Source: Frigoribacterium sp. Leaf8
GTDB taxonomy: Bacteria; Actinomycetota; Actinomycetes; Actinomycetales; Microbacteriaceae
Direction of reading: 5' to 3'
DNA length: 64,000 nucleotides
Assembly: GCF_001421165.1 (NCBI RefSeq)
Contig: NZ_LMKB01000001.1
Span: 488,284 to 552,283, forward strand
Part shown: positions 1 to 64,000 of the stretch, one piece after another
How the letters are laid out: each line of letters starts with the position of its first letter
How positions within the stretch are numbered: the first letter of the stretch is position 1
The notes under the pieces: model-generated
Told to the model about the DNA's origin: nothing
The model's input: only the letters and a program-made list of their open reading frames with translations
Databases searched by the model: none
Translations under genes and position numbers: made by a program

Positions 1-1240
1 CGTTGGCCGCGACGGACTCGGAAAGCGTGGCGGCGAACGGCTCGTCGATCTGCGCGGCGGCCACCTCGAAGGCCTCGGCGACGCCGCCGACGATGCGCCG
101 GTACCGATGCACCGCCTCGTCCGCGGGGATCGCGAACGACCTCGCGGCGTCACGGAACTCCGGTTCGCCGATCGAGTCGAGCGCGTACTCGTCGCCGATC
201 GACATCGCCGAGCGCAGGGGGGCACCGCCTCGGGTCGGATAGGGCGAATGTGAGCCGAGGTCGTAGAGCGGCGCGAGTCGAACGTCGGAGCCGCTCAACG
301 TGAGCGAGTAGTTCTTCGCGTGTGCGTCGGTGTTCTGGGAGGCCACGGTGAACACGAGAGCCTCGAAGAGTGCTCGCTGCGTGACGGAACGGACGCCGTG
401 GTCGGGTATGTTCTCGGCGACGACCCGGGCGATCTGCCGAACGGACGGCCCGCCCTGATCTTGGTACTTGTGTGACGGGTCGACGCTCATGGCCTGGCAG
501 AAGTCCTCCTGGTGCAGCCGGTGCCACACTCCGTCCCGCTCGACGCGATCGAAACGCCGGGTCACGAAGACGTGAGTGCCCGCAGCCGTCCTCATCAGCT
601 CGTGGTCGGCCACCTCGAGTCCCAACGCCCGGGCAGCAGCCATCGACACGAACTCGTTCACGTCGTGGTCGGGCAGAGCGGCGGCCGTCGGCTTGAGGAT
701 GTGCGTCGTCGGGGTGGAATCCCGGGGAACCCCCCAGGAGCCGTCCGGGAACCGGAACAGCGCCACCTTGCTCTGCGCCCCGGCCAGCGACCAGCGACCG
801 CCGTGGTCGTCCCTCCCCCAGGCTCCCGGATCACGGGACGCACTGGCGAGGAGGACGGCGACGTCGTCATCGGTGAGCCGCTCGACGTCTCCCGTCCGCG
901 ATGCGGCATCGCTCGACGCCTCGTCGGGAGGAAGCAGCTGCACGGCACCGGCAGCGTCGCGCCCGACGCTCTCGAGCAGGCGGAACGGGTGTTGGCTCGT
1001 CCGGTACCGACTGGCGAGTTCGGCGAGTCGTTCGGGGCTGTCGGGCAGCAGGCCCGCGAGGAACGGACCGGCCGCCCGGGAAGGCCACTCGGCGCGGGTC
1101 GGCCGCATGGAGAGCGACATCGGGGTCGGGGTCGCCTGTGAGCGGTAGTCGCCGTCGTACGCGAAGGTCACCCGACCGGACGCGTTCATCGCGAAGGTTC
1201 CCGCGAGAGTCCCGTCGAGATAGGCGAGCAGGTCAGCCAT
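1..1240 (-). CDS. hipA: HipA-type serine/threonine kinase toxin (3' end cut by window)
   Basis: Reading the minus strand from the ATG at 1238-1240 gives an open frame that runs off the left edge after 413 codons, close to the full HipA length (about 410-440). Visible family marks are SLAGAQSK near residue 145 (HipA P-loop with the autophosphorylated serine), THILKP about 20 residues later, FVTRRFDR, HAKNYSL and LAPLYDLGS (the DFG-like metal site). HipA kinases phosphorylate a translation-related target, classically glutamyl-tRNA synthetase, and cause growth arrest. The start overlaps the last 8 bases of the antitoxin gene, so the two are translationally coupled. Only a few C-terminal residues are missing. 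The toxin class is well supported; the target here is not known. Confidence 0.93.
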   Translation of the reverse strand, partial: MADLLAYLDGTLAGTFAMNASGRVTFAYDGDYRSQATPTPMSLSMRPTRAEWPSRAAGPFLAGLLPDSPERLAELASRYRTSQHPFRLLESVGRDAAGAVQLLPPDEASSDAASRTGDVERLTDDDVAVLLASASRDPGAWGRDDHGGRWSLAGAQSKVALFRFPDGSWGVPRDSTPTTHILKPTAAALPDHDVNEFVSMAAARALGLEVADHELMRTAAGTHVFVTRRFDRVERDGVWHRLHQEDFCQAMSVDPSHKYQDQGGPSVRQIARVVAENIPDHGVRSVTQRALFEALVFTVASQNTDAHAKNYSLTLSGSDVRLAPLYDLGSHSPYPTRGGAPLRSAMSIGDEYALDSIGEPEFRDAARSFAIPADEAVHRYRRIVGGVAEAFEVAAAQIDEPFAATLSESVAAN

Positions 1241-1463
1241 CGGCCTGCCCCGGCTCACGCTCGGAGGCCTCGAGGACGATTCCCAGTGCCTGCAGCGCGT
1301 CGAGCACCAGGCGGAGCTGCGCCGTCCCCTTGCCGGCCTCGAACCTGTTCACCCACGCACGGCTGACACCCATCGTCGTCGCCAGGCGATCTTGCGACCA
1401 TCCGAGCGCGATTCGCCGCTCGTGCACGAGGTCGCCCACGGCGAAGACGGTGTCGATTCGCAT
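1233..1463 (-). CDS. hipB: HipB-type XRE antitoxin / autorepressor
   Basis: A 76-residue protein with a single XRE helix-turn-helix: WSQDRLATTMGVSRAWVNRFEAGKG occupies roughly residues 20-45 (listed only to place the HTH). A purine-rich Shine-Dalgarno (complement of 1468-1473) lies 4 bases before the ATG. It sits directly upstream of hipA and overlaps it, the standard antitoxin-first order. HipB proteins bind both HipA and their own promoter. Four evenly spaced near-palindromes just upstream (1490-1586) are the expected operators. Length and gene order fit the family fully. Confidence 0.92.
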   Translation of the reverse strand: MRIDTVFAVGDLVHERRIALGWSQDRLATTMGVSRAWVNRFEAGKGTAQLRLVLDALQALGIVLEASEREPGQADG

Positions 1464-1489
1464 GTGGCCCTCCGAGGTCGCCGACTCCT

Positions 1490-1586
1490 GTAGCCGATCG
1501 GCTACAGGTTAGCGACGTAACCGATCGATTACCAGACCATCCCGTGACCGATCGATCACACGATCGAGATGTGGCCGTCCGGTCAC
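1490..1586. promoter_or_regulatory. Four 16-bp near-palindromic operators at exact 27-bp spacing upstream of hipBA
   Basis: Four copies start at 1490, 1517, 1544 and 1571: GTAGCCGATCGGCTAC, GTAACCGATCGATTAC, GTGACCGATCGATCAC and GTGGCCGTCCGGTCAC. The first is part of a perfect 20-bp palindrome (1488-1507). Start-to-start distance is 27 bp each time. The fourth overlaps the stop codon of the upstream aldo-keto reductase gene. E. coli HipB is known to bind several operators in its own promoter, so cooperative autorepression by this HipB is the likely role. Binding itself is inferred. Confidence 0.75.
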
Positions 1587-2551
1587 CACCAGAACGGTGA
1601 CTGCGGCCGGTAGGGCTCCTCGAGGCGGCGGACGTCGTCGTCGGTCAGCTCGACGTCCAGGGCGGCGACGGCGTCGGCGAGGTGGTGCGGCTTCGTCGCG
1701 CCGACGATCGGGGCCGAGACGACGGGGTTCCGCAGCACCCACGCCACGGCGACCTGGGCCATCGACACTCCGTGCTCGGCGGCGACCTGCTCGACGGCGT
1801 CGATGATCGGGCCGTCCTCGTCGGCGTCGAAGGCCTTCGCGACCTCGTCGACGGCGGACCGCTCGGTGGTCGCACCACGCGGTCGCGTCAGCCGCCCCTT
1901 GCCCTGCGGCGAGTAGGGCACGAGCCCGACGCCGAGGTCGGCGCAGAGAGGGATCATCTCGCGTTCCTCCTCGCGCTTCAGCAGGTTGTACTGGTCCTGC
2001 ATGGTCGAGAACGGCGTCCAACCGTTGACCACGGCGGCGGTCTGCATCTTCGCGAACTGCCAGGCGAACATGCTCGAGGCGCCCGTGTACCGGACCTTGC
2101 CTGCCCGGACCAGGTCGTGGAGCGCCTCCATCGTCTCCTCCACCGGGGTCTCGGGGTCGAAGCGGTGGATCTGGTACAGGTCGACGTGGTCGGTGCCGAG
2201 TCGCGTGAGCGACGCGTCGACCTGCTCGAGGATCGCCCCGCGTGACAGCCCCGCTCCCCCCGGACCGTCGTGCATGCGACCGCCGACCTTCGTCGCCAGA
2301 ACGACGTCCTCGCGGCGGGAGTACTCGCGCATCGCGCGGCCGACGAACTCCTCGCCGGTGCCCTGCTGGTAGACGTTCGCGGTGTCCCAGAAGGTGACCC
2401 CGAGCTCGACGGCCTGGCGGAAGAACGGAGCCGAGGCCGCCTCGTCGAGCGTCCACGAGTGCAGGCCCCGGGTGGGGTCGCCGTAGCTCATGCAGCCGAG
2501 GCCGATGCGGCTGACCTTCAGCCCTGTGGTGCCCAGACGGGTGTACTTCAC
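1583..2551 (-). CDS. Aldo/keto reductase
   Basis: A 322-residue NAD(P)H-dependent oxidoreductase of the AKR superfamily (YajO/YghZ-like TIM barrel), starting KYTRLGTTGLKVS. The catalytic tetrad is visible: D and Y in WDTANVY, K in LATKVGG and H in LYQIHRFD. The GTG start at 2549-2551 is chosen because it overlaps the stop of the upstream small gene (GTGA) and follows a GAGGAGG ribosome site at about 8 bases. It is the last gene of a three-gene operon led by an XRE regulator, so it is probably under that regulator. Cytosolic; the natural substrate cannot be read from the sequence. Confidence 0.9.
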   Translation of the reverse strand: MKYTRLGTTGLKVSRIGLGCMSYGDPTRGLHSWTLDEAASAPFFRQAVELGVTFWDTANVYQQGTGEEFVGRAMREYSRREDVVLATKVGGRMHDGPGGAGLSRGAILEQVDASLTRLGTDHVDLYQIHRFDPETPVEETMEALHDLVRAGKVRYTGASSMFAWQFAKMQTAAVVNGWTPFSTMQDQYNLLKREEEREMIPLCADLGVGLVPYSPQGKGRLTRPRGATTERSAVDEVAKAFDADEDGPIIDAVEQVAAEHGVSMAQVAVAWVLRNPVVSAPIVGATKPHHLADAVAALDVELTDDDVRRLEEPYRPQSPFWW

Positions 2552-2778
2552 GGTCGTGCCTCCTCGGCGTTCGGGGGTGGTTGGTTCTCCATGGTGACGG
2601 AGGCCTCTGCGGCGTCGGTCGCGCCGGGCGCGCGGCGGTGGAAGAGGCCGGCGATCGCCCAGGGGCCCGGCTGGAGACGCACCGCCATCTCGTCCAGCAC
2701 CCGCGCCTCCTGCTCTCGGTCGCGCGTGAGGTCCGAGATCTCGCAGGAGGCGCGCCACCACATCGCGAGGCGGCTCAC
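2548..2778 (-). CDS. Small coupled protein of unknown function
   Basis: A 76-codon frame between the XRE regulator and the aldo-keto reductase. It begins with GTG at 2776-2778, sharing GTGA with the regulator's stop, and ends in the GTGA that starts the reductase, so both junctions look translationally coupled. The N-terminal half reads MSRLAMWWRASCEISDLT and continues with a charged helical stretch (about 25-45); the C-terminal 30 residues are Ala/Pro/Glu-rich and probably disordered. No family recognised. That it is a gene rests on the perfect end-to-end fit, not on homology. Confidence 0.55.
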   Translation of the reverse strand: MSRLAMWWRASCEISDLTRDREQEARVLDEMAVRLQPGPWAIAGLFHRRAPGATDAAEASVTMENQPPPNAEEARP

Positions 2779-3704
2779 GATCCGGCCGCCTCGCGCGGTC
2801 CGCTCGCGACGTCGGGTCGGTCCGGGGCGTCGGCGCGGACGACCGCCGGGTCGGCCTGCGGCGCCGCCCAGCTGGCGAGGAGGCGGAGGCGCTCCTCGGT
2901 CGGCGAGCCGGGCTCGGCGCTGTAGACGAGGAAGTTCAGGCCCGGGCGGCCCATCGGCTCCATGGCCTCGTAGACCATGTCGAGCTGACCGACGACCGGG
3001 TGGTGGAAGCGCTTCTGGCCGGACGTGTGGTGGCGCACCTCGTGGGCGCCCCAGCGCACGCGGAACTCGTCGCTGCGGGTGGACAGTTCGCCGATCAGGT
3101 CGTGCAGGGCGCGGTCGTGGGGGTCGCGGCCGGCCTCGGTGCGCAGGATCGCGACGTTGATGTCGGCGGCCACCGACCACGACGGGTAGAAGGCCTCGGC
3201 TTGCTCGCGGTGCAGGAAGACGAAGCGGGCGAGGTTGACCGGCCGCTCGTCGAGGGCGTAGAGGTCGGAGTAGAGCGCACGGAAGAGCGCGTTCTCGGCG
3301 AGGACGTCCATGCGGCCGTTGCGGACGAACGCGGGCCCGGCCGTCACGGCGTCGAGCACGAGCTGCATGCTGCGCGAGACGGTCTCGGGCGGACGGCGTC
3401 GACGCCGGGCGCGCACGGGCGACTCGTTCGCGGCACGGGCGAGGTCGGCCAGGTGCTCGCGTTCGGCGTCGTCGAGCAGCAGGGCGGTCGCGAGCGAGTC
3501 GAGCACGACCTCGGACACCCCGCCGAGGCGCCCGCGTTCGAGCCGCGTGTAGTACTCGACGCTGACGCCCGCGAGCAGCGCCACCTCGCTCCGCCGCAGT
3601 CCGGGCACGCGGCGTCCGGGGCCGCCCGGCAGCTCGACCTGCTCGGGCCGCACCCGCGCCCGTCGGCTGGTCAGGAAGTCGCGGATCTCGCTCTCGGTGT
3701 CCAT
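2775..3704 (-). CDS. XRE-family regulator with MmyB-like ligand-binding domain
   Basis: A 309-residue regulator starting MDTESEIRDFLTSRRARV. The N-terminal HTH (about 12-75) contains PGLRRSEVALLAGVSVEYY and LERG, the signature of the MmyB-like subgroup. The remaining 200 residues are the PAS-like MmyB_LBD, ending with a conserved LYSAEPGS/LRLLA-type tail. These proteins often repress an adjacent oxidoreductase or efflux gene and respond to small lipophilic ligands. Here the downstream coupled genes are the small protein and the aldo-keto reductase. A paralogue of the same architecture lies at 29724-30611. Upstream is an unusual inverted-repeat block shared with the divergent GntR gene. Confidence 0.9.
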   Translation of the reverse strand: MDTESEIRDFLTSRRARVRPEQVELPGGPGRRVPGLRRSEVALLAGVSVEYYTRLERGRLGGVSEVVLDSLATALLLDDAEREHLADLARAANESPVRARRRRRPPETVSRSMQLVLDAVTAGPAFVRNGRMDVLAENALFRALYSDLYALDERPVNLARFVFLHREQAEAFYPSWSVAADINVAILRTEAGRDPHDRALHDLIGELSTRSDEFRVRWGAHEVRHHTSGQKRFHHPVVGQLDMVYEAMEPMGRPGLNFLVYSAEPGSPTEERLRLLASWAAPQADPAVVRADAPDRPDVASGPREAAGS

Positions 3705-3776
3705 GCCCTCGACGCTACGACAGGGGCGGGTCGCGGTGGGAAGCCCTGGTGGTGACCCCCTCGGCGCGACGACGGG

Positions 3777-3840
3777 ACGAACCCCGTTCGCGAAGGAGAA
3801 CCCCGATGGAACGGGGTTCGTCTTCGCGAACGGGGTTCGT
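3777..3840. promoter_or_regulatory. Nested inverted/direct repeats in a divergent promoter region
   Basis: Perfect 19-bp inverted repeat: ACGAACCCCGTTCGCGAAG at 3777-3795 and its reverse complement at 3822-3840. Inside lie a second pair, GAACCCCG (3798-3805) and CGGGGTTC (3812-3819), so AACGGGGTTCGTC-type half-sites also form a direct repeat. The block sits between the XRE gene (start 3704, minus) and the GntR gene (start 3896, plus), both of which point away from it. It therefore looks like an operator cluster or a transcribed hairpin, not a terminator between converging genes. Confidence 0.5.
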
Positions 3841-3895
3841 CGTCGCGGACGGGGCCCATGACGAGCCCGACCGCACCGCTCGGTAAGATCCGCAC

Positions 3896-4645
3896 GTGCC
3901 TTCGACCCTCTACGAGCAGATCGCCGACGACCTGCGGCGGCGCATCCTGAGCGGCGACCTCGCGGTCGGCGACGACGTGCCGAGCGAGGGCGAGCTGGCC
4001 GAGCAGTGGCGCACCTCCCGCGGGCCGATCCGCAACGCCCTCGCCGCCCTGCGCTCCGAGGGCCTGGTCGAGACCCGGCGCGGCCGCCCGGCGCGGGTCG
4101 TCGCACGCAAGGCGCACCACCCGGTCGACGTGTCGATCCCCTTCACCAAGTGGGTGCGCGACGTCGGCGGCGAGCCCGGCGCCCGCACGCAGGAGGTGTC
4201 GCTGCGCCGCGCCGACGACGACAAGGCCCGGTCGCTCGGCATCGAGCCGGGCGCCCTCGTGGTCGACGTCGTCCGGCTGCGACTCGTCGACGGCCGCCCG
4301 ACCATGCTCGAGCGCCTGACCTTCATCGAGGAGGTCGGCCGCGTGCTGTTCGACGTCGACCTCGACACGGTGTCGATTACCGAGTACCTCGACTCGCGGG
4401 GCTTCGGCTACGCCGACATCGACCACGAGATCGACGCGGTCGCCGCCGACGAGCTCGACGCCGAACTGCTCGGGGTCGAGCCCGGCACGCCGATCCTGCG
4501 GCTGCACCGCATCACGCGCGGCCCCGACGGCCGCACCTTCGAGGCCTCGGACGACCGGTACCGCAGCGACATCGTCCGCTTCACCGTCTCGGCGTCGGGC
4601 CGGGCCCGCGAGGGCGACCACTTCATCCGCGCGATCGGCCCCTGA
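3896..4645 (+). CDS. GntR-family regulator with UTRA domain (PhnF/HutC-like)
   Basis: A 249-residue repressor with GTG start. The N-terminal winged helix (about 1-70) shows YEQIADDLRRRILSGDL, VPSEGELAEQ and SRGPIRNALAALRSEGLVETRRGRP. The C-terminal UTRA effector domain (about 85-245) includes LERLTFIEEVGR and the closing DRYRSDIVRFTVS typical of HutC/PhnF members. It converges on the phosphonate operon that ends at 4740, and PhnF-type members commonly control phosphonate genes, so it is a plausible regulator of that operon. The link is by position only. It could instead act on the XRE/AKR operon it diverges from. Confidence 0.85.
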   Translation: MPSTLYEQIADDLRRRILSGDLAVGDDVPSEGELAEQWRTSRGPIRNALAALRSEGLVETRRGRPARVVARKAHHPVDVSIPFTKWVRDVGGEPGARTQEVSLRRADDDKARSLGIEPGALVVDVVRLRLVDGRPTMLERLTFIEEVGRVLFDVDLDTVSITEYLDSRGFGYADIDHEIDAVAADELDAELLGVEPGTPILRLHRITRGPDGRTFEASDDRYRSDIVRFTVSASGRAREGDHFIRAIGP

Positions 4646-4739
4646 GCGGCGCCGACCCGCACCCCTCCCGCGTCCGCGGACGCAGGAGGCAGGACGCAGG
4701 AGGCGCGGGGCAGCCCCCGCAGGCCGCCACCGCCCCCGG

Positions 4740-5939
4740 TCACTCCGGCCGGACGCCCACCCGCACCGACCCGCCGGCGGCGGCCGCCGCGATCCCGGCG
4801 TCGAGGTCGCGCAGGGCGACGACCTCGCCCACGAGGGCGTCGAGCGGCCAGGCCGCGTGCCTCCGTTCGACGAAGCGGGCGGCCTCGACGAGGTGCCGCG
4901 GGGCGTAGTTGTGCACGCCGCGGAGGGTCACGAGACGTCGGACGACGCTCTCGGCGTCGAGCGGCACCGCCGGGGCGGGGAAGACGCTGCCGACCAGCAC
5001 GGCCACGCCGCCGACGCCCAGCGCGGCGAGCGCCGAGGCCACGGCGTGCGGCGACCCCGAGGCCTCCACGGCGACGAGCGGGGCACCACCCGCGACCGAG
5101 AACGCGGTGCTGAGGCCGTCGTCCGCGTCGGGGGCAGCCGACGGGTCGACCGTCGCGACCGCGCCGAAGCGGACGGCGAGCCGACGGCGGGCGGGATCGG
5201 GGTCGACGACGACCACCCGGGCCCCGGCGTCGGTGGCCAGCGCGGTCGCCGTGAGGCCGATCAGCCCGGCCCCCGTGACGAGCACCACGGCACCGTCCAG
5301 GGGCACGATCGCCGAGGCGGCGTCGAGCGCCGCCACGGCCGTCGCCGTGCCGCACGACACGGGGGCCACCAGCTCGGCGGGCAGGTCGGACTCGACCGGG
5401 ACGATCGCCGTGCCCGACCGCACGTGCACGTGCGTGGCGAAGCCGCCGCTGAGCTCCCAGCCCGTGACGAGCCGCTCGTGCCCGTACTTCCGCACCGACT
5501 CGCACTTCTGCGGCAGGTCGCGCCGGCAGGTGGCGCATCGACCGCACGAGACGGTCAGCGACCAGACGACGCGTTGCCCGACGGCGAGCGGCGTCCCGTC
5601 CACGGCGACCGCCCCCGGCCCGAGGGCGACCACGCGACCGACCTGCTCGTGTCCGAGGACGAGCGGGGCGGGCGCGCTCCGGTCGCCCCGGGTGGTGTGC
5701 ACGTCCGAGCCGCAGATCGTCGCCAGCTCGACCTCGACGAGGGCGTCGCCGGGCGCGAGGACGACCGAGGGCACCGCGACGGCCTCGTGCGGACGGCCGG
5801 GTTCGAGCCAGACCATGGCGGTCGGGGCCGGGTCGAGGGGCAGCGCGGCCGGGGAGGTGGGGTCCGTCACGGACGCGACCCGCGCCTCCTGGTCCGTCGT
5901 CCGCGGCGGCACCCCCGTCCGCGGCAGGGCGGTGGTCAC
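4740..5939 (-). CDS. Zinc-dependent alcohol dehydrogenase of a phosphonate operon (HpnZ-like)
   Basis: A 399-residue medium-chain dehydrogenase. Catalytic zinc ligands lie in ATICGSDVH (Cys) and LVLGHEQVGRV (His/Glu); the structural zinc cysteines are in SCGRCATCRRDLPQKC. The Rossmann motif is VTGAGLIGLTA. The set matches the dehydrogenase that recurs in 2-aminoethylphosphonate operons (HpnZ type), and this gene is last in such an operon, overlapping the HAD gene by GTGA (5936-5939). A likely role is oxidising the aldehyde or alcohol released after C-P cleavage, but substrate is inferred. The first 40 residues are non-conserved and an internal start at MVWLEPGRPH is possible. Confidence 0.82.
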   Translation of the reverse strand: MTTALPRTGVPPRTTDQEARVASVTDPTSPAALPLDPAPTAMVWLEPGRPHEAVAVPSVVLAPGDALVEVELATICGSDVHTTRGDRSAPAPLVLGHEQVGRVVALGPGAVAVDGTPLAVGQRVVWSLTVSCGRCATCRRDLPQKCESVRKYGHERLVTGWELSGGFATHVHVRSGTAIVPVESDLPAELVAPVSCGTATAVAALDAASAIVPLDGAVVLVTGAGLIGLTATALATDAGARVVVVDPDPARRRLAVRFGAVATVDPSAAPDADDGLSTAFSVAGGAPLVAVEASGSPHAVASALAALGVGGVAVLVGSVFPAPAVPLDAESVVRRLVTLRGVHNYAPRHLVEAARFVERRHAAWPLDALVGEVVALRDLDAGIAAAAAGGSVRVGVRPE

Positions 5940-6703
5940 GCGACCGCGGTCGTCGACGCGCCGGCGGCCGCGACCCCGGCGAAGGCCGACAGCCCGACGA
6001 GGTCGCGGACGCTCTCGAGCACGACGTCGGCCCCCGCGGCGAGCAGCTGCTCGCGGGTGTGCGCGCCGGTCGTCACGCCGACGACGAGGCCCGCACCGGC
6101 GGAGCGCCCCGAGAGGACGTCGCTGACGGTGTCGCCGACGACCGCGACGGCGGCGACCGACGAGGCACGGGTGCGCAGCAGCGCGGTCAGCACGAGGTCG
6201 GGTGCGGGGCGGCCGCGGCCGGCGTCGACGGGCGAGAGGGCGGCGTCGACCGTCCAGCCGAGCGCGTCGAGCAGGCGGTCGCGCGTGACGGGCGAGAAGC
6301 CCGTGGTCAGGACGACCGAGACCCCGGAGGCGCGGAGGGCGTCGACGAGATCGCCCGCGCCCTCGATCGGCTCGACTCCCGACTCGTCGACGAGCTCGCC
6401 GTAGGCCACCTCGAACTCGTCGTTCGCGCGCTGCGCGAGCGCCTCGTCGCCCCCGGTGAGGTGCCGGAAGACCTCGATCTTCGAGCGGCCCATCGTGTCG
6501 CGGACGTACTGCAGGGCCTCGTCGCGACTCAGCGTCGGGCCGAGGTCGACCCGGTCGGCGACGCGGGCGAAGGCCTGCTCGACCACGCCGTCGTCGACGA
6601 CGGTCGTGCCGGCCATGTCGAGCACGACGAGCTCGATCGGGGTCGCGGCCTCGGCGGCGGGGGTGCCGGACCAGGCGGGGGTGGTGGCGGTCGTGGTGCT
6701 CAT
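5936..6703 (-). CDS. Phosphonatase-like HAD hydrolase
   Basis: A 255-residue HAD-superfamily enzyme. The nucleophile motif is VVLDMAGTTVVDD (about 26-38), close to PhnX; the cap domain carries DTMGRSKIEVFRHL, the region where PhnX has its Schiff-base lysine; motif II is VVLTTGFS and motif IV VVGDTVSDVLSG. PhnX splits phosphonoacetaldehyde into acetaldehyde and phosphate; this group is usually called phosphonatase-like. The start at 6701-6703 overlaps the stop of the FAD oxidoreductase (ATGA). In the operon it would take the aldehyde made by the FAD enzyme. True PhnX activity versus a related phosphatase cannot be settled by reading. Confidence 0.82.
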   Translation of the reverse strand: MSTTTATTPAWSGTPAAEAATPIELVVLDMAGTTVVDDGVVEQAFARVADRVDLGPTLSRDEALQYVRDTMGRSKIEVFRHLTGGDEALAQRANDEFEVAYGELVDESGVEPIEGAGDLVDALRASGVSVVLTTGFSPVTRDRLLDALGWTVDAALSPVDAGRGRPAPDLVLTALLRTRASSVAAVAVVGDTVSDVLSGRSAGAGLVVGVTTGAHTREQLLAAGADVVLESVRDLVGLSAFAGVAAAGASTTAVA

Positions 6704-8025
6704 GCGGTGAGGCTCTCTGTGAGGGGCGAGGGGACGGGCGAGGTGACGGCCGGGGTGACAGGCGAGTGGACGGTCGAGGTCGGGGCGAGGGGGTCGAGCG
6801 CCCGGTCGCGCCCGCCGTCGAGGTGTGCCCCGACGACGTGCTCGGCGAGACCGAGCCCCGTGGTCATGCCGATGCCGGTCGAGACGACCGTGACGAGCAC
6901 GCCCGGGGCGACCTCGTCGACGACGAACTCGTCGCGGCCCGAGGCGTAGACGCCCTGCCATCGCTCGGTGACGACCGGCTCGGCACCGAACAGCACGCGG
7001 AACTCGTCGAGGAAGGCGTCGGCGATCCGTTCGTCCTGGAACGGCGCGATCGCGGCGCCCTTCCGGTGGCTGTCCCCGACGATCACCGACCCGTCGGGCA
7101 GCTGCGTGTACATCTGGTTGAGGTCCATCGCGGCCAGGTCCGGGCGCTCGGCGTGCAGTCGGGACCGCACCGCGTCGGCCGCTCCGGTGCCGGCGAACGC
7201 GCTGTAGCGGATCAGCGACCAACCGGTCAGCAGCGGGGCGACGAGCGGCCGGACGAGGTCGGCCCGCACCCGCAGCATGTCGAGGCCGCAGCGCTCGAGG
7301 GCGTGTCGGTCGGCGAGGTCGGGCAGCAGCTGGTCGAGGTCGTGGTTGGTCGCGACGACGACCGTCCCGGCGTCGATCGGGCCGCGGCTCGTCTCGACCC
7401 GTCCCGACGTGACCGACCCCACGGAGGTGCGGGTCAGGAAGCGCACCCCTCGCGTCTCGAGGTGCCGACGGATCGCGTCGGCCGCCTCCCTCGGGTCGAC
7501 CTGCAGGTCGTACGGGAGCAGGGCGCCGCCGACGACCGCGCCGGGAGCCACCGGGGCCAGGGACGACAGCTCGGCCGCGTCGATCCGCTCGATCTCGGGC
7601 CGGTCGCCCAGCACGCGGTCGGTGCGGGCGAGGGCCAGCTCGTCGAGCAGGTCGAGCTCGTCGACGTGTCGGGCGGCGACGAGCGTGCCGCGCCGGGACA
7701 GCCAGAAGCCGGCGTCGCGGGCCAGCCGCAGCCAGAGCTCGCGGGCGGCGAGGGCATGTCGGCGGGCCTCGCCGCTCTGCGGGGTGAGGCAGAGGTGGCC
7801 GAAGTTGCGCACGGTCGAGCCGCCGATCACCGTTGAGCGGTCGACGACCAGCACCGAGAGCCCCCGATCGACGGCGGCGAGGGCGGCACCGAGGCCGACG
7901 ATGCCCGAGCCGACGACGACCACGTCGTGCGGTGCCGCCGCGTGCCCTGCTGCCGCGGTCGAGGCCGCGGTCGGGGCAGCGGAGTGACGGGCCGCCCCGC
8001 GGGCCGTGTCGTGTGTCGCGGTCAT
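6700..8025 (-). CDS. FAD-dependent oxidoreductase of phosphonate catabolism (HpnW-like)
   Basis: A 441-residue DAO-family flavoenzyme. After an Ala/His-rich, probably disordered leader of about 35 residues comes the dinucleotide fold VVVVGSGIVGLGAALAA, then GGSTVRNFGH, and near the C-terminus the second flavin motif TGIGMTTGLGLAEH. The family recurs in phosphonate operons (HpnW/Pbf-type); members have been linked to oxidising aminoethylphosphonate or its N-alkyl forms to phosphonoacetaldehyde. No PhnW aminotransferase gene is present here, so this enzyme may provide that step. The ATG at 8023-8025 overlaps the permease stop (ATGA). Confidence 0.83.
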   Translation of the reverse strand: MTATHDTARGAARHSAAPTAASTAAAGHAAAPHDVVVVGSGIVGLGAALAAVDRGLSVLVVDRSTVIGGSTVRNFGHLCLTPQSGEARRHALAARELWLRLARDAGFWLSRRGTLVAARHVDELDLLDELALARTDRVLGDRPEIERIDAAELSSLAPVAPGAVVGGALLPYDLQVDPREAADAIRRHLETRGVRFLTRTSVGSVTSGRVETSRGPIDAGTVVVATNHDLDQLLPDLADRHALERCGLDMLRVRADLVRPLVAPLLTGWSLIRYSAFAGTGAADAVRSRLHAERPDLAAMDLNQMYTQLPDGSVIVGDSHRKGAAIAPFQDERIADAFLDEFRVLFGAEPVVTERWQGVYASGRDEFVVDEVAPGVLVTVVSTGIGMTTGLGLAEHVVGAHLDGGRDRALDPLAPTSTVHSPVTPAVTSPVPSPLTESLTA

Positions 8026-9752
8026 CGGAAGACCCTCCGCATCCAGATGGCGAGCCCCTCGACGGCCAGGACCGTGACGAGGATCATCAGCACGATCGCC
8101 GTGACCGTCCCGTAGTTCGAGCCCTGGCTGGCGTTGAGCAGGTAGTAGCCGACACCCCCGGCACCGACGATGCCGAGCAGCGTCGCGGCCCGCAGGTTGG
8201 TGTCGAGCATGTAGAAGGTGTGCCCGATCAGGGCGCGGGTGCCCTGCGGCAGGGTCGCCCCGGCGTAGACCTGCACGCGACTCGCCCCGGTGGCCGAGAG
8301 GGCGCGCTCGGGGCCGGGCGAGACCTCCTCGAACGAGTCGGCGAGCAGCTTGCCGAGCAACCCGACGCCGCCGAGCGCCAGGGCGAGGGTGCCGGCCTGC
8401 GTGCCGAGCCCGGTGACGACGATCAGCACGATGGCGAGGATCACCTCGGGCACCCCGCGGATGCCGACGAGCAGCAGGCGCATGCCGCTGCGCACCCCTC
8501 GGCTCGGGGCGACGTTGCGGGCCGCGAGCGACCCGACCACGATCGAGGCGACGAGGGTCAGCACGGTCGCGGCCAGCGCGATGGCGATCGTCTCGCCCAT
8601 GGCGGCGACCATCGTCGGCGCCTCGTAGCTGCCGAACGACGGCGGCCAGAACTGCGTCGCGACGGCGGGCACCTTCGCCCAGACGGTGACGAGGTCGGAC
8701 CAGGCGATGTCGCAGACGGCGATGCTCGCGACGACCACGGCGACCGCGAGCCACCCCCACGCGACGGTGCGCCGACGGGCGCGGTCCCACGGTCGGTGGA
8801 GCGCGGACTCGACGGTGGCGGGCACGGGACGCGACGGGGCGGGGTGACCGGCACCGCGCCTCCTGGTGGCCCGTCGGACGACGCGGTCGCCGAGACCGCG
8901 GCCGGTCGGCGCGATGCCGAGCATGGCGGCGCGGACGCTGCTCGAGACGATCTCCATCACGACGCAGAGCACGAAGATGACGAGGGCGTATCCGAGGCCG
9001 AGTCCGTAGTCGAGCGACTTGAAGGCGAACGACATCTCCATGCCGAGGCCGACGACCCCGACGTAGCCGAGGATCACGCTGCCGCGGAGGTTGATGTCGT
9101 TGCGGTGCAGCACGGTCGCCACCCACGACGGCAGCACCTGGGGCAGCACGCCGGCGGTGAACTGCTGGAGGCGGCTGCCCCCGGCGGCACGGACGGCGGT
9201 GCGCGGACCCTCGTCGATCTGCTCGATCGCGTCGGCGAAGAGCTTCGAGATCATGCCGACCGAGTGCAGGCCGATGGCCAGGATGCCGGGCAGCGTGCCG
9301 AGCGAGAAGAGCAGCACGAACACCATGGCGAGCACGACGTCGGGCACGGCCCGGGCGAGCACCGTCACGAAGCGGGCGGCCGCACGCCACGCGGGGCCGG
9401 GGGTGGTGTTCGAGGCCGCGAGCACGGCGACCGGCACCGACAGGACGGCGGCGAGCAGGGTGCCGCAGATCACGAGGCCGAGCGTGAGGGCGGTGAGCTG
9501 CAACAGCTCGCCGAGCGGGGGGAACTCGATCGCCCCGACGCGGCCGAAGAACCGCTCGGCGTTGGCCCAGCTCTGCAGCATCCGCGCGGGGTCGATGTCG
9601 ACGCTGCGCAGGGCCACGAGGCTCGCGACCAGCAGGGCGACGAGGGTGAGGCCCGCCGCGACGCGCTCGGGCGAGACCCGGCGACGAGGAGGCGCGGTGA
9701 CGGGAGCGAGGGCCGCCCCGGTCGTGCGCGGGCGCTCGGTGACGGCGGTCAT
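8022..9752 (-). CDS. phnE: Fused double PhnE phosphonate ABC permease
   Basis: A 576-residue membrane protein made of two PhnE/BPD_transp_1 permease units in tandem. The first (about 25-275) has the EAA-like loop ADAIEQIDEGPRTAVRAAGGS; the second (about 320-575) has DSFEEVSPGPERALSATGAS. A hydrophilic Arg-rich linker of about 45 residues joins them. Each unit has five to six predicted membrane spans. PhnE is normally one unit encoded twice or used as a homodimer; here both halves are one polypeptide. It overlaps phnC upstream (ATGA, 9749-9752) and the FAD enzyme downstream. Substrate is probably aminoethylphosphonate or another phosphonate. Confidence 0.92.
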   Translation of the reverse strand: MTAVTERPRTTGAALAPVTAPPRRRVSPERVAAGLTLVALLVASLVALRSVDIDPARMLQSWANAERFFGRVGAIEFPPLGELLQLTALTLGLVICGTLLAAVLSVPVAVLAASNTTPGPAWRAAARFVTVLARAVPDVVLAMVFVLLFSLGTLPGILAIGLHSVGMISKLFADAIEQIDEGPRTAVRAAGGSRLQQFTAGVLPQVLPSWVATVLHRNDINLRGSVILGYVGVVGLGMEMSFAFKSLDYGLGLGYALVIFVLCVVMEIVSSSVRAAMLGIAPTGRGLGDRVVRRATRRRGAGHPAPSRPVPATVESALHRPWDRARRRTVAWGWLAVAVVVASIAVCDIAWSDLVTVWAKVPAVATQFWPPSFGSYEAPTMVAAMGETIAIALAATVLTLVASIVVGSLAARNVAPSRGVRSGMRLLLVGIRGVPEVILAIVLIVVTGLGTQAGTLALALGGVGLLGKLLADSFEEVSPGPERALSATGASRVQVYAGATLPQGTRALIGHTFYMLDTNLRAATLLGIVGAGGVGYYLLNASQGSNYGTVTAIVLMILVTVLAVEGLAIWMRRVFR

Positions 9753-10573
9753 CGGACGGCGTCCCCGGCGAGCTCGAGCTCGATGGCTGCCATCTGGTCG
9801 GTGCTCGTGGCGACGCGGCCGTAGATCTCCATCACCTGGGCCTTCGACAGGCCCTCGGTCCCGGTGTCGAGCACGACCCGACCGTGGCGCAGCCCGACGA
9901 TGCGGTCGGCCCACGAGAGGGCGAGGTCGACCTGGTGCAGGCTGCAGATGACGGTGAGGCCCTCGTCGGCCGCGATCTCGCGGATCAGCGCCATCACCTG
10001 GTCGCTCGACTCGGGGTCGAGCGAGGCGACGGGCTCGTCCGCGAGCAGCACCTGGGGGCGCTGCATGAGGGCCCGGGCGATGGCGACGCGCTGCTGCTGG
10101 CCGCCCGAGAGGGTGTCGGCGCGCTGGTAGGCCCGGTCGAGCAGGCCGACGCGCTCGAGCCGGGCGAGCGCCTCGGCCTTCGCGGCCCGGCCGTACGACC
10201 AGAGCCCGAGCCGGGGCCCGCGCACGGTGGCGAGCGAGCCGGTCAGGACGTTCTCGAGCACGGTCAGCGACGGCACGAGTTCGAACTGCTGGAAGATGAA
10301 CCCCACCTCGCTGCGCAGCCGCCGCAGGGCCCGCCCGGTGAGCTCGGTGACCTCGCGGCCGAGCACCGTGACGCGGCCGTCGGTCGGCCGTTCGAGGCCG
10401 TCGACGTGACGCAGCAGGGTGGACTTGCCCGAGCCGGAGAGGCCCAGCAGCACGACGACCTCGCCGCGTCGGACGCTGACCGAGGCGTCGTCGAGCGCGA
10501 GGGTCTCACCGAAGCGCTTGGTGATGCCCTCGAGCCGGACGACGGTCTCGGCGGGGGCGGTGTGCGGGTTCAT
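9749..10573 (-). CDS. phnC: Phosphonate ABC transporter ATP-binding protein
   Basis: A 274-residue ATPase with Walker A GLSGSGKST (about 42-50), Q-loop FQQFELVPSLTVLENVL, signature LSGGQQQRVAIARAL, Walker B VLLADEPVASLDP and the H-loop in ICSLHQ. The QQF...NVLTG stretch and GLSKAQVMEIYGR tail are typical of PhnC. The ATG at 10571-10573 was chosen because it begins just before the conserved VVRLEGITKRFG. It sits between phnD and the fused permease and energises uptake. A GC-rich hairpin separates it from phnD. Confidence 0.93.
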   Translation of the reverse strand: MNPHTAPAETVVRLEGITKRFGETLALDDASVSVRRGEVVVLLGLSGSGKSTLLRHVDGLERPTDGRVTVLGREVTELTGRALRRLRSEVGFIFQQFELVPSLTVLENVLTGSLATVRGPRLGLWSYGRAAKAEALARLERVGLLDRAYQRADTLSGGQQQRVAIARALMQRPQVLLADEPVASLDPESSDQVMALIREIAADEGLTVICSLHQVDLALSWADRIVGLRHGRVVLDTGTEGLSKAQVMEIYGRVATSTDQMAAIELELAGDAVR

Positions 10574-10611
10574 GTTCGTCTCCGGTTCGTCGTGCTCGGA
10601 CCCCGGGACGT

Positions 10612-10647
10612 CGCCGGGACCCCCACGCGTGCGCGAGGGTCCCGGCG
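10612..10647 (-). other. Stem-loop between phnD and phnC
   Basis: Perfect 11-bp inverted repeat, CGCCGGGACCC (10612-10622) and GGGTCCCGGCG (10637-10647), with a 14-base loop and no T-run. It sits between the binding-protein gene and the rest of the transporter. Such hairpins often protect or partly terminate transcripts so that the binding protein is made in excess. That role is inferred. Confidence 0.5.
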
Positions 10648-10682
10648 GGTTCCCGGGGTGGGGATGTGCTACGTCGTGCGGG

Positions 10683-11609
10683 TCAGGCCTTGCACTGCGA
10701 CGCGTTCGTCTTCTCGCAGATGTCGCGGATCTGGTCGTAGTACGCGTCGTCGACCGGGGTGGTCTGGAAGAACACGGCACGGAAGCCCTCGCTGTCGGCG
10801 CCCTCGATGCCCGCGGCGACCATGTCGTCGGCGGTGACGTTCGAGAGGATGTCCTTCAGCTGGGCCTTGACGTCGTCGGGCAGCGAGTCCGACTCGACGA
10901 TGGGCGCGCCGGGCACCATCTGCTCGTCGATCATCTCGACGGCGTCGCTCTTGGCGACCTCGCTGTCCTCGGCGAAGCCGGCGTCGCACTCGGTGCCCTC
11001 GCCGACCTTCTGCACGCTGACGTCGTGCTTGCCCGCGAAGACCGGGGTGATGTCCTTCTCGGGGTCGATGCCGGCCTCGAGCAGCGCGTAGCTCGGGAAG
11101 AGGTAGCCCGACGTCGACGACGGGTCGACGAAGCAGATCTTCTTGCCCTTCATGTCGGCGATCGACGTGATGTCGCTGCCCTTCGGCACGATGGCCTGCG
11201 AGTAGTAGCCGGGCTCCTGGCCCTCGGCCGTGGTGATCGACGAGATCGGGGTGAGCTCGGCGCCGTTGTTCGTGGCGGTGACGTAGGTGAAGCCCGAGAA
11301 CGAGGCGACGTCGACCTGGCCGGCGATGCTCGCCTCGATCAGGGCCGCGTAGTCCGTCGACTCGTGGTACTCGACCGTCTTGCCGGTCTCCCTCGCGATG
11401 TAGTCCATCAGCGGCTGGTAGTTCGTCTCGGTGTCGACCGAGTCGGGCACGACGCCGAAGACGAGGGTGCTGTCGTCGACCGCGTAGCCACCGGCCGCGT
11501 CGGACGAGCCGGTGGCCGAGGAGGCGGGGGTCGAGCAGGCGGACAGCGTGACGGCGAGCAGGGCGGCGCCGACGAGGGCGGTCGCGGCGCGGGGACGGCG
11601 GAGGGTCAT
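10683..11609 (-). CDS. phnD: Phosphonate ABC transporter substrate-binding lipoprotein
   Basis: A 308-residue PhnD-family protein. The signal sequence ends in the lipobox LSAC at about residue 23, so it is a membrane-anchored lipoprotein. Family marks are LVFGVVPDSVDTE, YQPLMDYIARETGKTVEYHESTD, YSQAIVPKGS, KKICFVDPSSTSGYLFPSYALLE and AGKHDVSVQKV. It captures phosphonates (or phosphite-like oxyanions) and hands them to the PhnE permease. It is the first gene of the operon, and a PhoP-box-like repeat lies about 80 bases upstream. Confidence 0.93.
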   Translation of the reverse strand: MTLRRPRAATALVGAALLAVTLSACSTPASSATGSSDAAGGYAVDDSTLVFGVVPDSVDTETNYQPLMDYIARETGKTVEYHESTDYAALIEASIAGQVDVASFSGFTYVTATNNGAELTPISSITTAEGQEPGYYSQAIVPKGSDITSIADMKGKKICFVDPSSTSGYLFPSYALLEAGIDPEKDITPVFAGKHDVSVQKVGEGTECDAGFAEDSEVAKSDAVEMIDEQMVPGAPIVESDSLPDDVKAQLKDILSNVTADDMVAAGIEGADSEGFRAVFFQTTPVDDAYYDQIRDICEKTNASQCKA

Positions 11610-11686
11610 GACGGCCTTTCGGGTGGGAGCAGGACGTGACGATGGTGGCACGCGCCCGACCGACATAGGAACCTATCTTTGGGTCC

Positions 11687-11719
11687 GTTCAACGAGAGTT
11701 CACCTCTTGTCTGCCTAAC
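11687..11719. promoter_or_regulatory. PHO box-like 11-bp direct repeats upstream of phnD
   Basis: On the plus strand three consecutive 11-base units read GTTCAACGAGA, GTTCACCTCTT and GTCTGCCTAAC. Streptomyces PhoP binds direct repeats of 11 bases beginning GTTCACC, so the first two units fit well and the third is degraded. The block is about 80 bases upstream of the phnD start, with an inverted ATAGG-AA-CCTAT at 11665-11676 between them. Phosphate-starvation control of the phosphonate operon is inferred. Confidence 0.6.
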
Positions 11720-11835
11720 CTGGGCGAACCGACCGCGGGGCGGGACGGGGTGCCGTCCCGGCCATGGCGGGTCCAGGTGCGGCGGTCTACCCTCGGACCA
11801 CCACCCCGCCCTGCTCCCGCGACGAAGGCCTCCGC

Positions 11836-12174
11836 ATGCGACACGACGACGGCACCCCCGACTCCCCCGGCGACGACCTCGCGACCTGGTCGGACGATGC
11901 CCACCGCGAACTCGAGCTGCTCGTCGCCCGTGACCGCGAGGCCGAGCAGGCCCGGCGGCACGAGGCCGAGCGCGTCGCCCGGGTCGAACGGGCCGCCCGC
12001 CTCGAGCAGGAGCGCCGTCGCCGTGAGGCCGAGCTCCCGCCCGAACTGCGCGACGCCGACGACGAACCGTACGACGGTGGGCCGAGGCGCCGACTCGTCA
12101 TGGGGTCGTCGAAGGTGCTCGCCGCCGTCGCGCTGCTGGCCGCGGTCGCCGTCGCGGTGACCGGGTTCCTGTAG
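11836..12174 (+). CDS. Small tail-anchored membrane protein, unknown function
   Basis: A 112-residue protein starting MRHDDGTPDSPGDD. The middle (about 20-75) is a highly charged Arg/Glu/Ala helix, likely coiled coil, and the last 20 residues (VLAAVALLAAVAVAVTGFL) form a single membrane span at the very C-terminus. The gene diverges from phnD and faces the DMT permease tail to tail. No family recognised. Coding reality rests on codon bias and the well-formed C-terminal span. Confidence 0.6.
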   Translation: MRHDDGTPDSPGDDLATWSDDAHRELELLVARDREAEQARRHEAERVARVERAARLEQERRRREAELPPELRDADDEPYDGGPRRRLVMGSSKVLAAVALLAAVAVAVTGFL

Positions 12175-12209
12175 CCCGACCCGCGCCTCCTGGGCTCGTG
12201 CGACGCCCG

Positions 12210-13133
12210 TCAGAGGGCGAGCAGGGCGATGCCCCCGAGCACGACGCCCGAGGCCGCGAGCCGCTTCACGAGCGAGCCCTCGCGCAGGACGAGCGCCCCG
12301 AACACGGCCACCATCACCACGCTCGTCTCGCGGGCCGGGGCGACGAGGGCGACCGGAGCCGTCCGGATCGCCGTCAGCACGAGGATGTACGACAGCGGCG
12401 ACAACACCCCGAAGGCCAGCACCCGCGGCCAGTGGGCGCGGGCGACCGCGACGAGCTCGCCCCGACGCCGGCCGAGCGACGCGCTGTAGAAGACGACCTC
12501 GGCGAGCGTCACGCCGACCATGAACGACACGGGCGAGAGGCCCCAGGTGCGCAGGGCGTGGGCGTCCCAGATCGTGTAGCTCGCGATGGCGAGGCCGGTG
12601 AGCAGGCCCCAGGCGATGCCCGGGTCGAGGCGACGGCGCGCCGGGCCGGGGGCGGCCGGCGTCGACGCGGTCGACGGCCCGTGCAGGAGGCGCGGCGCCG
12701 GAGAGCCGGTCGGCCGCCGGTCGATCAGTCCGGTCGCCACCACGCCCGCGACCACCACGGCGATGCCCACCACGGCCGTCGCCGAGAGCTGCTCGCCGAG
12801 CAGCAGGACGGCGAGACCCGCACTGACGGCCGGGCCGCTGCCGCGAGCCGTCGCGTAGACGGTCGACAGGGTGCCGACCGCGTAGCCGCGCTGCAGCACC
12901 GTCATGTAGACGACGTGCAGCACGGCCGAGACGCCCGCCCCGACCGCGAGGCCGCCGACGCTCGCCCCGAGACCACCCGTGAAGGGGACGACCGGCAGCC
13001 AGAGCACGGTGCTGGCGACGGCTCCCCACCAGAGGAAGGGGGTGCCGAGGCGGCTCACCCCGTGGGCGACGACGTTCCAGCCGGCGTGGCAGACGGCGGC
13101 GGCGAGGACGAGCAGGAGGGCGGTGGTGGACAT
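12210..13133 (-). CDS. EamA/DMT-superfamily permease
   Basis: A 307-residue protein with ten hydrophobic spans arranged as two EamA repeats (about 1-140 and 165-305), separated by a Pro/Arg-rich cytosolic loop (RRPTGSPAPRLL). HAGWNVVAHG near the N-terminus and APARETSVVMVAVFGALVLREG near the C-terminus are typical of the family. Probably exports or imports a small metabolite; substrate unknown. The start at 13131-13133 is used; an in-frame ATG four codons upstream (13143-13145) is equally possible, as neither has a strong ribosome site. Confidence 0.85.
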   Translation of the reverse strand: MSTTALLLVLAAAVCHAGWNVVAHGVSRLGTPFLWWGAVASTVLWLPVVPFTGGLGASVGGLAVGAGVSAVLHVVYMTVLQRGYAVGTLSTVYATARGSGPAVSAGLAVLLLGEQLSATAVVGIAVVVAGVVATGLIDRRPTGSPAPRLLHGPSTASTPAAPGPARRRLDPGIAWGLLTGLAIASYTIWDAHALRTWGLSPVSFMVGVTLAEVVFYSASLGRRRGELVAVARAHWPRVLAFGVLSPLSYILVLTAIRTAPVALVAPARETSVVMVAVFGALVLREGSLVKRLAASGVVLGGIALLAL

Positions 13134-13328
13134 GCGAGGACCCATCGGCTCGGCGCGGGGCGCGCCGAACGGGTCCTCCAGGCTTTTGTCCGTTCAGATG
13201 ACGGCCCGGCGATGGCGCCCGACCGTGGCGCCGCTCGGACCAGTCGGATCGTGGGACCCCGGAACCCTAGGCGCTGTCGCGGTCAGCGTAGGGGCGGCGG
13301 GTGTCCGGGAGGTGAACCGTGCCGCGCT

Positions 13329-13388
13329 GCACCCGGTTTCGAACGATGCACCCGGAAGCTTCGGGGTGCATCGTTCGAAATCGGGTGC
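13329..13388. repeat. Composite inverted repeat (19-bp-period type), copy 1
   Basis: Arms of 24-25 bp (13329-13353 and 13364-13388) are complementary with one mismatch. Within each arm TGCACCCGG occurs twice, 19 bases apart (13328 and 13347). It occupies the otherwise empty 336-base space between the DMT permease and the HTH gene. The same architecture recurs at 15010-15069 and 18802-18867. Confidence 0.75.
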
Positions 13389-13481
13389 GAGGGCGGGAGC
13401 GGGTGAGCCAGGAGAACACATGGACCAGCGGGACGAAAGCCGATCTTGACGCCATGACACGCGTCAATCTAGTCTTTACAC

Positions 13482-14102
13482 ATGTCGACCCCCTCCCGCA
13501 CCCCGTCCCTGCTCGCGAGCCTCCTCGCCCGGGTCCAGGGCCTCGCGGCTTCGGTGCACGGTCGACACGACCGGTCCTCGACCCTCGTCGCCGTGCAGCG
13601 CGCGGCGGGGATGAAAGCCGACCTCGAGGCCGTCCTCGCAGCCCTCGTGACCGATGCCCGCGACGCCGGGGCGACCTGGCAGGAAGTAGGAGACGTCATG
13701 TCCATCTCACGTCAAGCCGCTTACCAGAGGTTCGGCCAGGTGATCGACCCGAGGACGGGACGCCCGCTCGAGAAGGACGTCACGTCGGGTTCCGTCGAGC
13801 GGGCGACGACCGTCTTCGACCTGCTCAGCACGGGTCGCCCCGACGAGGTCCACACCCTCTTCGACGACGAGATGAAAAAAGCCATGGGCCCGACGCAGCT
13901 CGGCGACGTGTGGAGCCACGTCCTCGGTTCCGTCGGGGCGTTCGAGTCGAGCGGCACGCCCACGGCGCGTCGTTCCGGCGACTTCACCGTCGTGGACGTC
14001 CCCCTCCACTTCGAGGCCGGCGACATGGTCGGTCGCGTCTCGTGCCACCCCGACGGTCGTCTGGCCGGGCTCTTCCTCCTCGACCCCGCTGCCTCGTCAT
14101 GA
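13482..14102 (+). CDS. HTH protein with DUF3887-like C-terminal domain
   Basis: A 206-residue protein. Residues about 40-85 contain AGATWQEVGDVMSISRQAAYQRFG, a helix-turn-helix close to those of actinobacterial small regulators. The C-terminal 90 residues (from ATTVFDLLSTGRPDEVHTLFDDEMKKAM to GRLAGLFLLDP) resemble the DUF3887 fold often fused to hydrolases or regulators. The neighbouring gene on the same strand encodes a DUF1648-like membrane protein, with a 130-base gap. Function unknown; a sensory regulator is a reasonable guess. Confidence 0.7.
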   Translation: MSTPSRTPSLLASLLARVQGLAASVHGRHDRSSTLVAVQRAAGMKADLEAVLAALVTDARDAGATWQEVGDVMSISRQAAYQRFGQVIDPRTGRPLEKDVTSGSVERATTVFDLLSTGRPDEVHTLFDDEMKKAMGPTQLGDVWSHVLGSVGAFESSGTPTARRSGDFTVVDVPLHFEAGDMVGRVSCHPDGRLAGLFLLDPAASS

Positions 14103-14232
14103 CGCGCGCAGCCACGTACGCTGCTCCTCCTCCTCGCGGAGGAAATGCGAAAGACACGGTTGACAGCCTCCTCGCAGTCCTGACAGCGTGTCAGCAGATG
14201 CGGAAGGACAGCGACCAGGCCGGAGGATCACC

Positions 14233-14952
14233 ATGACCGCTCTCACCGAGAACAGACACCTCGACGACGTCGAGATCCGGCGCGGTCGACTCTGGGCCTT
14301 CGTGCAGTTGCCCCTCGCGGGCGCCATCGTCGCCGGAGTGGCCACGGTGGTCTCGTGGGCCCCACGCCTTCCCGCCGAAGTAGCCAACCAGTGGTCTGCA
14401 GGAGACGTCACCACCGTCCGCCCCCTGGCCGTCACGGTCGCCTCCGTCGCGGTCCCCGCCGTCGCCACCTGGTTGCTCTTGGCCTTGGCCCGCGTCACCA
14501 GCGACTCGGTCAAGCTCGGACACCGATCGACGGTCGGGGCCCTGGCCGGGCTGACTCTCGTCCTGGCCGGTGCACTACCGCTGCTCGTCGCGCCCTCACT
14601 CGCCACGAGCGATCCCTGGTCGGCACCGGACCCGGGCATCGCGTCCCTCGTCGCACTCGGTGTGGTCGGCCTCTTGGTCGCAGTCGGGGTCGCCCTGGGG
14701 GTCGGCCGGCCGCCCGCCGGCGTCACGATCCCCGACGGCTCGTCGCCCGACGATCGCCCGCGTTCCACCGACGATGCTCCTCGGATCATCCGTCCCGTGG
14801 CGCGCCGGTCGCGGACGATCGGACTGGTCGCCGTCGTCGGCGCCTGTCTCGCCGCCGTCGTCCTGGCTGCCGTCACGGTCGTCCCGTGGCCCTCAGCCCT
14901 TGTCGCCGGGGCCATCGCCGCACCCACGATGCGCGCCCTGCGGGGCCGCTGA
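14233..14952 (+). CDS. DUF1648-like membrane protein
   Basis: A 239-residue protein with about six hydrophobic spans. After span one comes LPAEVANQWSAGDV, which resembles the DUF1648 motif (Pro...His/Gln-Trp...Gly) found in SdpI-like and related proteins. A GGAGG ribosome site lies 7 bases before the ATG. Residues about 165-190 are a Pro/Asp/Arg loop. It follows the HTH/DUF3887 gene and may share its transcript. Role unknown; SdpI-type members act in peptide-toxin immunity, but that link is weak here. Confidence 0.65.
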   Translation: MTALTENRHLDDVEIRRGRLWAFVQLPLAGAIVAGVATVVSWAPRLPAEVANQWSAGDVTTVRPLAVTVASVAVPAVATWLLLALARVTSDSVKLGHRSTVGALAGLTLVLAGALPLLVAPSLATSDPWSAPDPGIASLVALGVVGLLVAVGVALGVGRPPAGVTIPDGSSPDDRPRSTDDAPRIIRPVARRSRTIGLVAVVGACLAAVVLAAVTVVPWPSALVAGAIAAPTMRALRGR

Positions 14953-14971
14953 TCCCTCGCGTCCCGTGCCC

Positions 14972-15001
14972 CGGCTCGGCTCGGCTCGGCTCGGCTCGGC
15001 T
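14972..15001. repeat. Six tandem CGGCT pentamers
   Basis: An uninterrupted run of six CGGCT units directly precedes the composite palindrome at 15010. It lies downstream of the DUF1648-like gene, outside any coding frame. A pentamer run of this kind can vary in copy number by slippage. Confidence 0.8.
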
Positions 15002-15009
15002 CACGCACT

Positions 15010-15069
15010 GCACCGCGTTTCGTGCACTGCACCGCGTCTAGTCGGGGTGCAGTGCACGAAACGCGGTGC
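15010..15069. repeat. Composite inverted repeat (19-bp-period type), copy 2
   Basis: Perfect 24-bp arms at 15010-15033 and 15046-15069. GCACTGCACCGCGT occurs twice at 15005 and 15024, again 19 bases apart, so each arm holds two half-sites. It lies between the DUF1648-like gene and the terminator of the alcohol dehydrogenase gene. Confidence 0.8.
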
Positions 15070-15101
15070 GGTGCGGTGCGCCCACGGCCCACCGCGGGGA
15101 C

Positions 15102-15140
15102 GACGGACGCCCCCGCACACTCGGTGCGGGGGCGTCCGTC
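15102..15140 (-). terminator. Terminator of the YahK/CAD-like alcohol dehydrogenase gene
   Basis: Perfect 17-bp stem (15102-15118 with 15124-15140) and a 5-base loop, beginning 14 bases beyond the dehydrogenase stop. There is no T-run, as is common for actinobacterial terminators. Confidence 0.75.
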
Positions 15141-15153
15141 GGAACGGCTCGGA

Positions 15154-16200
15154 TCAGGCGAAGGTCGCCGCGTCGATCACGAAGCGGTAGCGCACGTCGG
15201 ACTTCAGGACGCGGTCGTAGGCCTCGTTGATCTGGTCGGCGTCGATCAGCTCGGTCTCGGGCACGATGCCGTGCTCGGCGCAGAAGTCGAGCATCTCCTG
15301 GGTCTCGCGGATGCCGCCGATGGCCGAACCGGCCCAGCTGCGACGCGCCGGGATCAGCGCGAACGCGGGCACCTCGAGCGGCTCGGACGGGGCGCCGACG
15401 TTGACGAGCGTGCCGTCGACGGCCAGCAGGCCGAGGTAGGCGCCCATGTCGACCTTCGCCGACACGGTGTTGATGATCAGGTCGAACGAGTTCGCCAGGT
15501 CGGTGAAGGTCTGCTCGTCGCTGGTCGCGTAGTGCGCCTTGGCGCCGAAACGCAGCGAGTCCTCCTTCTTCGAGGTGGTCTGCGACAGCACGGTGACGTC
15601 GGCGCCGAGTGCGGCGGCGATCTTGACGCCCATGTGGCCGAGGCCGCCCATGCCGACGATGGCGACCTTGGTGCCCTCGGTGACGCCCCAGTGGTGCAGC
15701 GGCGAGTACAGCGTGATGCCGGCGCAGAGCAGCGGTGCGACCTTGTCGTAGTCGAGCGACTCGGGCACGCGCAGCACGAAGTCCTCGGTGACGACGACGG
15801 CCTGCGAGTAGCCGCCCTGGGTGATGCTGCCGTCGGCCGGGTCGACGCCCGTGTAGGTGCCGACGTTGCCCTTGGCGCAGTACTGCTCGTCGCCACGCTT
15901 GCAGTACTCGCACTCGCCGCACGAGTTGACCATGCAGCCGACGCCGACGCGGTCGCCGACCTCGTACTTGGTGACCTCGGAGCCGACCTCCGAGACGGTG
16001 CCGACGATCTCGTGACCGACGACCTGCGGGTACTGGATCTCGCCCCACTCGCCGCGGACGGTGTGGATGTCGCTGTGGCAGATGCCGGCGTAGGCGATGT
16101 CGATCATGACGTCCTTCGGGCCGACGTCGCGGCGCTCGATGGTCGTCTTGACGAGGGGCTCGGTGGCGGACGGTGCCGCGTAGGCGTTGACGGTGCGCAT
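15154..16200 (-). CDS. NAD(P)-dependent zinc alcohol dehydrogenase (YahK/CAD-like)
   Basis: A 348-residue MDR enzyme of the cinnamyl-alcohol/aldehyde reductase group. Catalytic zinc ligands are in [15 protein letters not shown] and VVGHEIVG; structural zinc cysteines are in [16 protein letters not shown]. The GxGxxG motif is [14 protein letters not shown], and [19 protein letters not shown] near 290-310 is typical of YahK-like aldehyde reductases. Cytosolic, reduces aldehydes with NADPH in characterised relatives. Monocistronic: its own hairpin terminator follows, and a 329-base space with a palindrome separates it from the divergent glyoxalase gene. Confidence 0.93.
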
Positions 16201-16336
16201 GGGTCTCCTGGGGGTGGATTCGGTACGGGGACGAGGGGCGGGTCGGAACGCGGTGCTCGACGACGGGCTCCTCGTCCTCGACGCTACGCCCCCGCGCCGA
16301 TCGTGGGAGGCCCTGGCAGGGCCCCCGACGCGACGG

Positions 16337-16385
16337 CCCGCAGGAGGCGCGGTGCGCGACCGTCCGGCACCGCGCCTCCTGCGGG
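16337..16385. repeat. AGGAGGCGCGG palindrome in a divergent intergenic region
   Basis: Perfect 19-bp arms (16337-16355 and 16367-16385) around an 11-base loop, built on AGGAGGCGCGGTGC. It lies between two genes that point away from each other (16200 minus and 16530 plus), so this copy is not at the end of either. Nothing else was recognised in 16201-16529. Confidence 0.75.
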
Positions 16386-16529
16386 TGGTCCGCTCGGGCA
16401 CCGGTTCACCGTGAGACACGCTTCCGGGTGGGAAAGTGCCCTGACTCGCGGCTCGGCTCGCACGGTGCGCGGCGTAGCAAGGAGGCAGACGCAGCACCGG
16501 GTGGTCCGGTGCCGGACGAAGGAGTCGAC

Positions 16530-16886
16530 ATGGCAAGCGGAGTGGCAACGGTATGGGTGCCCGTGACGGACATGGGGCGGGCGACGGCGTTCTACCGTGA
16601 CGCGCTCGGCCTCACGGTGAAGGACGAGAGCGACGACTGGACCGAGATCGACGCCAACGGCCTGATGATCGGCCTGAACGGTCGCGAGGAGGCCGTGGCG
16701 TCGAGCGAGGGCGGGGCGGTCATCACGTTCCAGCCCGACGGCACCCTCGAGGACGCGCTGGCCGACCTGCAGTCGCGCGGCGCCGACGTGACGGGCACGA
16801 TCAGCGAGCACCCGTGGGGCCGCATCCTGCCCTTCAAGGACTCCGAGGGCAACGACCTGCAGTTCTACACGCCGCCGACCGACTGA
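16530..16886 (+). CDS. Glyoxalase/bleomycin-resistance (VOC) family protein
   Basis: A 118-residue single-domain VOC protein: [23 protein letters not shown] opens the first beta-alpha-beta-beta-beta unit and [38 protein letters not shown] closes the second (listed in pieces of the fold). A GGAG ribosome site precedes the ATG at 16530. Members bind a metal between the two units and act as lyases, dioxygenases or antibiotic-binding proteins; which one applies cannot be told. A perfect hairpin follows the stop. Confidence 0.85.
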
Positions 16887-16900
16887 CGTCGGGGCCCCCA

Positions 16901-16937
16901 GGAGGCGCGGTGCCGGTCCGACCGGCACCGCGCCTCC
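16901..16937 (+). terminator. Hairpin of the AGGAGGCGCGG family after the VOC gene
   Basis: Perfect 17-bp arms, GGAGGCGCGGTGCCGGT (16901-16917) and its complement (16921-16937), with a 3-base loop, 14 bases after the VOC stop. Position suggests termination; the motif is the repeat family described for 16337-16385. Confidence 0.65.
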
Positions 16938-17014
16938 CGCGTGTGGTGGCGCCGCGGCGGGGCCGGTCGCGCCGCGGTCGCGTCGACCCGGCCGGGACCC
17001 CCCATGATGTGGGG

Positions 17015-17554
17015 ATGGTCACCGAGATCCTCATCCTGAGCAACCTGCTCGCCGGCCCGCAGCACGGGTACGACATCAAGCGGAACGTGCGGCGCCCGGG
17101 CCTCGGCGTGGTCAACAACAACGCCGTCTACACGACGCTGAAGCGCCTGCACGACCGGGGCGCGCTCGACCGTCGCACCGTGGAGACCACGGGTCGCCCG
17201 AACCGCCAGGTGTTCTCGCTCACCGACGCGGGCCGCGACCTGCTGATCGGGCGGGTCACCGACTTCCCCCTCTCCCGCGCCGGCGACGACGAGGAGTTCT
17301 ACGTCCGGTTCGCGCTGCTGGACCTGGTCGACGAGGCGACGCGGGCGACGATCTTCGCCACGCGCCTCCAGTCCCTCGACGAGCGCATGGCGACGGCCCA
17401 GGCCTACCTCGACGCCAGCGACGACGACGCGACGCGCTTCCCCGTCCAGTCGGTCGCGATGTTCCGGCACCTGCTCGACCAGCTGCGCAGCGAGCGGGCC
17501 TGGGTCGAGGACTACTCGCGCGACGGCGAGATCGGTGCCCCCAGGGCCCCGTAG
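17015..17554 (+). CDS. PadR-family transcriptional regulator
   Basis: A 179-residue regulator. The N-terminal winged helix (about 1-80) shows ILILSNLLAGPQHGYDIKR, NNNAVYTTLKRLHDRGAL and RQVFSLTDAGRDLL, the PadR hallmarks. The C-terminal half is helical and mediates dimerisation. PadR proteins usually repress a detoxifying neighbour; the SDR gene at 17841-18671 converges on it. The ATG at 17015 matches the family start. An intrinsic terminator overlaps its 3' end. Confidence 0.9.
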   Translation: MVTEILILSNLLAGPQHGYDIKRNVRRPGLGVVNNNAVYTTLKRLHDRGALDRRTVETTGRPNRQVFSLTDAGRDLLIGRVTDFPLSRAGDDEEFYVRFALLDLVDEATRATIFATRLQSLDERMATAQAYLDASDDDATRFPVQSVAMFRHLLDQLRSERAWVEDYSRDGEIGAPRAP

Positions 17555-17572
17555 AACGGGGGCACCTTTTTT
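17534..17572 (+). terminator. Intrinsic terminator with T-run after padR-like gene
   Basis: GGTGCCCCC (17534-17542) pairs with GGGGGCACC (17558-17566), followed by six T residues (17567-17572). The stem begins inside the last codons of the regulator. One of the few classical rho-independent terminators in the GC-rich half. Confidence 0.85.
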
Positions 17573-17778
17573 GGTCCGTCCATTGATGACTAGTACCAAC
17601 TGGACTAGCGTGACCTCGAAGCCACGCGTCAGCCGATCGCGTCACCTCGTCGCCGGCAGCCGACGTCACCGGCGTGGGCCGGCCCGGGCGACGAGGCGCC
17701 GTCGGGTCGTCGTGGCAGGGACGTCACCGGTCGGGCCGGGGTGACCGCGGGGGGTCGCGGGCACTCCGGAGGTGACAG

Positions 17779-17827
17779 CCTGCAGGAGGAGCGGGGTCGT
17801 CTGAACCGACACCGCACCTCCTGCAGG
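17779..17827. repeat. AGGAGGnGCGG palindrome between convergent genes
   Basis: Arms of 21 bp (17779-17799 and 17807-17827) pair with two mismatches, built on CCTGCAGGAGG. It lies 14 bases beyond the SDR stop and probably ends that transcript. The rest of 17573-17778 holds no recognised gene. Confidence 0.65.
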
Positions 17828-17840
17828 TGAGGCGACCGGC

Positions 17841-18671
17841 TCAGGCGTCGAAGTCGGTGGCGCGACTGCGCTCCGCCCACGCGTCGACGTCGCGGCGGAG
17901 GTCGTCGAGTGCGCCCGTGACGATCTCGACGGCGTCCGAGCCGAGCAGCAGCAGGTACGGAGCCTCGCCCGAGTCGACCGCGTCGACGAGCAGGCGGGCA
18001 CCGGCGGCGGGGTCGCCGGGCTGGGTGCCGTCCGAGGTGTCGGCCTCGATGCGGCGACGACCGGCGGTCTCGGCGTAGTCGGCGATGGGCGTGGCGGACT
18101 GCGTGAGCGAGCGCCCCGAGAAGTCGGTGCGGAACGAGCCCGGTTCGACGACCGTCGCCGTGATGCCGAGCGGGGCGAGTTCGGTGCGCAGGGCCATGGT
18201 CATCTGCTCGATCGCGGCCTTGACGGCGCCGTAGTAGCCCGAGCCGGGGCCCGTGCGGCGGGCGCCGATCGACGACAGGTTGACGATCGTGCCGCTGCGG
18301 CGGGCGCGCATGCCGGGCAGGACGGCCTTGACGGTGCGGACGCTGCCGTGGAAGTGCGTGTCGAACAGGCGCGCCACGTCGGCGTCGTCGCCCTCCTCGA
18401 CGGCGGAGCGGTAGCCGTAGCCGGCGTTGTTGACGAGGACGTCGACGCCGCCGAACCGCTCGGTGGCGAGGCGGATGGCCGCGGTCACCTGGTCGGGGTC
18501 GGTGACGTCGAGGGCGGTGGCCACGGCGTGCTCGGGGTGGGCGTCGGCGATGTCCTGCACGGCCGAGGCGTCGCGCGCAGTGACGACGACGTCGTGTCCG
18601 CGGGCCAGCGCCTCCTCGGCGAAGGCTCGCCCCAACCCCGTGGAGCAGCCGGTGATCAACCAGGTCGACAT
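17841..18671 (-). CDS. Short-chain dehydrogenase/reductase
   Basis: A 276-residue classical SDR. The cofactor motif is ITGCSTGLGRAFAEE (TGxxxGxG, about 6-20), then VNNAGYG (about 80), catalytic serine in NLSSIG and the YxxxK pair in YYGAVKAAIEQ (about 150-155), followed by ITATVVEPGSFRTDFSG. NAD(P)(H)-dependent oxidoreductase, cytosolic, substrate unknown. It converges with the PadR gene and diverges from the CMD/cupin pair; PadR control is possible. Confidence 0.92.
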   Translation of the reverse strand: MSTWLITGCSTGLGRAFAEEALARGHDVVVTARDASAVQDIADAHPEHAVATALDVTDPDQVTAAIRLATERFGGVDVLVNNAGYGYRSAVEEGDDADVARLFDTHFHGSVRTVKAVLPGMRARRSGTIVNLSSIGARRTGPGSGYYGAVKAAIEQMTMALRTELAPLGITATVVEPGSFRTDFSGRSLTQSATPIADYAETAGRRRIEADTSDGTQPGDPAAGARLLVDAVDSGEAPYLLLLGSDAVEIVTGALDDLRRDVDAWAERSRATDFDA

Positions 18672-18801
18672 GTGGTCTCTTCTCTCTCGTGCGTCGCGGT
18701 CGCCGACGCGCCGCTCCTCCAAGACAACCAAGGAGGCGCGGTGCCCGTCAGGTCCCGCCGCCCCCGGTACCAGCAGTACCCCCCTCGCGTCGCTGCCCCG
18801 C

Positions 18802-18867
18802 GTCGCACCGCCCACTGAACGTCGCACCGCCCACGTGCGCGGTGCGACGTCCAGTCGGCGGTGCGAC
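18802..18867. repeat. Composite inverted repeat (19-bp-period type), copy 3
   Basis: Arms of 29 bp (18802-18830 and 18839-18867) with two mismatches. GTCGCACCG begins at 18802 and again at 18821, the same 19-base period as the other two copies. It lies in the 380-base space between the SDR gene and the divergent CMD gene; the remainder of 18672-19051 shows no gene. Confidence 0.78.
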
Positions 18868-19051
18868 GTCGGCGCCCGGCTCCCGCCGGGACTGGGCGTG
18901 TCGGGGCTGAGGGACCCTGGCGGGGCCTCCCTGCCTCGCCCGCGCCGGCCTAGCGTCGAGAGCGACCCGGCCCGGCGGGCACCCCGCCGCCCGGAGCCGG
19001 CGTCCGGCACCGGACGTCCCGGCCCCGACACCCACCACCAGGAGCGCAGCC

Positions 19052-19405
19052 ATGTCAGATCAGCCCGTCCAGGTCGGCGGAGGGCGCACCCTCTTCGGCG
19101 ACTTCGCCCCCAAGCTCGCCGAACTCACCGACGACGTCCTCTTCGCCGACGTCTGGAACCGCCCCGAACTGTCCGCGCGCGACCGCAGCCTCGTCACCGT
19201 CGCGGTGCTCACCGCCGGCGGCAACACCGAGCAGCTGCGGTTCCACCTCGGCCGCGCCGTCGAGAACGGCGTCACCCAGGACGAGCTCGTCGAGGCGATC
19301 ACCCACGTGACGCTCTACGCGGGCTGGCCCCGCGGGATGGCCGCCATGGGCGTCGCCCAGGAGCTCTTCACCGACGACGCAGACGACGACACCGACGAGA
19401 AGTGA
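19052..19405 (+). CDS. Carboxymuconolactone decarboxylase (CMD) family protein
   Basis: A 117-residue all-helical CMD protein: VLFADVWNRPELSARDRSLV, VAVLTAGGNTEQLRFHLGRA, NGVTQDELVEAITHVTLYAG and GWPRGMAAM are the family blocks in order. It lacks cysteines altogether, so it is not an AhpD-type peroxidase but belongs with the decarboxylase-like members. The coupled downstream cupin (7-base gap) is a frequent partner. Small-molecule metabolism is likely; substrate unknown. Confidence 0.9.
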   Translation: MSDQPVQVGGGRTLFGDFAPKLAELTDDVLFADVWNRPELSARDRSLVTVAVLTAGGNTEQLRFHLGRAVENGVTQDELVEAITHVTLYAGWPRGMAAMGVAQELFTDDADDDTDEK

Positions 19406-19412
19406 GGAACCC

Positions 19413-19823
19413 GTGAAGATCCTGCCCCCGCAGCCCACGACCCTGAACCCCGACGAGCAGTTCCCGGGTCAGGTGTGGCTCGACCCCATCGTCACCCCGC
19501 AGACCGACGACCAGCGCGCGACGGTCGCGAAGGTCCGCTTCGCGCCCGGCGCGCGGACCGCCTGGCACCACCACGCGCGGGGCCAGTTCCTGTACGTCAC
19601 CCAGGGCGTCGCCCGGTTCGGCACCCGCGATGAAAAGGTCGTCGACGTCCACCCCGGCCAGACGATCTACCTCGCGCCCGGCGAGGAGCACTTCCACGCC
19701 GCCGCCGAGGGCAGCTTCATGGAGCACGTCGCCGTCCTCGAGGCGGCCGACGACCCGGCCACCACCACGACCTGGCTCGAGCGCATCACCGACGAGGACT
19801 ACGCCGGCCGGGACGCCGACTGA
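19413..19823 (+). CDS. Cupin-domain protein
   Basis: A 136-residue single cupin starting with GTG. Metal-binding residues are in AWHHHARGQFLYVTQG (cupin motif 1 with the His cluster and Gln) and GQTIYLAPGEEHFHAA (motif 2). This layout matches the cupins found beside CMD proteins and SDR enzymes. It follows the CMD gene by 7 bases and should be cotranscribed. Probably an isomerase, decarboxylase or dioxygenase-type enzyme. Confidence 0.88.
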   Translation: MKILPPQPTTLNPDEQFPGQVWLDPIVTPQTDDQRATVAKVRFAPGARTAWHHHARGQFLYVTQGVARFGTRDEKVVDVHPGQTIYLAPGEEHFHAAAEGSFMEHVAVLEAADDPATTTTWLERITDEDYAGRDAD

Positions 19824-19847
19824 GCCGCCGAGACCCCGGGAAGTCGC

Positions 19848-19890
19848 CGAGGAGGCGCAGAGCGATTCGATCCGGCACCGCGCCTCCTCG
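19848..19890 (+). repeat. Imperfect AGGAGGCGC hairpin after the cupin gene
   Basis: CGAGGAGGCGC (19848-19858) pairs with GCGCCTCCTCG (19880-19890); the next bases are partly complementary (GCAGAGC against GGCACC). It sits 25 bases past the cupin stop and likely acts in termination. Confidence 0.5.
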
Positions 19891-19946
19891 GGTCGCTCCG
19901 TCGCGCGGCCGAGCCGTTCGCGGCCGAACGCTCGTAGGGTCGAGGG

Positions 19947-20171
19947 ATGACGACGACGACGTGGACGACCCTGCAGCTCATCCTCTCCGCCGGAGTGGTC
20001 GTGTGCGGCGCGCTGATGACCCGGGGCGATGCCGACGTCCTCGGCGTGCTGATGATCCTCAGCGGGTCGGCCTCGATCGTGGTCGGGCTGCGGGCCATGG
20101 CCCTGACCCGCCGTGTCGAGAGGCAGCACGCCGCCCTCGAGGCCGGCGACGCCCCGACGCACGAGCGCTGA
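19947..20171 (+). CDS. Small two-span membrane protein
   Basis: A 74-residue protein with two hydrophobic stretches (about 8-25 and 32-53) and a charged C-terminal tail (RRVERQHAALEAGDAPTHER). No family recognised. It stands between the cupin and DUF1349 genes on the same strand. Its hydrophobic pattern and codon bias support coding. Confidence 0.55.
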   Translation: MTTTTWTTLQLILSAGVVVCGALMTRGDADVLGVLMILSGSASIVVGLRAMALTRRVERQHAALEAGDAPTHER

Positions 20172-20254
20172 CGCCGGCGCTGACGCCCCCGCCGACGGCA
20201 CCACCGATGTCAACGCCGCCACTCCCCCCGACCACCACCGAGCACGAGGCCCCC

Positions 20255-20839
20255 ATGACCGACATCCCCTGGACCACCGGCACCTGGACCACCGAGCCCA
20301 CGGCCATCGACGTCGCCGACGACGGCATGCGCGTCACGGCGGCCGAGGGCAGCGACGCCTGGCGCCTCACGTCGTACGGGTTCGTCCACGACACCGAGCA
20401 CGCCCTGGTCGCCCCGTTGGAGCAGGGCACCGCCATGGAGGTGTCGTTCGTGCTCGACTTCTCGGCGCAGTTCGACCAGGCCGGGATCTTCGTCTCGGTC
20501 GACCCCGAGACCTGGGTCAAGGCCGGGGTCGAGCTCAGCGACGGCGAGCAGAGCCTCGGCGCCGTCGTGACGCGGGGCGAGTCCGACTGGTCGCTCTCCC
20601 CGGTCGAGTGGACCGGCCGCACCGTGACGATCCGAGCGAGCCGCTCCGGAGACGCGCTCACCATCCGGGCCCGGGTCGACGCCGAGCCGTGGCGCCTGGT
20701 CCGCGTCGCCCCGCTCGCCCCGGACGCCGCGGCGAGCGCCGGCCCCTTCTGCTGCGCCCCCTCGCGCGCCGACCTCACCGTGCACTTCACCTCGTGGACG
20801 ACGTCCGCCGCCGACGAGAGCCTGCACCCCGAGGACTGA
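20255..20839 (+). CDS. DUF1349 family protein
   Basis: A 194-residue protein of the DUF1349 concanavalin-like fold: EVSFVLDFSAQFDQAGIFVSVD, WVKAGVELSDGEQSLGAVVT, DWSLSPVEW, TVTIRASRSGDALTIRAR and AGPFCCAPSRADLTVHF appear in family order. Relatives include yeast YNL-type and bacterial regulators of unknown biochemical role. The ATG at 20255 is preferred; an upstream ATG at 20207 would add a Pro-rich leader. Cytosolic, monocistronic. Confidence 0.85.
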   Translation: MTDIPWTTGTWTTEPTAIDVADDGMRVTAAEGSDAWRLTSYGFVHDTEHALVAPLEQGTAMEVSFVLDFSAQFDQAGIFVSVDPETWVKAGVELSDGEQSLGAVVTRGESDWSLSPVEWTGRTVTIRASRSGDALTIRARVDAEPWRLVRVAPLAPDAAASAGPFCCAPSRADLTVHFTSWTTSAADESLHPED

Positions 20840-20846
20840 GCACCCC

Positions 20847-20895
20847 GGCCGGTGCACGCCGCAGCCGATCGGCCGGTGCACGCCGCGGGCCGATC
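20847..20895. repeat. Two-copy direct repeat after the DUF1349 gene
   Basis: Two consecutive copies (20847-20870 and 20871-20895) of a 24-base unit starting GGCCGGTGCACGCCGC and ending GCCGATC; the second has one extra G. It fills most of the short space between two converging genes. Confidence 0.75.
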
Positions 20896-20919
20896 GTCCC
20901 GGGCACCCCGCGGCCGGCG

Positions 20920-21894
20920 TCAGGCCACGGGGTTGCGCGGGGGCAGGCCGTCGAGCACCCGGGCCACGTCCTCGGCCACGGCGACGCCCATCGCCGCGTT
21001 GGCGACGTCGGTGTAGGCGCCGATGTGCGGGGTGAGCAGCACGTTCGGTGCGGTGACGAGCGGGTCGTCGGCCCCGAGCGGCTCGTGGGCGAAGGCGTCG
21101 AGGGCGGCACCCGCGAGGCGGCCGTCGCGCAAGGCGGCGACCAGCGCCTCCTCGTCCACGAGCCCGCCACGGGCCGCGTTGACGAAGTAGGCGCCCGGGC
21201 GCATGCCCTCGATCAGCCGGGCGTCGACCAGGGGCGGCTCGCCGGGCGTCCCGGGCAGGTGCAGGCTGACGAAGTCCGAGCCGGTCACGACCTCCTCGAG
21301 GGAGGCACGGCGGACGTCGGCGGCGTCCGACACCTCGTCCGGCACGAACGGGTCGTAGGCCACGACGTCCATGTCGAACCCGGAGGCGCGGCGGGCGACC
21401 GCCTGCCCGATGCGTCCGAAGCCCACGAGGCCGAGCGTCCGGCCGGTCAGTTCGACGCCGGCGAAGCGGTCCCACCGTCCGGCGAGCATCGAGGCGTGGG
21501 CCGGGACCAGTTGCCGCGCGAGCGCGAGCATCGCGCCGAGGGCGAGGTCGGCGACGGCTCCCGAGTTGCTGCCGGGCGCGTTCACGACGACCACCCCGGC
21601 CGCGCGGGCGGCGTCGAGGTCGATGTTGTCGACGCCAACCCCGTGCTTGGCGACGACCCGCAGGGCGGGCGCGGCGGAGAACACCGACGCGTCCACGGCG
21701 TCGAGTCCGACGACGACCGCGGAGGCACCCGTGCGGACCAGCTCGGCGGCGAGGTCGGGGCCCGAGAGCGGATGCGTCCCGTCGGGGAGGCAGGCCTCGA
21801 GACCGGCGGCGGCCAGCGCCTCCCAGGGGCGGGGCGACTGCTGGCCGAAGCTCGGCGTCGTCACGAGCACCCGGGGTGCGTCGGCGGCGCTCAC
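20920..21894 (-). CDS. D-2-hydroxyacid dehydrogenase (SerA-like, catalytic subunit type)
   Basis: A 324-residue NAD-dependent dehydrogenase. Catalytic His/Glu/Arg positions appear in VNAARGGLVDEEAL (Arg), HEPL (Glu) and LTPHIGAYT (His); the Rossmann motif is LGLVGFGRIGQAVARRA (about 145-161). KHGVGVDNID is typical of phosphoglycerate-dehydrogenase-like members. The GTG start (21892-21894) overlaps the Nramp stop as GTGA, so the enzyme is coupled to a transporter and probably works on the imported 2-hydroxy or 2-keto acid, not in serine synthesis. Confidence 0.9.
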   Translation of the reverse strand: MSAADAPRVLVTTPSFGQQSPRPWEALAAAGLEACLPDGTHPLSGPDLAAELVRTGASAVVVGLDAVDASVFSAAPALRVVAKHGVGVDNIDLDAARAAGVVVVNAPGSNSGAVADLALGAMLALARQLVPAHASMLAGRWDRFAGVELTGRTLGLVGFGRIGQAVARRASGFDMDVVAYDPFVPDEVSDAADVRRASLEEVVTGSDFVSLHLPGTPGEPPLVDARLIEGMRPGAYFVNAARGGLVDEEALVAALRDGRLAGAALDAFAHEPLGADDPLVTAPNVLLTPHIGAYTDVANAAMGVAVAEDVARVLDGLPPRNPVA

Positions 21895-23366
21895 GCGAAC
21901 TCCACGCCGACGACGGTGAGCACCGAGTAGACGCCGACGGCGGTGACGGCGACGCTGCTGAAGGTGAGGGCGACGGTCCAGAACGCCGACCGTCGGAACC
22001 GCCGGGGCACCGAGCGTCGCAGCTTCCAGACGGCGACGACCACCGCCAGCAGGAACACGCCGCCGGCGACCCCGCCGATCTGGACCATCAGCACGGGCGA
22101 CTTGATCACGAGGAAGCTCGCGGCCCAGATGGTCGGCATGACGACGGTGAGCACGCGGATGATCCGGAGGCGCGTGGCGACGTCCTCCCACCGGTAGAAG
22201 CCCAGGATCGCGAGGGTGTTCGACCACAGCCGCGGCACGGAGGCCGTCGAGGCGACGAGCGTGGAGAAGAGCACGAAGAGGGCGCCGACCAGGAACACCC
22301 AGTAGCCCGCCGTGCCGAGGGTGTCCGAGTACATGCGCGAGAGGGTCACGATCATCTGGTTGCCCTCGGGCACGAGGCCCTGCGGGTTCAGCACGGCGGC
22401 GCCGATGACGTAGAACGAGAGCGTGCAGAGGGTGCAGATGACCCACGAGACGAGCACGTCGAGGCGCATGACCTTGATCCACCCCTCGGCGCGGCGCGCT
22501 CGCTCCTCGGTGCCGTCGTCGGGGCCGGTCCAGCGCGCGTACCCCTTCTCGAGGCACCAGTAGGTGTAGGTCGTCATCTCGTCGGCGCCGACGCCGGTGA
22601 TGCCGAACATGGCGATCGCGAAGCCGATGGCCCCGGCGGGCAGGGCGAAGGTGAGGCCGCTCGCGAGGTCTCCGCCGTCGTAGCCGAACGGGGTGAGGGG
22701 CAGGCCCACGGCGAGCGCGACGGTGATGACCGTGAAGAGGACGACCGAGACCAGGGAGGCGCGCTCGACGATGCCGTAGCGGCCCGAGAGCATGAGGGTG
22801 ACGGCCGCGACGAGCACGACGATCGTCCAGAACCAGAGGGACGGGGTGCTCAGCGGTTCGCCCGCCACCGGGAACATGATCGACAGGCACGCCACGGCAC
22901 CGCCGATGATGCCGCCGCGCTGCAGCACCTTGGCGAAGTCCATCAAGATCCACAGGAAGTTGATCCAGCCGCCCCGGCCGGTGCGCGGCCCCACCTCGCT
23001 GAACCCCTGCAGGGCGGTCTTGCCGTGGAGGATCGCCCACTGGGCGAGTTCCATCTGCACCCAGACCTTGACGCCCGTGCTGACGATGACGAGCCAGAGC
23101 AGCACGAAGCCGGCCTTCGACCCGAGGGCCGTGGTTGTGATGAGCTCGCCCGAGCCCACGACCGCGGCCGAGAGGATCAGGCCGGGGCCGAGGTAGCGGA
23201 AGCGTTGGAGGAAGGTCCGCGGGGCGGCGGCGACGTCCTGCGCCCGCAGGGCGTAGGGGTCGCGTACCTCGCTCGACGGGGTGGGCCGCGCGTCCGCGGT
23301 GGACGCGGCAGCCGCGGCGGCCGCGGGCAGATCGGTGGTCTGCGGGCCGTTCTGGCTCGTGTTCAC
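21891..23366 (-). CDS. Nramp-family transporter
   Basis: A 491-residue integral membrane protein with about eleven spans after a 55-residue Ala/Pro-rich cytosolic leader. RYLGPGLILSAAVVGSGELITTTALGSKAG is the Nramp first-helix block in shortened form: the DPGN metal site of classical MntH is replaced by a VGSGE-type sequence. That replacement is seen in distant Nramp relatives, some of which may not move manganese. FGITGVGADEMTTYTYW takes the place of the helix-6 MPH motif. GTG start at 23364-23366 with AGGGAG upstream. It is coupled to a hydroxyacid dehydrogenase, which argues for an organic substrate. Confidence 0.85.
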   Translation of the reverse strand: MNTSQNGPQTTDLPAAAAAAASTADARPTPSSEVRDPYALRAQDVAAAPRTFLQRFRYLGPGLILSAAVVGSGELITTTALGSKAGFVLLWLVIVSTGVKVWVQMELAQWAILHGKTALQGFSEVGPRTGRGGWINFLWILMDFAKVLQRGGIIGGAVACLSIMFPVAGEPLSTPSLWFWTIVVLVAAVTLMLSGRYGIVERASLVSVVLFTVITVALAVGLPLTPFGYDGGDLASGLTFALPAGAIGFAIAMFGITGVGADEMTTYTYWCLEKGYARWTGPDDGTEERARRAEGWIKVMRLDVLVSWVICTLCTLSFYVIGAAVLNPQGLVPEGNQMIVTLSRMYSDTLGTAGYWVFLVGALFVLFSTLVASTASVPRLWSNTLAILGFYRWEDVATRLRIIRVLTVVMPTIWAASFLVIKSPVLMVQIGGVAGGVFLLAVVVAVWKLRRSVPRRFRRSAFWTVALTFSSVAVTAVGVYSVLTVVGVEFA

Positions 23367-23470
23367 GGTGTCTCCCTTGACAGTCGGAATCGATCGAGCA
23401 TGACATGTGCTGCGCGTTGCGCGCAATACGGTCTGCGCGATCTACGCGACACATGACGCCGACAAGATCC

Positions 23471-23499
23471 TTGACTTTCTTACTGAGCGCGCTCAGAAT
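23471..23499 (+). promoter_or_regulatory. Promoter with palindromic operator for the MDR oxidoreductase
   Basis: TTGACT (23471-23476) and CAGAAT (23494-23499) are 17 bases apart. The spacer and -10 are covered by the perfect palindrome CTGAGCGCGCTCAG (23483-23496). A related ACTGA...CTCA-ATT arrangement occurs in the tetR/SDR divergent region (about 25289-25320), so the TetR protein nearby is the candidate repressor. Confidence 0.5.
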
Positions 23500-23634
23500 T
23501 GAGTACGCTCGGTCCAGTGCGGAGTGGCTTGCGTGGACGCCGCGTCGCGCGCCGCACCCGTAGGACCCGTCACCTCCAGCCATAGCCACGCCCCCAGCCC
23601 CCAGCCCTCAGCCACAGCCCCCAGGAGCACCCCC

Positions 23635-24630
23635 ATGCGAGCCTTCGCCTTCGACGCCTACAAGCAGCCCCTGCACGAAGTCGACGTGCCCGAGCCGACC
23701 GTCGGCGACCACGACGTCCTGATCGCGGTCGCCGCCGCCGGTCTGAACCACCTCGACGCGAAGATCCGCGAGGGCGAGTTCACGCTGATCCTCCCGTACC
23801 GGACGCCCCTCGTCCTCGGCCACGACGTCGCCGGGACGGTCATCGAGGTCGGCGGCTCGGTCCGCAGCCTGAAGCCCGGCGACGAGGTCTTCGCCCGCCC
23901 CCGCGACCACCGGATCGGCACCTTCGCCGAGCGCATCGCCGTCGACGAGGCCGACGTCGCCCTCGCCCCGACCTCGATCAACACCGTCGAGGCCGCGTCG
24001 CTCCCCCTCGTGGCCCTCACCGCCTGGCAGGCCCTCGTCGAACGCGGCGACGTGCAGCCCGGTCAGAAGGTCCTCGTCCACGCGGGTGCCGGTGGGGTCG
24101 GTTCGATCGCAATCCAGCTCGCGAAGCACCTCGGCGCGCACGTCGCGACCACCGCCTCCTCGTCGAATGCCGACTTCGTGCGCGAGCTCGGTGCCGACGT
24201 CGTGGTCGACCACCGCACCCAGGCCTTCGAGCAGGAGCTGTCGGGCTACGACCTCGTCCTCGACAGCCTGGGCGCCGAGAACCTGGCGAAGTCGCTCCGG
24301 GTGCTCCGCCCCGGCGGCATCGCCATCGGCATCCAGGGGCCGCCCACCCCCGCCTTCGCGAAGGACGCCGGACTGAACCCGGTCGTCCGCCTCGCCATCG
24401 CGGCCCTCAGCCGTGGGGTCCGAGCCCGGGCGAGGAAGCTCGGCGTCCGGTACGAGTTCCTCTGGATGCACGCCGACGGCGTCCAGCTGCGAGAGATCGC
24501 CGCCCTCGTCGACGCGGGCGCGATCCGACCGGTCGTCGGCGCGACGCACCCGTTCGCCGAGACGGCGACCGCGCTCGACGGCCTCGGGAAGGTCCGCATC
24601 CGCGGCAAGGCGGTCGTCACCCTCCCGTGA
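23635..24630 (+). CDS. NADP-dependent oxidoreductase (zinc-free MDR, quinone-reductase type)
   Basis: A 331-residue medium-chain reductase lacking the zinc cysteines. GLNHLDAKIREGEF, VLGHDVAGTV, and the nucleotide motif VHAGAGGVGSIAIQLAKHLGA (about 150-170, given in pieces) followed by GADVVVDHRT identify the quinone oxidoreductase/enoyl reductase branch. It reduces quinones or enones with NADPH in relatives. A palindromic operator overlaps its promoter. It converges with a TetR gene 37 bases downstream, which probably controls it. Confidence 0.92.
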   Translation: MRAFAFDAYKQPLHEVDVPEPTVGDHDVLIAVAAAGLNHLDAKIREGEFTLILPYRTPLVLGHDVAGTVIEVGGSVRSLKPGDEVFARPRDHRIGTFAERIAVDEADVALAPTSINTVEAASLPLVALTAWQALVERGDVQPGQKVLVHAGAGGVGSIAIQLAKHLGAHVATTASSSNADFVRELGADVVVDHRTQAFEQELSGYDLVLDSLGAENLAKSLRVLRPGGIAIGIQGPPTPAFAKDAGLNPVVRLAIAALSRGVRARARKLGVRYEFLWMHADGVQLREIAALVDAGAIRPVVGATHPFAETATALDGLGKVRIRGKAVVTLP

Positions 24631-24667
24631 CGGCCGGCACCACGGGCGACGAACCCGCCAGCGCCCG

Positions 24668-25270
24668 TCAGCGCGGCAGGATCACCTCGAGCTGGCGCCG
24701 CACCCCCGCGACGATCTCGTCGTCCGGCACGGATTCGTCGACCGCCGACGACATCGCGAGCATCATCACGGCCGACACGACGTGCGCGAACGCGGCCGCG
24801 TCGGAGGGCGTCGCCGAGGTGAGGCGCGCGACGATCCCGGCCACCGCCTCCTCGGTCCTGGCCACGATCGCGAGCGCCTCGGCGTGGTGCGGCTCGGTCG
24901 CGTCGCCGAACGTCATCTCGCGCAGGTAGGTGCGGCCGTTCTCGACCTGGGCCCGGTTGCAGTGCACGATCGGCTCGAGGACGGCGACGACCGCGTCCAG
25001 GGCGGTCGAGGCGGACGAGGAGGCGCGGATCCCCTCGTCGAGGGAGCGCGCGTACGCCGCGTTCTGCGCGAGCAGCAACAGCTCGCCCTTCGTGCGGGCG
25101 TACAGGAACAACGTGCCGGCGCCGACGTCGGCCGCCTCGGCGATCTGCTGCGTCGTCACCTCGTCGACCCCGTGTCGGCTGAACAGGTCGGACGCGGCCC
25201 GCGTGATGCGCTCGAGCTTCTCCTGCTTGTTGCGCTCGCGCCGGCCGAGCGGCGGGGCTGACGACGTCAT
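24668..25270 (-). CDS. TetR-family transcriptional regulator
   Basis: A 200-residue regulator. The HTH (about 12-58) reads ERITRAASDLFSRHGVDEVTTQQIA, AADVGAGTLFLYARTK. The C-terminal half is the usual variable helical ligand domain. The ATG at 25268-25270 has GGGAGA upstream. It diverges from an SDR gene (25379) and converges with an MDR reductase (23635-24630); both promoters carry similar CTGA/CTCA dyads, so a small detoxification regulon is likely. Confidence 0.92.
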   Translation of the reverse strand: MTSSAPPLGRRERNKQEKLERITRAASDLFSRHGVDEVTTQQIAEAADVGAGTLFLYARTKGELLLLAQNAAYARSLDEGIRASSSASTALDAVVAVLEPIVHCNRAQVENGRTYLREMTFGDATEPHHAEALAIVARTEEAVAGIVARLTSATPSDAAAFAHVVSAVMMLAMSSAVDESVPDDEIVAGVRRQLEVILPR

Positions 25271-25378
25271 TCGGATCTCCCGGAATAGAAACTGACTGAA
25301 CTCAATTATGACATGAGTCACCTATGGCGACTCGGTCTCGAGCCGCCTCATCCTCGCACCACCCCGGAAGGAACACCC

Positions 25379-26089
25379 ATGACCGACATCACCGGCTCCG
25401 TCGTCCTCGTCACCGGAGCGAACGGGGGCATCGGCACCCGTTTCGTCGAGGCCGCCCTCGCCCGCGGCGCCGCGAAGGTCTACGCCACGGCCCGCACCCC
25501 GCGCACCTGGGACGACGAGCGCGTCGTGCCCCTCACCCTCGACGTGACCGACCCGGCCTCGATCGCCGCCGTCGTCGAGGCGGCGCCCGACGTCACCGTG
25601 CTGGTCAACAACGCCGGTGCGAGCACCCCCACGCCCGGCATCCTCAGCCACACCGACGACGAGATCCGCGCCAACGTCGAGACCAACTTCCTCGGGCCGC
25701 TGTTCCTCGCCCGGGCCTACGCGCCGCTCCTCTCGGCGCACGGCGGCGGCACGGCCATCGTCGACATCCACTCGGCGCTGTCGTGGTTCGCCGTCGCGGG
25801 CATCTACTCGGCGACGAAGGCCGCGCTGTGGTCGGCCACGAACTCGCTGCGCCTCGAGCTGCAGCCCGCGGGCGTGCAGGTCGTCGGCGTGCACGTGGGC
25901 TACGTCGACACCGCGATGGCCGCGGGCGTCACGGACCCGAAGACCGACCCGGCGACCCTGGTCGCCGACGTGCTCGACGCCCTCGAGGCCGGCGAGCACG
26001 AGGTCCTCGCCGACGAGACCTCGCGCCAGGTGAAGGCCGGCCTGTCGGCGCCGCTCGAGGCGCTCTACCCGCAGCTCGCCGCGCGCTGA
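25379..26089 (+). CDS. Short-chain dehydrogenase/reductase
   Basis: A 236-residue SDR: cofactor motif VTGANGGIGTRFVEAAL (about 10-26), DVTD (about 55), VNNAGA, NFLGPLFLARAYAPLL, catalytic Ser in IHSALSWF and YSATKAALWS (Tyr/Lys) near 140-145. NADP preference is suggested by the Arg-rich TARTP segment after beta-2. It diverges from the TetR gene and is probably derepressed with the MDR reductase. A hairpin follows its stop. Confidence 0.92.
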   Translation: MTDITGSVVLVTGANGGIGTRFVEAALARGAAKVYATARTPRTWDDERVVPLTLDVTDPASIAAVVEAAPDVTVLVNNAGASTPTPGILSHTDDEIRANVETNFLGPLFLARAYAPLLSAHGGGTAIVDIHSALSWFAVAGIYSATKAALWSATNSLRLELQPAGVQVVGVHVGYVDTAMAAGVTDPKTDPATLVADVLDALEAGEHEVLADETSRQVKAGLSAPLEALYPQLAAR

Positions 26090-26101
26090 CCGGTGACGTC
26101 G

Positions 26102-26140
26102 AGGAGGCGCGGTGCCGGCCCGACCGGCACCGCGCCTCCT
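26102..26140. terminator. Bidirectional AGGAGGCGCGG hairpin between convergent genes
   Basis: Perfect 17-bp arms, AGGAGGCGCGGTGCCGG (26102-26118) and its complement (26124-26140), with a 5-base loop. It lies exactly between the SDR stop (26089) and the stop of the converging NADP enzyme (26154). Confidence 0.7.
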
Positions 26141-26153
26141 GCGCTCGGTCGCG

Positions 26154-26930
26154 TCAGCTGTAGCAGGCGCGGTTGATCGCCACGAGGAACGGCCCGTCGA
26201 CGGTGCCGCCGGCCTCGACGTAGCCGCCGATGACCTCCATCGCGAGGTCACGGCGCTGCGGGACGCGCCCCTTCTCGGCGGCGGCGAGCCACCCGGGCAT
26301 CTCGGTACGCGTGCGGTCGGTGCAGTAGACGGGCGAGCCGGGCTGCTGGCGCCACGACTCGGCGAGGGCCCCGGCGTCGACGGCGTCGAACCCGGTCTGC
26401 TCGACGAGCTGCATGGCCACGGCGCGGTCGGCGTCGCGGTCGGCGGCCACGGGGATGGCGACGCGGGCGGGGTCGCCGGGCTCGGTGGCCTTCGCGTCGA
26501 ACGACTGCGAGATGATCGCGTTCCACGCCTTGGCGATCGGGCGTCCGAACAGCTCGGACAGCCAGACGCTCTCGGGGACGCCCTGCTCGAAGTCGTGCAT
26601 CGAGCCGTCACGCATCGGGTAGTAGTTCGACGTGTCGACGACGACCGCGCCCTCGGGGGCCGAGCGGACGTGCTCGGCGATGTCGGCGTTGCGGTTCATC
26701 GGCACCGAGACGATCAGGACGTCGACGCCCCGGGCGACCTCGGCGGCGTCCACGGCGCGGGCGCCGGTGCGGAGGGCCGCCTCGTCGATCGTCTCGGGGC
26801 CGCGCGAGTTCGCGATGGCGACGTCGTGCCCGTGGCGGGCGAGGCGGCGGGCGATGGTGGAACCGATGGAGCCGGCCCCGATGATCCCGATCGTCAGGTG
26901 TGCTCGTTCTTCTTCTCGTACGTCAGACAT
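26154..26930 (-). CDS. NADP-binding F420-reductase-like protein
   Basis: A 258-residue protein with an N-terminal Rossmann fold: LTIGIIGAGSIGSTIARRLARHGH (about 12-35, in the F420:NADP oxidoreductase style), then VAIANSRGPET and DVLIVSVPMN. KAWNAIISQSF and the RVAIPVAADRDADRAVAMQLVEQTGFDAVDAG segment match NADPH-dependent F420-reductase-like proteins of bacteria, which may act as general NADP reductases. It diverges from a MerR gene whose operator lies in its -35/-10 spacer, so it is the likely MerR target. Confidence 0.88.
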   Translation of the reverse strand: MSDVREEERAHLTIGIIGAGSIGSTIARRLARHGHDVAIANSRGPETIDEAALRTGARAVDAAEVARGVDVLIVSVPMNRNADIAEHVRSAPEGAVVVDTSNYYPMRDGSMHDFEQGVPESVWLSELFGRPIAKAWNAIISQSFDAKATEPGDPARVAIPVAADRDADRAVAMQLVEQTGFDAVDAGALAESWRQQPGSPVYCTDRTRTEMPGWLAAAEKGRVPQRRDLAMEVIGGYVEAGGTVDGPFLVAINRACYS

Positions 26931-26937
26931 GCCTCCA

Positions 26938-26968
26938 GCATGAACGTTGCCATTAGTGTGAAGGTCAA
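26938..26968 (-). promoter_or_regulatory. MerR-type promoter with dyad in the spacer
   Basis: On the minus strand TTGACC (26963-26968) is followed by a long spacer holding an imperfect 22-bp dyad (26944-26965: ACGTTGCCATTAG...GAAGGT) and a weak -10 near 26938-26943. Elongated spacers containing a dyad are the hallmark of MerR-activated promoters. The promoter faces the NADP enzyme gene; the MerR gene starts at 26984 on the other strand. Confidence 0.55.
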
Positions 26969-26983
26969 GTCGGAGGAGGACTC

Positions 26984-27373
26984 GTGCGCATCGGTGAGCT
27001 GTCGACGAGGACGGGCGTCCCGTCGCGGATGCTCCGCTACTACGAAGAGCAAGGCCTCATCACCCCGACCCGACTGGCGAACGGCTACCGCGACTACGAC
27101 GAGCGCCTCGTCGACCGGGTGGGCAAGATCCGCGGCCTGATCGACGCGGGCATCCCCACGCGCATCGTGACGGACATCCTGCCCTGCCTCGGCCAGCCAC
27201 AGACGATCGTCGTCGAGAACGCCGAACCGGGGCTCGTCGAGCTGCTCGAGACCGAGCGCGACCGGATGACCGAGAAGATCGAGTTCCTCACCCACAACCG
27301 CGACGCGCTCACGAGCTACCTGGGAGCCCTCGAGGCAGCCGGCGTCAGGCGTCCGGAGACCCGGGCCGGGTGA
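26984..27373 (+). CDS. MerR-family transcriptional regulator
   Basis: A 129-residue regulator with GTG start and GGAGGA ribosome site. MRIGELSTRTGVPSRMLRYYEEQGLI (HTH, about 1-26, read in parts) and NGYRDYDERLVDRVGKI are the MerR winged-helix blocks; residues about 80-120 form the coiled-coil dimer helix. No cysteine pair for metal binding is seen, so an organic or redox signal is more likely than a metal. It probably activates the divergent NADP oxidoreductase gene by twisting the elongated promoter. Confidence 0.92.
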   Translation: MRIGELSTRTGVPSRMLRYYEEQGLITPTRLANGYRDYDERLVDRVGKIRGLIDAGIPTRIVTDILPCLGQPQTIVVENAEPGLVELLETERDRMTEKIEFLTHNRDALTSYLGALEAAGVRRPETRAG

Positions 27374-27456
27374 TCCGGGCCGGGTGACCCGGGCTCTGTC
27401 GCGGGCAGGCCGGGGCCAGCTGGTCGCCGGCCGGGGTCAGCTGGTTGCAGGCCGGG

Positions 27457-27975
27457 TCAGCCGGCGGCGGGGCGGACCAGGATCAGGTTCGTCATGGCCT
27501 GCGTCATCACGGTCCGGTCGTGCTGGTCGATGAGTTCGATGCGGGTGCGGACCACTCCCCGGTCGGGACGGGAGGCCGAGGGGCGGGCGTCGACGACGGT
27601 GAACCGGGCGCGGAGCACGTCGCCGGGGCGGACGGGAGCCGACCAGCGCAACTCGTCGACGCCGGGCGACGCGACGCTGGCGCCCTGGTTGAGGTAGGAC
27701 GCCACCATCAGGCGCATCATCATGGCGGTGGTGTGCCAGCCGCTGGCCACGAGTCCGCCGAGGGGCGTCGCCTCGGCCCGTTCGGCGTCGACGTGCATGT
27801 CGTGCGGATCGAACCGGCGGCCGAAGTCGACGATCTCGTCCGCCGTGACGCGGTACGAGCCGTGCTCCAGCGTGAGGCCGGGCACGTAGTCGTCGAGGAA
27901 GCGGTCGGCGAGCCGATGCGCGAAGGGCGAGGTGTCGTCGGCCGCGGCTGCGGTCCCGTCCGGTTCGTAGGGCAC
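27457..27975 (-). CDS. MaoC-like hydratase
   Basis: A 172-residue hot-dog fold protein with GTG start. FLDDYVPGLTLEHGSYRVTADEIVDFGRRFDPHDMHVD contains the Asp...His hydratase pair (DPHDMH, near residue 58), and GLVASGWHTTAMMMRLMV is the central hot-dog helix. ELRWSAPVRPGDVLRARFTV completes the family pattern. Likely an enoyl-thioester hydratase-type protein; the precise substrate is unknown. Stands alone between the MerR and DUF2200 genes. Confidence 0.88.
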   Translation of the reverse strand: MPYEPDGTAAAADDTSPFAHRLADRFLDDYVPGLTLEHGSYRVTADEIVDFGRRFDPHDMHVDAERAEATPLGGLVASGWHTTAMMMRLMVASYLNQGASVASPGVDELRWSAPVRPGDVLRARFTVVDARPSASRPDRGVVRTRIELIDQHDRTVMTQAMTNLILVRPAAG

Positions 27976-28039
27976 GCCTTCACCCTAGGTCGGCCGAGGA
28001 GGCGCAGTGTCGGTCGACCGGTCCGCGTACGATTCCGGC

Positions 28040-28384
28040 ATGAGCCGCTTGGACGACATGCCGTTCGCCAGGGTCTATCCCCTGTACGTGGCCAAGGTCG
28101 AGCGCAAGGGCCACACGAAGGCCGAGGTCGACCAGGTCGTGACCTGGCTGACCGGTTACGACCAGGGAGAGATCGACCAGCACGTCGCCGACGGCACCAC
28201 GTTCCGCGACTTCTTCGCGGCCGCCGACCTCAACCCCCGGGCCTCGCTCGTGACGGGCGTCATCTGCGGCGTCCGCATCGAGGCCCTCGACGACGAGCTG
28301 ACCGCGAACATCCGCCGTCTCGACAAGCTCGTGGATGAGGTCGCACGCGGCCGCCCGATGGCGAAGGTGCTGCGGGAGGGGTGA
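28040..28384 (+). CDS. DUF2200 family protein
   Basis: A 114-residue cytosolic protein: MPFARVYPLYVAKVERKGHTKAEVDQVVTWLTGY, TFRDFFAAADLNP, ITGVICGVRIE-like VTGVICGVRIEAL and NIRRLDKLVDEVARGRPMAKVLR are the DUF2200 blocks (the first is quoted as separate motifs of the family). Function not known. A decayed second copy of the same gene lies at about 32036-32226, 4 kb away at the edge of the accessory island, which suggests a past duplication or imported homologue. Confidence 0.92.
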   Translation: MSRLDDMPFARVYPLYVAKVERKGHTKAEVDQVVTWLTGYDQGEIDQHVADGTTFRDFFAAADLNPRASLVTGVICGVRIEALDDELTANIRRLDKLVDEVARGRPMAKVLREG

Positions 28385-28434
28385 GGCGTCGCACCGCGGG
28401 GTGATCCTTCGGCTGGGACGCCGAGACCGGCCGA

Positions 28435-29646
28435 TCACAGCCCGGCCGGGAACGCGTTGCGCCGCCCGTACACCGTCAGCGAGAACGCCACGACCCCGAA
28501 CCCGATCATCACCACGGGCAGCACGAGCCCGTCCGCCACGGTCAGCAGGGCGGCGCCGACGATCCCCGCGAAGAAGATCGCCACGTTGAACGCCACCGGC
28601 AGGAAGGCGTTCGCGACGTCGGCGTTGTCGCCGCCGACGGTGGTGAGCGCGGCCTGCAGCTGGGCCGACGCGCCGCCGAACGTGACGCCCCAGAGCACCG
28701 CGGCGACGACCACCACCGGCACCGAGGCGTGCCCGACGAGCAGGATCACCCCGGCGACGACGAACAGCGCGACGCTGCCGTGCAGCAGCGCCCGCGGGTG
28801 CCGGTCGAGCAGCGCCCCGGTGACGACGATCCCGCCGATCGAGGCGATGCCGTAGATCAGCAGCGTGACGTCGACGCCGAGCCCCGACCCACCGGCCCGC
28901 AGGTACGGCGAGACGTAGGTGTAGATCGTGTTGTGGGCGAGCATCCACGCGGCGATGACGGCCAGGATCACGGCGATCCCCGGGATGCGGAACACCCGCC
29001 CGAGCGAGAGCCGTGCCCCCGCCGGTGCCGGTGCCGCGTCCGGGACGATGCTCGCCACGAGCGCGAAGACGACGACCCCGAGCAGGGTCAGCCCGCCGAA
29101 CGACCACCGCCAGTCGAAGGCCGTCCCGAGCCACGAGCCCAGCGGCGTCCCGAACGCGAACCCGACGGGCGCACCCGCCGAGACGAGCGCGAGCGACAGT
29201 CCGGCACGGTCGGGCGGGCTGATCCGGCGTCCGTAGGCCGCGAGCATGCCCCAGATCACGCCCGAGAACGCACCGGCCGCGAACCGCGACACGAGGGCGA
29301 GGGCGATGACGGGAGAGAGCGCCGTCACCGTGTTCGCGACGACCAGGCCGGTGATCGCGAGCAGGAGGAGCGGCTTGCGACGCATCCCCCGGGTGAGCGT
29401 GATGGCCGGCACGGTCGCGACCACGGTGCCGAGTGCGTAGGCGCTGATGAGCAGTCCCACGGCGCCCTCGCTCGTGTCGAGGCCGTCCGCGATGACGGGC
29501 AGCAGGCCGGCCGGCATCGTCTCCATCGCGACGAGGATGAACCCCATCGTCGCCAGGACGACGAGCGAGAACACCGGCAGCCGTTCGGCGGGCCCTGCGG
29601 CGAGGGAGGCGCGGTGAGCGCGGGTGGGGACGGGCGCTGTCGACAT
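28435..29646 (-). CDS. MFS sugar/drug efflux transporter
   Basis: A 403-residue protein with twelve membrane spans of the AraJ/YdhP-like DHA1 group: ETMPAGLLPVIADGLDTSEGAVGLLISAYALGT (span 2 region, cited in part), RFAAGAFSGVIWGMLAAYGRR (motif C-like) and GTPLGSWLG. Exports sugars or drugs by proton antiport in relatives. The ATG at 29644-29646 follows an AAAGGA ribosome site. The upstream XRE gene ends 77 bases before it on the same strand, so it is probably regulated by that protein. Confidence 0.92.
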   Translation of the reverse strand: MSTAPVPTRAHRASLAAGPAERLPVFSLVVLATMGFILVAMETMPAGLLPVIADGLDTSEGAVGLLISAYALGTVVATVPAITLTRGMRRKPLLLLAITGLVVANTVTALSPVIALALVSRFAAGAFSGVIWGMLAAYGRRISPPDRAGLSLALVSAGAPVGFAFGTPLGSWLGTAFDWRWSFGGLTLLGVVVFALVASIVPDAAPAPAGARLSLGRVFRIPGIAVILAVIAAWMLAHNTIYTYVSPYLRAGGSGLGVDVTLLIYGIASIGGIVVTGALLDRHPRALLHGSVALFVVAGVILLVGHASVPVVVVAAVLWGVTFGGASAQLQAALTTVGGDNADVANAFLPVAFNVAIFFAGIVGAALLTVADGLVLPVVMIGFGVVAFSLTVYGRRNAFPAGL

Positions 29647-29723
29647 GGTGAGGTCCTTTCGGGCGCGGGGAGGCGCCTCCTGGGGGTGAGCCCAGTGGTG
29701 CGGGAGGAAGAAGGAGGCGCGGG

Positions 29724-30611
29724 TCAGGCGACCGGGTCGGCGGACCGGGCGCGTTCGACGACGTCCTCGGTCGCCGCCCACGTGGCGAGGAGGCGCAGCC
29801 CTTCGTCGGACGCGGAGCCCGGGACGGCCGTGTAGACGGTGAGCGAGTGCCCGGGGGTGTCCTGGAGTTCCATCACCTGGAAGTCCAGCTCGAGCAGGCC
29901 CACGACCGGGTGCCGGAACTCCTTGGCGCCGGTGTAGTGGCGGCGGACGTCGTGGGCGGCCCAGCGGGCGCGGAACTCGTCGCTGCGGATGGACAGTTCG
30001 CCGACGAGGGCGGTGATGCCGGGGTCGTGGGGGTTGCGGCCAGCGTCGCGTCGGAGGATGGCGACGTTGACGGCGGCCGCGCGCTCCCAGTCGGGGTAGA
30101 AGTCGTGGGCGCCGGGGTCGAGGAAGATGTAGCGCGAGTGGTTGGCGGGGCGCAGGGTGCTGCGGTACATGTCGGAGTACAGGGCGAAGCCGAGGGCGTT
30201 GGCCGCGACGAGGTCCATGCGGGTGTTGGTGACCATGGCGACGGCGCCGGTCATGGCGTCGAGCATGTGTTGCACCGGGGACTGGGCGATCTTCTGTCCG
30301 CTGGTGACCGGGGGCTTGCGGCGGGAGGGGACGGAGGCGCGGGCGAGGTCGTAGAGGTGGTCGGTCTCGGCCTGGTCCAGGCCGAGGGCGTGGGCGATGG
30401 CGTCGAGGACGCTGTCGGAGACGCCTCCGAGGTTGCCGCGTTCGAGACGGGTGTAGTAGTCGACGCTGACGCCGGCGAGGCGGGCGACCTCGTCGCGGCG
30501 GAGTCCGGGGACGCGTCGCTGGCCGCCGGCGCTGACGACGCCGGCCTGTTCGGGCGAGAGGCGTGCGCGGCGGGTGGCGAGGAAGTCGCGGACCTCGGCT
30601 CGGTTGTCCAT
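29724..30611 (-). CDS. XRE-family regulator with MmyB-like domain (paralogue)
   Basis: A 295-residue regulator, MDNRAEVRDFLATRRARL at the start, with the same layout as the gene at 2775-3704: HTH about 12-75 (PGLRRDEVARLAGVSVDYYTR, LERG) and MmyB_LBD to the end (FHPVVG-like FRHPVVGLLELDF, LTVYTAVPGSASDEGLRLLA). It heads an operon with the MFS exporter and likely controls it in response to a lipophilic compound. A palindrome-like dyad lies upstream at 30643-30667. Confidence 0.9.
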   Translation of the reverse strand: MDNRAEVRDFLATRRARLSPEQAGVVSAGGQRRVPGLRRDEVARLAGVSVDYYTRLERGNLGGVSDSVLDAIAHALGLDQAETDHLYDLARASVPSRRKPPVTSGQKIAQSPVQHMLDAMTGAVAMVTNTRMDLVAANALGFALYSDMYRSTLRPANHSRYIFLDPGAHDFYPDWERAAAVNVAILRRDAGRNPHDPGITALVGELSIRSDEFRARWAAHDVRRHYTGAKEFRHPVVGLLELDFQVMELQDTPGHSLTVYTAVPGSASDEGLRLLATWAATEDVVERARSADPVA

Positions 30612-30642
30612 GGCTTCGACCCTACGGTCGGCGGTTCGGAGC

Positions 30643-30667
30643 AACCAGGCCCTGTCGGGGCCAGGTT
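30643..30667. promoter_or_regulatory. Dyad upstream of the second MmyB-type regulator
   Basis: AACC-GGCCC....GGGCC-GGTT: a 25-base imperfect palindrome, 32 bases upstream of the regulator start, with a further CCTGG copy at 30675-30680. Position suits an autoregulatory operator. No protein-binding evidence beyond symmetry. Confidence 0.4.
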
Positions 30668-30768
30668 CGGCGGGGCCTGGGGGGGTCGCGAAGTCGCCGT
30701 GGTCGTGACGCTCGCTCAGTACCTCGATAGGGTCGTGACACCAGCACCACTCGACGACGGGGACCGAG

Positions 30769-31179
30769 ATGACTGACGGACACGACCACGACGGGCAGCA
30801 GGGGCAGCAGTACGGCGGGCCGCAGGACGGGGGCCAGCAGTACGGCGGCGTGCCGCAGGCGCCCGGGGCCGGGCCTGAGGGAGGGGCGGCCCAGCGTCCG
30901 TCGCGGGGGTTCGAGATCGCCGGTTTCGTGCTGTCGTTCTTCGGCTTCTTGGCGATCGCCGGCCTCATCATCAGCACGATCTCGTTCCGCCGCCTCGGCC
31001 GAGCCGGTCAGCCCCGAGGCCTCTCGCTGGCCGGCATCATCATCTCGATCGTGGTGCTGCTGCTCACCCTCGCGTTCATCGTCGCGGCCATCGTCGGGGC
31101 CACGACCCTCCTCGAGACCTGCGGGGACCTCGGCCCGGGCACCCACGTCGTCGACGGAGTCACCTACACCTGCAGCTGA
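30769..31179 (+). CDS. DUF4190-like membrane protein
   Basis: A 136-residue protein: a Gly/Gln/Tyr-rich disordered N-terminus (about 1-45) followed by two long spans, FEIAGFVLSFFGFLAIAGLI and GIIISIVVLLLTLAFIVAAI, separated by RRLGRAGQPRGLSLA. The span-loop-span pattern with GL(S/A)LAG matches the DUF4190 group. The C-terminus carries two cysteines outside. Function unknown. This is the last gene with typical GC-rich chromosomal composition before the island. Confidence 0.8.
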   Translation: MTDGHDHDGQQGQQYGGPQDGGQQYGGVPQAPGAGPEGGAAQRPSRGFEIAGFVLSFFGFLAIAGLIISTISFRRLGRAGQPRGLSLAGIIISIVVLLLTLAFIVAAIVGATTLLETCGDLGPGTHVVDGVTYTCS

Positions 31180-31266
31180 GTTGCGCCGGCGGACCTGCGA
31201 GGACGCGGTGCGGCTCGCCCTGACGGCCTCCGCTGCCCGCCCGGCAGGAGGCTTGCGTCGGCGCGC

Positions 31267-31761
31267 TTACTGCTTTTCGAGACGGACGGTCGTCGTGGTG
31301 CCCATCAAGCTGGCTTTGTAGCTGAGCTCGCCGCCGTCGACGGTGAACTCCTTCGTGTCGTCGGTCGAGGCGAGCATGGCCGAGTCAGTCGCGGCAGCGT
31401 CTCGGGCCGAGGACCACGTGTAAGGCGACGCGTCGTCGGTGGGAGGCGTAAAGGTGCCGACCCAGTAGATCGACTCGGTGTCGCCACCGTCGCTGACCCA
31501 GTTGATCGAGATGGTGTCGCCTGTGATGGTCGCCGCTTGGTACGCGTCTTCGCTGCCCGAGTTGGTCTGCTTCCACGACCCGGTCAGGTCCGGCACCGGA
31601 GCCGCTTCGGGTGTGGCCTCGGCGGAGGCGGCGCTCGTCGCAGACGAGCCGCTCGCTTGCCCTGTCTCGCCTGCGTCCAAGGGTGCGGGGCTGCTGCAGC
31701 CGGCGAGCGCCAGAGCGGAGACGAGAGTGAGCGGTGCGAGTGCGGCGATGAGCTTCTGCAT
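31267..31761 (-). CDS. Putative secreted lipoprotein
   Basis: A 164-residue lipoprotein: signal MQKLIAALAPLTLVSALALAGC with lipobox LAGC (about 19-22), a Ser/Ala-rich linker, then a globular domain of about 110 residues (LTGSWKQTNSG...ITGDTISINWV...TTTTVRLEKQ) resembling small beta-rich lipocalin-like or DUF-type lipoproteins. An upstream start at 31800 would hide the signal peptide, so the inner ATG is chosen. Base composition is lower in GC than the genes to the left. Confidence 0.75.
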   Translation of the reverse strand: MQKLIAALAPLTLVSALALAGCSSPAPLDAGETGQASGSSATSAASAEATPEAAPVPDLTGSWKQTNSGSEDAYQAATITGDTISINWVSDGGDTESIYWVGTFTPPTDDASPYTWSSARDAAATDSAMLASTDDTKEFTVDGGELSYKASLMGTTTTVRLEKQ

Positions 31762-32035
31762 GATGACGCCATGCTCCCAGACTTCCTGACGATGCCTCAC
31801 CGCCCGTCAGCCCACCGACTCGGTGTCAGAGGGGGGCGAGCAGAGCGGTGCAAGCGCCGATGCAGCTGTGGTCGTCCATGTCGGGGCGTGCTGAGCGCAC
31901 CCGCCGGCGCACGAGCGGCAGACGGCGAGGCCGGCCTCGATGACGGCGCGGGTGACGGCCGCGGTGGCCGGGCTGGTGCGCTAGGGGACAGAGAAAGTGG
32001 GAGCAGTTCAGGTCTGCTCGCACGCAGTCGGACAT

Positions 32036-32226
32036 CACTGTTGGAATCACCTTTCGCGACTTCTTCGGGCTGTAGATCTCAACCCCTAGGCGTCACTCTT
32101 AACCGGTGTCATCTACGGCGTCCACATCGAGAACGTCAACTGCTAGCTGACCGCCACCATCCGCCGCCTCGACAAGCTCGCAGCCGGGATCGCAGGAAAA
32201 TCACTGACAGCCTCGCTGTTGCGGGC
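32036..32226 (+). pseudogene. Decayed DUF2200 gene fragment
   Basis: Translating forward from 32049 gives TFRDFFGL, a stop, then LNP-type, VIYGVHIE and IRRLDKLAAGIAGKSLTASLLR, matching residues about 55-113 of the intact DUF2200 protein at 28040-28384. In-frame stops (TAG at 32072, TAG near 32143) and small shifts break it, and the N-terminal half is gone. DNA identity with the intact copy is high over the TTCTTCG...GACAAGCTCG stretch. It lies in a gene-poor space (31762-32464) where no intact gene was found. Confidence 0.75.
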
Positions 32227-32464
32227 GGAGCAGCAGTGGACCACATCAAGGCCCCTCACCGCTCACGCTCACGCTCACGTCTGCTCAGAGTCCACCTCGA
32301 CTCATAATCTCGATTATCTCAACGCGCTAACTTGAACGCTCCTCACGAGCGTCACCGCGTACACATGTTCCTCAAACCCGGCTGGCGTGGTCGTTCAACT
32401 GAATGAGGTGAAACCGAGGACCGCGGCACGGCCCCTGCGTGTGAGCCGTACCACCCACCGTCGG

Positions 32465-32650
32465 TCAAAGGTTCTTGTGAAACCAGTCGCTCGTTGCCCT
32501 ACGCAGCCCGCGCCATGCAGCAACGCTAGTCAGCTCAACGACGAGCAGCTTGTCGTTTTCGTCCAAGAACGCGCCCGCAGCATCACGAATCTCCTTCGCG
32601 CCCTTATCGCTTACGATCAGCCACGCGCTCTGCAGCGATTGCGAGTACCA
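32465..32650 (-). pseudogene. C-terminal fragment of a SinR/Cas2-like small protein
   Basis: A 61-codon frame without a start, beginning around WYSQSLQSAW and continuing LIVSDKGAKEIRDAA, DENDKLLVVELTS and WFHKNL before TGA. This matches the C-terminal two thirds of the SinR-family (Cas2-fold-like) small proteins (typical: LxSTWLI, EIRDxL, DxLLVVKL, WLKKNL). Two stops lie in the same frame just upstream, inside the resolvase remnant, so the N-terminal third has been lost at a junction near 32650. Confidence 0.6.
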
Positions 32651-32954
32651 GGGTCGGTGGGGTCGTAGACCGCTCCCCGAGGTTCAGGGCTACGCCCTTT
32701 TTCGTCAGCTCGTCCGCGATGTCGGTGGCGTCGCGCAGTGAGGGGGCGAACCGGTCGAGCTTGGTGACGACGAGCACGTCGCCTGCGCGGCAGGCTGCCA
32801 GTGCCTCCCGGAGTCCCGGCCGGGCTCGAGTCGTGCCCGACAACCCGTGGTCAACATGCACGTGTTGATCGTCAACACCCAGTGCTGCAAGACCGTCACG
32901 CTGTGCTGCGAGATCTTGTCCCGAAGTCGAGACGCGGGCGGATCCGACGAGCAT
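32604..32954 (-). pseudogene. Frameshifted, truncated serine recombinase (resolvase/invertase)
   Basis: Minus-strand frame MLVGSARVSTSGQDLAAQRDG (in part) with the catalytic serine in ARVSTSGQD (about residue 9-10), YxDxGLSGTTRARPGL and VLVVTKLDRFAPSLRDATDIA: the N-terminal catalytic domain of the Tn3-resolvase/Hin family. After KKGVALNLG the frame breaks; one extra G in the GGGG run (about 32670-32676) would restore GAVYDPTDP, the family sequence. The E-helix and DNA-binding domain are missing. Mutation of the usual LARS to FAPS is a further sign of decay. Confidence 0.85.
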
Positions 32955-33343
32955 CCGACGAATGAAGCGTTTAAACCCCCATGACCAGGCAATTTTGCGA
33001 GACAGGCATACACGAATCCGTAGGCCAGACGCTCCTTGGCCTCAGGCGACCAAGAGCATCTCGAGAACGTGTCCCGATGAACTTCCGCCTATCGGACGCC
33101 ACTCTGATTACCGTCCAAAAACCCAAACTGGTTCAAAATGTCGCTTCAGACCACTCGGAGGTGGCGGCACGGCGATCTGGGCGCCGAGAACTCGCAAGAG
33201 TCAACTGGACCTGTAGCAGTCCCTCGTGTGTTGCCCGTATCTATGTCACCGGCATGATGGGATCACAAATGGCGCACCGTGGGCTCAGGAATCCTGCGCG
33301 GCAATAGCCGAGGTCGTGCCACGGCCCGGGAGGGAAGCTTCAA
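32955..33343. other. Gene-poor spacer in the island edge
   Basis: No frame of convincing composition on either strand, no tRNA-like cloverleaf and no clear inverted repeat. It lies between the resolvase remnant and the next intact gene, and base composition is mixed. Probably recombination debris. Confidence 0.5.
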
Positions 33344-34345
33344 GTGTTCGGGTCTCGTCGAATGAGAAAGCGCGCCGTGGAGGCGGTCGGAGCAGACGTG
33401 CGGGCCCTACGCGCGTCAGTCGATGCTTTTGCCCGTGACCAAGAGATTGACGCCGGTGTCGCGACGAGTCGACGTTGGGCGTTCGTATGGGTCGGAGGTA
33501 TCCTCGCGTGCTTGTTCACGGCCGCGAGCATCGGGCTCGTTGTGGTGGCTCTACCCGCCTCGCCTACCGCCCCTGATCCTGGCCGAATCGGTGTAGTGAT
33601 GCCCCAGTATCCGGACGGGACCGTGCAGGTGCATGCGTCGTTCAGCGGCGTGCTGGACTCGAAGGCGCACTTCAAACTGATCGTGAGCGTGTTGCCGTCC
33701 TCGGAGGCGGAGGCGGAGGCCAGCCAGACATCGGTCGGCGTCTTCTTCTGTGGCGCGATCCGCGAGGGTCTTGTACTCGAGCAAGTCAACACGAGCGAGA
33801 CTCCGACAACAGCGCCAGTAGAGCCGGATGTACTCGAGTTCGATACCCGACTCGGGTACCGAACCGAGTGCGACTTCGTGAGGGTTTCTAGCGACACCTG
33901 GCAAGTTGCGCTGTACGGCACATCGGACCTCGCGTTGGCCACTACGGCTGGTGAAAGAGTTGTCTACGCTTTGCCTGGCGTGACGACATCGACTATAGAA
34001 GAAAACGTCAATGGCGAGCTGATGCGCCCCGTCCTGCACGACACGACGCTCCAAGTCGAAATGACTGAAGTTTCGTCCGACCTCACCGTCACCGCGTCCG
34101 CTCCGCAGATCCCGGCGGCGGGGGTCCTCGCCTGGTCGTTTGCGGACATTCGGGGGGTCAACGCACCGAGTGAGTATCGCGTCTCAGGCACCTTGGCCGA
34201 TCGTGAGAACAGCTCGCAGGCGTTCCTGTTCATGGCTGGCGCGCTAATCGGACTTGCGGGGGCCGCGCTCCTCTGGGCAATCGAGGGGATCGTCGAGGTT
34301 GTTATCGCTCGACGGCGGACTCGTGCTGCAGCAGCGAGGGCGTAG
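33344..34345 (+). CDS. Hypothetical bitopic membrane protein
   Basis: A 333-residue protein with GTG start after a GGGAGG ribosome site. Residues about 45-70 (WAFVWVGGILACLFTAASIGLVVVAL) form one membrane span and about 295-317 (AFLFMAGALIGLAGAALLWAIEGIV) a second, leaving a 220-residue extracytoplasmic beta-rich domain with two cysteines. The N-terminus is Arg-rich and cytosolic. No family recognised. Composition is lower in GC than the left half of the window. Might be a sensor or an effector of the island; no neighbour clarifies this. Confidence 0.7.
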   Translation: MFGSRRMRKRAVEAVGADVRALRASVDAFARDQEIDAGVATSRRWAFVWVGGILACLFTAASIGLVVVALPASPTAPDPGRIGVVMPQYPDGTVQVHASFSGVLDSKAHFKLIVSVLPSSEAEAEASQTSVGVFFCGAIREGLVLEQVNTSETPTTAPVEPDVLEFDTRLGYRTECDFVRVSSDTWQVALYGTSDLALATTAGERVVYALPGVTTSTIEENVNGELMRPVLHDTTLQVEMTEVSSDLTVTASAPQIPAAGVLAWSFADIRGVNAPSEYRVSGTLADRENSSQAFLFMAGALIGLAGAALLWAIEGIVEVVIARRRTRAAAARA

Positions 34346-34456
34346 CTTGTGTAGTTCTCCGCCATGCCTGTCGCTACCGCGTCGGTGAGGCGTTTTTTCT
34401 TCGCGACGACAGTGTTATCACTCAGAAGGTTCGTTATTCCAGCATAAACAGTATGC

Positions 34457-34484
34457 AAAAAAACACCTATGACCAGGGGTGTTT
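34457..34484 (-). terminator. Intrinsic terminator (minus strand)
   Basis: AAACACC (34461-34467) pairs with GGTGTTT (34478-34484); on the minus strand the stem is followed by seven T residues (34463-34457). It lies 160 bases beyond the stop of the gene at 34645-35382. The rest of 34346-34644 is AT-rich with no gene seen. Confidence 0.75.
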
Positions 34485-34644
34485 CTTGCTCGAACCTTGG
34501 CACGCTTCAGTGGATGCGATTCTGCCGTTTCTGTCCCCTGACCTCTGTTTAGAGATCGTAAGTCCAGTTAGGCGTCTGGGTATCGGTACGTGGTTTTACA
34601 CACGCGCTACCTCTGTGAGATGTACCGAAGCCCAACATTTTGAC

Positions 34645-35382
34645 TCAGAACCGCTCGGGGCGCCAACCTCCGAGATACTTGTCTGCGAGGTCCAGGACGT
34701 CGTCGTTGCCGAGCTCCTTCCGGACGCTGACCAAGGCCTCCTTCACCGCGTTTTCAGAGCCGAACAGCCCCACTACGACGTCCCAGACGAGACGGTCTTC
34801 CGTCTTGACCTTTCGTGAGCTCATCGACTGCGACCGGGCCGTCGATTTCGCCGATCGTAGAACTGACCGGATTAGGACCGGGTCCATTGCGGCGCTGAGA
34901 GGCGCCTCGTCGGTTGAGTCCCGCACGGCGTCGTAGATGCGCCACGCATCCCATTCGCGTTCGGGTTCTGCTGGCGGCGTTCCCTGAAGCCGGCTTACGA
35001 ACTCGTCCTGTAGGTGCTGGGCGAACGCCTCGCTGACGAGCTTGAGGCCGGAGCCTTCGCGGTGGCCCATGATGTGGATGAAGTCGAGCTGAGAGGAGTA
35101 TGTTTCGATACCTGTCAGAATCTCGGCGACCAAGGCTTCCCGATCGGCTTCGTTGTCAACCTTGCGAAGAAGGCGAAGGACTACCCGTCCTACCGTTAGC
35201 TCCGGGCGGCTGAGGTCGAATATGCCTGCGGTTTTCTTCTCGGGGATTCTGTCAATGAGATTCAAAAGCGTCCTCGACGCGGGAACAATCATCTCCGTCG
35301 TGAACTTTGTCTGGCGGCCAAACTCCAGCACTCGAATCGCGAAGGGGCCTACACGCGGTTCCGAAAGATCTTGCTCCTGCAC
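34645..35382 (-). CDS. Hypothetical helical protein, possible 3' remnant of a large NTPase
   Basis: A 245-residue all-helical protein beginning with GTG (stop codon TAG five codons upstream in frame). SRTLLNLIDRIPEKK, LVLRLLRKV-like VVLRLLRKVDNEADREALVAEIL, DFIHIMGHREGSGLKLVSEAFAQHLQDEF and ALVSVRKELGNDDVLDLADKYLGGW resemble the C-terminal helical region of large P-loop (KAP/STAND-like) proteins, from memory and with low certainty. No Walker motif is present. Either a small stand-alone protein or what is left of a bigger gene whose 5' part was deleted. Confidence 0.55.
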   Translation of the reverse strand: MQEQDLSEPRVGPFAIRVLEFGRQTKFTTEMIVPASRTLLNLIDRIPEKKTAGIFDLSRPELTVGRVVLRLLRKVDNEADREALVAEILTGIETYSSQLDFIHIMGHREGSGLKLVSEAFAQHLQDEFVSRLQGTPPAEPEREWDAWRIYDAVRDSTDEAPLSAAMDPVLIRSVLRSAKSTARSQSMSSRKVKTEDRLVWDVVVGLFGSENAVKEALVSVRKELGNDDVLDLADKYLGGWRPERF

Positions 35383-35934
35383 TGTCGCAGAACGCTAGGT
35401 CCCCCGTGCCGAACGACCCCTACGCTATGCTGCTGCCGCGCGGCGTCCCCTCCATGGCACGCCGGCCACTGCGCCTGTTGCTGGCGGTTCAGCGAAGTCC
35501 TCGTCGATGATTTGCTCGAACCGCATAGTCGAGGGGTCGTCACCGGTTTCGAGCTTGGCAACGTGCTCATCAGGGGTTTGGAGCGACAGCGCGTGAGGCT
35601 TACGCGCCTGGTCGCCATGTGGGCAACCTGCGGTTGCCCACAACGTCTCACCGCGTTCCTGTTACCGCTGTTCTCCGTCGGCAAAGAAAAGAGCCCCGGA
35701 ATCCCCGTAAGTACAGGGGTTCTCAGGGCTCTTTCCGTGGCGGCTAGTTAGCGACACCCGTCGATCGCTGTAGGAACGGGATTTATGCCCACGCATGAGC
35801 AGCTGTCGGCACAGGCAAGCGTGTCGCTTTGGCACACCTTGGACACCGAGCACATCGACTTCAGGCGCTGCCGCAGCGGCTTGCACCGTGGGAGCCAGCA
35901 ACCAACGCCCGGGTCAAATCACTCCGGACTCCCG
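35383..35934. other. Gene-poor stretch with one terminator
   Basis: No convincing gene. A short minus-strand frame (35425-35643, 72 codons, containing DEHVAKLETGDDPSTMRFEQIIDEDF) looks partly protein-like but has no recognisable family or ribosome site. The only clear signal is the hairpin at 35688-35734. Confidence 0.5.
35688..35734 (-). terminator. Terminator downstream of the 35935-37236 gene
   Basis: AAAGAGCCC (35688-35696) pairs with GGGCTCTTT (35726-35734), with an inner CCCC/GGGG stem. The minus strand continues TTTTCTTT, a fair T-run. It would end transcripts arriving from 35935. Confidence 0.7.
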
Positions 35935-37236
35935 CTACCGTCCGGCACGGATTAACGTCGCGAGTACCGCCTCAGCACCCGAGGGACCCGACGGCGCGTA
36001 CTGTTTCGAGAGCCATCGCAGCATGGCGCCGCCCGCGGCTCCAGCCGCACCGGCAAGAAGCGCCGTAGCCATCTCTGTCTGCGTCGCCGTGGCGGCTGCG
36101 GTACCAACGCCAACGAGTCCGTCGATTATGAAGTCTCCTCCGGCGGGCCGGAAGGACGAGCGCATCCGAGACCGGTCAAGTGATCGCTCCACATTGTGAA
36201 CCTTTGCAAGCAGGGTCTCCTGCACTCGATCGTGGAGGGTAGCCGGATCATCGCCTGCCGACTCACGCTGCAGGCGCTGTAGTTGCAGCCGCCACTCCTC
36301 GAAGTCTTCCGATGACGCGCGCATAGCCACCGCCTCGGAAATGGGGAGGTCGGAAGTGGGGACAGCGACTCGACTGACCTCGCGAAGCATGGCCGCGGGA
36401 TGCAGCCTGAACGCCTCGTTGTACTTGGCTCGCAACAGGCCAAGCGACGCGTCATTCACGGGCACGTACTGGGCACCTCCCGCGTTCGCGAGGGCGATGG
36501 TTTTCGCCAGGTAGTACAAGGGAGGGGCAAACTGCATGGGTGCGTCTGCTCGGACGACGGGGCGATCCGTCGTGATCTGCATTCCGCGGATGTTGTCCCA
36601 GATATGCAGCTCACTTTGGTTGGCGACGTCGAGGAATGCCTGGAGATTGGCATTTCTGGTGTCCAGTCGAACCGCAGTTGCTAGTTGCTGAGCGGTCTCA
36701 CGAATGGTTGGCCACTGACTTCGTAAAACGACGATGCCTGCGCGGATGGGGCTCTCGAGTGAGTACACGTTGGCGACGATGGATGCAAAGCGTTCTGCAG
36801 CGCTTCCTTCGTCGGTACGGAGTCGCTCATAGGTGTCTTGGTCACGCCACATCCCCGGTCCGGTCTCCACAATGTCCGACTGGCCGTCGCGGCGGCGGTA
36901 ACGGGTTCGCCACAGGGGAGGCAGGCCACGGCCGTCCGAGAAAAAGTCCGCGAGCGGGTCTATGACCAGGAGGCGCGGGTAGTACAACAGTGCATCGCTG
37001 AGATCACGTCGGAGCATCTGTTCACTCCAGAACGGACCTATCCACCCTCCAATAAGCGACGGACGCGGAACCCCATCCACTGGCGTTCCGTCCAGGTCGG
37101 GCTGGGCGTTCCAAAATTCCGTAAGGACGTCGCCCACGTCGTCAAGCTCAGCAATGGTCAACTTGGCGAGGGAACCGTCTCGAATGCGGTCGCCGAGAGC
37201 ATTCTCAAGAGCATCAAGTACTGTCACAGGCTGCAT
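35935..37236 (-). CDS. Hypothetical protein of the island
   Basis: A 433-residue protein starting MQPVTVLDALENALGD. Mixed alpha/beta body (PSLIGGWIGPFWSEQMLRRDLSDALLYYPRLLVIDPLADFF near 65-105, cited as landmarks only; YVPVNDASLGLLRAKYNEAFRLHP near 265-290). The C-terminus carries a Gly/Ala-rich hydrophobic stretch (about 385-410: VGVGTAAATATQTEMATALLAG). No catalytic motif recognised. It lies downstream of the Rhs/immunity pair on the same strand but a strong hairpin separates them. A defence role is possible from location alone. Confidence 0.65.
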   Translation of the reverse strand: MQPVTVLDALENALGDRIRDGSLAKLTIAELDDVGDVLTEFWNAQPDLDGTPVDGVPRPSLIGGWIGPFWSEQMLRRDLSDALLYYPRLLVIDPLADFFSDGRGLPPLWRTRYRRRDGQSDIVETGPGMWRDQDTYERLRTDEGSAAERFASIVANVYSLESPIRAGIVVLRSQWPTIRETAQQLATAVRLDTRNANLQAFLDVANQSELHIWDNIRGMQITTDRPVVRADAPMQFAPPLYYLAKTIALANAGGAQYVPVNDASLGLLRAKYNEAFRLHPAAMLREVSRVAVPTSDLPISEAVAMRASSEDFEEWRLQLQRLQRESAGDDPATLHDRVQETLLAKVHNVERSLDRSRMRSSFRPAGGDFIIDGLVGVGTAAATATQTEMATALLAGAAGAAGGAMLRWLSKQYAPSGPSGAEAVLATLIRAGR

Positions 37237-37486
37237 GCGCAGGCATCCTTCTTCGTTCGGCGATGGTGAGCCGGGCCTTTGCAGGGGTACGAATGGTCCG
37301 CGTCGCTCCTCATCCCGGAGCGCCGTTCGAGTCGCCTCCGGCGACATAAGGGGGCCCTGGCACCGATCTAATCGTCGACGTCCGCGGACAAGGCCGACGA
37401 TAGCTCTTGAGAGACGACCCCGCCCCACTCGTAGGCGCAAAGGCGATGGAAATCAATGATTCCTAAGCTTTGGGGCCGCATTACGA

Positions 37487-37521
37487 AAGCAAGGACCCTG
37501 CCGGCAGCAGGGTCCTTGCTT
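37487..37521. terminator. Terminator after the Rhs-linked membrane gene
   Basis: Perfect 15-bp inverted repeat AAGCAAGGACCCTGC (37487-37501) / 37507-37521 with a 5-base loop, 27 bases past the stop of the small membrane gene. The remaining 37237-37547 shows no gene. Confidence 0.8.
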
Positions 37522-37547
37522 CACATGCGCCTTTCGCGCATTTACCC

Positions 37548-37871
37548 CTAAGCGGTTGCTCCGTGCGCCCCGATGATCATCAGACATACGGAAATGGCGA
37601 GTGAGGTCGTGACAAATGCTGCGACAGCAATGATGGTGGTCACGCGTCGCGGTGCTTTGTCGCCCCCTGTCATGTTCGCTCTCGCGTACAGCAACGCCAA
37701 GGCGGCTCCGAAGCCAATGCCCGTTCCCAGGCTCCAAGCCAAGCTTGGCACTTCAGCCCCAATGGATTGCCGCACGTAGAGCCCAAGGTTCAGCAGCCCA
37801 AAGAATCCGAAGAGGATGGTGGCGACAAGTAGCCCTCTTCGGAGCTGCGCCGCTGGCATTCGTTCTGACAT
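37548..37871 (-). CDS. Small membrane protein, candidate immunity to the Rhs tip
   Basis: A 107-residue protein with three hydrophobic spans (about 13-33, 44-64, 80-102). It begins 30 bases after the Rhs stop on the same strand, the standard place for an Rhs immunity gene. The Rhs C-terminal tip is itself hydrophobic, and membrane toxins are usually matched by membrane immunity proteins. No family recognised; the role is inferred from position and topology. Confidence 0.6.
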   Translation of the reverse strand: MSERMPAAQLRRGLLVATILFGFFGLLNLGLYVRQSIGAEVPSLAWSLGTGIGFGAALALLYARANMTGGDKAPRRVTTIIAVAAFVTTSLAISVCLMIIGAHGATA

Positions 37872-37901
37872 TCGCAAACCTTCCCTTGCTCTTGGCTTTG
37901 C

Positions 37902-40529
37902 TCAGCAGTAGAGAGACGTAATGCCAAGGGCCAAGCCCGTGACGAGGCCGGCTCCCGCTGCCACAGCCGCCCCAGGTCCTGTGAAGGCCGCCAGTCCTGC
38001 GACAGACCACACGACGGTATTCGCGGTGCCAACGGCGAGAAGGGTGGCCGAGCAGCTGTTGGGGGCCTGACCCGTCAAGTCTGCCAGGTTGATTGGATCA
38101 CCTGCCGCGAAGGCATACCTGTTCGCGCTCTCCGGTTCGAGGGGAGCGTCGAGGGTGTCCTGCTGAGTCCACGTGCCAGCAGTCGCGTCGTACCAACGAA
38201 GCCCGAATTTGACGAGGCCGGTTGCTCGGTCCTGGATGCCGGACTTGAAGGAGTAGGGATTTTGACCGGCTCCGCTTCCGGTGCCGCCGGCGGTCAGGGC
38301 ACGGGCGCCGTAGGGGTCGTAGGCGTAGGAGAAGGAGTTGGTGGAGAAGTCCGTCAGTAGGCCGACAGGGTTGCCCAGGCCGTCCCAGACGTACAGAGCG
38401 GAGATGTCCGACGAGGTCGTCAGCATCAGGGCTTGTCCGGTGATGGGGTCCGAGTAGACGTGGGCGCCGGAGCTGCCGCCGGTGTACTTGACGATCGTGG
38501 GATTGCCGTTCTCGTCGGTCTTGCCGTAGGTGGCGTTGTAGCTGACCGCTGAAGGGACTGATTGGGACAGGATCGCCTTCTGGTCAACGCCTGCGTAGGT
38601 GTAAGTGCTGGTGACGCTGCCCTTGACAGCCTTGGTCATCTGCTGCGCCGCGTTGTACGTAAACGACGTCGTTGGGTTCGCCGTAAGATTCCCGGTCCCG
38701 TCGTAGGCGTACCCGGCAGAGGTGATCTGGTTCGCGGCGTTGTAGGTGAGGGTCTGCGACGACGGGGTGGCGCCGGTGACGATGGCGGTGAGGCGGTTGC
38801 CTCGGGCGTCGTAGGTGTAGGCGTACGTGTTGGCGCCCGTTCCGCCAGCCTGGGCGACCTGGGTCACGCGGCCCTGGGTGTCGTAGCTGTACGTGGTGAC
38901 TTGGCCCGTGAGGTTGTCCCGGGACCACTGGATTTTCTGGCGGTCATTGACGGTGGCAGTGCCGCAGGTGGGGGCAGGGCTGGTGGTGTTGTAGCAGTAG
39001 GTGGTGTCGTAGACGGCGGTGTTGTTAGTGTCGCCCGATCCAGTCCATGCCTTGAGGTTGCTGACTCGGCCTGACGTGTCGTAGGCCGTAAGCTCCTTGC
39101 CGGCCCAGACGGTGTGCGCGGCGTTGGACTGCAGCCAGGTGCCCGTGCGGCGCCCGTTGGCATCGGTCTCGTAGACGATCTGACCGGTCTTGCCGCCCTT
39201 GGGGTAGGTCGTCGTAGTGAGGACGTTTGAGGCGTCGTAGGCGTTGGTGTAGGTGCCGAAAGAGTCAGTCTGGGTGCGCTGATTACCAGCCTTGTCGTAG
39301 GTGTAGCTAACAGTGCCGCCACCGGCAGTGTTGATCGTGGACAGCTGACGTCCGAGCTGATCGTAGGTGTTAGTGATCGTGCCGGTGTCGCTGACGCTCT
39401 TGGTGACCCGGCCGGCCTTGTCGTAGGTGTCGACCTGCGAAGGGCCACCGGTGATCTCAGTGCGGAGAAGGCGGTCGAGCTTGTCGTAGGTGTAGCGGGT
39501 GGTGTTCCCGCGGCCGTCGGTCTCGGAGGCCATTCGCCCGAAGGAGTCGTAGGTGTAAGCCTTCGCGCCAAGGCTGGTTCCAGTGACGGGGGTCATGCCG
39601 GTCAACTGGTGGTTGCTGTTGTAGCTGTAGACGGTCTTGTTGGCGCCGTTCCCGGGGGCAGTAGCGGTAGCCACGGTGCCGTCAGTGTTGTACGTCAGGT
39701 CAGCCTGGGCGCCGGAAGCTTCGGCGTTACTCAGCTGGTTTCCGGCACCGTTGTACGTCTGCAAGCTCTGGTTGCCAGCATCATCGGTGGTCGATGAGGG
39801 CAGGTAGGCCGTGGCATCGGTCGAGCCGTAGGTAGTGCTCGCCGATGCGCCTCCCGGGGAGGCGACCTTCGTGAGGGATTCGCCCGTGTTGGCGCCGTAG
39901 GTGCCGGTGGTCGTGCCGGAGGTGGCGGCACCGGCCTGGCCGACGGTCGAGGACTCTGTGTCGGCGTTACCGGTGTAGGTCGCTGAACGCTCACGCCCGG
40001 CAGGGTCGACAGCCTTCGTCACGACCTCCTGGGCCGGGTTGATCGTGTACGTCGTCCGGGGCACGGCGGTCACAGCTGCGGCCGCATCCGTGTTCGGACC
40101 CGCGACGAGGGTCTCAGTGGAGGAGGTATACGCCAGGCGGGTCGTCGAGGTGCCGGGCGAGCCTGCGGTGGTGTTCTGCTGATCGACACGGGTCACCGCA
40201 TGAGCTGCGTCGTAGGAGAACGTCGTCACCGCACCCGTGGTCGAGGTGATCGAGGTGAGGTCCGTCCCGGAGTAAGCGAACGACGTCGTGTTGCCCTCAG
40301 CGTCGATGATCGAGGTCAGGTTCGACGACGAGTCCTTCTGGTACTTCACGCTCCTCGCGTTCGAGGCATCCCCGGTCTGGGTGGCGGTGAACTGCAGGGT
40401 GCTGGGGTTGTAGACCAACGCAGCGGTGCGCGTCCCGATCACGCCCGCGGTCGACACGAGCGACTCGGGCTGACCGGCGCTCGTGTAGGTGATCTTGGTG
40501 GCGTTCCCGTTGCGGTCGGCCACGCTCAA
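37902..40529 (-). CDS. Rhs-repeat core protein, 5'-truncated, with hydrophobic C-terminal tip
   Basis: An 875-codon frame full of Rhs/YD repeats (YTYDxxGRMxxETDGRGNTTRYTYDKLDRLLRT-type, at least 20 copies of YxYDxxGR/Y.YN..G). It ends with the conserved core GARALTAGGTGSGAGQNPYSFKSG and QDRATGLVKFGLRWYDATAGTWTQQD, then DPINLADLTG. After the core come about 57 variable residues, mostly hydrophobic (VVWSVAGLAAFTGPGAAVAAGAGLV in part), the expected toxin position. Signal peptide and N-terminal domains are missing: the frame begins inside TDRTSRQVVTFDADG, and the preceding piece lies inverted at 40584-40700. TTG start is formal only. Confidence 0.88.
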   Translation of the reverse strand: MSVADRNGNATKITYTSAGQPESLVSTAGVIGTRTAALVYNPSTLQFTATQTGDASNARSVKYQKDSSSNLTSIIDAEGNTTSFAYSGTDLTSITSTTGAVTTFSYDAAHAVTRVDQQNTTAGSPGTSTTRLAYTSSTETLVAGPNTDAAAAVTAVPRTTYTINPAQEVVTKAVDPAGRERSATYTGNADTESSTVGQAGAATSGTTTGTYGANTGESLTKVASPGGASASTTYGSTDATAYLPSSTTDDAGNQSLQTYNGAGNQLSNAEASGAQADLTYNTDGTVATATAPGNGANKTVYSYNSNHQLTGMTPVTGTSLGAKAYTYDSFGRMASETDGRGNTTRYTYDKLDRLLRTEITGGPSQVDTYDKAGRVTKSVSDTGTITNTYDQLGRQLSTINTAGGGTVSYTYDKAGNQRTQTDSFGTYTNAYDASNVLTTTTYPKGGKTGQIVYETDANGRRTGTWLQSNAAHTVWAGKELTAYDTSGRVSNLKAWTGSGDTNNTAVYDTTYCYNTTSPAPTCGTATVNDRQKIQWSRDNLTGQVTTYSYDTQGRVTQVAQAGGTGANTYAYTYDARGNRLTAIVTGATPSSQTLTYNAANQITSAGYAYDGTGNLTANPTTSFTYNAAQQMTKAVKGSVTSTYTYAGVDQKAILSQSVPSAVSYNATYGKTDENGNPTIVKYTGGSSGAHVYSDPITGQALMLTTSSDISALYVWDGLGNPVGLLTDFSTNSFSYAYDPYGARALTAGGTGSGAGQNPYSFKSGIQDRATGLVKFGLRWYDATAGTWTQQDTLDAPLEPESANRYAFAAGDPINLADLTGQAPNSCSATLLAVGTANTVVWSVAGLAAFTGPGAAVAAGAGLVTGLALGITSLYC

Positions 40530-40583
40530 GGCCTTGCCGTCGGCGTCGAAGGTGACGACCTGACGGGAGGTGCGGTCCGTCAG

Positions 40584-40700
40584 GGCGCCGACGGTGTCAC
40601 CTGGAACTTCGTTCCCGCTTCGGCAACGGCGTACACGTCACCTGCCGGGTTCAAGCAGGACCTCGTCAAGACGGCCACGGGGTACACCCCTTTACCCTGA
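40584..40700 (+). pseudogene. Inverted piece of the same rhs gene
   Basis: On the plus strand GADGVTWNFVPASATAYTSP followed by AGFKQDLVKTATGYT reads as the Rhs N-terminal segment that normally comes just before LTDRTSRQVVTFDADG, the point where the minus-strand rhs frame begins. The piece is therefore in opposite orientation to the gene it belongs to. A CTGACGG/CCGTCAG inverted repeat (40560-40566, 40577-40583) marks the junction. Nothing further upstream of rhs was found. Confidence 0.7.
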
Positions 40701-40737
40701 GCATGCCGGGTACGGTTGCCGAAATGAATGGGGACAC

Positions 40738-41982
40738 GTGACCTGGCCACCCGCTACTGAAGCAGACTTGCTTTCCGCCCTAGCCGCCGGCGACATAGCC
40801 GAATCGAATAACCTCGACGTGAAGACCCTCATCGGAGACTCGGACAGGTCGCGGAGAGATACCGCCAAGGATCTTGCTTCTTTCGCCGTAGATGGAGGCG
40901 CTCTCCTGATTGGCGTCCGAGAACACAAGGACACCCGCACCTTTGAGTGTTCACCCGTGGACCTGCACGATTCCCTCGAGCGAATTGAGCAGATCGCAGC
41001 AAACAGAATCGACCCACCTCTCGTTGTGCACCCCCGCGAGATCACGTCAGCTATTTCAGGCCTCGGCTATATCTGGGTCGACATACCAGCTAGCCCCGAT
41101 GCCCCCCACATGGTTGACGGTCGGTATTACGGGCGAGGAGAGCGGACGAACCGATCTCTTCCTGACGCTGAGGTACTCCGCCTGCACCGCTTAAACGCCG
41201 GCTTCCAAATTTCTACGGCCGGGGCGCTTGATGCCCTGCAGTTGAAGGACCCCTACCTTCAGCCCGGCCGAACCGGAGCGGAAGGTCACCTTTCCCCGCC
41301 AGCCTTCGGTCATCTCTACTTAGTCGCCACCCCGAGACGCGCAAGCCCCCGACTGGCACAGGACCTGATCTGGGACCGCTACGAGGAGCTGTTCCCCCTT
41401 ATCGGTCAAGCCGAGAAGTCGGTTCCCTCGGCGCTAAGAAATTATGGTCCGCACCTCCAGGGTTTCTCGCCTGAGGTTCGATCGTCATCCGTCGTTCTGA
41501 CAAACTTGCTGCAAGATCCTTTGGAGTCCGAGGGCACCGAAAAATTCGGCATGGAGATTCATATTGGTATCGATGCGTCAGTAAGCATGATCATCACGCG
41601 CGTGAGCACGCCCGGCAACGAACGTGGTCCTGCCCGCCTTCTGGATGGTGTCGTCCTTGCAAACTCCTGGAGGTTCTTGGCTTGGGTAAGGGCTCTTTCT
41701 GACATGACGGGGTACCTCGGCACTTGGGACGTCGGCCTTCGAGGCTCCATGCTTAGGGGTCGCACGTCCCTGACCTTTGCTGGCTACACCAATGGCGCGT
41801 CGAGTAGGGCCTACGACGAGGACTCTTACGAGCAGTCCACCACCGCGGCGCCTCGCGATCTCGCGCAGCCAGCACTTTCCGTCCGACAATTGAGTGAGCC
41901 CCTGCTGCGCGGACTGAACTCCTGGGGATACTGGCTCGCACTATTGCCGGAACTCGGTGGGACGCGGAGCCCTCACCTATGA
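40738..41982 (+). CDS. AlbA_2/Schlafen-type DNA-binding-domain protein
   Basis: A 414-residue protein, GTG start (40738-40740) with GGGG upstream. Residues about 20-150 form an AlbA_2 domain: ESNNLDVKTLIGDSDRSRRDTAKDLASFAVDGGALLIGVREH then IDPPLVVHPREI and GYIWVDIPAS (family landmarks, quoted in parts). This fold is shared with Schlafen nuclease cores, and such proteins turn up repeatedly in defence islands. The 260-residue C-terminal part is unrecognised. It converges with hamB (56-base gap region 41983-42055). Confidence 0.78.
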   Translation: MTWPPATEADLLSALAAGDIAESNNLDVKTLIGDSDRSRRDTAKDLASFAVDGGALLIGVREHKDTRTFECSPVDLHDSLERIEQIAANRIDPPLVVHPREITSAISGLGYIWVDIPASPDAPHMVDGRYYGRGERTNRSLPDAEVLRLHRLNAGFQISTAGALDALQLKDPYLQPGRTGAEGHLSPPAFGHLYLVATPRRASPRLAQDLIWDRYEELFPLIGQAEKSVPSALRNYGPHLQGFSPEVRSSSVVLTNLLQDPLESEGTEKFGMEIHIGIDASVSMIITRVSTPGNERGPARLLDGVVLANSWRFLAWVRALSDMTGYLGTWDVGLRGSMLRGRTSLTFAGYTNGASSRAYDEDSYEQSTTAAPRDLAQPALSVRQLSEPLLRGLNSWGYWLALLPELGGTRSPHL

Positions 41983-42055
41983 GACATCTCGAGACTGATT
42001 CGTAGGGCTGCGGGACTAGCCCGTCAAGCGCGCTTGCTCTGCCATGGCTCAGGCA

Positions 42056-45000
42056 TCAATGCCACTCCTCCACTCGAACCGTTCCATCGGAGGTAGTCCA
42101 CGCCCGCCAGAACTGCGCTGCCGTACTGAAAGGCACCGCAAGCCGTCCTAGGTGTTCGGAATCGGCCCCTCGAATGGCATCGTTCCCCCTAGCTAGGCGC
42201 ACAGGCACTTCCACAGGCATCGCTTGGTTCGGAAGAACGGGCAGGGAGCGTTGCACTGGCGACCAGCTCGATTCTTCCGTCTCCGACTGATCTCGAAGGA
42301 AGTCGACCCATTGACTGTGCGAACTTGGCGTGGGCTTGTCGACCCGCTCCGAATAGGCCTGTAACGATGAGGATGCGAGCCAGGCATTGAACGTGGCGAA
42401 GCTTGTGACAGTGGGACTTAGTTCCTTCGCGACTATGTGAGCAACGGAACGTGACGGAAGCCCGGCCTGGAGAAGCATCATCGCGGCTCGGTCAAGCGAT
42501 CCGGTTTGGACCGCGAGAGCCACCCAATTGACACTCTTCTCTGGCAGAAGGCGCTCCTCAGGAGCAAGGCGGCTACGCACTGATTCGAGGCCCCAGGACA
42601 AATTGAAACCGACCGAGTCCTCGATGAAGTCGTAGGCAGCATAGGTCGCCGTCGGATCGGAGAAGTTCAGCGAGCCCCCTGAGAGCCAGTGGGCGAGGAC
42701 TGCTTCCCACTCTGTTGGGTGCTTAGACGCCGGCGTAAAGGGCGGAATCTCAAAGAGCAGAGCCACAAGCGCCGTGATTGCCGCGACGGCTGCTTCATTG
42801 TCATTCGTTTCGATGGCCGTCGTGGCCTCCTCATACAACGCGCCTAAAGCCGCCTCCCTCTCTGCAAGCAGACGCTCCGTTTGCAGGCCAATTCCAGCTA
42901 GGAACATGCCTCGACGTTGAGCTGCGGTCGTCTCACGCCAAACCACACCGGCACGCGCCTTGAGCACTTCGGGGTAGAGCAGCTGCTCAGCCCTTGGCAG
43001 CCGCGAAAGTGATCGGGACCAAAGTGAGTCTTTTAGGGCTTTCTCAAGTGCAACCGTCACGTCGTCGTCGTCGCTTGCCCCTCCGAGCAGGCTCAGCAGA
43101 CTGACGTCAATCAGGGCAATTAGAGCAGCCAATTCGCCAGCGTCATCATCGCCCGTTCCGGATGAGATCTCTTGCTGATTGAGAACAAACTCGACAACGC
43201 TGGCGGCGTCTTCTTCGGGGACAGCCCTCTGAATGCGGCTTACGACTTGTCGAACGACCTCGACGATGCCGCTCCGGAGAGTGTGCTCGGAAGCTGCCGT
43301 CTGCAGCATGTCCCAGGCATCGAGCTTCGTTCGCCGCTTGCGGCCGTCGTGCTCGAGGACGGGAAAGAGGACCAGCCCCTCGACGTCAGCGAAGGCCCGG
43401 CCGGCACGACCTATCACGTTGAGAAAGTCGGCCGTAGGCATTGGACCACCGTCCAACCCAAAAATGCCGTGAAAGACCACTGTCGTCGCGGAAAGATTGA
43501 TGCCCTGCGCCAAGGTTGGGGAAGCGATCACCAAGCGGAGTGCATTCTCACGGATGAGCCGCTCGACGTGGTGCCGATACTGGGTGGGCAGACTCCCGTG
43601 GTGGAGGCCAACGCCGAGCCGAAGACATTGAGTCACGACGTCTTCCGGTCCAAAAAGTTCCTCTGCTACACGAACAGCCTCGTCGACGGCAGGCTGATTG
43701 TTTACCGGAACGGGATCAAGAAGTCTTTGCCGGTGGAGACTAGGGATGCGCTTGGCCAGCGCAAGCACGGACGCTTTCCTGGGTGAGTAGATAAGGACTG
43801 TGTGATCGCGGCCGATGAGCGCCGCTGCGGTGGCGAGGGTCATCTCCGGCTGGTCGTTGGGGTACAGCGACTTTCGGCGCCCAACTGGCGTACCTTGCGG
43901 AAACAGTTGCGGAATGAATGGTTTTTCCCCACCCACGGTAAGTTCCATGCGACCCGAACCGGCTCTAGTCAACTCGACCAGGCCGAAACGCCGACGTGTA
44001 GGTGTCCAATCTGTGCGGATGAGCCCAGATTCGCCCTCACCAGTGAACCAATCGGCAAAGTCAGCGAGGGCGTCTCCCTCCGGAAGGACTGCAGAGAGGC
44101 ACAGGATGCGTCGCCCAGCGGCATCAGAGCGATTTAGGAGCCGCTGAATCTGAGCTTCGTAACGCACTTCCCGCTGGCCAGGCCCAATCATGTGCCCCTC
44201 GTCGAAGACGATCAGCCCAACGTTGCCCAGTAACTCCTCGTCTTTCCGGAGAGCGAAGTCGAACTTTTCAGGGGTCGCTACGACTAGGTCGCTACTGGCA
44301 AGACCTCGCCCATCATTCGGAGTCACGCCCATAGGCCCGTACAGGGCGGAGACAGAGTAGCCGAGGGGGACGAAGAGCTTTCGCAGGTTGTGCTCGGTTT
44401 GAGAGGACAACGCCTTGAGTGGGGTAACGAAAATGATGCGCTGGTCACGAGCAAGGACTCGAAGTATGGCGAGTTCGGCGATGCGCGTCTTGCCCGCGCT
44501 GGTGGGCATGGAGAGAACGAGATCGGCGTCGGACTCAAGAACGGCGGCTGCTCCAGGCAACTGAGAAGGCCACAACTCAACTTCAGCCCGGGCGCGTGCT
44601 CTTAACCGAGTAATGAAAGCATCTCTGAGGTGGTGCCACTTTCCGCTGCTAACTTTGGCGGCGTCGGAATGAGGGGGCACTCGAGGGACCCTCGCGTGCA
44701 GACTCGCGTTCCACAGCCCCTCCAGGAGGTGGCTCGCAAGCCGATGCGTCCACCATTGCAAGACAAACCCGTGGTCTGCGGCAAGGGTGGCGCTCCTCGC
44801 AAGAGACGCCCTAGCTTCATCGAACAGGCCCCGAGCCCCATGGTCGAGTCCGGTCAACATCAGGCTCATAGCCTGCATGAACGTCAGATCTAGGGCATGA
44901 AATCGCGGGTCGATAATCGTTTCGTCATACATTCCTGGTGTTTCACTCTGACTCAGCTTTGGTTCGTCACTCCTGGAAGGAGAATCCAGAAGGGAGATAA

Positions 45001-45505
45001 GCCGCGGAATTCTCTCCCCAATGTGCTTGCTTAGAGCATCCAGGTCCCGGAGCATCAGCCGGCTCAGAGCGTATGCCGTTGCGTCATTTTCAGCATGAAT
45101 CGGATTTCGATCGACGAGAGAATAGGCGCGTGCGGAGTAGCCCGCCAAGTGATAGCACATGGCGGCTATGGCTATGTTCATGTCGCGATCAGGGGCCTCG
45201 GGGTCACCGTCTCTTAACACAGCCTCCATGGCTTCAGCTGCTCGTTCAAACGCAAGTTCCACAGGCCTGGAGAGGTCGTTATCCTCATCCGCTTCCGACA
45301 GCAAGGCTAGTGCGTTCGATGCGAGACCAAACGCGTAACTCATGAGGTCGTAACTGAGTCGCTTCGCGAATTTCGGCCCGTTTCTCGGAACCAAGCCGCG
45401 TCTCCAGACCAAGGCGCGCGACTGACCCCGCGCCAATAGATTGCCGTTGCTTCCCGGCTCAACTGTTGCCATGACCTCGAGAGCGAGGTCCTCAGCGCCC
45501 GGCAT
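42056..45505 (-). CDS. hamB: HamB, Hachiman SF2 helicase
   Basis: A 1149-residue helicase. A 300-residue helical N-terminal region precedes the motor: Walker A MPTSAGKT (about 330-337), VTPLKALSSQ, ATPEKFDF, DEAH-variant FDEGH (about 438), LSAVLP, SPTLAQGINLSATTVVF and the arginine motif NVIGRAGRAF (about 700). A long helical C-terminal half follows. The order and size match HamB, the DNA-sensing helicase of the Hachiman phage-defence system, with HamA encoded just upstream and overlapping by 14 bases. In studied systems HamB holds HamA inactive until it meets damaged or invading DNA. Confidence 0.88.
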   Translation of the reverse strand: MPGAEDLALEVMATVEPGSNGNLLARGQSRALVWRRGLVPRNGPKFAKRLSYDLMSYAFGLASNALALLSEADEDNDLSRPVELAFERAAEAMEAVLRDGDPEAPDRDMNIAIAAMCYHLAGYSARAYSLVDRNPIHAENDATAYALSRLMLRDLDALSKHIGERIPRLISLLDSPSRSDEPKLSQSETPGMYDETIIDPRFHALDLTFMQAMSLMLTGLDHGARGLFDEARASLARSATLAADHGFVLQWWTHRLASHLLEGLWNASLHARVPRVPPHSDAAKVSSGKWHHLRDAFITRLRARARAEVELWPSQLPGAAAVLESDADLVLSMPTSAGKTRIAELAILRVLARDQRIIFVTPLKALSSQTEHNLRKLFVPLGYSVSALYGPMGVTPNDGRGLASSDLVVATPEKFDFALRKDEELLGNVGLIVFDEGHMIGPGQREVRYEAQIQRLLNRSDAAGRRILCLSAVLPEGDALADFADWFTGEGESGLIRTDWTPTRRRFGLVELTRAGSGRMELTVGGEKPFIPQLFPQGTPVGRRKSLYPNDQPEMTLATAAALIGRDHTVLIYSPRKASVLALAKRIPSLHRQRLLDPVPVNNQPAVDEAVRVAEELFGPEDVVTQCLRLGVGLHHGSLPTQYRHHVERLIRENALRLVIASPTLAQGINLSATTVVFHGIFGLDGGPMPTADFLNVIGRAGRAFADVEGLVLFPVLEHDGRKRRTKLDAWDMLQTAASEHTLRSGIVEVVRQVVSRIQRAVPEEDAASVVEFVLNQQEISSGTGDDDAGELAALIALIDVSLLSLLGGASDDDDVTVALEKALKDSLWSRSLSRLPRAEQLLYPEVLKARAGVVWRETTAAQRRGMFLAGIGLQTERLLAEREAALGALYEEATTAIETNDNEAAVAAITALVALLFEIPPFTPASKHPTEWEAVLAHWLSGGSLNFSDPTATYAAYDFIEDSVGFNLSWGLESVRSRLAPEERLLPEKSVNWVALAVQTGSLDRAAMMLLQAGLPSRSVAHIVAKELSPTVTSFATFNAWLASSSLQAYSERVDKPTPSSHSQWVDFLRDQSETEESSWSPVQRSLPVLPNQAMPVEVPVRLARGNDAIRGADSEHLGRLAVPFSTAAQFWRAWTTSDGTVRVEEWH

Positions 45506-46286
45506 CGGCGATCACTCCCTCATAGACGCTAGCTACGAAGTTGGCGTGGTTTGGTATGTGGACCAGAACTGAATGCTGGCCGGTTTTCGAAGAGGCGGTG
45601 TCCATGTCGGACCTCAGGCCTTTTTGCAGGTCCACGCCGGACAGAATGAAGAGAAGGTGCTCAATCCTTGAGAGTTTCACTGTGACGTCGGCGCGCATAG
45701 CGGCAGCCAGGAGACTTTCATGGTCTTCCTCCCACAGTCGCGTCTGAATGAAGCCCTTCGTGCTTGGGTTGGGCAACCCGTTATCCTTATCGAGCGCCTC
45801 GCGAGCTGCAGCGATGACGCTAGCCCCCGGCCTTACACCGCTTTTTGCCTCTCCTTTGAGATAGCGCGGCCGTGCCCGCCGGCCGGATGTCAAGCGCACG
45901 CCGATGAGGTCGTCACCGCGCATGGCCAGGCTTGCTCGATCTTTCCATCGGAGCCGAAAGATGACCTCGAAGCTAGTCGTACTGCGGATGAACTCCGCAC
46001 CAAGAATCTCGCCAAGGTCACCAGAGCGGGTCCGCTTCGCACGCGCCCCGGGCAATGCTCCGTCGACGGCTGCGGCGAATGTCCGCTCTAGGCGGCTCAT
46101 CGATTCATAGGCGGGTGCGAAGTAGCTGCGAATTGTCAGGGGGATCGAACTGCGGAGAAACTCTCGCATATCACCCTCCGCGAGTCGCACGACGGTGATG
46201 CGTTTGCCGGGAGAGTGGTCCTCCGTCACTCCAGCCGGAAAAAGCCTCCCAGCGCCCCCCACGGTGGTTGCTTGTTCCGTATTCAT
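45492..46286 (-). CDS. hamA: HamA, Hachiman DUF1837 nuclease
   Basis: A 264-residue DUF1837 protein. RSGDLGEILG (Glu93), RGDDLIGVR (Asp126) and LKGEAKS (Glu146, Lys148) form a PD-(D/E)xK active site of the kind described for HamA, which degrades DNA when released by HamB. GGGGGAG ribosome site before the ATG. It overlaps hamB, giving a two-gene operon. An AAGCGGA/TCCGCTT hairpin lies about 100 bases upstream. The catalytic residues all look intact, so the system may be active. Confidence 0.88.
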   Translation of the reverse strand: MNTEQATTVGGAGRLFPAGVTEDHSPGKRITVVRLAEGDMREFLRSSIPLTIRSYFAPAYESMSRLERTFAAAVDGALPGARAKRTRSGDLGEILGAEFIRSTTSFEVIFRLRWKDRASLAMRGDDLIGVRLTSGRRARPRYLKGEAKSGVRPGASVIAAAREALDKDNGLPNPSTKGFIQTRLWEEDHESLLAAAMRADVTVKLSRIEHLLFILSGVDLQKGLRSDMDTASSKTGQHSVLVHIPNHANFVASVYEGVIADAGR

Positions 46287-46386
46287 AGTGCTCCCCCTGA
46301 GCTTGCCAAGCGGCCGTCGAAATCACGCTCAAGCAGTTTTGCGGCGCATCGGCCAAAGGCTCAGGTCGTGCGCCGCGCGGTCGGCA

Positions 46387-46403
46387 AAGCGGACAATCCG
46401 CTT
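46387..46403. promoter_or_regulatory. Short inverted repeat upstream of hamAB
   Basis: AAGCGGA-CAA-TCCGCTT, perfect 7-bp arms, about 100 bases before hamA. TATA-rich sequence (46413-46430) next to it could hold a minus-strand -10. The whole space 46287-46723 contains no gene; this and the promoter-like AT patch are the only signals seen. Confidence 0.4.
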
Positions 46404-46723
46404 AGAAACCGTTCCTATAAATCTATAGCTCAGGCCGCATCCGAACCACATCTAGGAACCTGCCACGATCGGATGGCATCCCTCCAAGCCTCCGGGAAGG
46501 CTGGGGTCGCAACGCCTGCGTGTCGAATTGCGAGACCCTGCCCGTGAGGCCTCTGCTCATGGCCACCATAACAAGTAGCTTGCCGCATCACTTCGGGCCC
46601 GAACGCCTCAGACGGCGGCTGAATCTCTACGTTGACGTGCAGTCCATGGCAGATGGCCTAACGCTCAGGCACCTCCCGCCGACAGTCACCTAGCAAGTCC
46701 GAAGGCATTTCTAGGGGGAACCA

Positions 46724-47173
46724 ATGAAGCAGAGACGCATTATCCGAAACGACGCGGAGGCCTGGAAGGACTTCATGCCCCAGCCTGGAAATGGAGGCGT
46801 GCCTCAGCATCGGGAAGTGGAGGCCTTCAAGTCGGCAGTGCAAGACAACGACGAACTACGTCAGAAGGTCATTGGGGAACTACGGGAGAGATCCGAGGGT
46901 CAGCCCGCTATACAGCTTGGCATTTTGGTAGCAAGCTTGTCGGCCTTCGCAATCATCGTCACGATGTTTCCGCGCACTCTCGACTTGACTTCTGCGTCAT
47001 CGCTGGAACTCTTTCAGTCCCTGTTCCTCACGACCGGAGCCTGCGTCCTGGCCCTTTTCATGCTCGGCGCAGCGCTTACGGCGCACCAACAGAGTCGCAC
47101 TCGGCACGCTTCTTCCTACTTGCAGGCCTACCTCGAGGTACTCCCTCGGCTGGGTGACGTTCCGAAGTCTTGA
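46724..47173 (+). CDS. Two-TM protein of the defence island
   Basis: A 149-residue protein. The N-terminal 60 residues are charged and helical; two membrane spans follow (AIQLGILVASLSAFAIIVTMF, about 62-82, and SLFLTTGACVLALFMLGAAL, about 103-122) and a short cytosolic tail. The layout (charged helix then two spans) is similar to the protein at 56186-56626. No family recognised. Lies between Hachiman and the candidate methyltransferase system; it may be an effector or accessory of either, or a solitary gene. Confidence 0.6.
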   Translation: MKQRRIIRNDAEAWKDFMPQPGNGGVPQHREVEAFKSAVQDNDELRQKVIGELRERSEGQPAIQLGILVASLSAFAIIVTMFPRTLDLTSASSLELFQSLFLTTGACVLALFMLGAALTAHQQSRTRHASSYLQAYLEVLPRLGDVPKS

Positions 47174-47441
47174 TCGACTAGCTCGTGACTCAGATGGCTG
47201 CGCTCCTTTGCCGCAGGGGCGCCCGAGTGCGATGGTCTGATTTGGGGCCACGCGTACAAGGTGCTTGAACGCTCAGAGGGCGAATTTCGACCTCGCCCCT
47301 GCGGCTACTCGCGTACGCCTTCCTGGGGTTAGCATGCGGAAGGCCCACGTTTGAGCGTCGGGAGCCAATCTCCCCCGACCGAGGTCGATCGGAGCCCGTC
47401 CTTCCGCCGGCCCACGCTGCCTGCAAGTGTTACTACCCGCG

Positions 47442-47840
47442 TTAGTCCGACCAGGCCGTGAAGCGGCGCTTTGTGAACGCGAAAACATGAAAAGCTCTGT
47501 CCGCATCAAGGAAGCCAAGGAGAATATCGTCGTCCTCCACCTCGGCCTCGTCCGAGTGCCTCGTGGGTTTCTTCATCGGGAAACCGACGACGATTGCCGG
47601 CGTATCAAGATCTGGGTACTGTCTGTTGCGCAGCCACTGCTTCCAGCGAACTAGCTGACCGACTTCGAAAGGCTCCTCAGCTTCCCATTCCTCAAGGGCT
47701 GCGCGTAAACGGTTTCCGTATCCTGGGTCACGAGCTGCTTCCTTGTAACGGCGCCACCTCTGCTCGTCCTCGGATACAAGGGCGGCTGAAAGGTCTTCCG
47801 AGGCGTCCGCCGCTGAATTGAGGGACTCATCGTGCGTCAT
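47442..47840 (-). CDS. Unknown protein, third gene of a three-gene operon
   Basis: A 132-residue acidic protein. PFEVGQLVRWKQWLRNRQYPDLDTPAIVVGF (cited as landmark in parts; about 58-88) and DDDILLGFLDADRAFHVFAFTKRRF suggest a small beta-barrel, in the manner of proteins that read 'VGxxVxWK...PAxV'. Overlaps the preceding gene by 14 bases. No catalytic residues evident. Probably an accessory or specificity factor of the operon; this is inference. Confidence 0.65.
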   Translation of the reverse strand: MTHDESLNSAADASEDLSAALVSEDEQRWRRYKEAARDPGYGNRLRAALEEWEAEEPFEVGQLVRWKQWLRNRQYPDLDTPAIVVGFPMKKPTRHSDEAEVEDDDILLGFLDADRAFHVFAFTKRRFTAWSD

Positions 47841-48693
47841 TGTTGGCCTTTCCTAATTCAAACCGCTCTGACTGGCTCAACTGGAGTGACGGGTAGCTGC
47901 TACTCCGATGGGCATTCCCGGCACCACCCGATGGGTGAAGCAGTGAGGAGTTCTTGCTAAAGCCACCCATTGCGCCGAAGGCACGAGCGAAAGCTGCCTC
48001 AGGCGCTGCAGAAGCATTCTTCGCGGGCTCGTCCTCGAGTTGCTGCGCTCTGAGCTGCGACGTGAGTTGCCGAAGTTTGCGGTAGAACTGACGTGCGCTA
48101 CGGATTCCAGGCACTGTATCGACGGCAAAGACGGCGGTTAGGTGCAGGGCATGCGGGTCGTTGTTCTCTTGGTAGTAGAGCGCTCGGAGGAGGAAGTAAT
48201 CGATATCTTCAACTGGGGAAAACTCCGAGAACAGATCGAAGTAAGCCTTTGCATCTCCGTTGGTCTTCTCTACGCGAATACGCAAGGACCCAAGCAATAG
48301 CGGTCTCACCGCCTTTCGGACCGTCATTCGGAAGTCTGCAAGTGCTTCTCTTTCCATGACGTTCCAGGAAAAGCCGCGACTGGCTACGTGCCAATCGTGC
48401 AGCTTGTCCGCTTGTCCCCTCAGGGAGTGAACGCCCTCCACTAGCTGCTTGAGCTGAGGCCCAATGAGCGCCACAACCTGCCCAGCCTCATGCCAGACTG
48501 GAGGAGATGTACGGAGCCGATGAACGTAGGGCAGCGTGTCTTCCGTCACCTCGCGCAGAGACACGGACTCATGGCGGCCATTCACGGCGACAAACAACGT
48601 GCCCTCGACGTCAAGCACCGGGTCGGCAGAAAATATGGCATTCTCATTGCCCAAGAGGTCGGCCGCGAAGCCAACGACACGGATGTCATTCAT
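47827..48693 (-). CDS. Unknown protein, middle gene of a three-gene operon
   Basis: A 288-residue protein. First 60 residues look beta-rich (VLDVEGTLFVAVNGRHESVSLREV); the middle is helical with a possible coiled coil (IGPQLKQLVEGVHSLRGQADKLHDW, about 75-99); the C-terminal 70 residues are Ser/Ala-rich and likely disordered. No family recognised. It overlaps its neighbours by 8 and 14 bases, so the three genes are translated together. The block points away from the methyltransferase gene. Confidence 0.65.
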   Translation of the reverse strand: MNDIRVVGFAADLLGNENAIFSADPVLDVEGTLFVAVNGRHESVSLREVTEDTLPYVHRLRTSPPVWHEAGQVVALIGPQLKQLVEGVHSLRGQADKLHDWHVASRGFSWNVMEREALADFRMTVRKAVRPLLLGSLRIRVEKTNGDAKAYFDLFSEFSPVEDIDYFLLRALYYQENNDPHALHLTAVFAVDTVPGIRSARQFYRKLRQLTSQLRAQQLEDEPAKNASAAPEAAFARAFGAMGGFSKNSSLLHPSGGAGNAHRSSSYPSLQLSQSERFELGKANNDAR

Positions 48694-49540
48694 TGAAGTT
48701 CCTTTTCCGCAAATCAGATGTCATTGACCCGTAAGGGTCCGGTACGCTCTTGGCCACTCGACCTAGAAGCCGAGCATGCTTCAAGCTTTCTTCCGGCCCA
48801 AGCGGATTCTCATGGCTCGTCAACCACCGGCGGTAGCGGCCAAGATAGTCCTCCCGGAAGTACACATGCCGTGCCCTCAGGTGTTTCTGGTCCGTCATGA
48901 CAGCTCGCAGGCGACCCTCCCAAGCCCATCGGCGCGGATCAGCCCGCCGGGACATCGAAATTTCCGGCGCGAAGGGCTTCTCGGGCGTCACCGCCCTGTC
49001 CTCAGTCAAGTAGTCAGAACTGGGGTGAAAGGAATCAGTGATCCAAGCGCGAAGCGCGGCTTGATGCGACTGCAATGGAATGGCGTGTCGGTGGACCACG
49101 TCGGCAGGAGCGTCAACACTTGGGTTTGAAAGAGAGATGTGGCCGAGCGCAACCCCTCCTGTGTCGAACGGCGCGACAGCTCCGGAGATGGTTCCGTCTT
49201 CGATAGCTGCAAAAACAGCAACATAGTCACCAAATTCTGGGGAGTTTCTGCCAATCCCGTAATACACGTACTGATTCCCCGCCCAGAGCATCGCCTCTGC
49301 CTTAGCCGTGCTCGACGATCGGGGCAGCCCATAGAACCGGCCCGTCAGGCGACGGAGCAAGATCTCTTGCCAGGACATCGTCGACGACGCGACCGCGCTT
49401 CCAGAGCTAGCCCCCACCACTGGTCCCGGCGGCCTCACGCGCATGCCTTGGACCCACGGCAATGCCCCGTTCCGCGACCAGGCTTTGACGCCCAAAGCCA
49501 AGGGGCTGGACGCGCGTTGGAGTAGGGAGGAGAGCCACAT
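48686..49540 (-). CDS. Unknown protein, first gene of a three-gene operon
   Basis: A protein of up to 284 residues. The conserved-looking part begins at MSWQEILLRRLTGRFYGLPR (ATG at 49376-49378) and includes NQYVYYGIGRNSPEFGDYVAVFAAI and RHVYFREDYLGRYRRWL near the C-terminus. The N-terminal 55 residues before that are low in structure, so the shorter start is a real alternative; a TTG at 49552 would add four more. Family not recognised. It diverges from the methyltransferase gene across a roughly 296-base promoter region (49541-49836). Confidence 0.6.
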   Translation of the reverse strand: MWLSSLLQRASSPLALGVKAWSRNGALPWVQGMRVRPPGPVVGASSGSAVASSTMSWQEILLRRLTGRFYGLPRSSSTAKAEAMLWAGNQYVYYGIGRNSPEFGDYVAVFAAIEDGTISGAVAPFDTGGVALGHISLSNPSVDAPADVVHRHAIPLQSHQAALRAWITDSFHPSSDYLTEDRAVTPEKPFAPEISMSRRADPRRWAWEGRLRAVMTDQKHLRARHVYFREDYLGRYRRWLTSHENPLGPEESLKHARLLGRVAKSVPDPYGSMTSDLRKRNFNE

Positions 49541-49836
49541 CGCTCTTGACAATACCCATTCGTCGCGTACTGTCGCGAACCTCCTTTAGGGGCCCGGGCT
49601 CAGCCTCGCCACGAGTTCCACCGAATTTACTTGCAGGGCGCCCGCCACGAGCGTGACGTGGTGTTCATTAATCGCGCTGACAGGTGCCCTCGAGAATCAG
49701 AGTTAGACGCATTCCTACTGTGGCCCTTTAGTTCAGCCTCAGGTGCTCGAGGTGGAATCCGAGTTCTGCCCTGTACGCGAGAATAGGTATGAGCCAAAGG
49801 GAGAGCCTTGGCCTGGTAGCGCGAGGTAGGAATGAT

Positions 49837-51912
49837 ATGCCGAGTTTCTCGATCCTCGACGCCGGCGAGTTGCCTGTCCGAGAACTGGCCGTCTTGGCGA
49901 AGCGCGAGGCCCATCGGCCCCGCCCCATTTACACGGCACACAAGTGGTTCGCTCGCCGCTTCGGAACCGCCATGAGGGCCCTCCTCGTTGCCTCTCAGCA
50001 ACCGGCGGGCGAAAGTTTTTGGGACGCGTTCAACGGGCAGGCGGACCTGCGTGGCTTGACGGTGGCAGACCTCTTCATTGGAGGCGGCACGAGCCTTTAT
50101 GAGGCGCAACGACTGGGAGCAGACGTCGTGGGCGCCGACATCGACCCTGTTGCTTGTCTCGTCACGAAATTCGAGCTTGCCGCGCGAAGCATCCCGGACC
50201 CGGCGCGGCTCGTGGATCGCGCCCTTGCGGCCTCCGCCGCCCAGCGAGCGCTTTACGAAACCATCTCGCCAGCCGGCGAGAGACGCATCGGGTTGCACTT
50301 CTTCTGGGTCCAAGTCGTTGAGTGCGGGGCGTGTGAAGTCCACTTCGACGCACACCCCGACTACCTCCTCGCGAGCACTCCTTCGGGGAAATGGGCATTC
50401 TGCAGCTCATGTGGAGACGTGTCCGCCTTGGACGGGAAGTCGGAGACCCTGGACTGCCACTGTGGATCGGCGACGCTCTTGACCCAAGGAACTGCCCGCA
50501 AGGGAGCAGTCACATGCCCCAATTGCGGACATGAAGAGAAGTTGATTCATCTGGCCAGGAGGACGACGGCAACGCCCAATTACCGCCTCTTCGCGATCGA
50601 ATCGATACCCGCTGAGAGCGCTTCAGGACGGCCGGTACCCATGGCGGCAAGGACGTTCCACAAAGCCAATGCCTACGACCTCGAGCAGTACGATTCCGCG
50701 ACTGCAGCCCTAGAGCAAGAGAGCGGGCTTCTGCCGTCTCGCCAGATACCCCATGAAGGCCGCAGTGACAGCAGATTGACGAGCTACGGGTACAGGACCT
50801 ACACGCAGCTCTTCAACCAGCGTCAGTTGCTCCACTTGAACCGCCTCCTGGCACAGATTCCGGCACTTGACCCGCGAGACCAGATGACTTTTTCGCTGGC
50901 CCTCTCCAATCACCTCACATCGAACAACATGCTGACCCGCTACAGCGCTGGATACCGGCAGGTGACTCCCCTGTTCTCCCTTCGAGCCTTCGCGCACTCG
51001 ACCCGGCCCGTGGAGCTGAACCCCTGGCTGGTGAAGACTGGACGAGGCACGTTTCCCAATGCGCTCAATAAGGTTTCGCGTGCAATTGCTGACGCCAAGG
51101 ACCCGAGAGAGTTGACACCGAACGGGTTCCTTTCGACACCAGCACTCGGGCACAACACTCGAGCAGAGGTCCACAATGTCGATAGCCGGCACCTTTCAAT
51201 GGTGCCGGATATGTCGGTGGATCTGGTTCTGACGGACCCGCCGTACCTCGACAACATTGACTACAGCGAGCTTTCCGACTTCTTCGTCCCCTGGCTGGCC
51301 GCGGCGGGACAAATTGAAGATCCAGGAGGACCGTCGCCAAAGTCTCTCGCCGCGAAGAAACGCATCGGTGACAGCGTCAAGATTTTCAGTGACGGGCTCG
51401 CTGCGTGCTTCGGCGAAGCCACCAGAATTCTCGCTCCTGATGGACGCCTTGTTTTCACATTTCAGCACGCCTCTGTGCGTGCCTGGGAGGCTCTCGGTCA
51501 TGCGCTGGCCGCCAACGACCTTGAACCCGTAACGGTCTTCCCCCTTCTTGGCGATAGCGAAGCGAGCCCGCACCGCTTTGCCGGTTCGACGACGTGGGAC
51601 TCAGTTTTCGTTCTTCGGCGAGCAGAACCGTCGTTTTCCAAAATGCGTAACGGCTTGATGTCCGCGTCCCACATTGAAGCCTGTAGAGCACATGCAACCT
51701 CGTGGGCGGACAAGCTTTCGTTGGGGGATGCCGACCGTTTGAACATCACCCGAGCGTCAATCGTCGCTGGTCACCTCGGCTTCCTGATCCCCGAAGACGC
51801 GCCGTTCTCGCTCGCGCCGCTCGACCTGGTGACAGCACTCTCCCCCGGACAGGCGTCAGCGACTGGGAGTGTCGATGCTTATGCTGAGGAGCTGGCTAAA
51901 TCAATGGTGTAG
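49837..51912 (+). CDS. DUF1156-like DPPY DNA methyltransferase with zinc-ribbon insertion
   Basis: A 691-residue protein. It opens PSFSILDAGELPVRELA and RPIYTAHKWFARRFG, as in large DUF1156-type methyltransferases. The SAM motif ADLFIGGGTSLYEAQRLG is near 78-95 and the catalytic DPPY near 467-470 (LVLTDPPYLDNIDY), a permuted order typical of amino-methyltransferases. Between them are four cysteine pairs (CGAC, CSSC, CHC, CPNC, about 163-230), a likely zinc-binding insertion. The ATG at 49837 has GAGGTAGG upstream and fits the family start; 49789 is an alternative. Probably marks host DNA; the nuclease-helicase starts 9 bases later. Confidence 0.82.
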   Translation: MPSFSILDAGELPVRELAVLAKREAHRPRPIYTAHKWFARRFGTAMRALLVASQQPAGESFWDAFNGQADLRGLTVADLFIGGGTSLYEAQRLGADVVGADIDPVACLVTKFELAARSIPDPARLVDRALAASAAQRALYETISPAGERRIGLHFFWVQVVECGACEVHFDAHPDYLLASTPSGKWAFCSSCGDVSALDGKSETLDCHCGSATLLTQGTARKGAVTCPNCGHEEKLIHLARRTTATPNYRLFAIESIPAESASGRPVPMAARTFHKANAYDLEQYDSATAALEQESGLLPSRQIPHEGRSDSRLTSYGYRTYTQLFNQRQLLHLNRLLAQIPALDPRDQMTFSLALSNHLTSNNMLTRYSAGYRQVTPLFSLRAFAHSTRPVELNPWLVKTGRGTFPNALNKVSRAIADAKDPRELTPNGFLSTPALGHNTRAEVHNVDSRHLSMVPDMSVDLVLTDPPYLDNIDYSELSDFFVPWLAAAGQIEDPGGPSPKSLAAKKRIGDSVKIFSDGLAACFGEATRILAPDGRLVFTFQHASVRAWEALGHALAANDLEPVTVFPLLGDSEASPHRFAGSTTWDSVFVLRRAEPSFSKMRNGLMSASHIEACRAHATSWADKLSLGDADRLNITRASIVAGHLGFLIPEDAPFSLAPLDLVTALSPGQASATGSVDAYAEELAKSMV

Positions 51913-51921
51913 GGGTGGGCA

Positions 51922-54900
51922 ATGCCAAGGCTGAACAAGACGGCGTTCACGGATTTTGCGTCGACGGGGTGCGAAAAACAACTGAGGCTGTCGCTCCATC
52001 CCGATAGCGGTTCCTACCTTGCGGAGCGAAAGGCTTTAAACCTCCCTCATCAGCAAGTTAGACCTGCCCTTCAAATCATCGCTGAAGCTGGCAATGAATG
52101 GGGCCGTGCGAAGGTACTTGACCTGCAGCTGGCATTCGGAGCGGACCGCTTGCTTGGCAAAGACCCCAAACCGTCTGGCCCGCCGTCGCTGCCTGGTGTC
52201 GCGTTCGCGACGGGCGAGTTGTCGCTCTACTTGGCGCGCGCTGCGGCAGGTGACTTCCTAATCGAAAATGAATTTGACGCGGATAACAGCACCTTTATCC
52301 GCCTGCACGGCCTGGACAAGGTGGAAAGTGACGGCGCGCAGATCAGCCTGGATCTGAGCCGCGTGCGGCCAGACATCATTGAAGTTCAATCACCGCAGAG
52401 CTGCATTTCAGTCGTCACGCCAGAAGGAGACGTCCGCCGGCTCGAAGCGGCAGATGATCGCTTGATTCTGCGAGTCATCGACGTCAAGCTCACGACGGAA
52501 CCAGGACCGCGTTACTTTGCCGAGTTGGCCTATTACTGCCTAGCCCTGGCTGCCTGGCTTAGGCATTCAGGACTCGAAGACACCTACGCTGTCAGTGCTT
52601 CTGCGGCCGTCTGGCCTGGAAGCGAAGGCGCGTCTCCGTTGAGCCTTGCCGTGGTTGCAGGCAACCCCAATACCTATGACGCGTTCCATGAGAGTTTGGA
52701 AGAAGCCCCCCTCCGTATATTCGTAGCCACTGTGCGTCGGGTAATCCGGGTCATCATTCCCAGGGTGCTGGCCACGCCGTTCGATGCCTTGCCCTGGACC
52801 GTCGGACCTCGCTGTCAAGGATGCGAAAATCTTGGGCAGAAGTTCTACGACGAACCAGGAACGAACGCATCCGACTGGGATCCCCGCCACTGCATCCCTC
52901 TGGCAAAAAAGACTCAGAACCTTTCTAGACTGCCATTTTTGTCTCGCGGATCAATGACAGTGCTGCGCTCAAACGGCCATGCAGATCTGCCAGCGATCGC
53001 AGGCCTGGAACCCAGCAACACGGCGTTCGATTCCCATCATCGGCTACGGGGTCAACGGACGATGGTCTCAAAGCGGGCGCGAGCCTTGACCGGCCTGGAC
53101 ACTGATCCCCTAGACAGCGCCACCGCCTCTACGGCCGCAATCCCGCGCTTCGCAAAGTTGCGCATATACCTCACGGCGGACTTTGACCCCGGCAGCGCCC
53201 TCACCCTCGCCTTCGGCATGACCTGGTCATGGCTCGATGCAACGACGAAACTTACCAGCGTTCAGCGAATGCGCATGCACTACACCGAGGAGAAGACCGT
53301 CGAGGCTGAATGGGCCGCGCTACTCAGCCTCCTTAGCGACATTTCGACAGTGTTGCGTGAAGCAGAAAAGCAAGACGGCGACCCGACATTCCAGGTATAC
53401 GTCTGGGACGATCTGAGCCTCAAGCACCTCACGCGGGTTATCGGTCGTCACCTAGGCCACATTCTCATCGATGGCGAGTTGGCTCGACTCGCCTGGCTCT
53501 TCCCGCCCGATGAAATACTCCCTAGCGCCCGTCTGGCAGGCGTGCCAGCCATCAGCGTGACCAAGAACGCTGTTCGGAGTTTGCTGACACTTGACATTGC
53601 CCACACTTACACACTGCTAGGGACAGCGCGTGCGTTCCATCGGCCGGACCACCCCAACCCCAAGTTCTACGTCCCAATGTTTTGGGAAGATCCCTTCAGT
53701 GACCAGGTACCCCCAGAACGTGCACACCAAGTTTGGGGAGGCCAGCGCTCGTCGCACTCACCGACCAAGGCGCAGTTGGCGTCGGATCTGTTGACCACCG
53801 TCAGATCGAAACTTGCGGCCCTCTCGAACGTGACGGATTTTCTCAGTCGAGAACTGACAGGCCGACTTCCCAGGGAAGCACCCAAAATTTCCCACCTTGG
53901 TCCCACGAAAGAGTTGGCCGCCTCCAGTCACCTTGGTGCATTGCTTTATGCGCACGCCCGCCTCAACGCGGCGCTATCACAGCTAGAGAAAAATCAACTA
54001 CGGACATTGCCGCTTGCCGAAAGAGAAGCAAAGTTTGAGAGCGCCATTCTGGAGGAGAGACTAGACGGCAAGGACTCGGCCGAAGTCCTGCAACTGTTGG
54101 CCATCGAACCCTCGAAAAATGCGCTTGTGTACAAGGTCGCCCAGTCATCCAAGGACGCCAAAATCAAGCAAGGCAGCTTCAATTGGTCCTTACTTCCAAA
54201 GGAGTTGACGCAAAGCGGCGGGCTCACTGTCAAGCGCTTCTTGAATTCGCACCCAGAACAGGCGGATGGTTTCTCACAATTCGGGGATGAACTGTTCCGC
54301 AAAACTCTCAACCAGGTCTTTGCCGCCACCATTCTCGGCATTGATCGAAGTCGAGGCTTCGTTGTTTTGGAACTGAGTTCCTACAGCACAGATCCAGACA
54401 TCCGGAAGCAGCTGGAGGCCTGTGGACTCGTGAACCTTGCTCTGGACGTGGTACTTGATCCAACCGACAGTGACTGGTTCACCAAGCCACTAGGCGACGT
54501 TATTCGCGCAGTGGGCAATCCTCCCTCTTCTTCCAGAAGCTTGCCCATCCAACAGGCACTGGGTTCCAGGCGTAGTCCACGAAATACGAAGGCTCATCCA
54601 GCCGAAACATTTATCTGGACTCCTCTTGAGGTCTCCGAATTACGGAACGATGTCGACCTCAGCGAGTCGCTTGCAATACTTCAATCCGCCGGCGTGAGTC
54701 TCAATGACAGCCAAAGATCAGCTTGGGGTAAAGCGCTGACCAGCCACCTCACCCTCATCTGGGGTCCCCCCGGCACGGGGAAGACAGCGACCCTTCGGGC
54801 CCTCTTGTTTTCCCTTGTTCATCTCCCCCAATCGACACGCCCGCTACGCATCGGCGTCGTAGCGGGCACATACACGGCGGTAGACACGTTGCTCGAATCC

Positions 54901-56163
54901 TTCGTACAGCGTTTTTCTGACGACCTACCAACGAGCATTCGCCGGCTGCGAAGCAGCGGCCCTGCCGTGACATGGCTCAACGACGATGAGAACGTTCTGA
55001 CTAAGGATCCAGGCGCCTTGGCAAGCGTCAAGAGACTCCTGAACGGGGAGCAGGCCGTGATCGTCGCCGGAACACCCCAACAGCTCCGCAAGCTCGGAAC
55101 TGACAAGGGCGGGCTCTTCGACGTGCTCCTAATCGATGAGGCTGGCCAGCTCGATGTCGCTCACGCCCTAATGGCCATTGCGGGCCTCACCACGGATGGC
55201 ACGCTCGTCGTAGCGGGTGACCCCAAGCAGTTGCCACCCATTCATCAAGCTGACCCACCTATCGGTCTCGAGAGCTTTGTTGGCTCGATCTATGACTACT
55301 ACCGGACTGGGCATGACGTGCGCGAAGAGAGCTTGCTCATCAACTACCGATCCAATGACACAATTGTCCAGCTGGGGAAACGTGCGGGCTACCCTGACGA
55401 ACTAACTTCTGCCAACCCAGAACGAAAGCTCGTCTACTCAGACGCCGCGAGCGAATGGGCCATTCAAGGCTTGCGCCCAACCGAGTGGCCAGCTGGCCTG
55501 GCTTTCTCAGACATCGTCCCCGCCATCGCGAGCCCTGGCCGCGAGGTGGTGTGCGTGGTGTACCCAGAGGGAGTTTCGGGACAATGGAATGATTTTGAGG
55601 CAGCGCTCGTGGCCCAAGTCGTCGCGTGGTACAGGTTGGCGCTCAAAGACGGCGACCTGCCCTCCCTCCGTAACGACGAAATCTTCTGGACTCAGAAGCT
55701 CGGAATTGTCACACCCCACAGAGCACAGAGGACCCGTGTCATCGACGTCTTGCTCGAGCACTTGGACGATGGTTCTCACTCGAAGGAGCTTCGGCACTGG
55801 ATTGACTCCGCGGTCGACACGGTCGAAAGGTTCCAGGGTCAAGAAAGGGACATCATCATCGCTACCTATGCCGTAGGCGACCCTGACACAATCGCGGAGG
55901 AATCAGAGTTTCTACTCAGCCTAAATAGATTCAACGTTTTGGCTACGCGGCCGCGATACAAGCTGGTTGTAATTGCCAGCAGGGAACTCGCAGAGCATAT
56001 CGATTCAGATCTGGAGGTGATTCGAAACAGCGTGATGATTAAGGACTTTGTGGACTTGTACTGCAATAAGAGCAAGGCGTGGGACGTGTCGCTTGACCCA
56101 GCTGAACCGGTCGTTCACGCCGAACTGCGGTGGCATGATCCCGCCTGGCCCATGGAGTCATAG
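51922..56163 (+). CDS. Fe-S RecB/Cas4-type nuclease fused to SF1 (Dna2/Upf1-like) helicase
   Basis: A 1413-residue protein. The N-terminal nuclease has RPDII (about 149-153), VIDVKLT (about 185-191) and ELAYYCLAL (about 201), a RecB/Cas4-like core, framed by Cys17 and Cys298, Cys301, Cys324, the four-cysteine Fe-S pattern of Dna2/AddB/Cas4. About 600 helical residues follow. The C-terminal SF1 helicase has GPPGTGKT (about 948), LLIDEAGQLD (about 1068), VVAGDPKQLPPI (about 1097), TPHRAQR and RFQGQERDIII (about 1300). Co-directional with the methyltransferase, 9-base gap. Likely degrades or unwinds unmodified DNA. Confidence 0.85.
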   Translation: MPRLNKTAFTDFASTGCEKQLRLSLHPDSGSYLAERKALNLPHQQVRPALQIIAEAGNEWGRAKVLDLQLAFGADRLLGKDPKPSGPPSLPGVAFATGELSLYLARAAAGDFLIENEFDADNSTFIRLHGLDKVESDGAQISLDLSRVRPDIIEVQSPQSCISVVTPEGDVRRLEAADDRLILRVIDVKLTTEPGPRYFAELAYYCLALAAWLRHSGLEDTYAVSASAAVWPGSEGASPLSLAVVAGNPNTYDAFHESLEEAPLRIFVATVRRVIRVIIPRVLATPFDALPWTVGPRCQGCENLGQKFYDEPGTNASDWDPRHCIPLAKKTQNLSRLPFLSRGSMTVLRSNGHADLPAIAGLEPSNTAFDSHHRLRGQRTMVSKRARALTGLDTDPLDSATASTAAIPRFAKLRIYLTADFDPGSALTLAFGMTWSWLDATTKLTSVQRMRMHYTEEKTVEAEWAALLSLLSDISTVLREAEKQDGDPTFQVYVWDDLSLKHLTRVIGRHLGHILIDGELARLAWLFPPDEILPSARLAGVPAISVTKNAVRSLLTLDIAHTYTLLGTARAFHRPDHPNPKFYVPMFWEDPFSDQVPPERAHQVWGGQRSSHSPTKAQLASDLLTTVRSKLAALSNVTDFLSRELTGRLPREAPKISHLGPTKELAASSHLGALLYAHARLNAALSQLEKNQLRTLPLAEREAKFESAILEERLDGKDSAEVLQLLAIEPSKNALVYKVAQSSKDAKIKQGSFNWSLLPKELTQSGGLTVKRFLNSHPEQADGFSQFGDELFRKTLNQVFAATILGIDRSRGFVVLELSSYSTDPDIRKQLEACGLVNLALDVVLDPTDSDWFTKPLGDVIRAVGNPPSSSRSLPIQQALGSRRSPRNTKAHPAETFIWTPLEVSELRNDVDLSESLAILQSAGVSLNDSQRSAWGKALTSHLTLIWGPPGTGKTATLRALLFSLVHLPQSTRPLRIGVVAGTYTAVDTLLESFVQRFSDDLPTSIRRLRSSGPAVTWLNDDENVLTKDPGALASVKRLLNGEQAVIVAGTPQQLRKLGTDKGGLFDVLLIDEAGQLDVAHALMAIAGLTTDGTLVVAGDPKQLPPIHQADPPIGLESFVGSIYDYYRTGHDVREESLLINYRSNDTIVQLGKRAGYPDELTSANPERKLVYSDAASEWAIQGLRPTEWPAGLAFSDIVPAIASPGREVVCVVYPEGVSGQWNDFEAALVAQVVAWYRLALKDGDLPSLRNDEIFWTQKLGIVTPHRAQRTRVIDVLLEHLDDGSHSKELRHWIDSAVDTVERFQGQERDIIIATYAVGDPDTIAEESEFLLSLNRFNVLATRPRYKLVVIASRELAEHIDSDLEVIRNSVMIKDFVDLYCNKSKAWDVSLDPAEPVVHAELRWHDPAWPMES

Positions 56164-56185
56164 ACCGCAGCGCCAAGGACGGCGG

Positions 56186-56626
56186 TCACAGCTTGGTCGA
56201 TTGCGACTTGCCAGACCCCTCATACAATGAGTTTGCGATTATATATCCAAGGCCCAGTGTCTCGACAAGGGCCGAGGAGAACCACGCAATCATTACAGAC
56301 GGTTCGACCTGGTCACCCACGGTGATCAGGTACCCCGACATGAATACGGTTGACGCCACGAGCACGCCTGATATGGACGCGATGGCCCACACGAAGAAAT
56401 GACGCCTTTGATCACCTTGCTGCTTGAGCTTGGCCAGTCGCTCCTTTTCGATGGACCCAAGCGTTTCTGCGCTCTCGCGGCGAATATCACGCATGGCCCG
56501 GTGGTGCTCCAACTCGGAGTCACCGGTCAGCTCTTGGAAGTCCATCTTGCGCTCGACGGGAGCCTTACGGAGATCGTCGGCTCGAGCCTGGCTTGGGGTG
56601 TCTTCGTATGGGGTCTCGGCGGTCAC
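56186..56626 (-). CDS. Two-TM protein coupled to an ImmA/IrrE peptidase
   Basis: A 146-residue protein with GTG start overlapping the peptidase stop (GTGA, 56623-56626). The N-terminal 75 residues are a charged helix with coiled-coil character (ESAETLGSIEKERLAKLKQQGDQ); two spans follow (FFVWAIASISGVLVASTVFM and IAWFSSALVETLGLGYIIA). The arrangement resembles the unrelated-looking protein at 46724-47173. No family recognised. Peptidase-coupled membrane proteins can be cleavage targets or effectors, but this is inference. Confidence 0.62.
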   Translation of the reverse strand: MTAETPYEDTPSQARADDLRKAPVERKMDFQELTGDSELEHHRAMRDIRRESAETLGSIEKERLAKLKQQGDQRRHFFVWAIASISGVLVASTVFMSGYLITVGDQVEPSVMIAWFSSALVETLGLGYIIANSLYEGSGKSQSTKL

Positions 56627-57147
56627 AGTGAACGAGACTCCAGGACTCCCTCTGCCTTGAACTTTCGAATGCGTACCTGCACCGCGGCCCGACTCACGGC
56701 GAAGACGGTGGCCAGGTCGCTCACACTTACACCTTGGTTTGCCAGGTCAATGAACCGTTCCGCGGGCATCAGGACATTTGCCGCGAACTCGTCCGCGTAC
56801 AGCTCATGGAGATCCCACTGACCGCCTCGACCGTTCCGGAACGCGTTACCAGATGGCTCTTCGAACGAATATTCCTTGTCTTTCGCCTCGAGTCGTTCCA
56901 TATAGTGCCCGATCTCGTGAGCGCACGTGAACACCTGACGGGTGATGCTTTCATGCTCAGCAATCAAGATCTGTACCTTGTCCGCGTCAGCAACGATGGC
57001 GCCAGACAGCTCGTCGTCAAAGCGAGTGAATCCGACTTCAATTCCAAGCTCCCTGGCGATCGAAATCGGGTCAACGGGAAGGGTCCCGTCCCAATGTTCC
57101 TCGAGCGTTCGGACTGCTGCTTCACGGGCGGCCTCGACTACCAGCAC
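56623..57147 (-). CDS. ImmA/IrrE-family metallopeptidase
   Basis: A 174-residue peptidase. The zinc motif HEIGHY lies at residues 77-82 with the third ligand in ADEFAANVLMP (Glu120); PVDPISIARELGIEV is the usual N-terminal block. Residues about 138-165 (VSVSDLATVFAVSRAAVQVRI) look like an added helix-turn-helix. GTG start with GGAGG upstream. ImmA/IrrE members cleave repressors; the usual XRE partner is absent and a two-TM protein is coupled instead. It converges on the nuclease-helicase gene from the other strand. Confidence 0.85.
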   Translation of the reverse strand: MLVVEAAREAAVRTLEEHWDGTLPVDPISIARELGIEVGFTRFDDELSGAIVADADKVQILIAEHESITRQVFTCAHEIGHYMERLEAKDKEYSFEEPSGNAFRNGRGGQWDLHELYADEFAANVLMPAERFIDLANQGVSVSDLATVFAVSRAAVQVRIRKFKAEGVLESRSL

Positions 57148-57275
57148 TTTGCCTCCAATTTGACCGAAGCTTACGACCAGCGACTGTCATTCCTGCACGG
57201 AACGCTCCAAGCTTCCTTCGTGACGCCTGATTTCGCCTATGAACACATGGGCAGGAGGACCACGGGCGTCCGAAG

Positions 57276-59204
57276 TCAGCTTCGTAAAGCTAGCGCAGGT
57301 TGCACGCGCGAGGCCTGCACGGCAGGTGCGATCGTGGAAACGGCTCCAACGAGGACACCCACAATGATGCCCAGAGCTGATGCGCTTGCCGAGAGCGATG
57401 GACTCCACCCCTGCGCAACACAAGCGAGGAGTGCTACCAGGACACCGAGAGCAGCACCGGCAAGCCCGCCCGCTGCGCCGAGAGTCAGCCCCTCGAGGAA
57501 GAAGAGGCTTGCGACGTTAGAGCGACTGGCGCCGATTGCCCGTCGGAGTCCGATTTCAGAACGACGAGTCAGCACCGAGCTTGCCATGACCGCCGCTGTG
57601 GCCAAGACGGCGAGCACGAGAAGAACAAGGGCCATGATCAGCACCAACCCGTTCAACTGTTCATTGACCCCTTCCCGGATGCTGCCAATGTCGGCGAGGG
57701 CTTGTACCTTCACGGAGTTTGGAGCGCTCGGTTCCAAGGCCAGGGGCAGCGCAGTGCCTACGGCGTTTGACATGCCGGGTTCCGTGGTGAGGAACATTGT
57801 CGCGGCGGAGGTGAGACCGATCCGTTGCCTGATCGCTTCGTTGGACACGACGACAGAGTTGCTCAGCCGTGGATTGCGAGTACTTGCATCGATAATGCCG
57901 ACCACGGAAAACGAGTGCCCGTCGACCCAAACTTTTTGCCCGGGATAAGGCCCCGAAATGCCAAGGTTCGCAGCTGCCTCCTGGCCGACGAGGGCGACAT
58001 CAAGCGCGAAGGGTCCATCGAGGGCTTCGATTGCCCCTGGGGTTGTGGTCTTGGCGCCGAAGGCGTGCAGGATGCCCGTATCTGCCCCCGTGAGGAAGCC
58101 AGTGAAGCGTTCCGGCCCGCGAGCGGAGGGCCCCAGCCTTGTGACTGTGGCGTCTCCGTTACCGACATCGATTTGCACACCCCCGGAACGCACTCCGTCT
58201 AGCGCCAGGGCCGTGCCCAGGTCATCTGATGAGAACTGGCGGGCCGCGGCGTCGTCTCCGGAGACGGTTGCGTAGACCTCGTCGAGTGCCGCAGTCGTAA
58301 GAAGGCCTGAGATCTGGTTGGCGGCAGATTGGCTGATGCCGTCAGCGGCTACGAGGCCGCCGGACCCGAGCATGACCACGAGCAAGAGGAGCAGTGTTCT
58401 CAGCGGCTTGCCGGTAATCCCGTACACGGCGTCTGACAAGGCGTCGCTAAATCGACGAAGCGGGCCGATGCGTCGCGACGAGGTGGCTGCCGCCAGAGTA
58501 TGGCGTTTTAGGGTAGTCGCCTCCTCGCGGCGGGTCTCGCGAAGCCGCCCGTCGGTAAGAATCAACTGCCGCGTGGCGGCTGCGGCGAGCACGGGGTCGT
58601 GGGTGACAACCACCACGGTGACTCCTGCGCCGTTCAGGCGGTGGAGCAGTGCGATGATCTGCTCGGTGTTGCGTGAATCGAGGTTTCCAGTTGGTTCGTC
58701 GAGCAGAAGCACGTCAGGCTTGTGGACCAGCGCGCGGGCAATGGCCATGCGCTGACGCTCGCCACCAGAAAGCAGTGCTGCGTCGTCGTTAGCTTTGTGA
58801 CGGATGCCTGCCTGTTCGAGGGCTGTCGCGACGGCGCTGGCGCGGTCGCGAACAGGGACACCCAGGATGGCCAGCGGAAGTTCAACGTTTTTGGCTACGG
58901 TCCGGCCGCCGATGGCGTGAGAAGACTGGAAGACGAAGCCGAAGGTTCGGGACCTAAGGGAGTCAACTTGTCCCGGCCGGAGATCGGAAACCGAGACACC
59001 CCTGACTGTGTACGTCCCTGTGTCCATGGTGTCGAGCAGCCCCAGGACATTCAGCAGGGATGATTTGCCGGCGCCAGAGGGGCCCGTGATGCCCACGAAG
59101 TCTCCTGGTGAGATTTCAAAGCTGACGTCGTCAAGGGCGACGGCCCCTTGGGTGCCGGGATAGACCTTGCGGACGTGCTGGAAGTCAATGACCGCTTGGC
59201 TCAC
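57276..59204 (-). CDS. MacB-like ABC ATPase-permease fusion
   Basis: A 642-residue protein. ATPase domain (about 1-225) has Walker A GPSGAGKS (41-48), Q-loop FGFVFQSSHAIGGRTVAKN, signature LSGGERQRMAIARAL and LLLDEPTGNLDS. The permease half has one span at about 270-290, a MacB_PCD-like periplasmic domain (about 290-490) and a C-terminal FtsX domain of three spans containing TRRSEIGLRRAIGASRSNVASLF. It lacks a fourth span after the coupling helix in the usual place near the N-terminus but otherwise fits MacB. GTG start overlaps the adaptor stop (GTGA). Probably exports the secreted protein encoded upstream or clears peptides. Confidence 0.88.
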   Translation of the reverse strand: MSQAVIDFQHVRKVYPGTQGAVALDDVSFEISPGDFVGITGPSGAGKSSLLNVLGLLDTMDTGTYTVRGVSVSDLRPGQVDSLRSRTFGFVFQSSHAIGGRTVAKNVELPLAILGVPVRDRASAVATALEQAGIRHKANDDAALLSGGERQRMAIARALVHKPDVLLLDEPTGNLDSRNTEQIIALLHRLNGAGVTVVVVTHDPVLAAAATRQLILTDGRLRETRREEATTLKRHTLAAATSSRRIGPLRRFSDALSDAVYGITGKPLRTLLLLLVVMLGSGGLVAADGISQSAANQISGLLTTAALDEVYATVSGDDAAARQFSSDDLGTALALDGVRSGGVQIDVGNGDATVTRLGPSARGPERFTGFLTGADTGILHAFGAKTTTPGAIEALDGPFALDVALVGQEAAANLGISGPYPGQKVWVDGHSFSVVGIIDASTRNPRLSNSVVVSNEAIRQRIGLTSAATMFLTTEPGMSNAVGTALPLALEPSAPNSVKVQALADIGSIREGVNEQLNGLVLIMALVLLVLAVLATAAVMASSVLTRRSEIGLRRAIGASRSNVASLFFLEGLTLGAAGGLAGAALGVLVALLACVAQGWSPSLSASASALGIIVGVLVGAVSTIAPAVQASRVQPALALRS

Positions 59205-60379
59205 GGGCTGACTCGAATCGTGTCGCCTACGGCGATGGAGTCAGAGGCTGCCAGAAGAGCCCAGCCGTCTGACTGGTCAGTCACCGTGACGGGGACCTTC
59301 TCATATTCGTCGGTCCCGTTGGCGTCAGCACCCGAAAGTACAAACACCGAGGTGGCGCCAGCGTCTTCGCGGATCGCCGTGAGCGGGACTGCCGCGCTCG
59401 TGGCCGTGGCGACATCGAAGTCGACTACAAGCGTGTCGCCTGATGTCCACGGGTTGCCGTCCGCGCCGAAGTCGATAGCGAGGTTGACGTCATAGCCCGG
59501 GAACGAGGCTGCGGCGTCGTCGGAGTCGGTACTCGCGGCGCTGTCATCCGAATTCGTCCCCCCAGTCTCCTCAGCGACGTCTCGAAACTCGCTGATGGCC
59601 ACGATGGACGCAGAACGGGTGTCGGGACTGGTTTGCGACCTAAGCGTGGCGGAACCACCGACCGAAAGGTAGGTCTTCGAAACACTGTCTACGCGGACGT
59701 TCAGCTGATCGACAGCTGTTGACATCGTCACGACGGGAGTACCAACCTCGAGCGCGGTGTCGGCAGGTGCCTTCTGCGTGACCGTCACCGGCTCAGCGGG
59801 TAGGTCGAATATGGAACGCGCAGCCAGCGCCTCACCTCCCAAAGTGCCGGTGGCGACAAATTTTGCGCGTTTGAAAAGCTTGTCGACTGCAATTCGGGTC
59901 TTGTAGGAGTACTTGTCGTCAACCGATCCCGTGAGGATTCCCGCGTCCTTGAGAGCCTGATTGAGCGAGAGGACGTCAACCCCCTCTGCGTCCATTTGCA
60001 GATCCCGGTACATCGGCACAGTAAGTGACAGAGCGAAAACGGGATCACCGTTCATGGCGACAAGCAGATCCCCCGACGTCACAGCATCGCCGATGTTCTT
60101 GGGTGAGGAAGTAGCGACAGGAATGCTGGCACCGGGCGCAGCCGCGGCGGGCAGAACGGTTGTGGAGCCCGCAGCGAGGGACCCTTGGAACGGGTCGAGC
60201 TGCAGTTCGCGTGTTTCGACCTTGGCGGTGACTTCGACGGCCCGCAGGGAGTTGGTAAGGGTTTGCTCGTCGGGGCCTCGAAGAAACGAACCGGCTACTA
60301 GACCGCCGCCGCCCGCGAGCACCACCGCGAGGGCGCTGACCAAGACGAAGGTCTTGTGCGGCCACCGGGTGAGCTTCAC
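59201..60379 (-). CDS. Peptidoglycan-binding periplasmic-adaptor-like protein
   Basis: A 392-residue protein, GTG start. One N-terminal span (TFVLVSALAVVLAGGGGLVAGSF, about 8-30). Residues about 120-165 hold a PG_binding_1 domain (MDAEGVDVLSLNQALKDAGILTG, SVDDKYSYKTRIAVDKLFK in parts), and the C-terminal part carries HlyD/MacA-like beta segments (PLTAIREDAGATSVFVL). Actinobacterial MacB-like exporters often have such an adaptor in which peptidoglycan binding replaces an outer-membrane partner. It sits between the lipoprotein and the ATPase-permease in a tight operon. Confidence 0.82.
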   Translation of the reverse strand: MKLTRWPHKTFVLVSALAVVLAGGGGLVAGSFLRGPDEQTLTNSLRAVEVTAKVETRELQLDPFQGSLAAGSTTVLPAAAAPGASIPVATSSPKNIGDAVTSGDLLVAMNGDPVFALSLTVPMYRDLQMDAEGVDVLSLNQALKDAGILTGSVDDKYSYKTRIAVDKLFKRAKFVATGTLGGEALAARSIFDLPAEPVTVTQKAPADTALEVGTPVVTMSTAVDQLNVRVDSVSKTYLSVGGSATLRSQTSPDTRSASIVAISEFRDVAEETGGTNSDDSAASTDSDDAAASFPGYDVNLAIDFGADGNPWTSGDTLVVDFDVATATSAAVPLTAIREDAGATSVFVLSGADANGTDEYEKVPVTVTDQSDGWALLAASDSIAVGDTIRVSP

Positions 60380-60398
60380 GTCGGCCTCATCCTGACGG

Positions 60399-61313
60399 TT
60401 AGCCCTCGCGCGCACGAATGATGTCCTCTGACTCGTCGACCATGTCTTGGATCTTGGCCCGCCAGGCAACAAGTGCAGCTTCGTTTTTGGCCACGTAGAC
60501 CGCCTGGTAGGCGGCCTCGATGTCGGCAAGCTGCTGAATCATGCCCGTTTCCTGCTTGCAGGTCACGTCCTTGATTGCCGCATTGATCTGGTCCTCGCGG
60601 CCCATCTCAAGTGCCCCGGCGGGAATGTTGGGGTTGTCCTCGGCCGGCTTGAGGCCATCCTTCGCAAGGCAAGCCGCCCAGGACGCGTAGACCTCCTTGC
60701 CCGCGGGAGTGTCTTCGGGAAGGGTGTGGAACTGCGCCCGGTAAGTGATTGAGGTGTCATCTCCGAAGAGCTTGTCGACTCCTACGCTGCTTGCAGCGGA
60801 GACCTCTTCGCGGCAACTGCTAGCCGCTTTCTCACCTTCTGCGCTGAGTGGCGTCGCGTTCGCGGCCATCATGCGTTCCTGCAACTCATTGGGCGGATCC
60901 TCGTAGCCCCATTTGGCCGCCGTTTCGAGGTTCCAGAGCCCCCAGATGTGGTTGGGAGTCGGGCCCCCCTCGTAGTCGCCTCCGGGCGGGTCGTCGAAAG
61001 AATTAAAGGGCTTGACGACAGGAAAGTCCACGCCCTTCTCCGCCATGCAGTCCTTCTGCTGGAGCAGGACCGCGTAGTCGATGATGCGTGATTCGAGAAC
61101 AGACATGCCGTATTGGTCGACGGGCAATGTGATGGCTTCAGTGGCAACGTCCAATTTGGCCGCGCCGGGGACGACCTTAAGGTCAGAGAACGACGGTGCA
61201 GATTCCGCCGAGTCGGGTGCCTCTGCTGTCGAGCAGCCTGCAAGAAAGAGTCCGCACGCGAGAAGGAGCGCGGCTCCCCCCTTGGCACCGGAAAACCGCG
61301 CTCCTGTCGTCAT
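60399..61313 (-). CDS. Lipoprotein of the export operon
   Basis: A 304-residue lipoprotein: signal with lipobox LAGC (about 25-28) after MTTGARFSGAKGGAALLLAC. The mature part is soluble, with several cysteines (QQKDCMAEKG, SSCREEV, AACLAKDG, VTCKQETG), suggesting two disulphides. The ending DIEAAYQAVYVAKNEAALVAWRAKIQDMVDES is helical. The same kind of lipoprotein recurs beside PG-binding adaptors and MacB-like pumps in actinobacteria (family memory, unnamed). The start at 61311-61313 lies 7 bases past the secreted protein gene. Confidence 0.78.
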   Translation of the reverse strand: MTTGARFSGAKGGAALLLACGLFLAGCSTAEAPDSAESAPSFSDLKVVPGAAKLDVATEAITLPVDQYGMSVLESRIIDYAVLLQQKDCMAEKGVDFPVVKPFNSFDDPPGGDYEGGPTPNHIWGLWNLETAAKWGYEDPPNELQERMMAANATPLSAEGEKAASSCREEVSAASSVGVDKLFGDDTSITYRAQFHTLPEDTPAGKEVYASWAACLAKDGLKPAEDNPNIPAGALEMGREDQINAAIKDVTCKQETGMIQQLADIEAAYQAVYVAKNEAALVAWRAKIQDMVDESEDIIRAREG

Positions 61314-61320
61314 CGGGCGA

Positions 61321-61707
61321 TCAGACGCAGAACTTGAAGCCGGACAGGCGGTCGTTCCAGGTACCGCCGTCAGGGTAGGCCTTGGTGGCCAGGTTGCCGA
61401 CGGCATCGCCCTTGTTCATCGGGTAGGAGCGGCCGCCGTAGCCGGAGAGCTGGTAGAAGCGAAGGCTGCACTGCGTGCCGTGGTTGTACACCGCCGTGGC
61501 GCGATTGTCACGGTCGGCCGGCACGGAGGAGACGTTGTTCGGGCTGCCGAACGCGTCGCCCGTGAAGTCGGCGTCTGCCGTGAAGCAGAAACTCCCCGAA
61601 GGACAGTCACCGATTGCGGCCTGCGCGGGTGCCGCGCCAACCAGAGTAATTCCTGCCAGGAGTGCGGCGCCGCCGAGGCCGGCGATGAACTTCTTGGTGA
61701 TGGACAT
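61321..61707 (-). CDS. Secreted peptidase-inhibitor-I36/crystallin-like protein
   Basis: A 128-residue secreted protein: cleavable signal ending APAQA (about 30), then CPSGSFCFTADADFTGDAFG, CSLRFYQLSGYGGRSYPM and WNDRLSGFKFCV, a beta-gamma crystallin-like (I36/SMPI-type) pattern with four cysteines. GGGGAG ribosome site. First gene of an operon with a lipoprotein, adaptor and exporter, an arrangement that in other actinobacteria accompanies secreted bacteriocin-like or inhibitor proteins. Whether it inhibits proteases or kills neighbours cannot be read from sequence. Confidence 0.82.
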   Translation of the reverse strand: MSITKKFIAGLGGAALLAGITLVGAAPAQAAIGDCPSGSFCFTADADFTGDAFGSPNNVSSVPADRDNRATAVYNHGTQCSLRFYQLSGYGGRSYPMNKGDAVGNLATKAYPDGGTWNDRLSGFKFCV

Positions 61708-62410
61708 GTGTTTCTCCCCTATTTCGTGGCCCAGATCAACACTGACTGGGACCGACTCGGCACCGCCGACGATAACGGCGACACCCATTTCAGAGCCAGA
61801 AGCTCCTAAACGGGATCATGGCATACTGGTCGATCAGTTGCATAGAACGAATTTGTAGACGCGTCCTATGTGCGAAGTAGGTGCACACTCGCGCGCGCGC
61901 TGCGATGTAAATCCCTGTTCAAGTGCCTAATTTGGAAACGGCCACCCCTCTGACCGCGTCCACTGAAGCTCTTCGGCGAGGAATGCCATGCCGCTAAGGC
62001 TAAATAGAAAATGGCGCGCCAGATGTGGCTCTATGAGCAACCGCCTGGGTCCGCATAACCCACGACGCAGCGGCGGCCGACCCGCGCTCCCGACGCTTCC
62101 TACCTCGAGCTTCTTCCCCTCTGCTCCCCCTCTAGCCCTAAAGCGCATCTCGCCTCGCCGAGACGACGCGTTCATTGTTCTTGCTGACAAGATGAGTCCG
62201 TCAGTCGTGCTTGCACGTTGACGGGTGCCCGCCTCGAGGCCATTCCCCGGCTTGATCGAGGCGGGCACCGCCCTTGAAGCCTTGGCCACCGGCTCCAGCA
62301 ACTGCCTCATCTGAGTGCAGCCGGCGAAGTTGGGGCTTCTCTAGGGGATGTCCGGTCAGCACGATCGGGTTCCATCGCCCGTCAAATCGATTAGAAGCAG
62401 TGGGGGCGAA
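61708..62410. other. Divergent intergenic region without a gene
   Basis: About 700 bases between the secreted-protein operon (minus) and the sigma-factor operon (plus). Frames present look like shadows with poor composition. Promoters for both operons should lie here; no convincing -35/-10 or ECF-type GGAAC/CGT pair was identified by eye. Confidence 0.5.
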
Positions 62411-63043
62411 ATGCAGGGGGATCAAGGGGCGCCAAATTTGCAGGCCCGTGATTCGGATGCGGCTCTGTGGCTTGCCGCTGTCAGCGGGTCGGACAGCGCT
62501 TTCGCGAAGCTCTTCGATCGCCACCGTCTCCGGGTATTCCGGAAAGCGCTTCTTCGAACCGAGAACGTGCAGGATGCAGAAGATGTCGTCGCCGCTGTGT
62601 TCTTTGAAGCCTGGCGAAACAGGAAGAAAGTTCGAATCGTGGACGACTCGATTCTTCCTTGGCTGCTAACGGTGACGGTGAACGTCGCCCTAAACTTGAA
62701 CAGATCGAAACGGCGGTACAGGCGATTGCTCGCACTTCTGCCGCCACCTGAGGACACCGTGGAGGTAGCCCAGGCTGTAGACGGGTATCTTGACGGTCAG
62801 GCCGTTCGGAGTCGTCTGATCTCGTCCCTGAAAGGCCTCAGCGCAATCGATCAATCGATCGTCGAGCTTGCGCTGGTGGAAGAGCTTCCACTAGCCGCTG
62901 TGGCCGCGGCCCTCGATCTGCCGATCGGTACGGTGAAGTCGAAGCTGCACCGGGCACGAAAAAAGCTCCAGTCGAATCTAGGTTCCCTGCCGCAAAGCAA
63001 CAGCACCGGACACGAGTTGAATGCATTGGACGGTCAACTTTGA
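62411..63043 (+). CDS. ECF-like sigma-70 family sigma factor
   Basis: A 210-residue factor. Region 2 (about 30-90) has DSAFAKLFDRHRLRVFRKALLRTENVQDAEDVVAAVFFEAWRNR in family order (quoted in part), region 4 (about 140-190) has LSAIDQSIVELALVEELPLAAVAAALDLPIGTVKSKLHRARKKL. Starts at 62411 after GGGGG; an in-frame ATG at 62348 is possible. It is coupled to a membrane protein gene through TTGA and faces the secreted-protein operon, so it probably drives one or both operons. Confidence 0.88.
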   Translation: MQGDQGAPNLQARDSDAALWLAAVSGSDSAFAKLFDRHRLRVFRKALLRTENVQDAEDVVAAVFFEAWRNRKKVRIVDDSILPWLLTVTVNVALNLNRSKRRYRRLLALLPPPEDTVEVAQAVDGYLDGQAVRSRLISSLKGLSAIDQSIVELALVEELPLAAVAAALDLPIGTVKSKLHRARKKLQSNLGSLPQSNSTGHELNALDGQL

Positions 63044-63555
63044 GCGACACATCTGACGCCCCGGTCATGGACGAGCGAAGGGCCCAGTCCCTGCGGTCCG
63101 TATTGACCGACTACGTCCGCGAGACCCCAGAACGCCGCCGACAGGTCCGTCGGCGGCGTCTGTTCTTGTGGGGCGGCACGAGCTTGGTCGTCCTTGCCGG
63201 GGCGGGCGTTGCTGGCGCTGCTGTTGTGCAAGCGCAGCGGGTCACAAATGCGACCTACGTGACGTGCCTAGAGAGCGATGAGCGTGGCCCCAATGGGGGT
63301 TACCCCGGTGCAACCGCGTCCATCGCCGACAACGCTGGTCCCGGTCGGGTCGACGACGCCATAGGCCTCTGCGCAGAGATGTGGCGGCAGGGAGTCTTCG
63401 CGGCTGATTTTGACCCACTGAGCCCAACTAATGCTCCGGCCGCGGTCCCGTCGGACTTCCAAGTTTGCGTCATGCGTGATGGAAGCGCCGCTGTTGTCCC
63501 CAGCGCAAATTCACTGATCTGCGACGCCATCGGCCTGGCTCCTCTCGAACCCTAG
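63040..63555 (+). CDS. Membrane protein paired with the sigma factor (possible anti-sigma)
   Basis: A 171-residue protein: Arg-rich cytosolic N-terminus (about 1-42), one span (FLWGGTSLVVLAGAGVAGAAV, about 42-64) and a secreted domain with four cysteines (TCLESDERG, LCAEMWRQG, VCVMRDGS, ICDAIG). Starts TTG overlapping the sigma stop (TTGA), with an ATG at 63067 as alternative. The gene order and topology fit an anti-sigma factor, although no zinc-binding ASD motif is seen. Its outer domain could sense a cell-surface signal. Confidence 0.72.
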   Translation: MSDTSDAPVMDERRAQSLRSVLTDYVRETPERRRQVRRRRLFLWGGTSLVVLAGAGVAGAAVVQAQRVTNATYVTCLESDERGPNGGYPGATASIADNAGPGRVDDAIGLCAEMWRQGVFAADFDPLSPTNAPAAVPSDFQVCVMRDGSAAVVPSANSLICDAIGLAPLEP

Positions 63556-64000
63556 CCAAGTTGCCCGGTGGGCCGGAAAACGATGGACTTTACGGCGTCG
63601 TTAAATCGAAGTACGGAAGAGCACGTCGGCGTGCAGTTCTGACGGTCTCCACTGAAACCCGTGGCCGAATATAGGGTCAGCCAGCAACCATTGGTGCCCT
63701 GCGCGGAACTGATCGTGTTTGTCCACCCGGTTGCGAGTGGAGAAAAACCGAACGTTGCTCCGGCGCATCCGCTTGAGCCGTAGTAGGTGAAGCTTGCGCC
63801 CCTGAGATTCGTGTCTTGGTAGGCCCGCCCGAGGACCACGGAAGCGGCGCTGGTCCGCGACTGGGCGCTGGGAGCCTGTACGCGAATGCCTTTTTCCGTC
63901 AGATAGGCGTCAACAGAGTTTTCCTGACCAAAGCAGATGGACTGGTTCGTAGGTTGTCCCTGCCCGTCAGGAACGGCTGTGCAGAATGATGAAGACGAAG
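63552..64000 (-). CDS. Secreted crystallin-like protein (5' end cut by window)
   Basis: Open at the right edge. From the edge it reads FCTAVPDGQGQPTNQSICFGQ, ENSVDAYLTEKGIRV and, near the end, GRAYQDTNLRGASFTYYG, SGCAGATFGF, LTLYSATGFSGDRQNC and FRPTG (motifs in order). Repeated Gly-Tyr-x-aromatic and cysteine positions mark a beta-gamma crystallin/I36-like protein, a relative of the 61321-61707 product but larger. No signal peptide is in view because the start is outside. It converges tail-to-tail with the sigma-partner gene (4-base overlap of stops). Confidence 0.72.
   Translation of the reverse strand, partial: SSSSFCTAVPDGQGQPTNQSICFGQENSVDAYLTEKGIRVQAPSAQSRTSAASVVLGRAYQDTNLRGASFTYYGSSGCAGATFGFSPLATGWTNTISSAQGTNGCWLTLYSATGFSGDRQNCTPTCSSVLRFNDAVKSIVFRPTGQLG

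Follow-up and report, generated by a model that had tools for sequence, protein, structure and literature searches.

We analysed a window of 64,000 nucleotides, the whole stretch of Frigoribacterium sp. Leaf8 DNA shown above, in which three minus-strand genes of no known family (U132, U288 and U284) face a methyltransferase gene (MT) and a nuclease-helicase gene (NH). The features are given below by position in the window, with the evidence in brackets.

42056..46286, minus strand: Hachiman hamA/hamB, a separate neighbouring system, context only (PADLOC)
47442..47840, minus strand: U132, 132 aa, gene of no known family with a relative in contig L051 (ORF and searches)
47827..48693, minus strand: U288, gene of no known family with a relative beside the U132 relative in L051 only (ORF and searches)
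48686..49552, minus strand: U284, orphan gene of no known family with a doubtful annotated start, outside the conserved pair (ORF)
49789..51912, plus strand: MT, 707-aa methyltransferase, DUF1156/HmaB-like with a Zn-ribbon (ORF, PADLOC, motifs and alignment)
50068..50091, plus strand: MT motif I (AdoMet binding), DLFIGGGT, residues 94-101 (motif scan)
50401..50526, plus strand: MT Zn-ribbon, residues C205 to C246 (C205, C208, C243 and C246 invariant in five aligned sequences)
51235..51246, plus strand: MT catalytic motif DPPY, residues 483-486 (motif and alignment)
51922..56163, plus strand: NH, 1413 aa, comprising a Cas4/Dna2-like Fe-S nuclease, a middle region and an SF1 helicase (ORF, PADLOC and PDB profile)
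51970..52893, plus strand: NH Fe-S 'staple' nuclease, C17, D151, D187/K189, C298, C301 and C324 (NH alignment)
54763..54786, plus strand: NH Walker A GPPGTGKT, residues 948-955 (NH alignment)

The layout agreed with a sequence-only reading of this DNA: the U132, U288 and U284 ORFs overlap by 14 and 8 bases, and 9 bases separate the MT stop from the NH start (ORF list). The U284 ORF itself stood, but the length of about 284 residues claimed for it is doubtful. A TTG start gives 288 aa and an ATG at 49540 gives 284 aa, while the first 58 codons differ in codon-position G+C pattern from the other genes here, and the true start may be the ATG at 49378, giving 230 aa. By the same measure, the coding composition of the U288 and U132 ORFs was ordinary. 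Both the U genes and MT-NH lie in one low-G+C island. The divergent promoter proposed between the two blocks is putative: a scan of 47200-56700, covering sigma-70-type sites alone, found no consensus promoter there and gave two sites, both near 56.2 kb, against 1.9 expected. The neighbouring Hachiman system was confirmed by HamA (E 1.2e-53 to PDLC00159) and HamB (1132 bits to PDLC00174), and HamB additionally had a weak DpdF helicase match.

MT proved to be a zinc-ribbon DPPY methyltransferase as described, with CxxC motifs at residues 179, 205 and 243 and the order motif I, target region, DPPY. The ribbon cysteines were aligned across the window MT and four partners of other NH proteins. Its PADLOC matches included MTase_II (3.6e-20), DUF1156_MTase (6.4e-19) and HmaB (4.4e-16) among the best 25 of 33 rows, and the NCBIfam model NF042963 scored 99.7 bits against a cut-off of 1000. 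The predicted Fe-S nuclease and SF1 helicase were likewise borne out in NH. Its four cysteines (one upstream and three downstream) and the D..DxK residues D151, D187 and K189, the arrangement of DNA2/Bad-like proteins, were kept in 17/17 aligned NH sequences (16 distinct), as was GPPGTGK, and AAA_11/AAA_12 (SF1, Upf1/DNA2-like helicase) was found in all seven NH proteins tested. The closest PDB relative by profile was DNA2 (E 3.8e-30, residues 914-1356), and an IGHMBP2-type helicase was the NCBIfam-level match. In PADLOC and NCBIfam, no model covered NH along its whole length, the best being DpdJ over residues 922-1392 (2.1e-46).

Using NH alone, not MT, as the query, we recovered 17 more loci, 16 with a full-length NH and one (L043) in which the contig stops within the gene. 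They came from Actinomycetota, a Heimdallarchaeota MAG, rhizobial plasmids and ten IMG/VR contigs, the latter recruited with a seven-row NH alignment; viral contig scans with MT and with a two-row NH alignment gave no match. The archaeal locus is one MAG contig and may be misbinned. A DNA methyltransferase gene lay directly beside NH in 18/18 intact or contig-truncated loci (the window, L011-L014, L017, L018 and L036-L046), which supports the pairing of a modifier with a predicted DNA-degrading motor as the real unit, with genetic linkage of methyltransferase and nuclease, as in restriction-modification. When NH sequences at least 90% identical were collapsed and the truncated L043 was dropped, the count was 14/14. 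The methyltransferase was upstream in tandem in seven loci (the window, L011-L014, L042, L046), downstream and convergent in ten (L017, L018, L036, L037, L039-L041, L043-L045), and downstream in tandem in L038, with spacing from a 10-base overlap (L038) to a 118-base gap (L011). A chance control gave a product of 7e-10 over the 14 loci, which is rough and optimistic, as its methyltransferase reference set included the adjacent genes themselves and left out others such as PglX in L036, ORFs were called greedily with the longest first, and loci near contig ends were short. Next to the two broken NH genes, a fragment (L015) and two overlapping frames (L016), no methyltransferase was recognised by the adjacency test or by Pfam in eight neighbouring ORFs, and none was recognised at the DpdJ-type helicase loci L019-L022 or at L023.

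The partners belonged to at least three types. Some were DPPY enzymes carrying a Zn-ribbon, others were SPPY enzymes of ~370-460 aa in which motif I comes first, and the partner in L042 has motif IV first. Gene trees showed that the methyltransferase had been exchanged while NH was retained. In the NH tree, L011 grouped with the window, L013 and L014 (100/100) and L046 fell outside, whereas in the MT tree L046 grouped with them (100/99) and L011 fell outside. Imposing the other gene's grouping was rejected for both MT (p-AU 0.00125) and NH (p-AU 7e-74), for groupings chosen post hoc from the trees themselves and with the MT rows of L011 and L012 being long branches, where the case for exchange shares the weakness of the model. 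The recognised motif was presumably swapped along with the methyltransferase.

In contrast to the pair, the U genes were found neither at L016 nor at any of the other 17 NH loci when tblastn was run to E 1; the sole match at NH loci was a chance-level 22-aa stretch in L041 and L045, which are identical. The proposed five-gene co-occurrence thus held nowhere but in the window in this sample, the outcome that the sequence-only reading had itself named as counting against it. U284 and U288 were also unmatched in the whole genomes behind L012-L014, G198 and G1111, an empty answer that proves nothing alone. Relatives of U288 and U132 (the latter 28% identical over 118 aa) stood side by side without MT or NH in L051, a 3-kb contig. 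Genome searches with U284 returned its own genome plus one weak match in 150 genomes, and its own plus seven weak matches in 396; short weak matches in L027 and L020 were unconfirmed. U288 returned its own genome plus two weak matches in 396, and U132 its own plus three in 198, of which G327 was the one confirmed and G287 was among the rest; a two-row U132 profile returned its own genome and one weak match in 154. Viral contigs gave no match to U284 or U288 alone or to two-row U132 and U288 alignments, and the U genes and their L051 relatives had no plasmid match. The HMM and structure searches suggested for the three proteins yielded no Pfam, NCBIfam or PADLOC family, PHROGs at E 0.12 or worse throughout, and weak PDB matches (best E 0.027, 0.16 and 0.28), the 0.16 being the single, chance-level match of U284. 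AlphaFold models of U284 (230-aa form) and U288, with no relatives in the input, had mean pLDDT of 38.2 and 46.8, too poor for a fold search. These results do not support the three U genes as members of the MT-NH system; the U genes probably form a separate, rare module.

Nhi and Hma had been named as the nearest ideas, but Bad and a Dpd variant were closer. Bad of Geobacillus stearothermophilus, compared by description rather than sequence, is the closest characterised protein to NH: in the available part of its account, it is a DNA2-like helicase-nuclease of 1245 aa (1413 aa in NH) with an N-terminal Fe-S RecB-family nuclease and a C-terminal SF1B helicase, it unwinds 5'-3' and cuts ssDNA, and its gene adjoins a methyltransferase in the Geobacilli examined (PMC7430649). 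The domain order and the methyltransferase neighbour are alike, but Bad's neighbour is type III M-like and that of the window Zn-ribbon DUF1156-like. In the Dpd variant (L019-L022), a DpdJ of ~2.1-2.2 kaa is preceded by a 762-774-aa protein resembling NH residues 8-764 (hhalign probability 99.6, E 6.6e-24), and the DpdJ N-terminus resembles the NH helicase half; nuclease and helicase are thus split into two genes, with the helicase fused to an SF2-type part. In L022, dpdA/dpdB and queuosine-type genes lie nearby and no methyltransferase was recognised. Dpd itself was rejected, as the 7-deazaguanine insertion genes DpdA-C were not among the matches listed for ten window proteins and DpdJ matched NH residues 922-1392 only.

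BREX-related type 1/Hma systems comprise a COG1743 methyltransferase, a DUF499 ATPase and a Swi2/Snf2 helicase-nuclease in the available text of PMC12839542 and PMC7641849. They share a DUF1156-like methyltransferase and a helicase-nuclease with MT-NH, but the NH helicase is SF1, MT is far below the family cut-off, and no DUF499-type ATPase or Swi2/Snf2 helicase was among the matches listed for ten window proteins (42056-57147). Within the same PADLOC matches, PglZ and BrxC (BREX) and DrmA/B/C (DISARM) were not found (best 25 of 33 for MT, 25 of 36 for HamB), in agreement with the earlier statement that the block matches neither system, and both assignments were rejected, as was Hma; PglXI was a partial match to MT (1.5e-10) and BrxHI a helicase-level match to HamB. 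PADLOC, whose library may have no Nhi model, listed 11 families for NH, and Nhi was not one of them.

We propose, with a probability of about 0.64, that MT and NH constitute a two-gene restriction-modification-like system. MT would methylate a sequence motif in host DNA, probably at adenine given DPPY, thereby marking self and protecting it from NH. The NH SF1B-type motor would enter unmarked DNA and unwind it 5' to 3', a polarity suggested by DNA2 and Bad, while its Fe-S PD-(D/E)XK domain would cut the strands and degrade the DNA. Target choice would be made through MT; a separate specificity subunit was not seen. Plasmids and predicted viral elements carry the system, in which NH would keep its job while the methyltransferase is swapped.

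Since ss-dsDNA junctions are where both DNA2 and Bad act, NH could have a repair or fork role: the pair might sense damage or replication forks in the manner of Hachiman, or serve in DNA2-like repair, with MT only regulating it or marking DNA age or origin. Consistent with this, the nearest solved helicase is DNA2, Bad recognises such junctions (PMC7430649), and the neighbouring Hachiman works by sensing DNA damage according to the part of PMC12278908 available. We consider this unlikely, since the methyltransferase adjoins NH in all intact loci examined and is swapped for distant or unrelated types, which self-marking fits better than repair, and the pair has spread on mobile elements, at some loci beside BREX or other RM-like operons.

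The divergent, overlapping U operon in the shared low-G+C island could instead point to a five-gene system with U genes as regulators, sensors or accessory effectors; given that they were not found at the other NH loci and that relatives of U288 and U132 occur apart from MT-NH in L051, we regard this as very unlikely. Least probable of these alternatives is that MT-NH derives by gene loss from a larger system (BREX-related/Hma, DISARM or Dpd). The resemblance of MT to DUF1156/HmaB enzymes, the homology of NH to the Dpd-variant nuclease and DpdJ SF1 part, and a three-gene block preceding NH in L037, L039, L041/L045 and L044 would favour it, but MT-NH recurs without larger-system partners in Actinomycetota, the archaeal MAG and rhizobial plasmids, and DUF499, PglZ, Drm and Dpd modification genes were not among the matches listed.

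In 2020, Bad was suggested to be one component of a novel restriction enzyme, and its membership of such a system was left open in the available account (PMC7430649); apart from that hypothesis, the pair was not found named in the accessible parts of the licensed PMC literature. The 17 NH relatives form an independent set, and in each intact case examined the methyltransferase is linked to NH. They also reveal that partners are exchanged and that NH is related to the nuclease-helicase of Dpd. The odds seem even that MT-NH represents a new restriction-modification class, mobile across archaea and bacteria, with an unwinding DNA2-type Fe-S effector re-addressed by unrelated methyltransferases and a core in common with Dpd defence. 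The restriction hypothesis is directly testable with two genes. Type ISP restriction enzymes also combine a methyltransferase with a helicase-nuclease in one system, using an SF2 translocase, whereas MT-NH has two proteins with an SF1 helicase and an Fe-S nuclease and, if the hypothesis is true, would bring an SF1 effector that unwinds DNA into a field where SF2 translocases predominate.

All five ORFs that the sequence-only reading had joined into a candidate undescribed defence system beside Hachiman were found where it had placed them.

47442-47840 (-), U132
47827-48693 (-), U288
48686-49552 (-), U284
49789-51912 (+), MT, DNA methyltransferase (707 aa)
51922-56163 (+), NH, Cas4/Dna2-like nuclease with SF1 helicase (1413 aa)

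The ORF positions leave a 9-base gap between MT and NH, and the three unknown genes (U genes), on the opposite strand, overlap one another. Composition favoured coding for U288 and U132; because the first 58 codons of U284 had a non-coding look in that frame (codon composition), its start may be at 49378. A sequence scan found no consensus promoter between the two gene blocks, where a divergent promoter had been proposed, while Hachiman was a confident neighbour (42056-46286). The G+C content around these genes forms an island of 57-65%, compared to 70-77% in the adjoining DNA, in a host genome of 3.3 Mb. An overlapping gene pair at 56186-57147 (-) encodes an M78 (ImmA/IrrE-like) peptidase with HTH and a 146-aa protein. 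The peptidase matched capP (E 1.5e-23); the 146-aa protein appears by eye to have two membrane helices.

Relatives of NH were gathered with NH alone as query. Within the same order (396 genomes, E up to 1e-30), NH was found in its own genome and in genome G198, and at class level (296 genomes, E up to 1e-60) in its own genome and in G1111. The search of genome contigs yielded 4 loci, that of viral contigs 10 loci, and that of plasmids 8 records (E up to 1e-20): two with a tblastn place covering at least 80% of NH (L016, L017), one with full-length NH by blastp (L018), four with a split Dpd form (L019-L022; Dpd is the 7-deazaguanine defence system), and one matching the helicase only (L023). 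The MT-NH pair is mobile. A DNA methyltransferase adjoined NH in all 18 loci counted, including the window, of which 17 had an intact NH and one (L043) an NH cut by the contig end, supporting the proposed coupling of methyltransferase and nuclease-helicase. After NH copies at least 90% identical were collapsed (L013/L014, L037/L044, L041/L045) and L043 was omitted, the count was 14 of 14. A rough chance model gave 7e-10 for adjacency over these 14 loci, which is optimistic because the methyltransferases counted were those like a reference set that includes the adjacent genes. Two loci have a damaged NH: L015 holds a C-terminal fragment, and in L016 the gene is spread over two overlapping frames. 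Neither BLAST nor a Pfam scan of 8 neighbouring ORFs found a methyltransferase there. This absence would be expected if unprotected NH were harmful, but the cases number only two. The split NH of L016 (9968-14390) lies on the Methylorubrum extorquens AM1 megaplasmid.

Family-library scans of ten window proteins (42056-57147) gave no family matches for U284, U288, or U132, and none of the three was found at the 17 other NH loci or L016 (tblastn, E up to 1), where the lone match was 22 aa in the identical pair L041/L045. U284 and U288 had no match in the whole genomes of five NH hosts, a blank that alone shows nothing according to the tool's warning. Convincing relatives came only from G327, a genome of the same order as the window's, on a 3050-base contig (L051 1832-3048). 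On that contig, the relatives of U288 (26% over 133 aa, weak alone with E 0.06) and U132 (28% over 118 aa) overlap by 4 bases, with U132 directly behind U288 as in the window. MT and NH are absent from this 3-kb contig, the remainder of which contains an unrelated ORF that matches an FAD-binding domain. By this comparison, U288 and U132 form a rare, conserved gene pair that probably does not depend on NH, and U284 is an orphan. A two-gene restriction-like system explains MT and NH better than the five-gene defence system first proposed.

MT belongs to a self-marking enzyme class and, by its sequence, is a DUF1156/HmaB-like DNA methyltransferase, with motif I first, a Zn-ribbon in the middle, and DPPY last. 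Its PADLOC matches, among those listed, included type II methyltransferases, DUF1156_MTase, and HmaB. Its scores of 17.4 bits against Pfam DUF1156 (cut-off 24 bits) and 99.7 against the NCBIfam anti-phage DUF1156 model (cut-off 1000) place it outside that curated family, as a relative.

In NH, a middle region lies between a Cas4/Dna2-like nuclease with conserved catalytic residues (four Cys and D/DxK) and an SF1 helicase. Among proteins of solved structure, DNA2 came closest, for the helicase part only. As no Pfam nuclease model matched NH, the nuclease call rests on these residues and on Dpd-type homology: NH profile residues 8-764 aligned with a 762-774-aa protein preceding the helicase DpdJ in L019-L022 (hhalign probability 99.6, E 6.6e-24), and the DpdJ N-terminus aligned with the NH helicase. 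L022 also carries dpdA/dpdB genes. The 762-774-aa proteins, Cas4-like and ahead of a long DpdJ in all four Dpd-type loci, are left unnamed because, of the four, three were scanned and none matched a PADLOC model at E up to 1e-8.

Three MT-NH arrangements were seen.

Upstream tandem methyltransferase: window, L011-L014, L042, L046 (NH clade of the window)
Convergent downstream methyltransferase: L017, L018, L036, L037, L039-L041, L044, L045 (other NH clade); L043 (outside the tree)
Tandem downstream methyltransferase: L038 (other NH clade)

The MT and NH trees conflict. The window grouped with L011, L013, and L014 in the NH tree (100/100) and with L013, L014, and L046 in the MT tree (100/99). 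Tests rejected placing L011 in the MT group of the window (p-AU 0.00125) and L046 in the window's NH group (p-AU 7e-74); the test groups were chosen after the trees were seen, and L011 and L012 are long MT branches. Together with the motif-IV-first methyltransferase of L042, this conflict suggests that NH remains functional when its methyltransferase is exchanged. All NH-locus MT rows but L012 (5/6) were apart from six plasmid-borne DUF1156-like enzymes labelled NH-free, L011 joining at 85/99 only.

Restriction-modification with an unwinding effector is the most economical account of MT-NH; we infer protection by methylation, target search, and the polarity of NH. The nearest biochemical precedent is Bad, a DNA2-like Fe-S helicase-nuclease of Geobacillus described as a 5'-3' helicase and ssDNA endonuclease; in every Geobacilli instance that its authors examined, it has a methyltransferase as neighbour (PMC7430649). 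In BREX-related type 1, a DUF1156 methyltransferase is accompanied by a DUF499 ATPase and a Swi2/Snf2 helicase-nuclease (PMC12839542; a similar set is described in PMC7641849), whereas neither the ATPase nor such a helicase was seen in the ten window proteins among the matches listed. ARMADA, DISARM, and Druantia are described with YprA-type SF2 helicases at their base (PMC12458937), unlike the SF1 helicase of NH. DpdJ is also termed a YprA-type helicase there; the long DpdJ of L022 has an NH-like SF1 part at its N-terminus and SF2-type matches further on. New here are the breadth of MT-NH-type loci, the exchange of methyltransferase partners, and the connection to Dpd.

Several IMG/VR contigs carry, directly upstream of NH, a three-gene block of UvrD helicase with PD-(D/E)XK domain, type III-like methyltransferase, and ResIII helicase with TnsA-like nuclease (L037 1-7380, L039, L041/L045, L044; tail in L040 1-168); L036 has PglX-PglZ-BrxL at this place. 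Four plasmids carry a DUF1156-like methyltransferase without NH; it overlaps an unknown gene of about 250-275 aa that lies upstream (L003 8165-11076, L004 8139-10992, L005 8123-11106, L006 1543-4493). An SMC/OLD-like ATPase follows in L003 and L005, and DUF262 and HEPN genes follow in L006.
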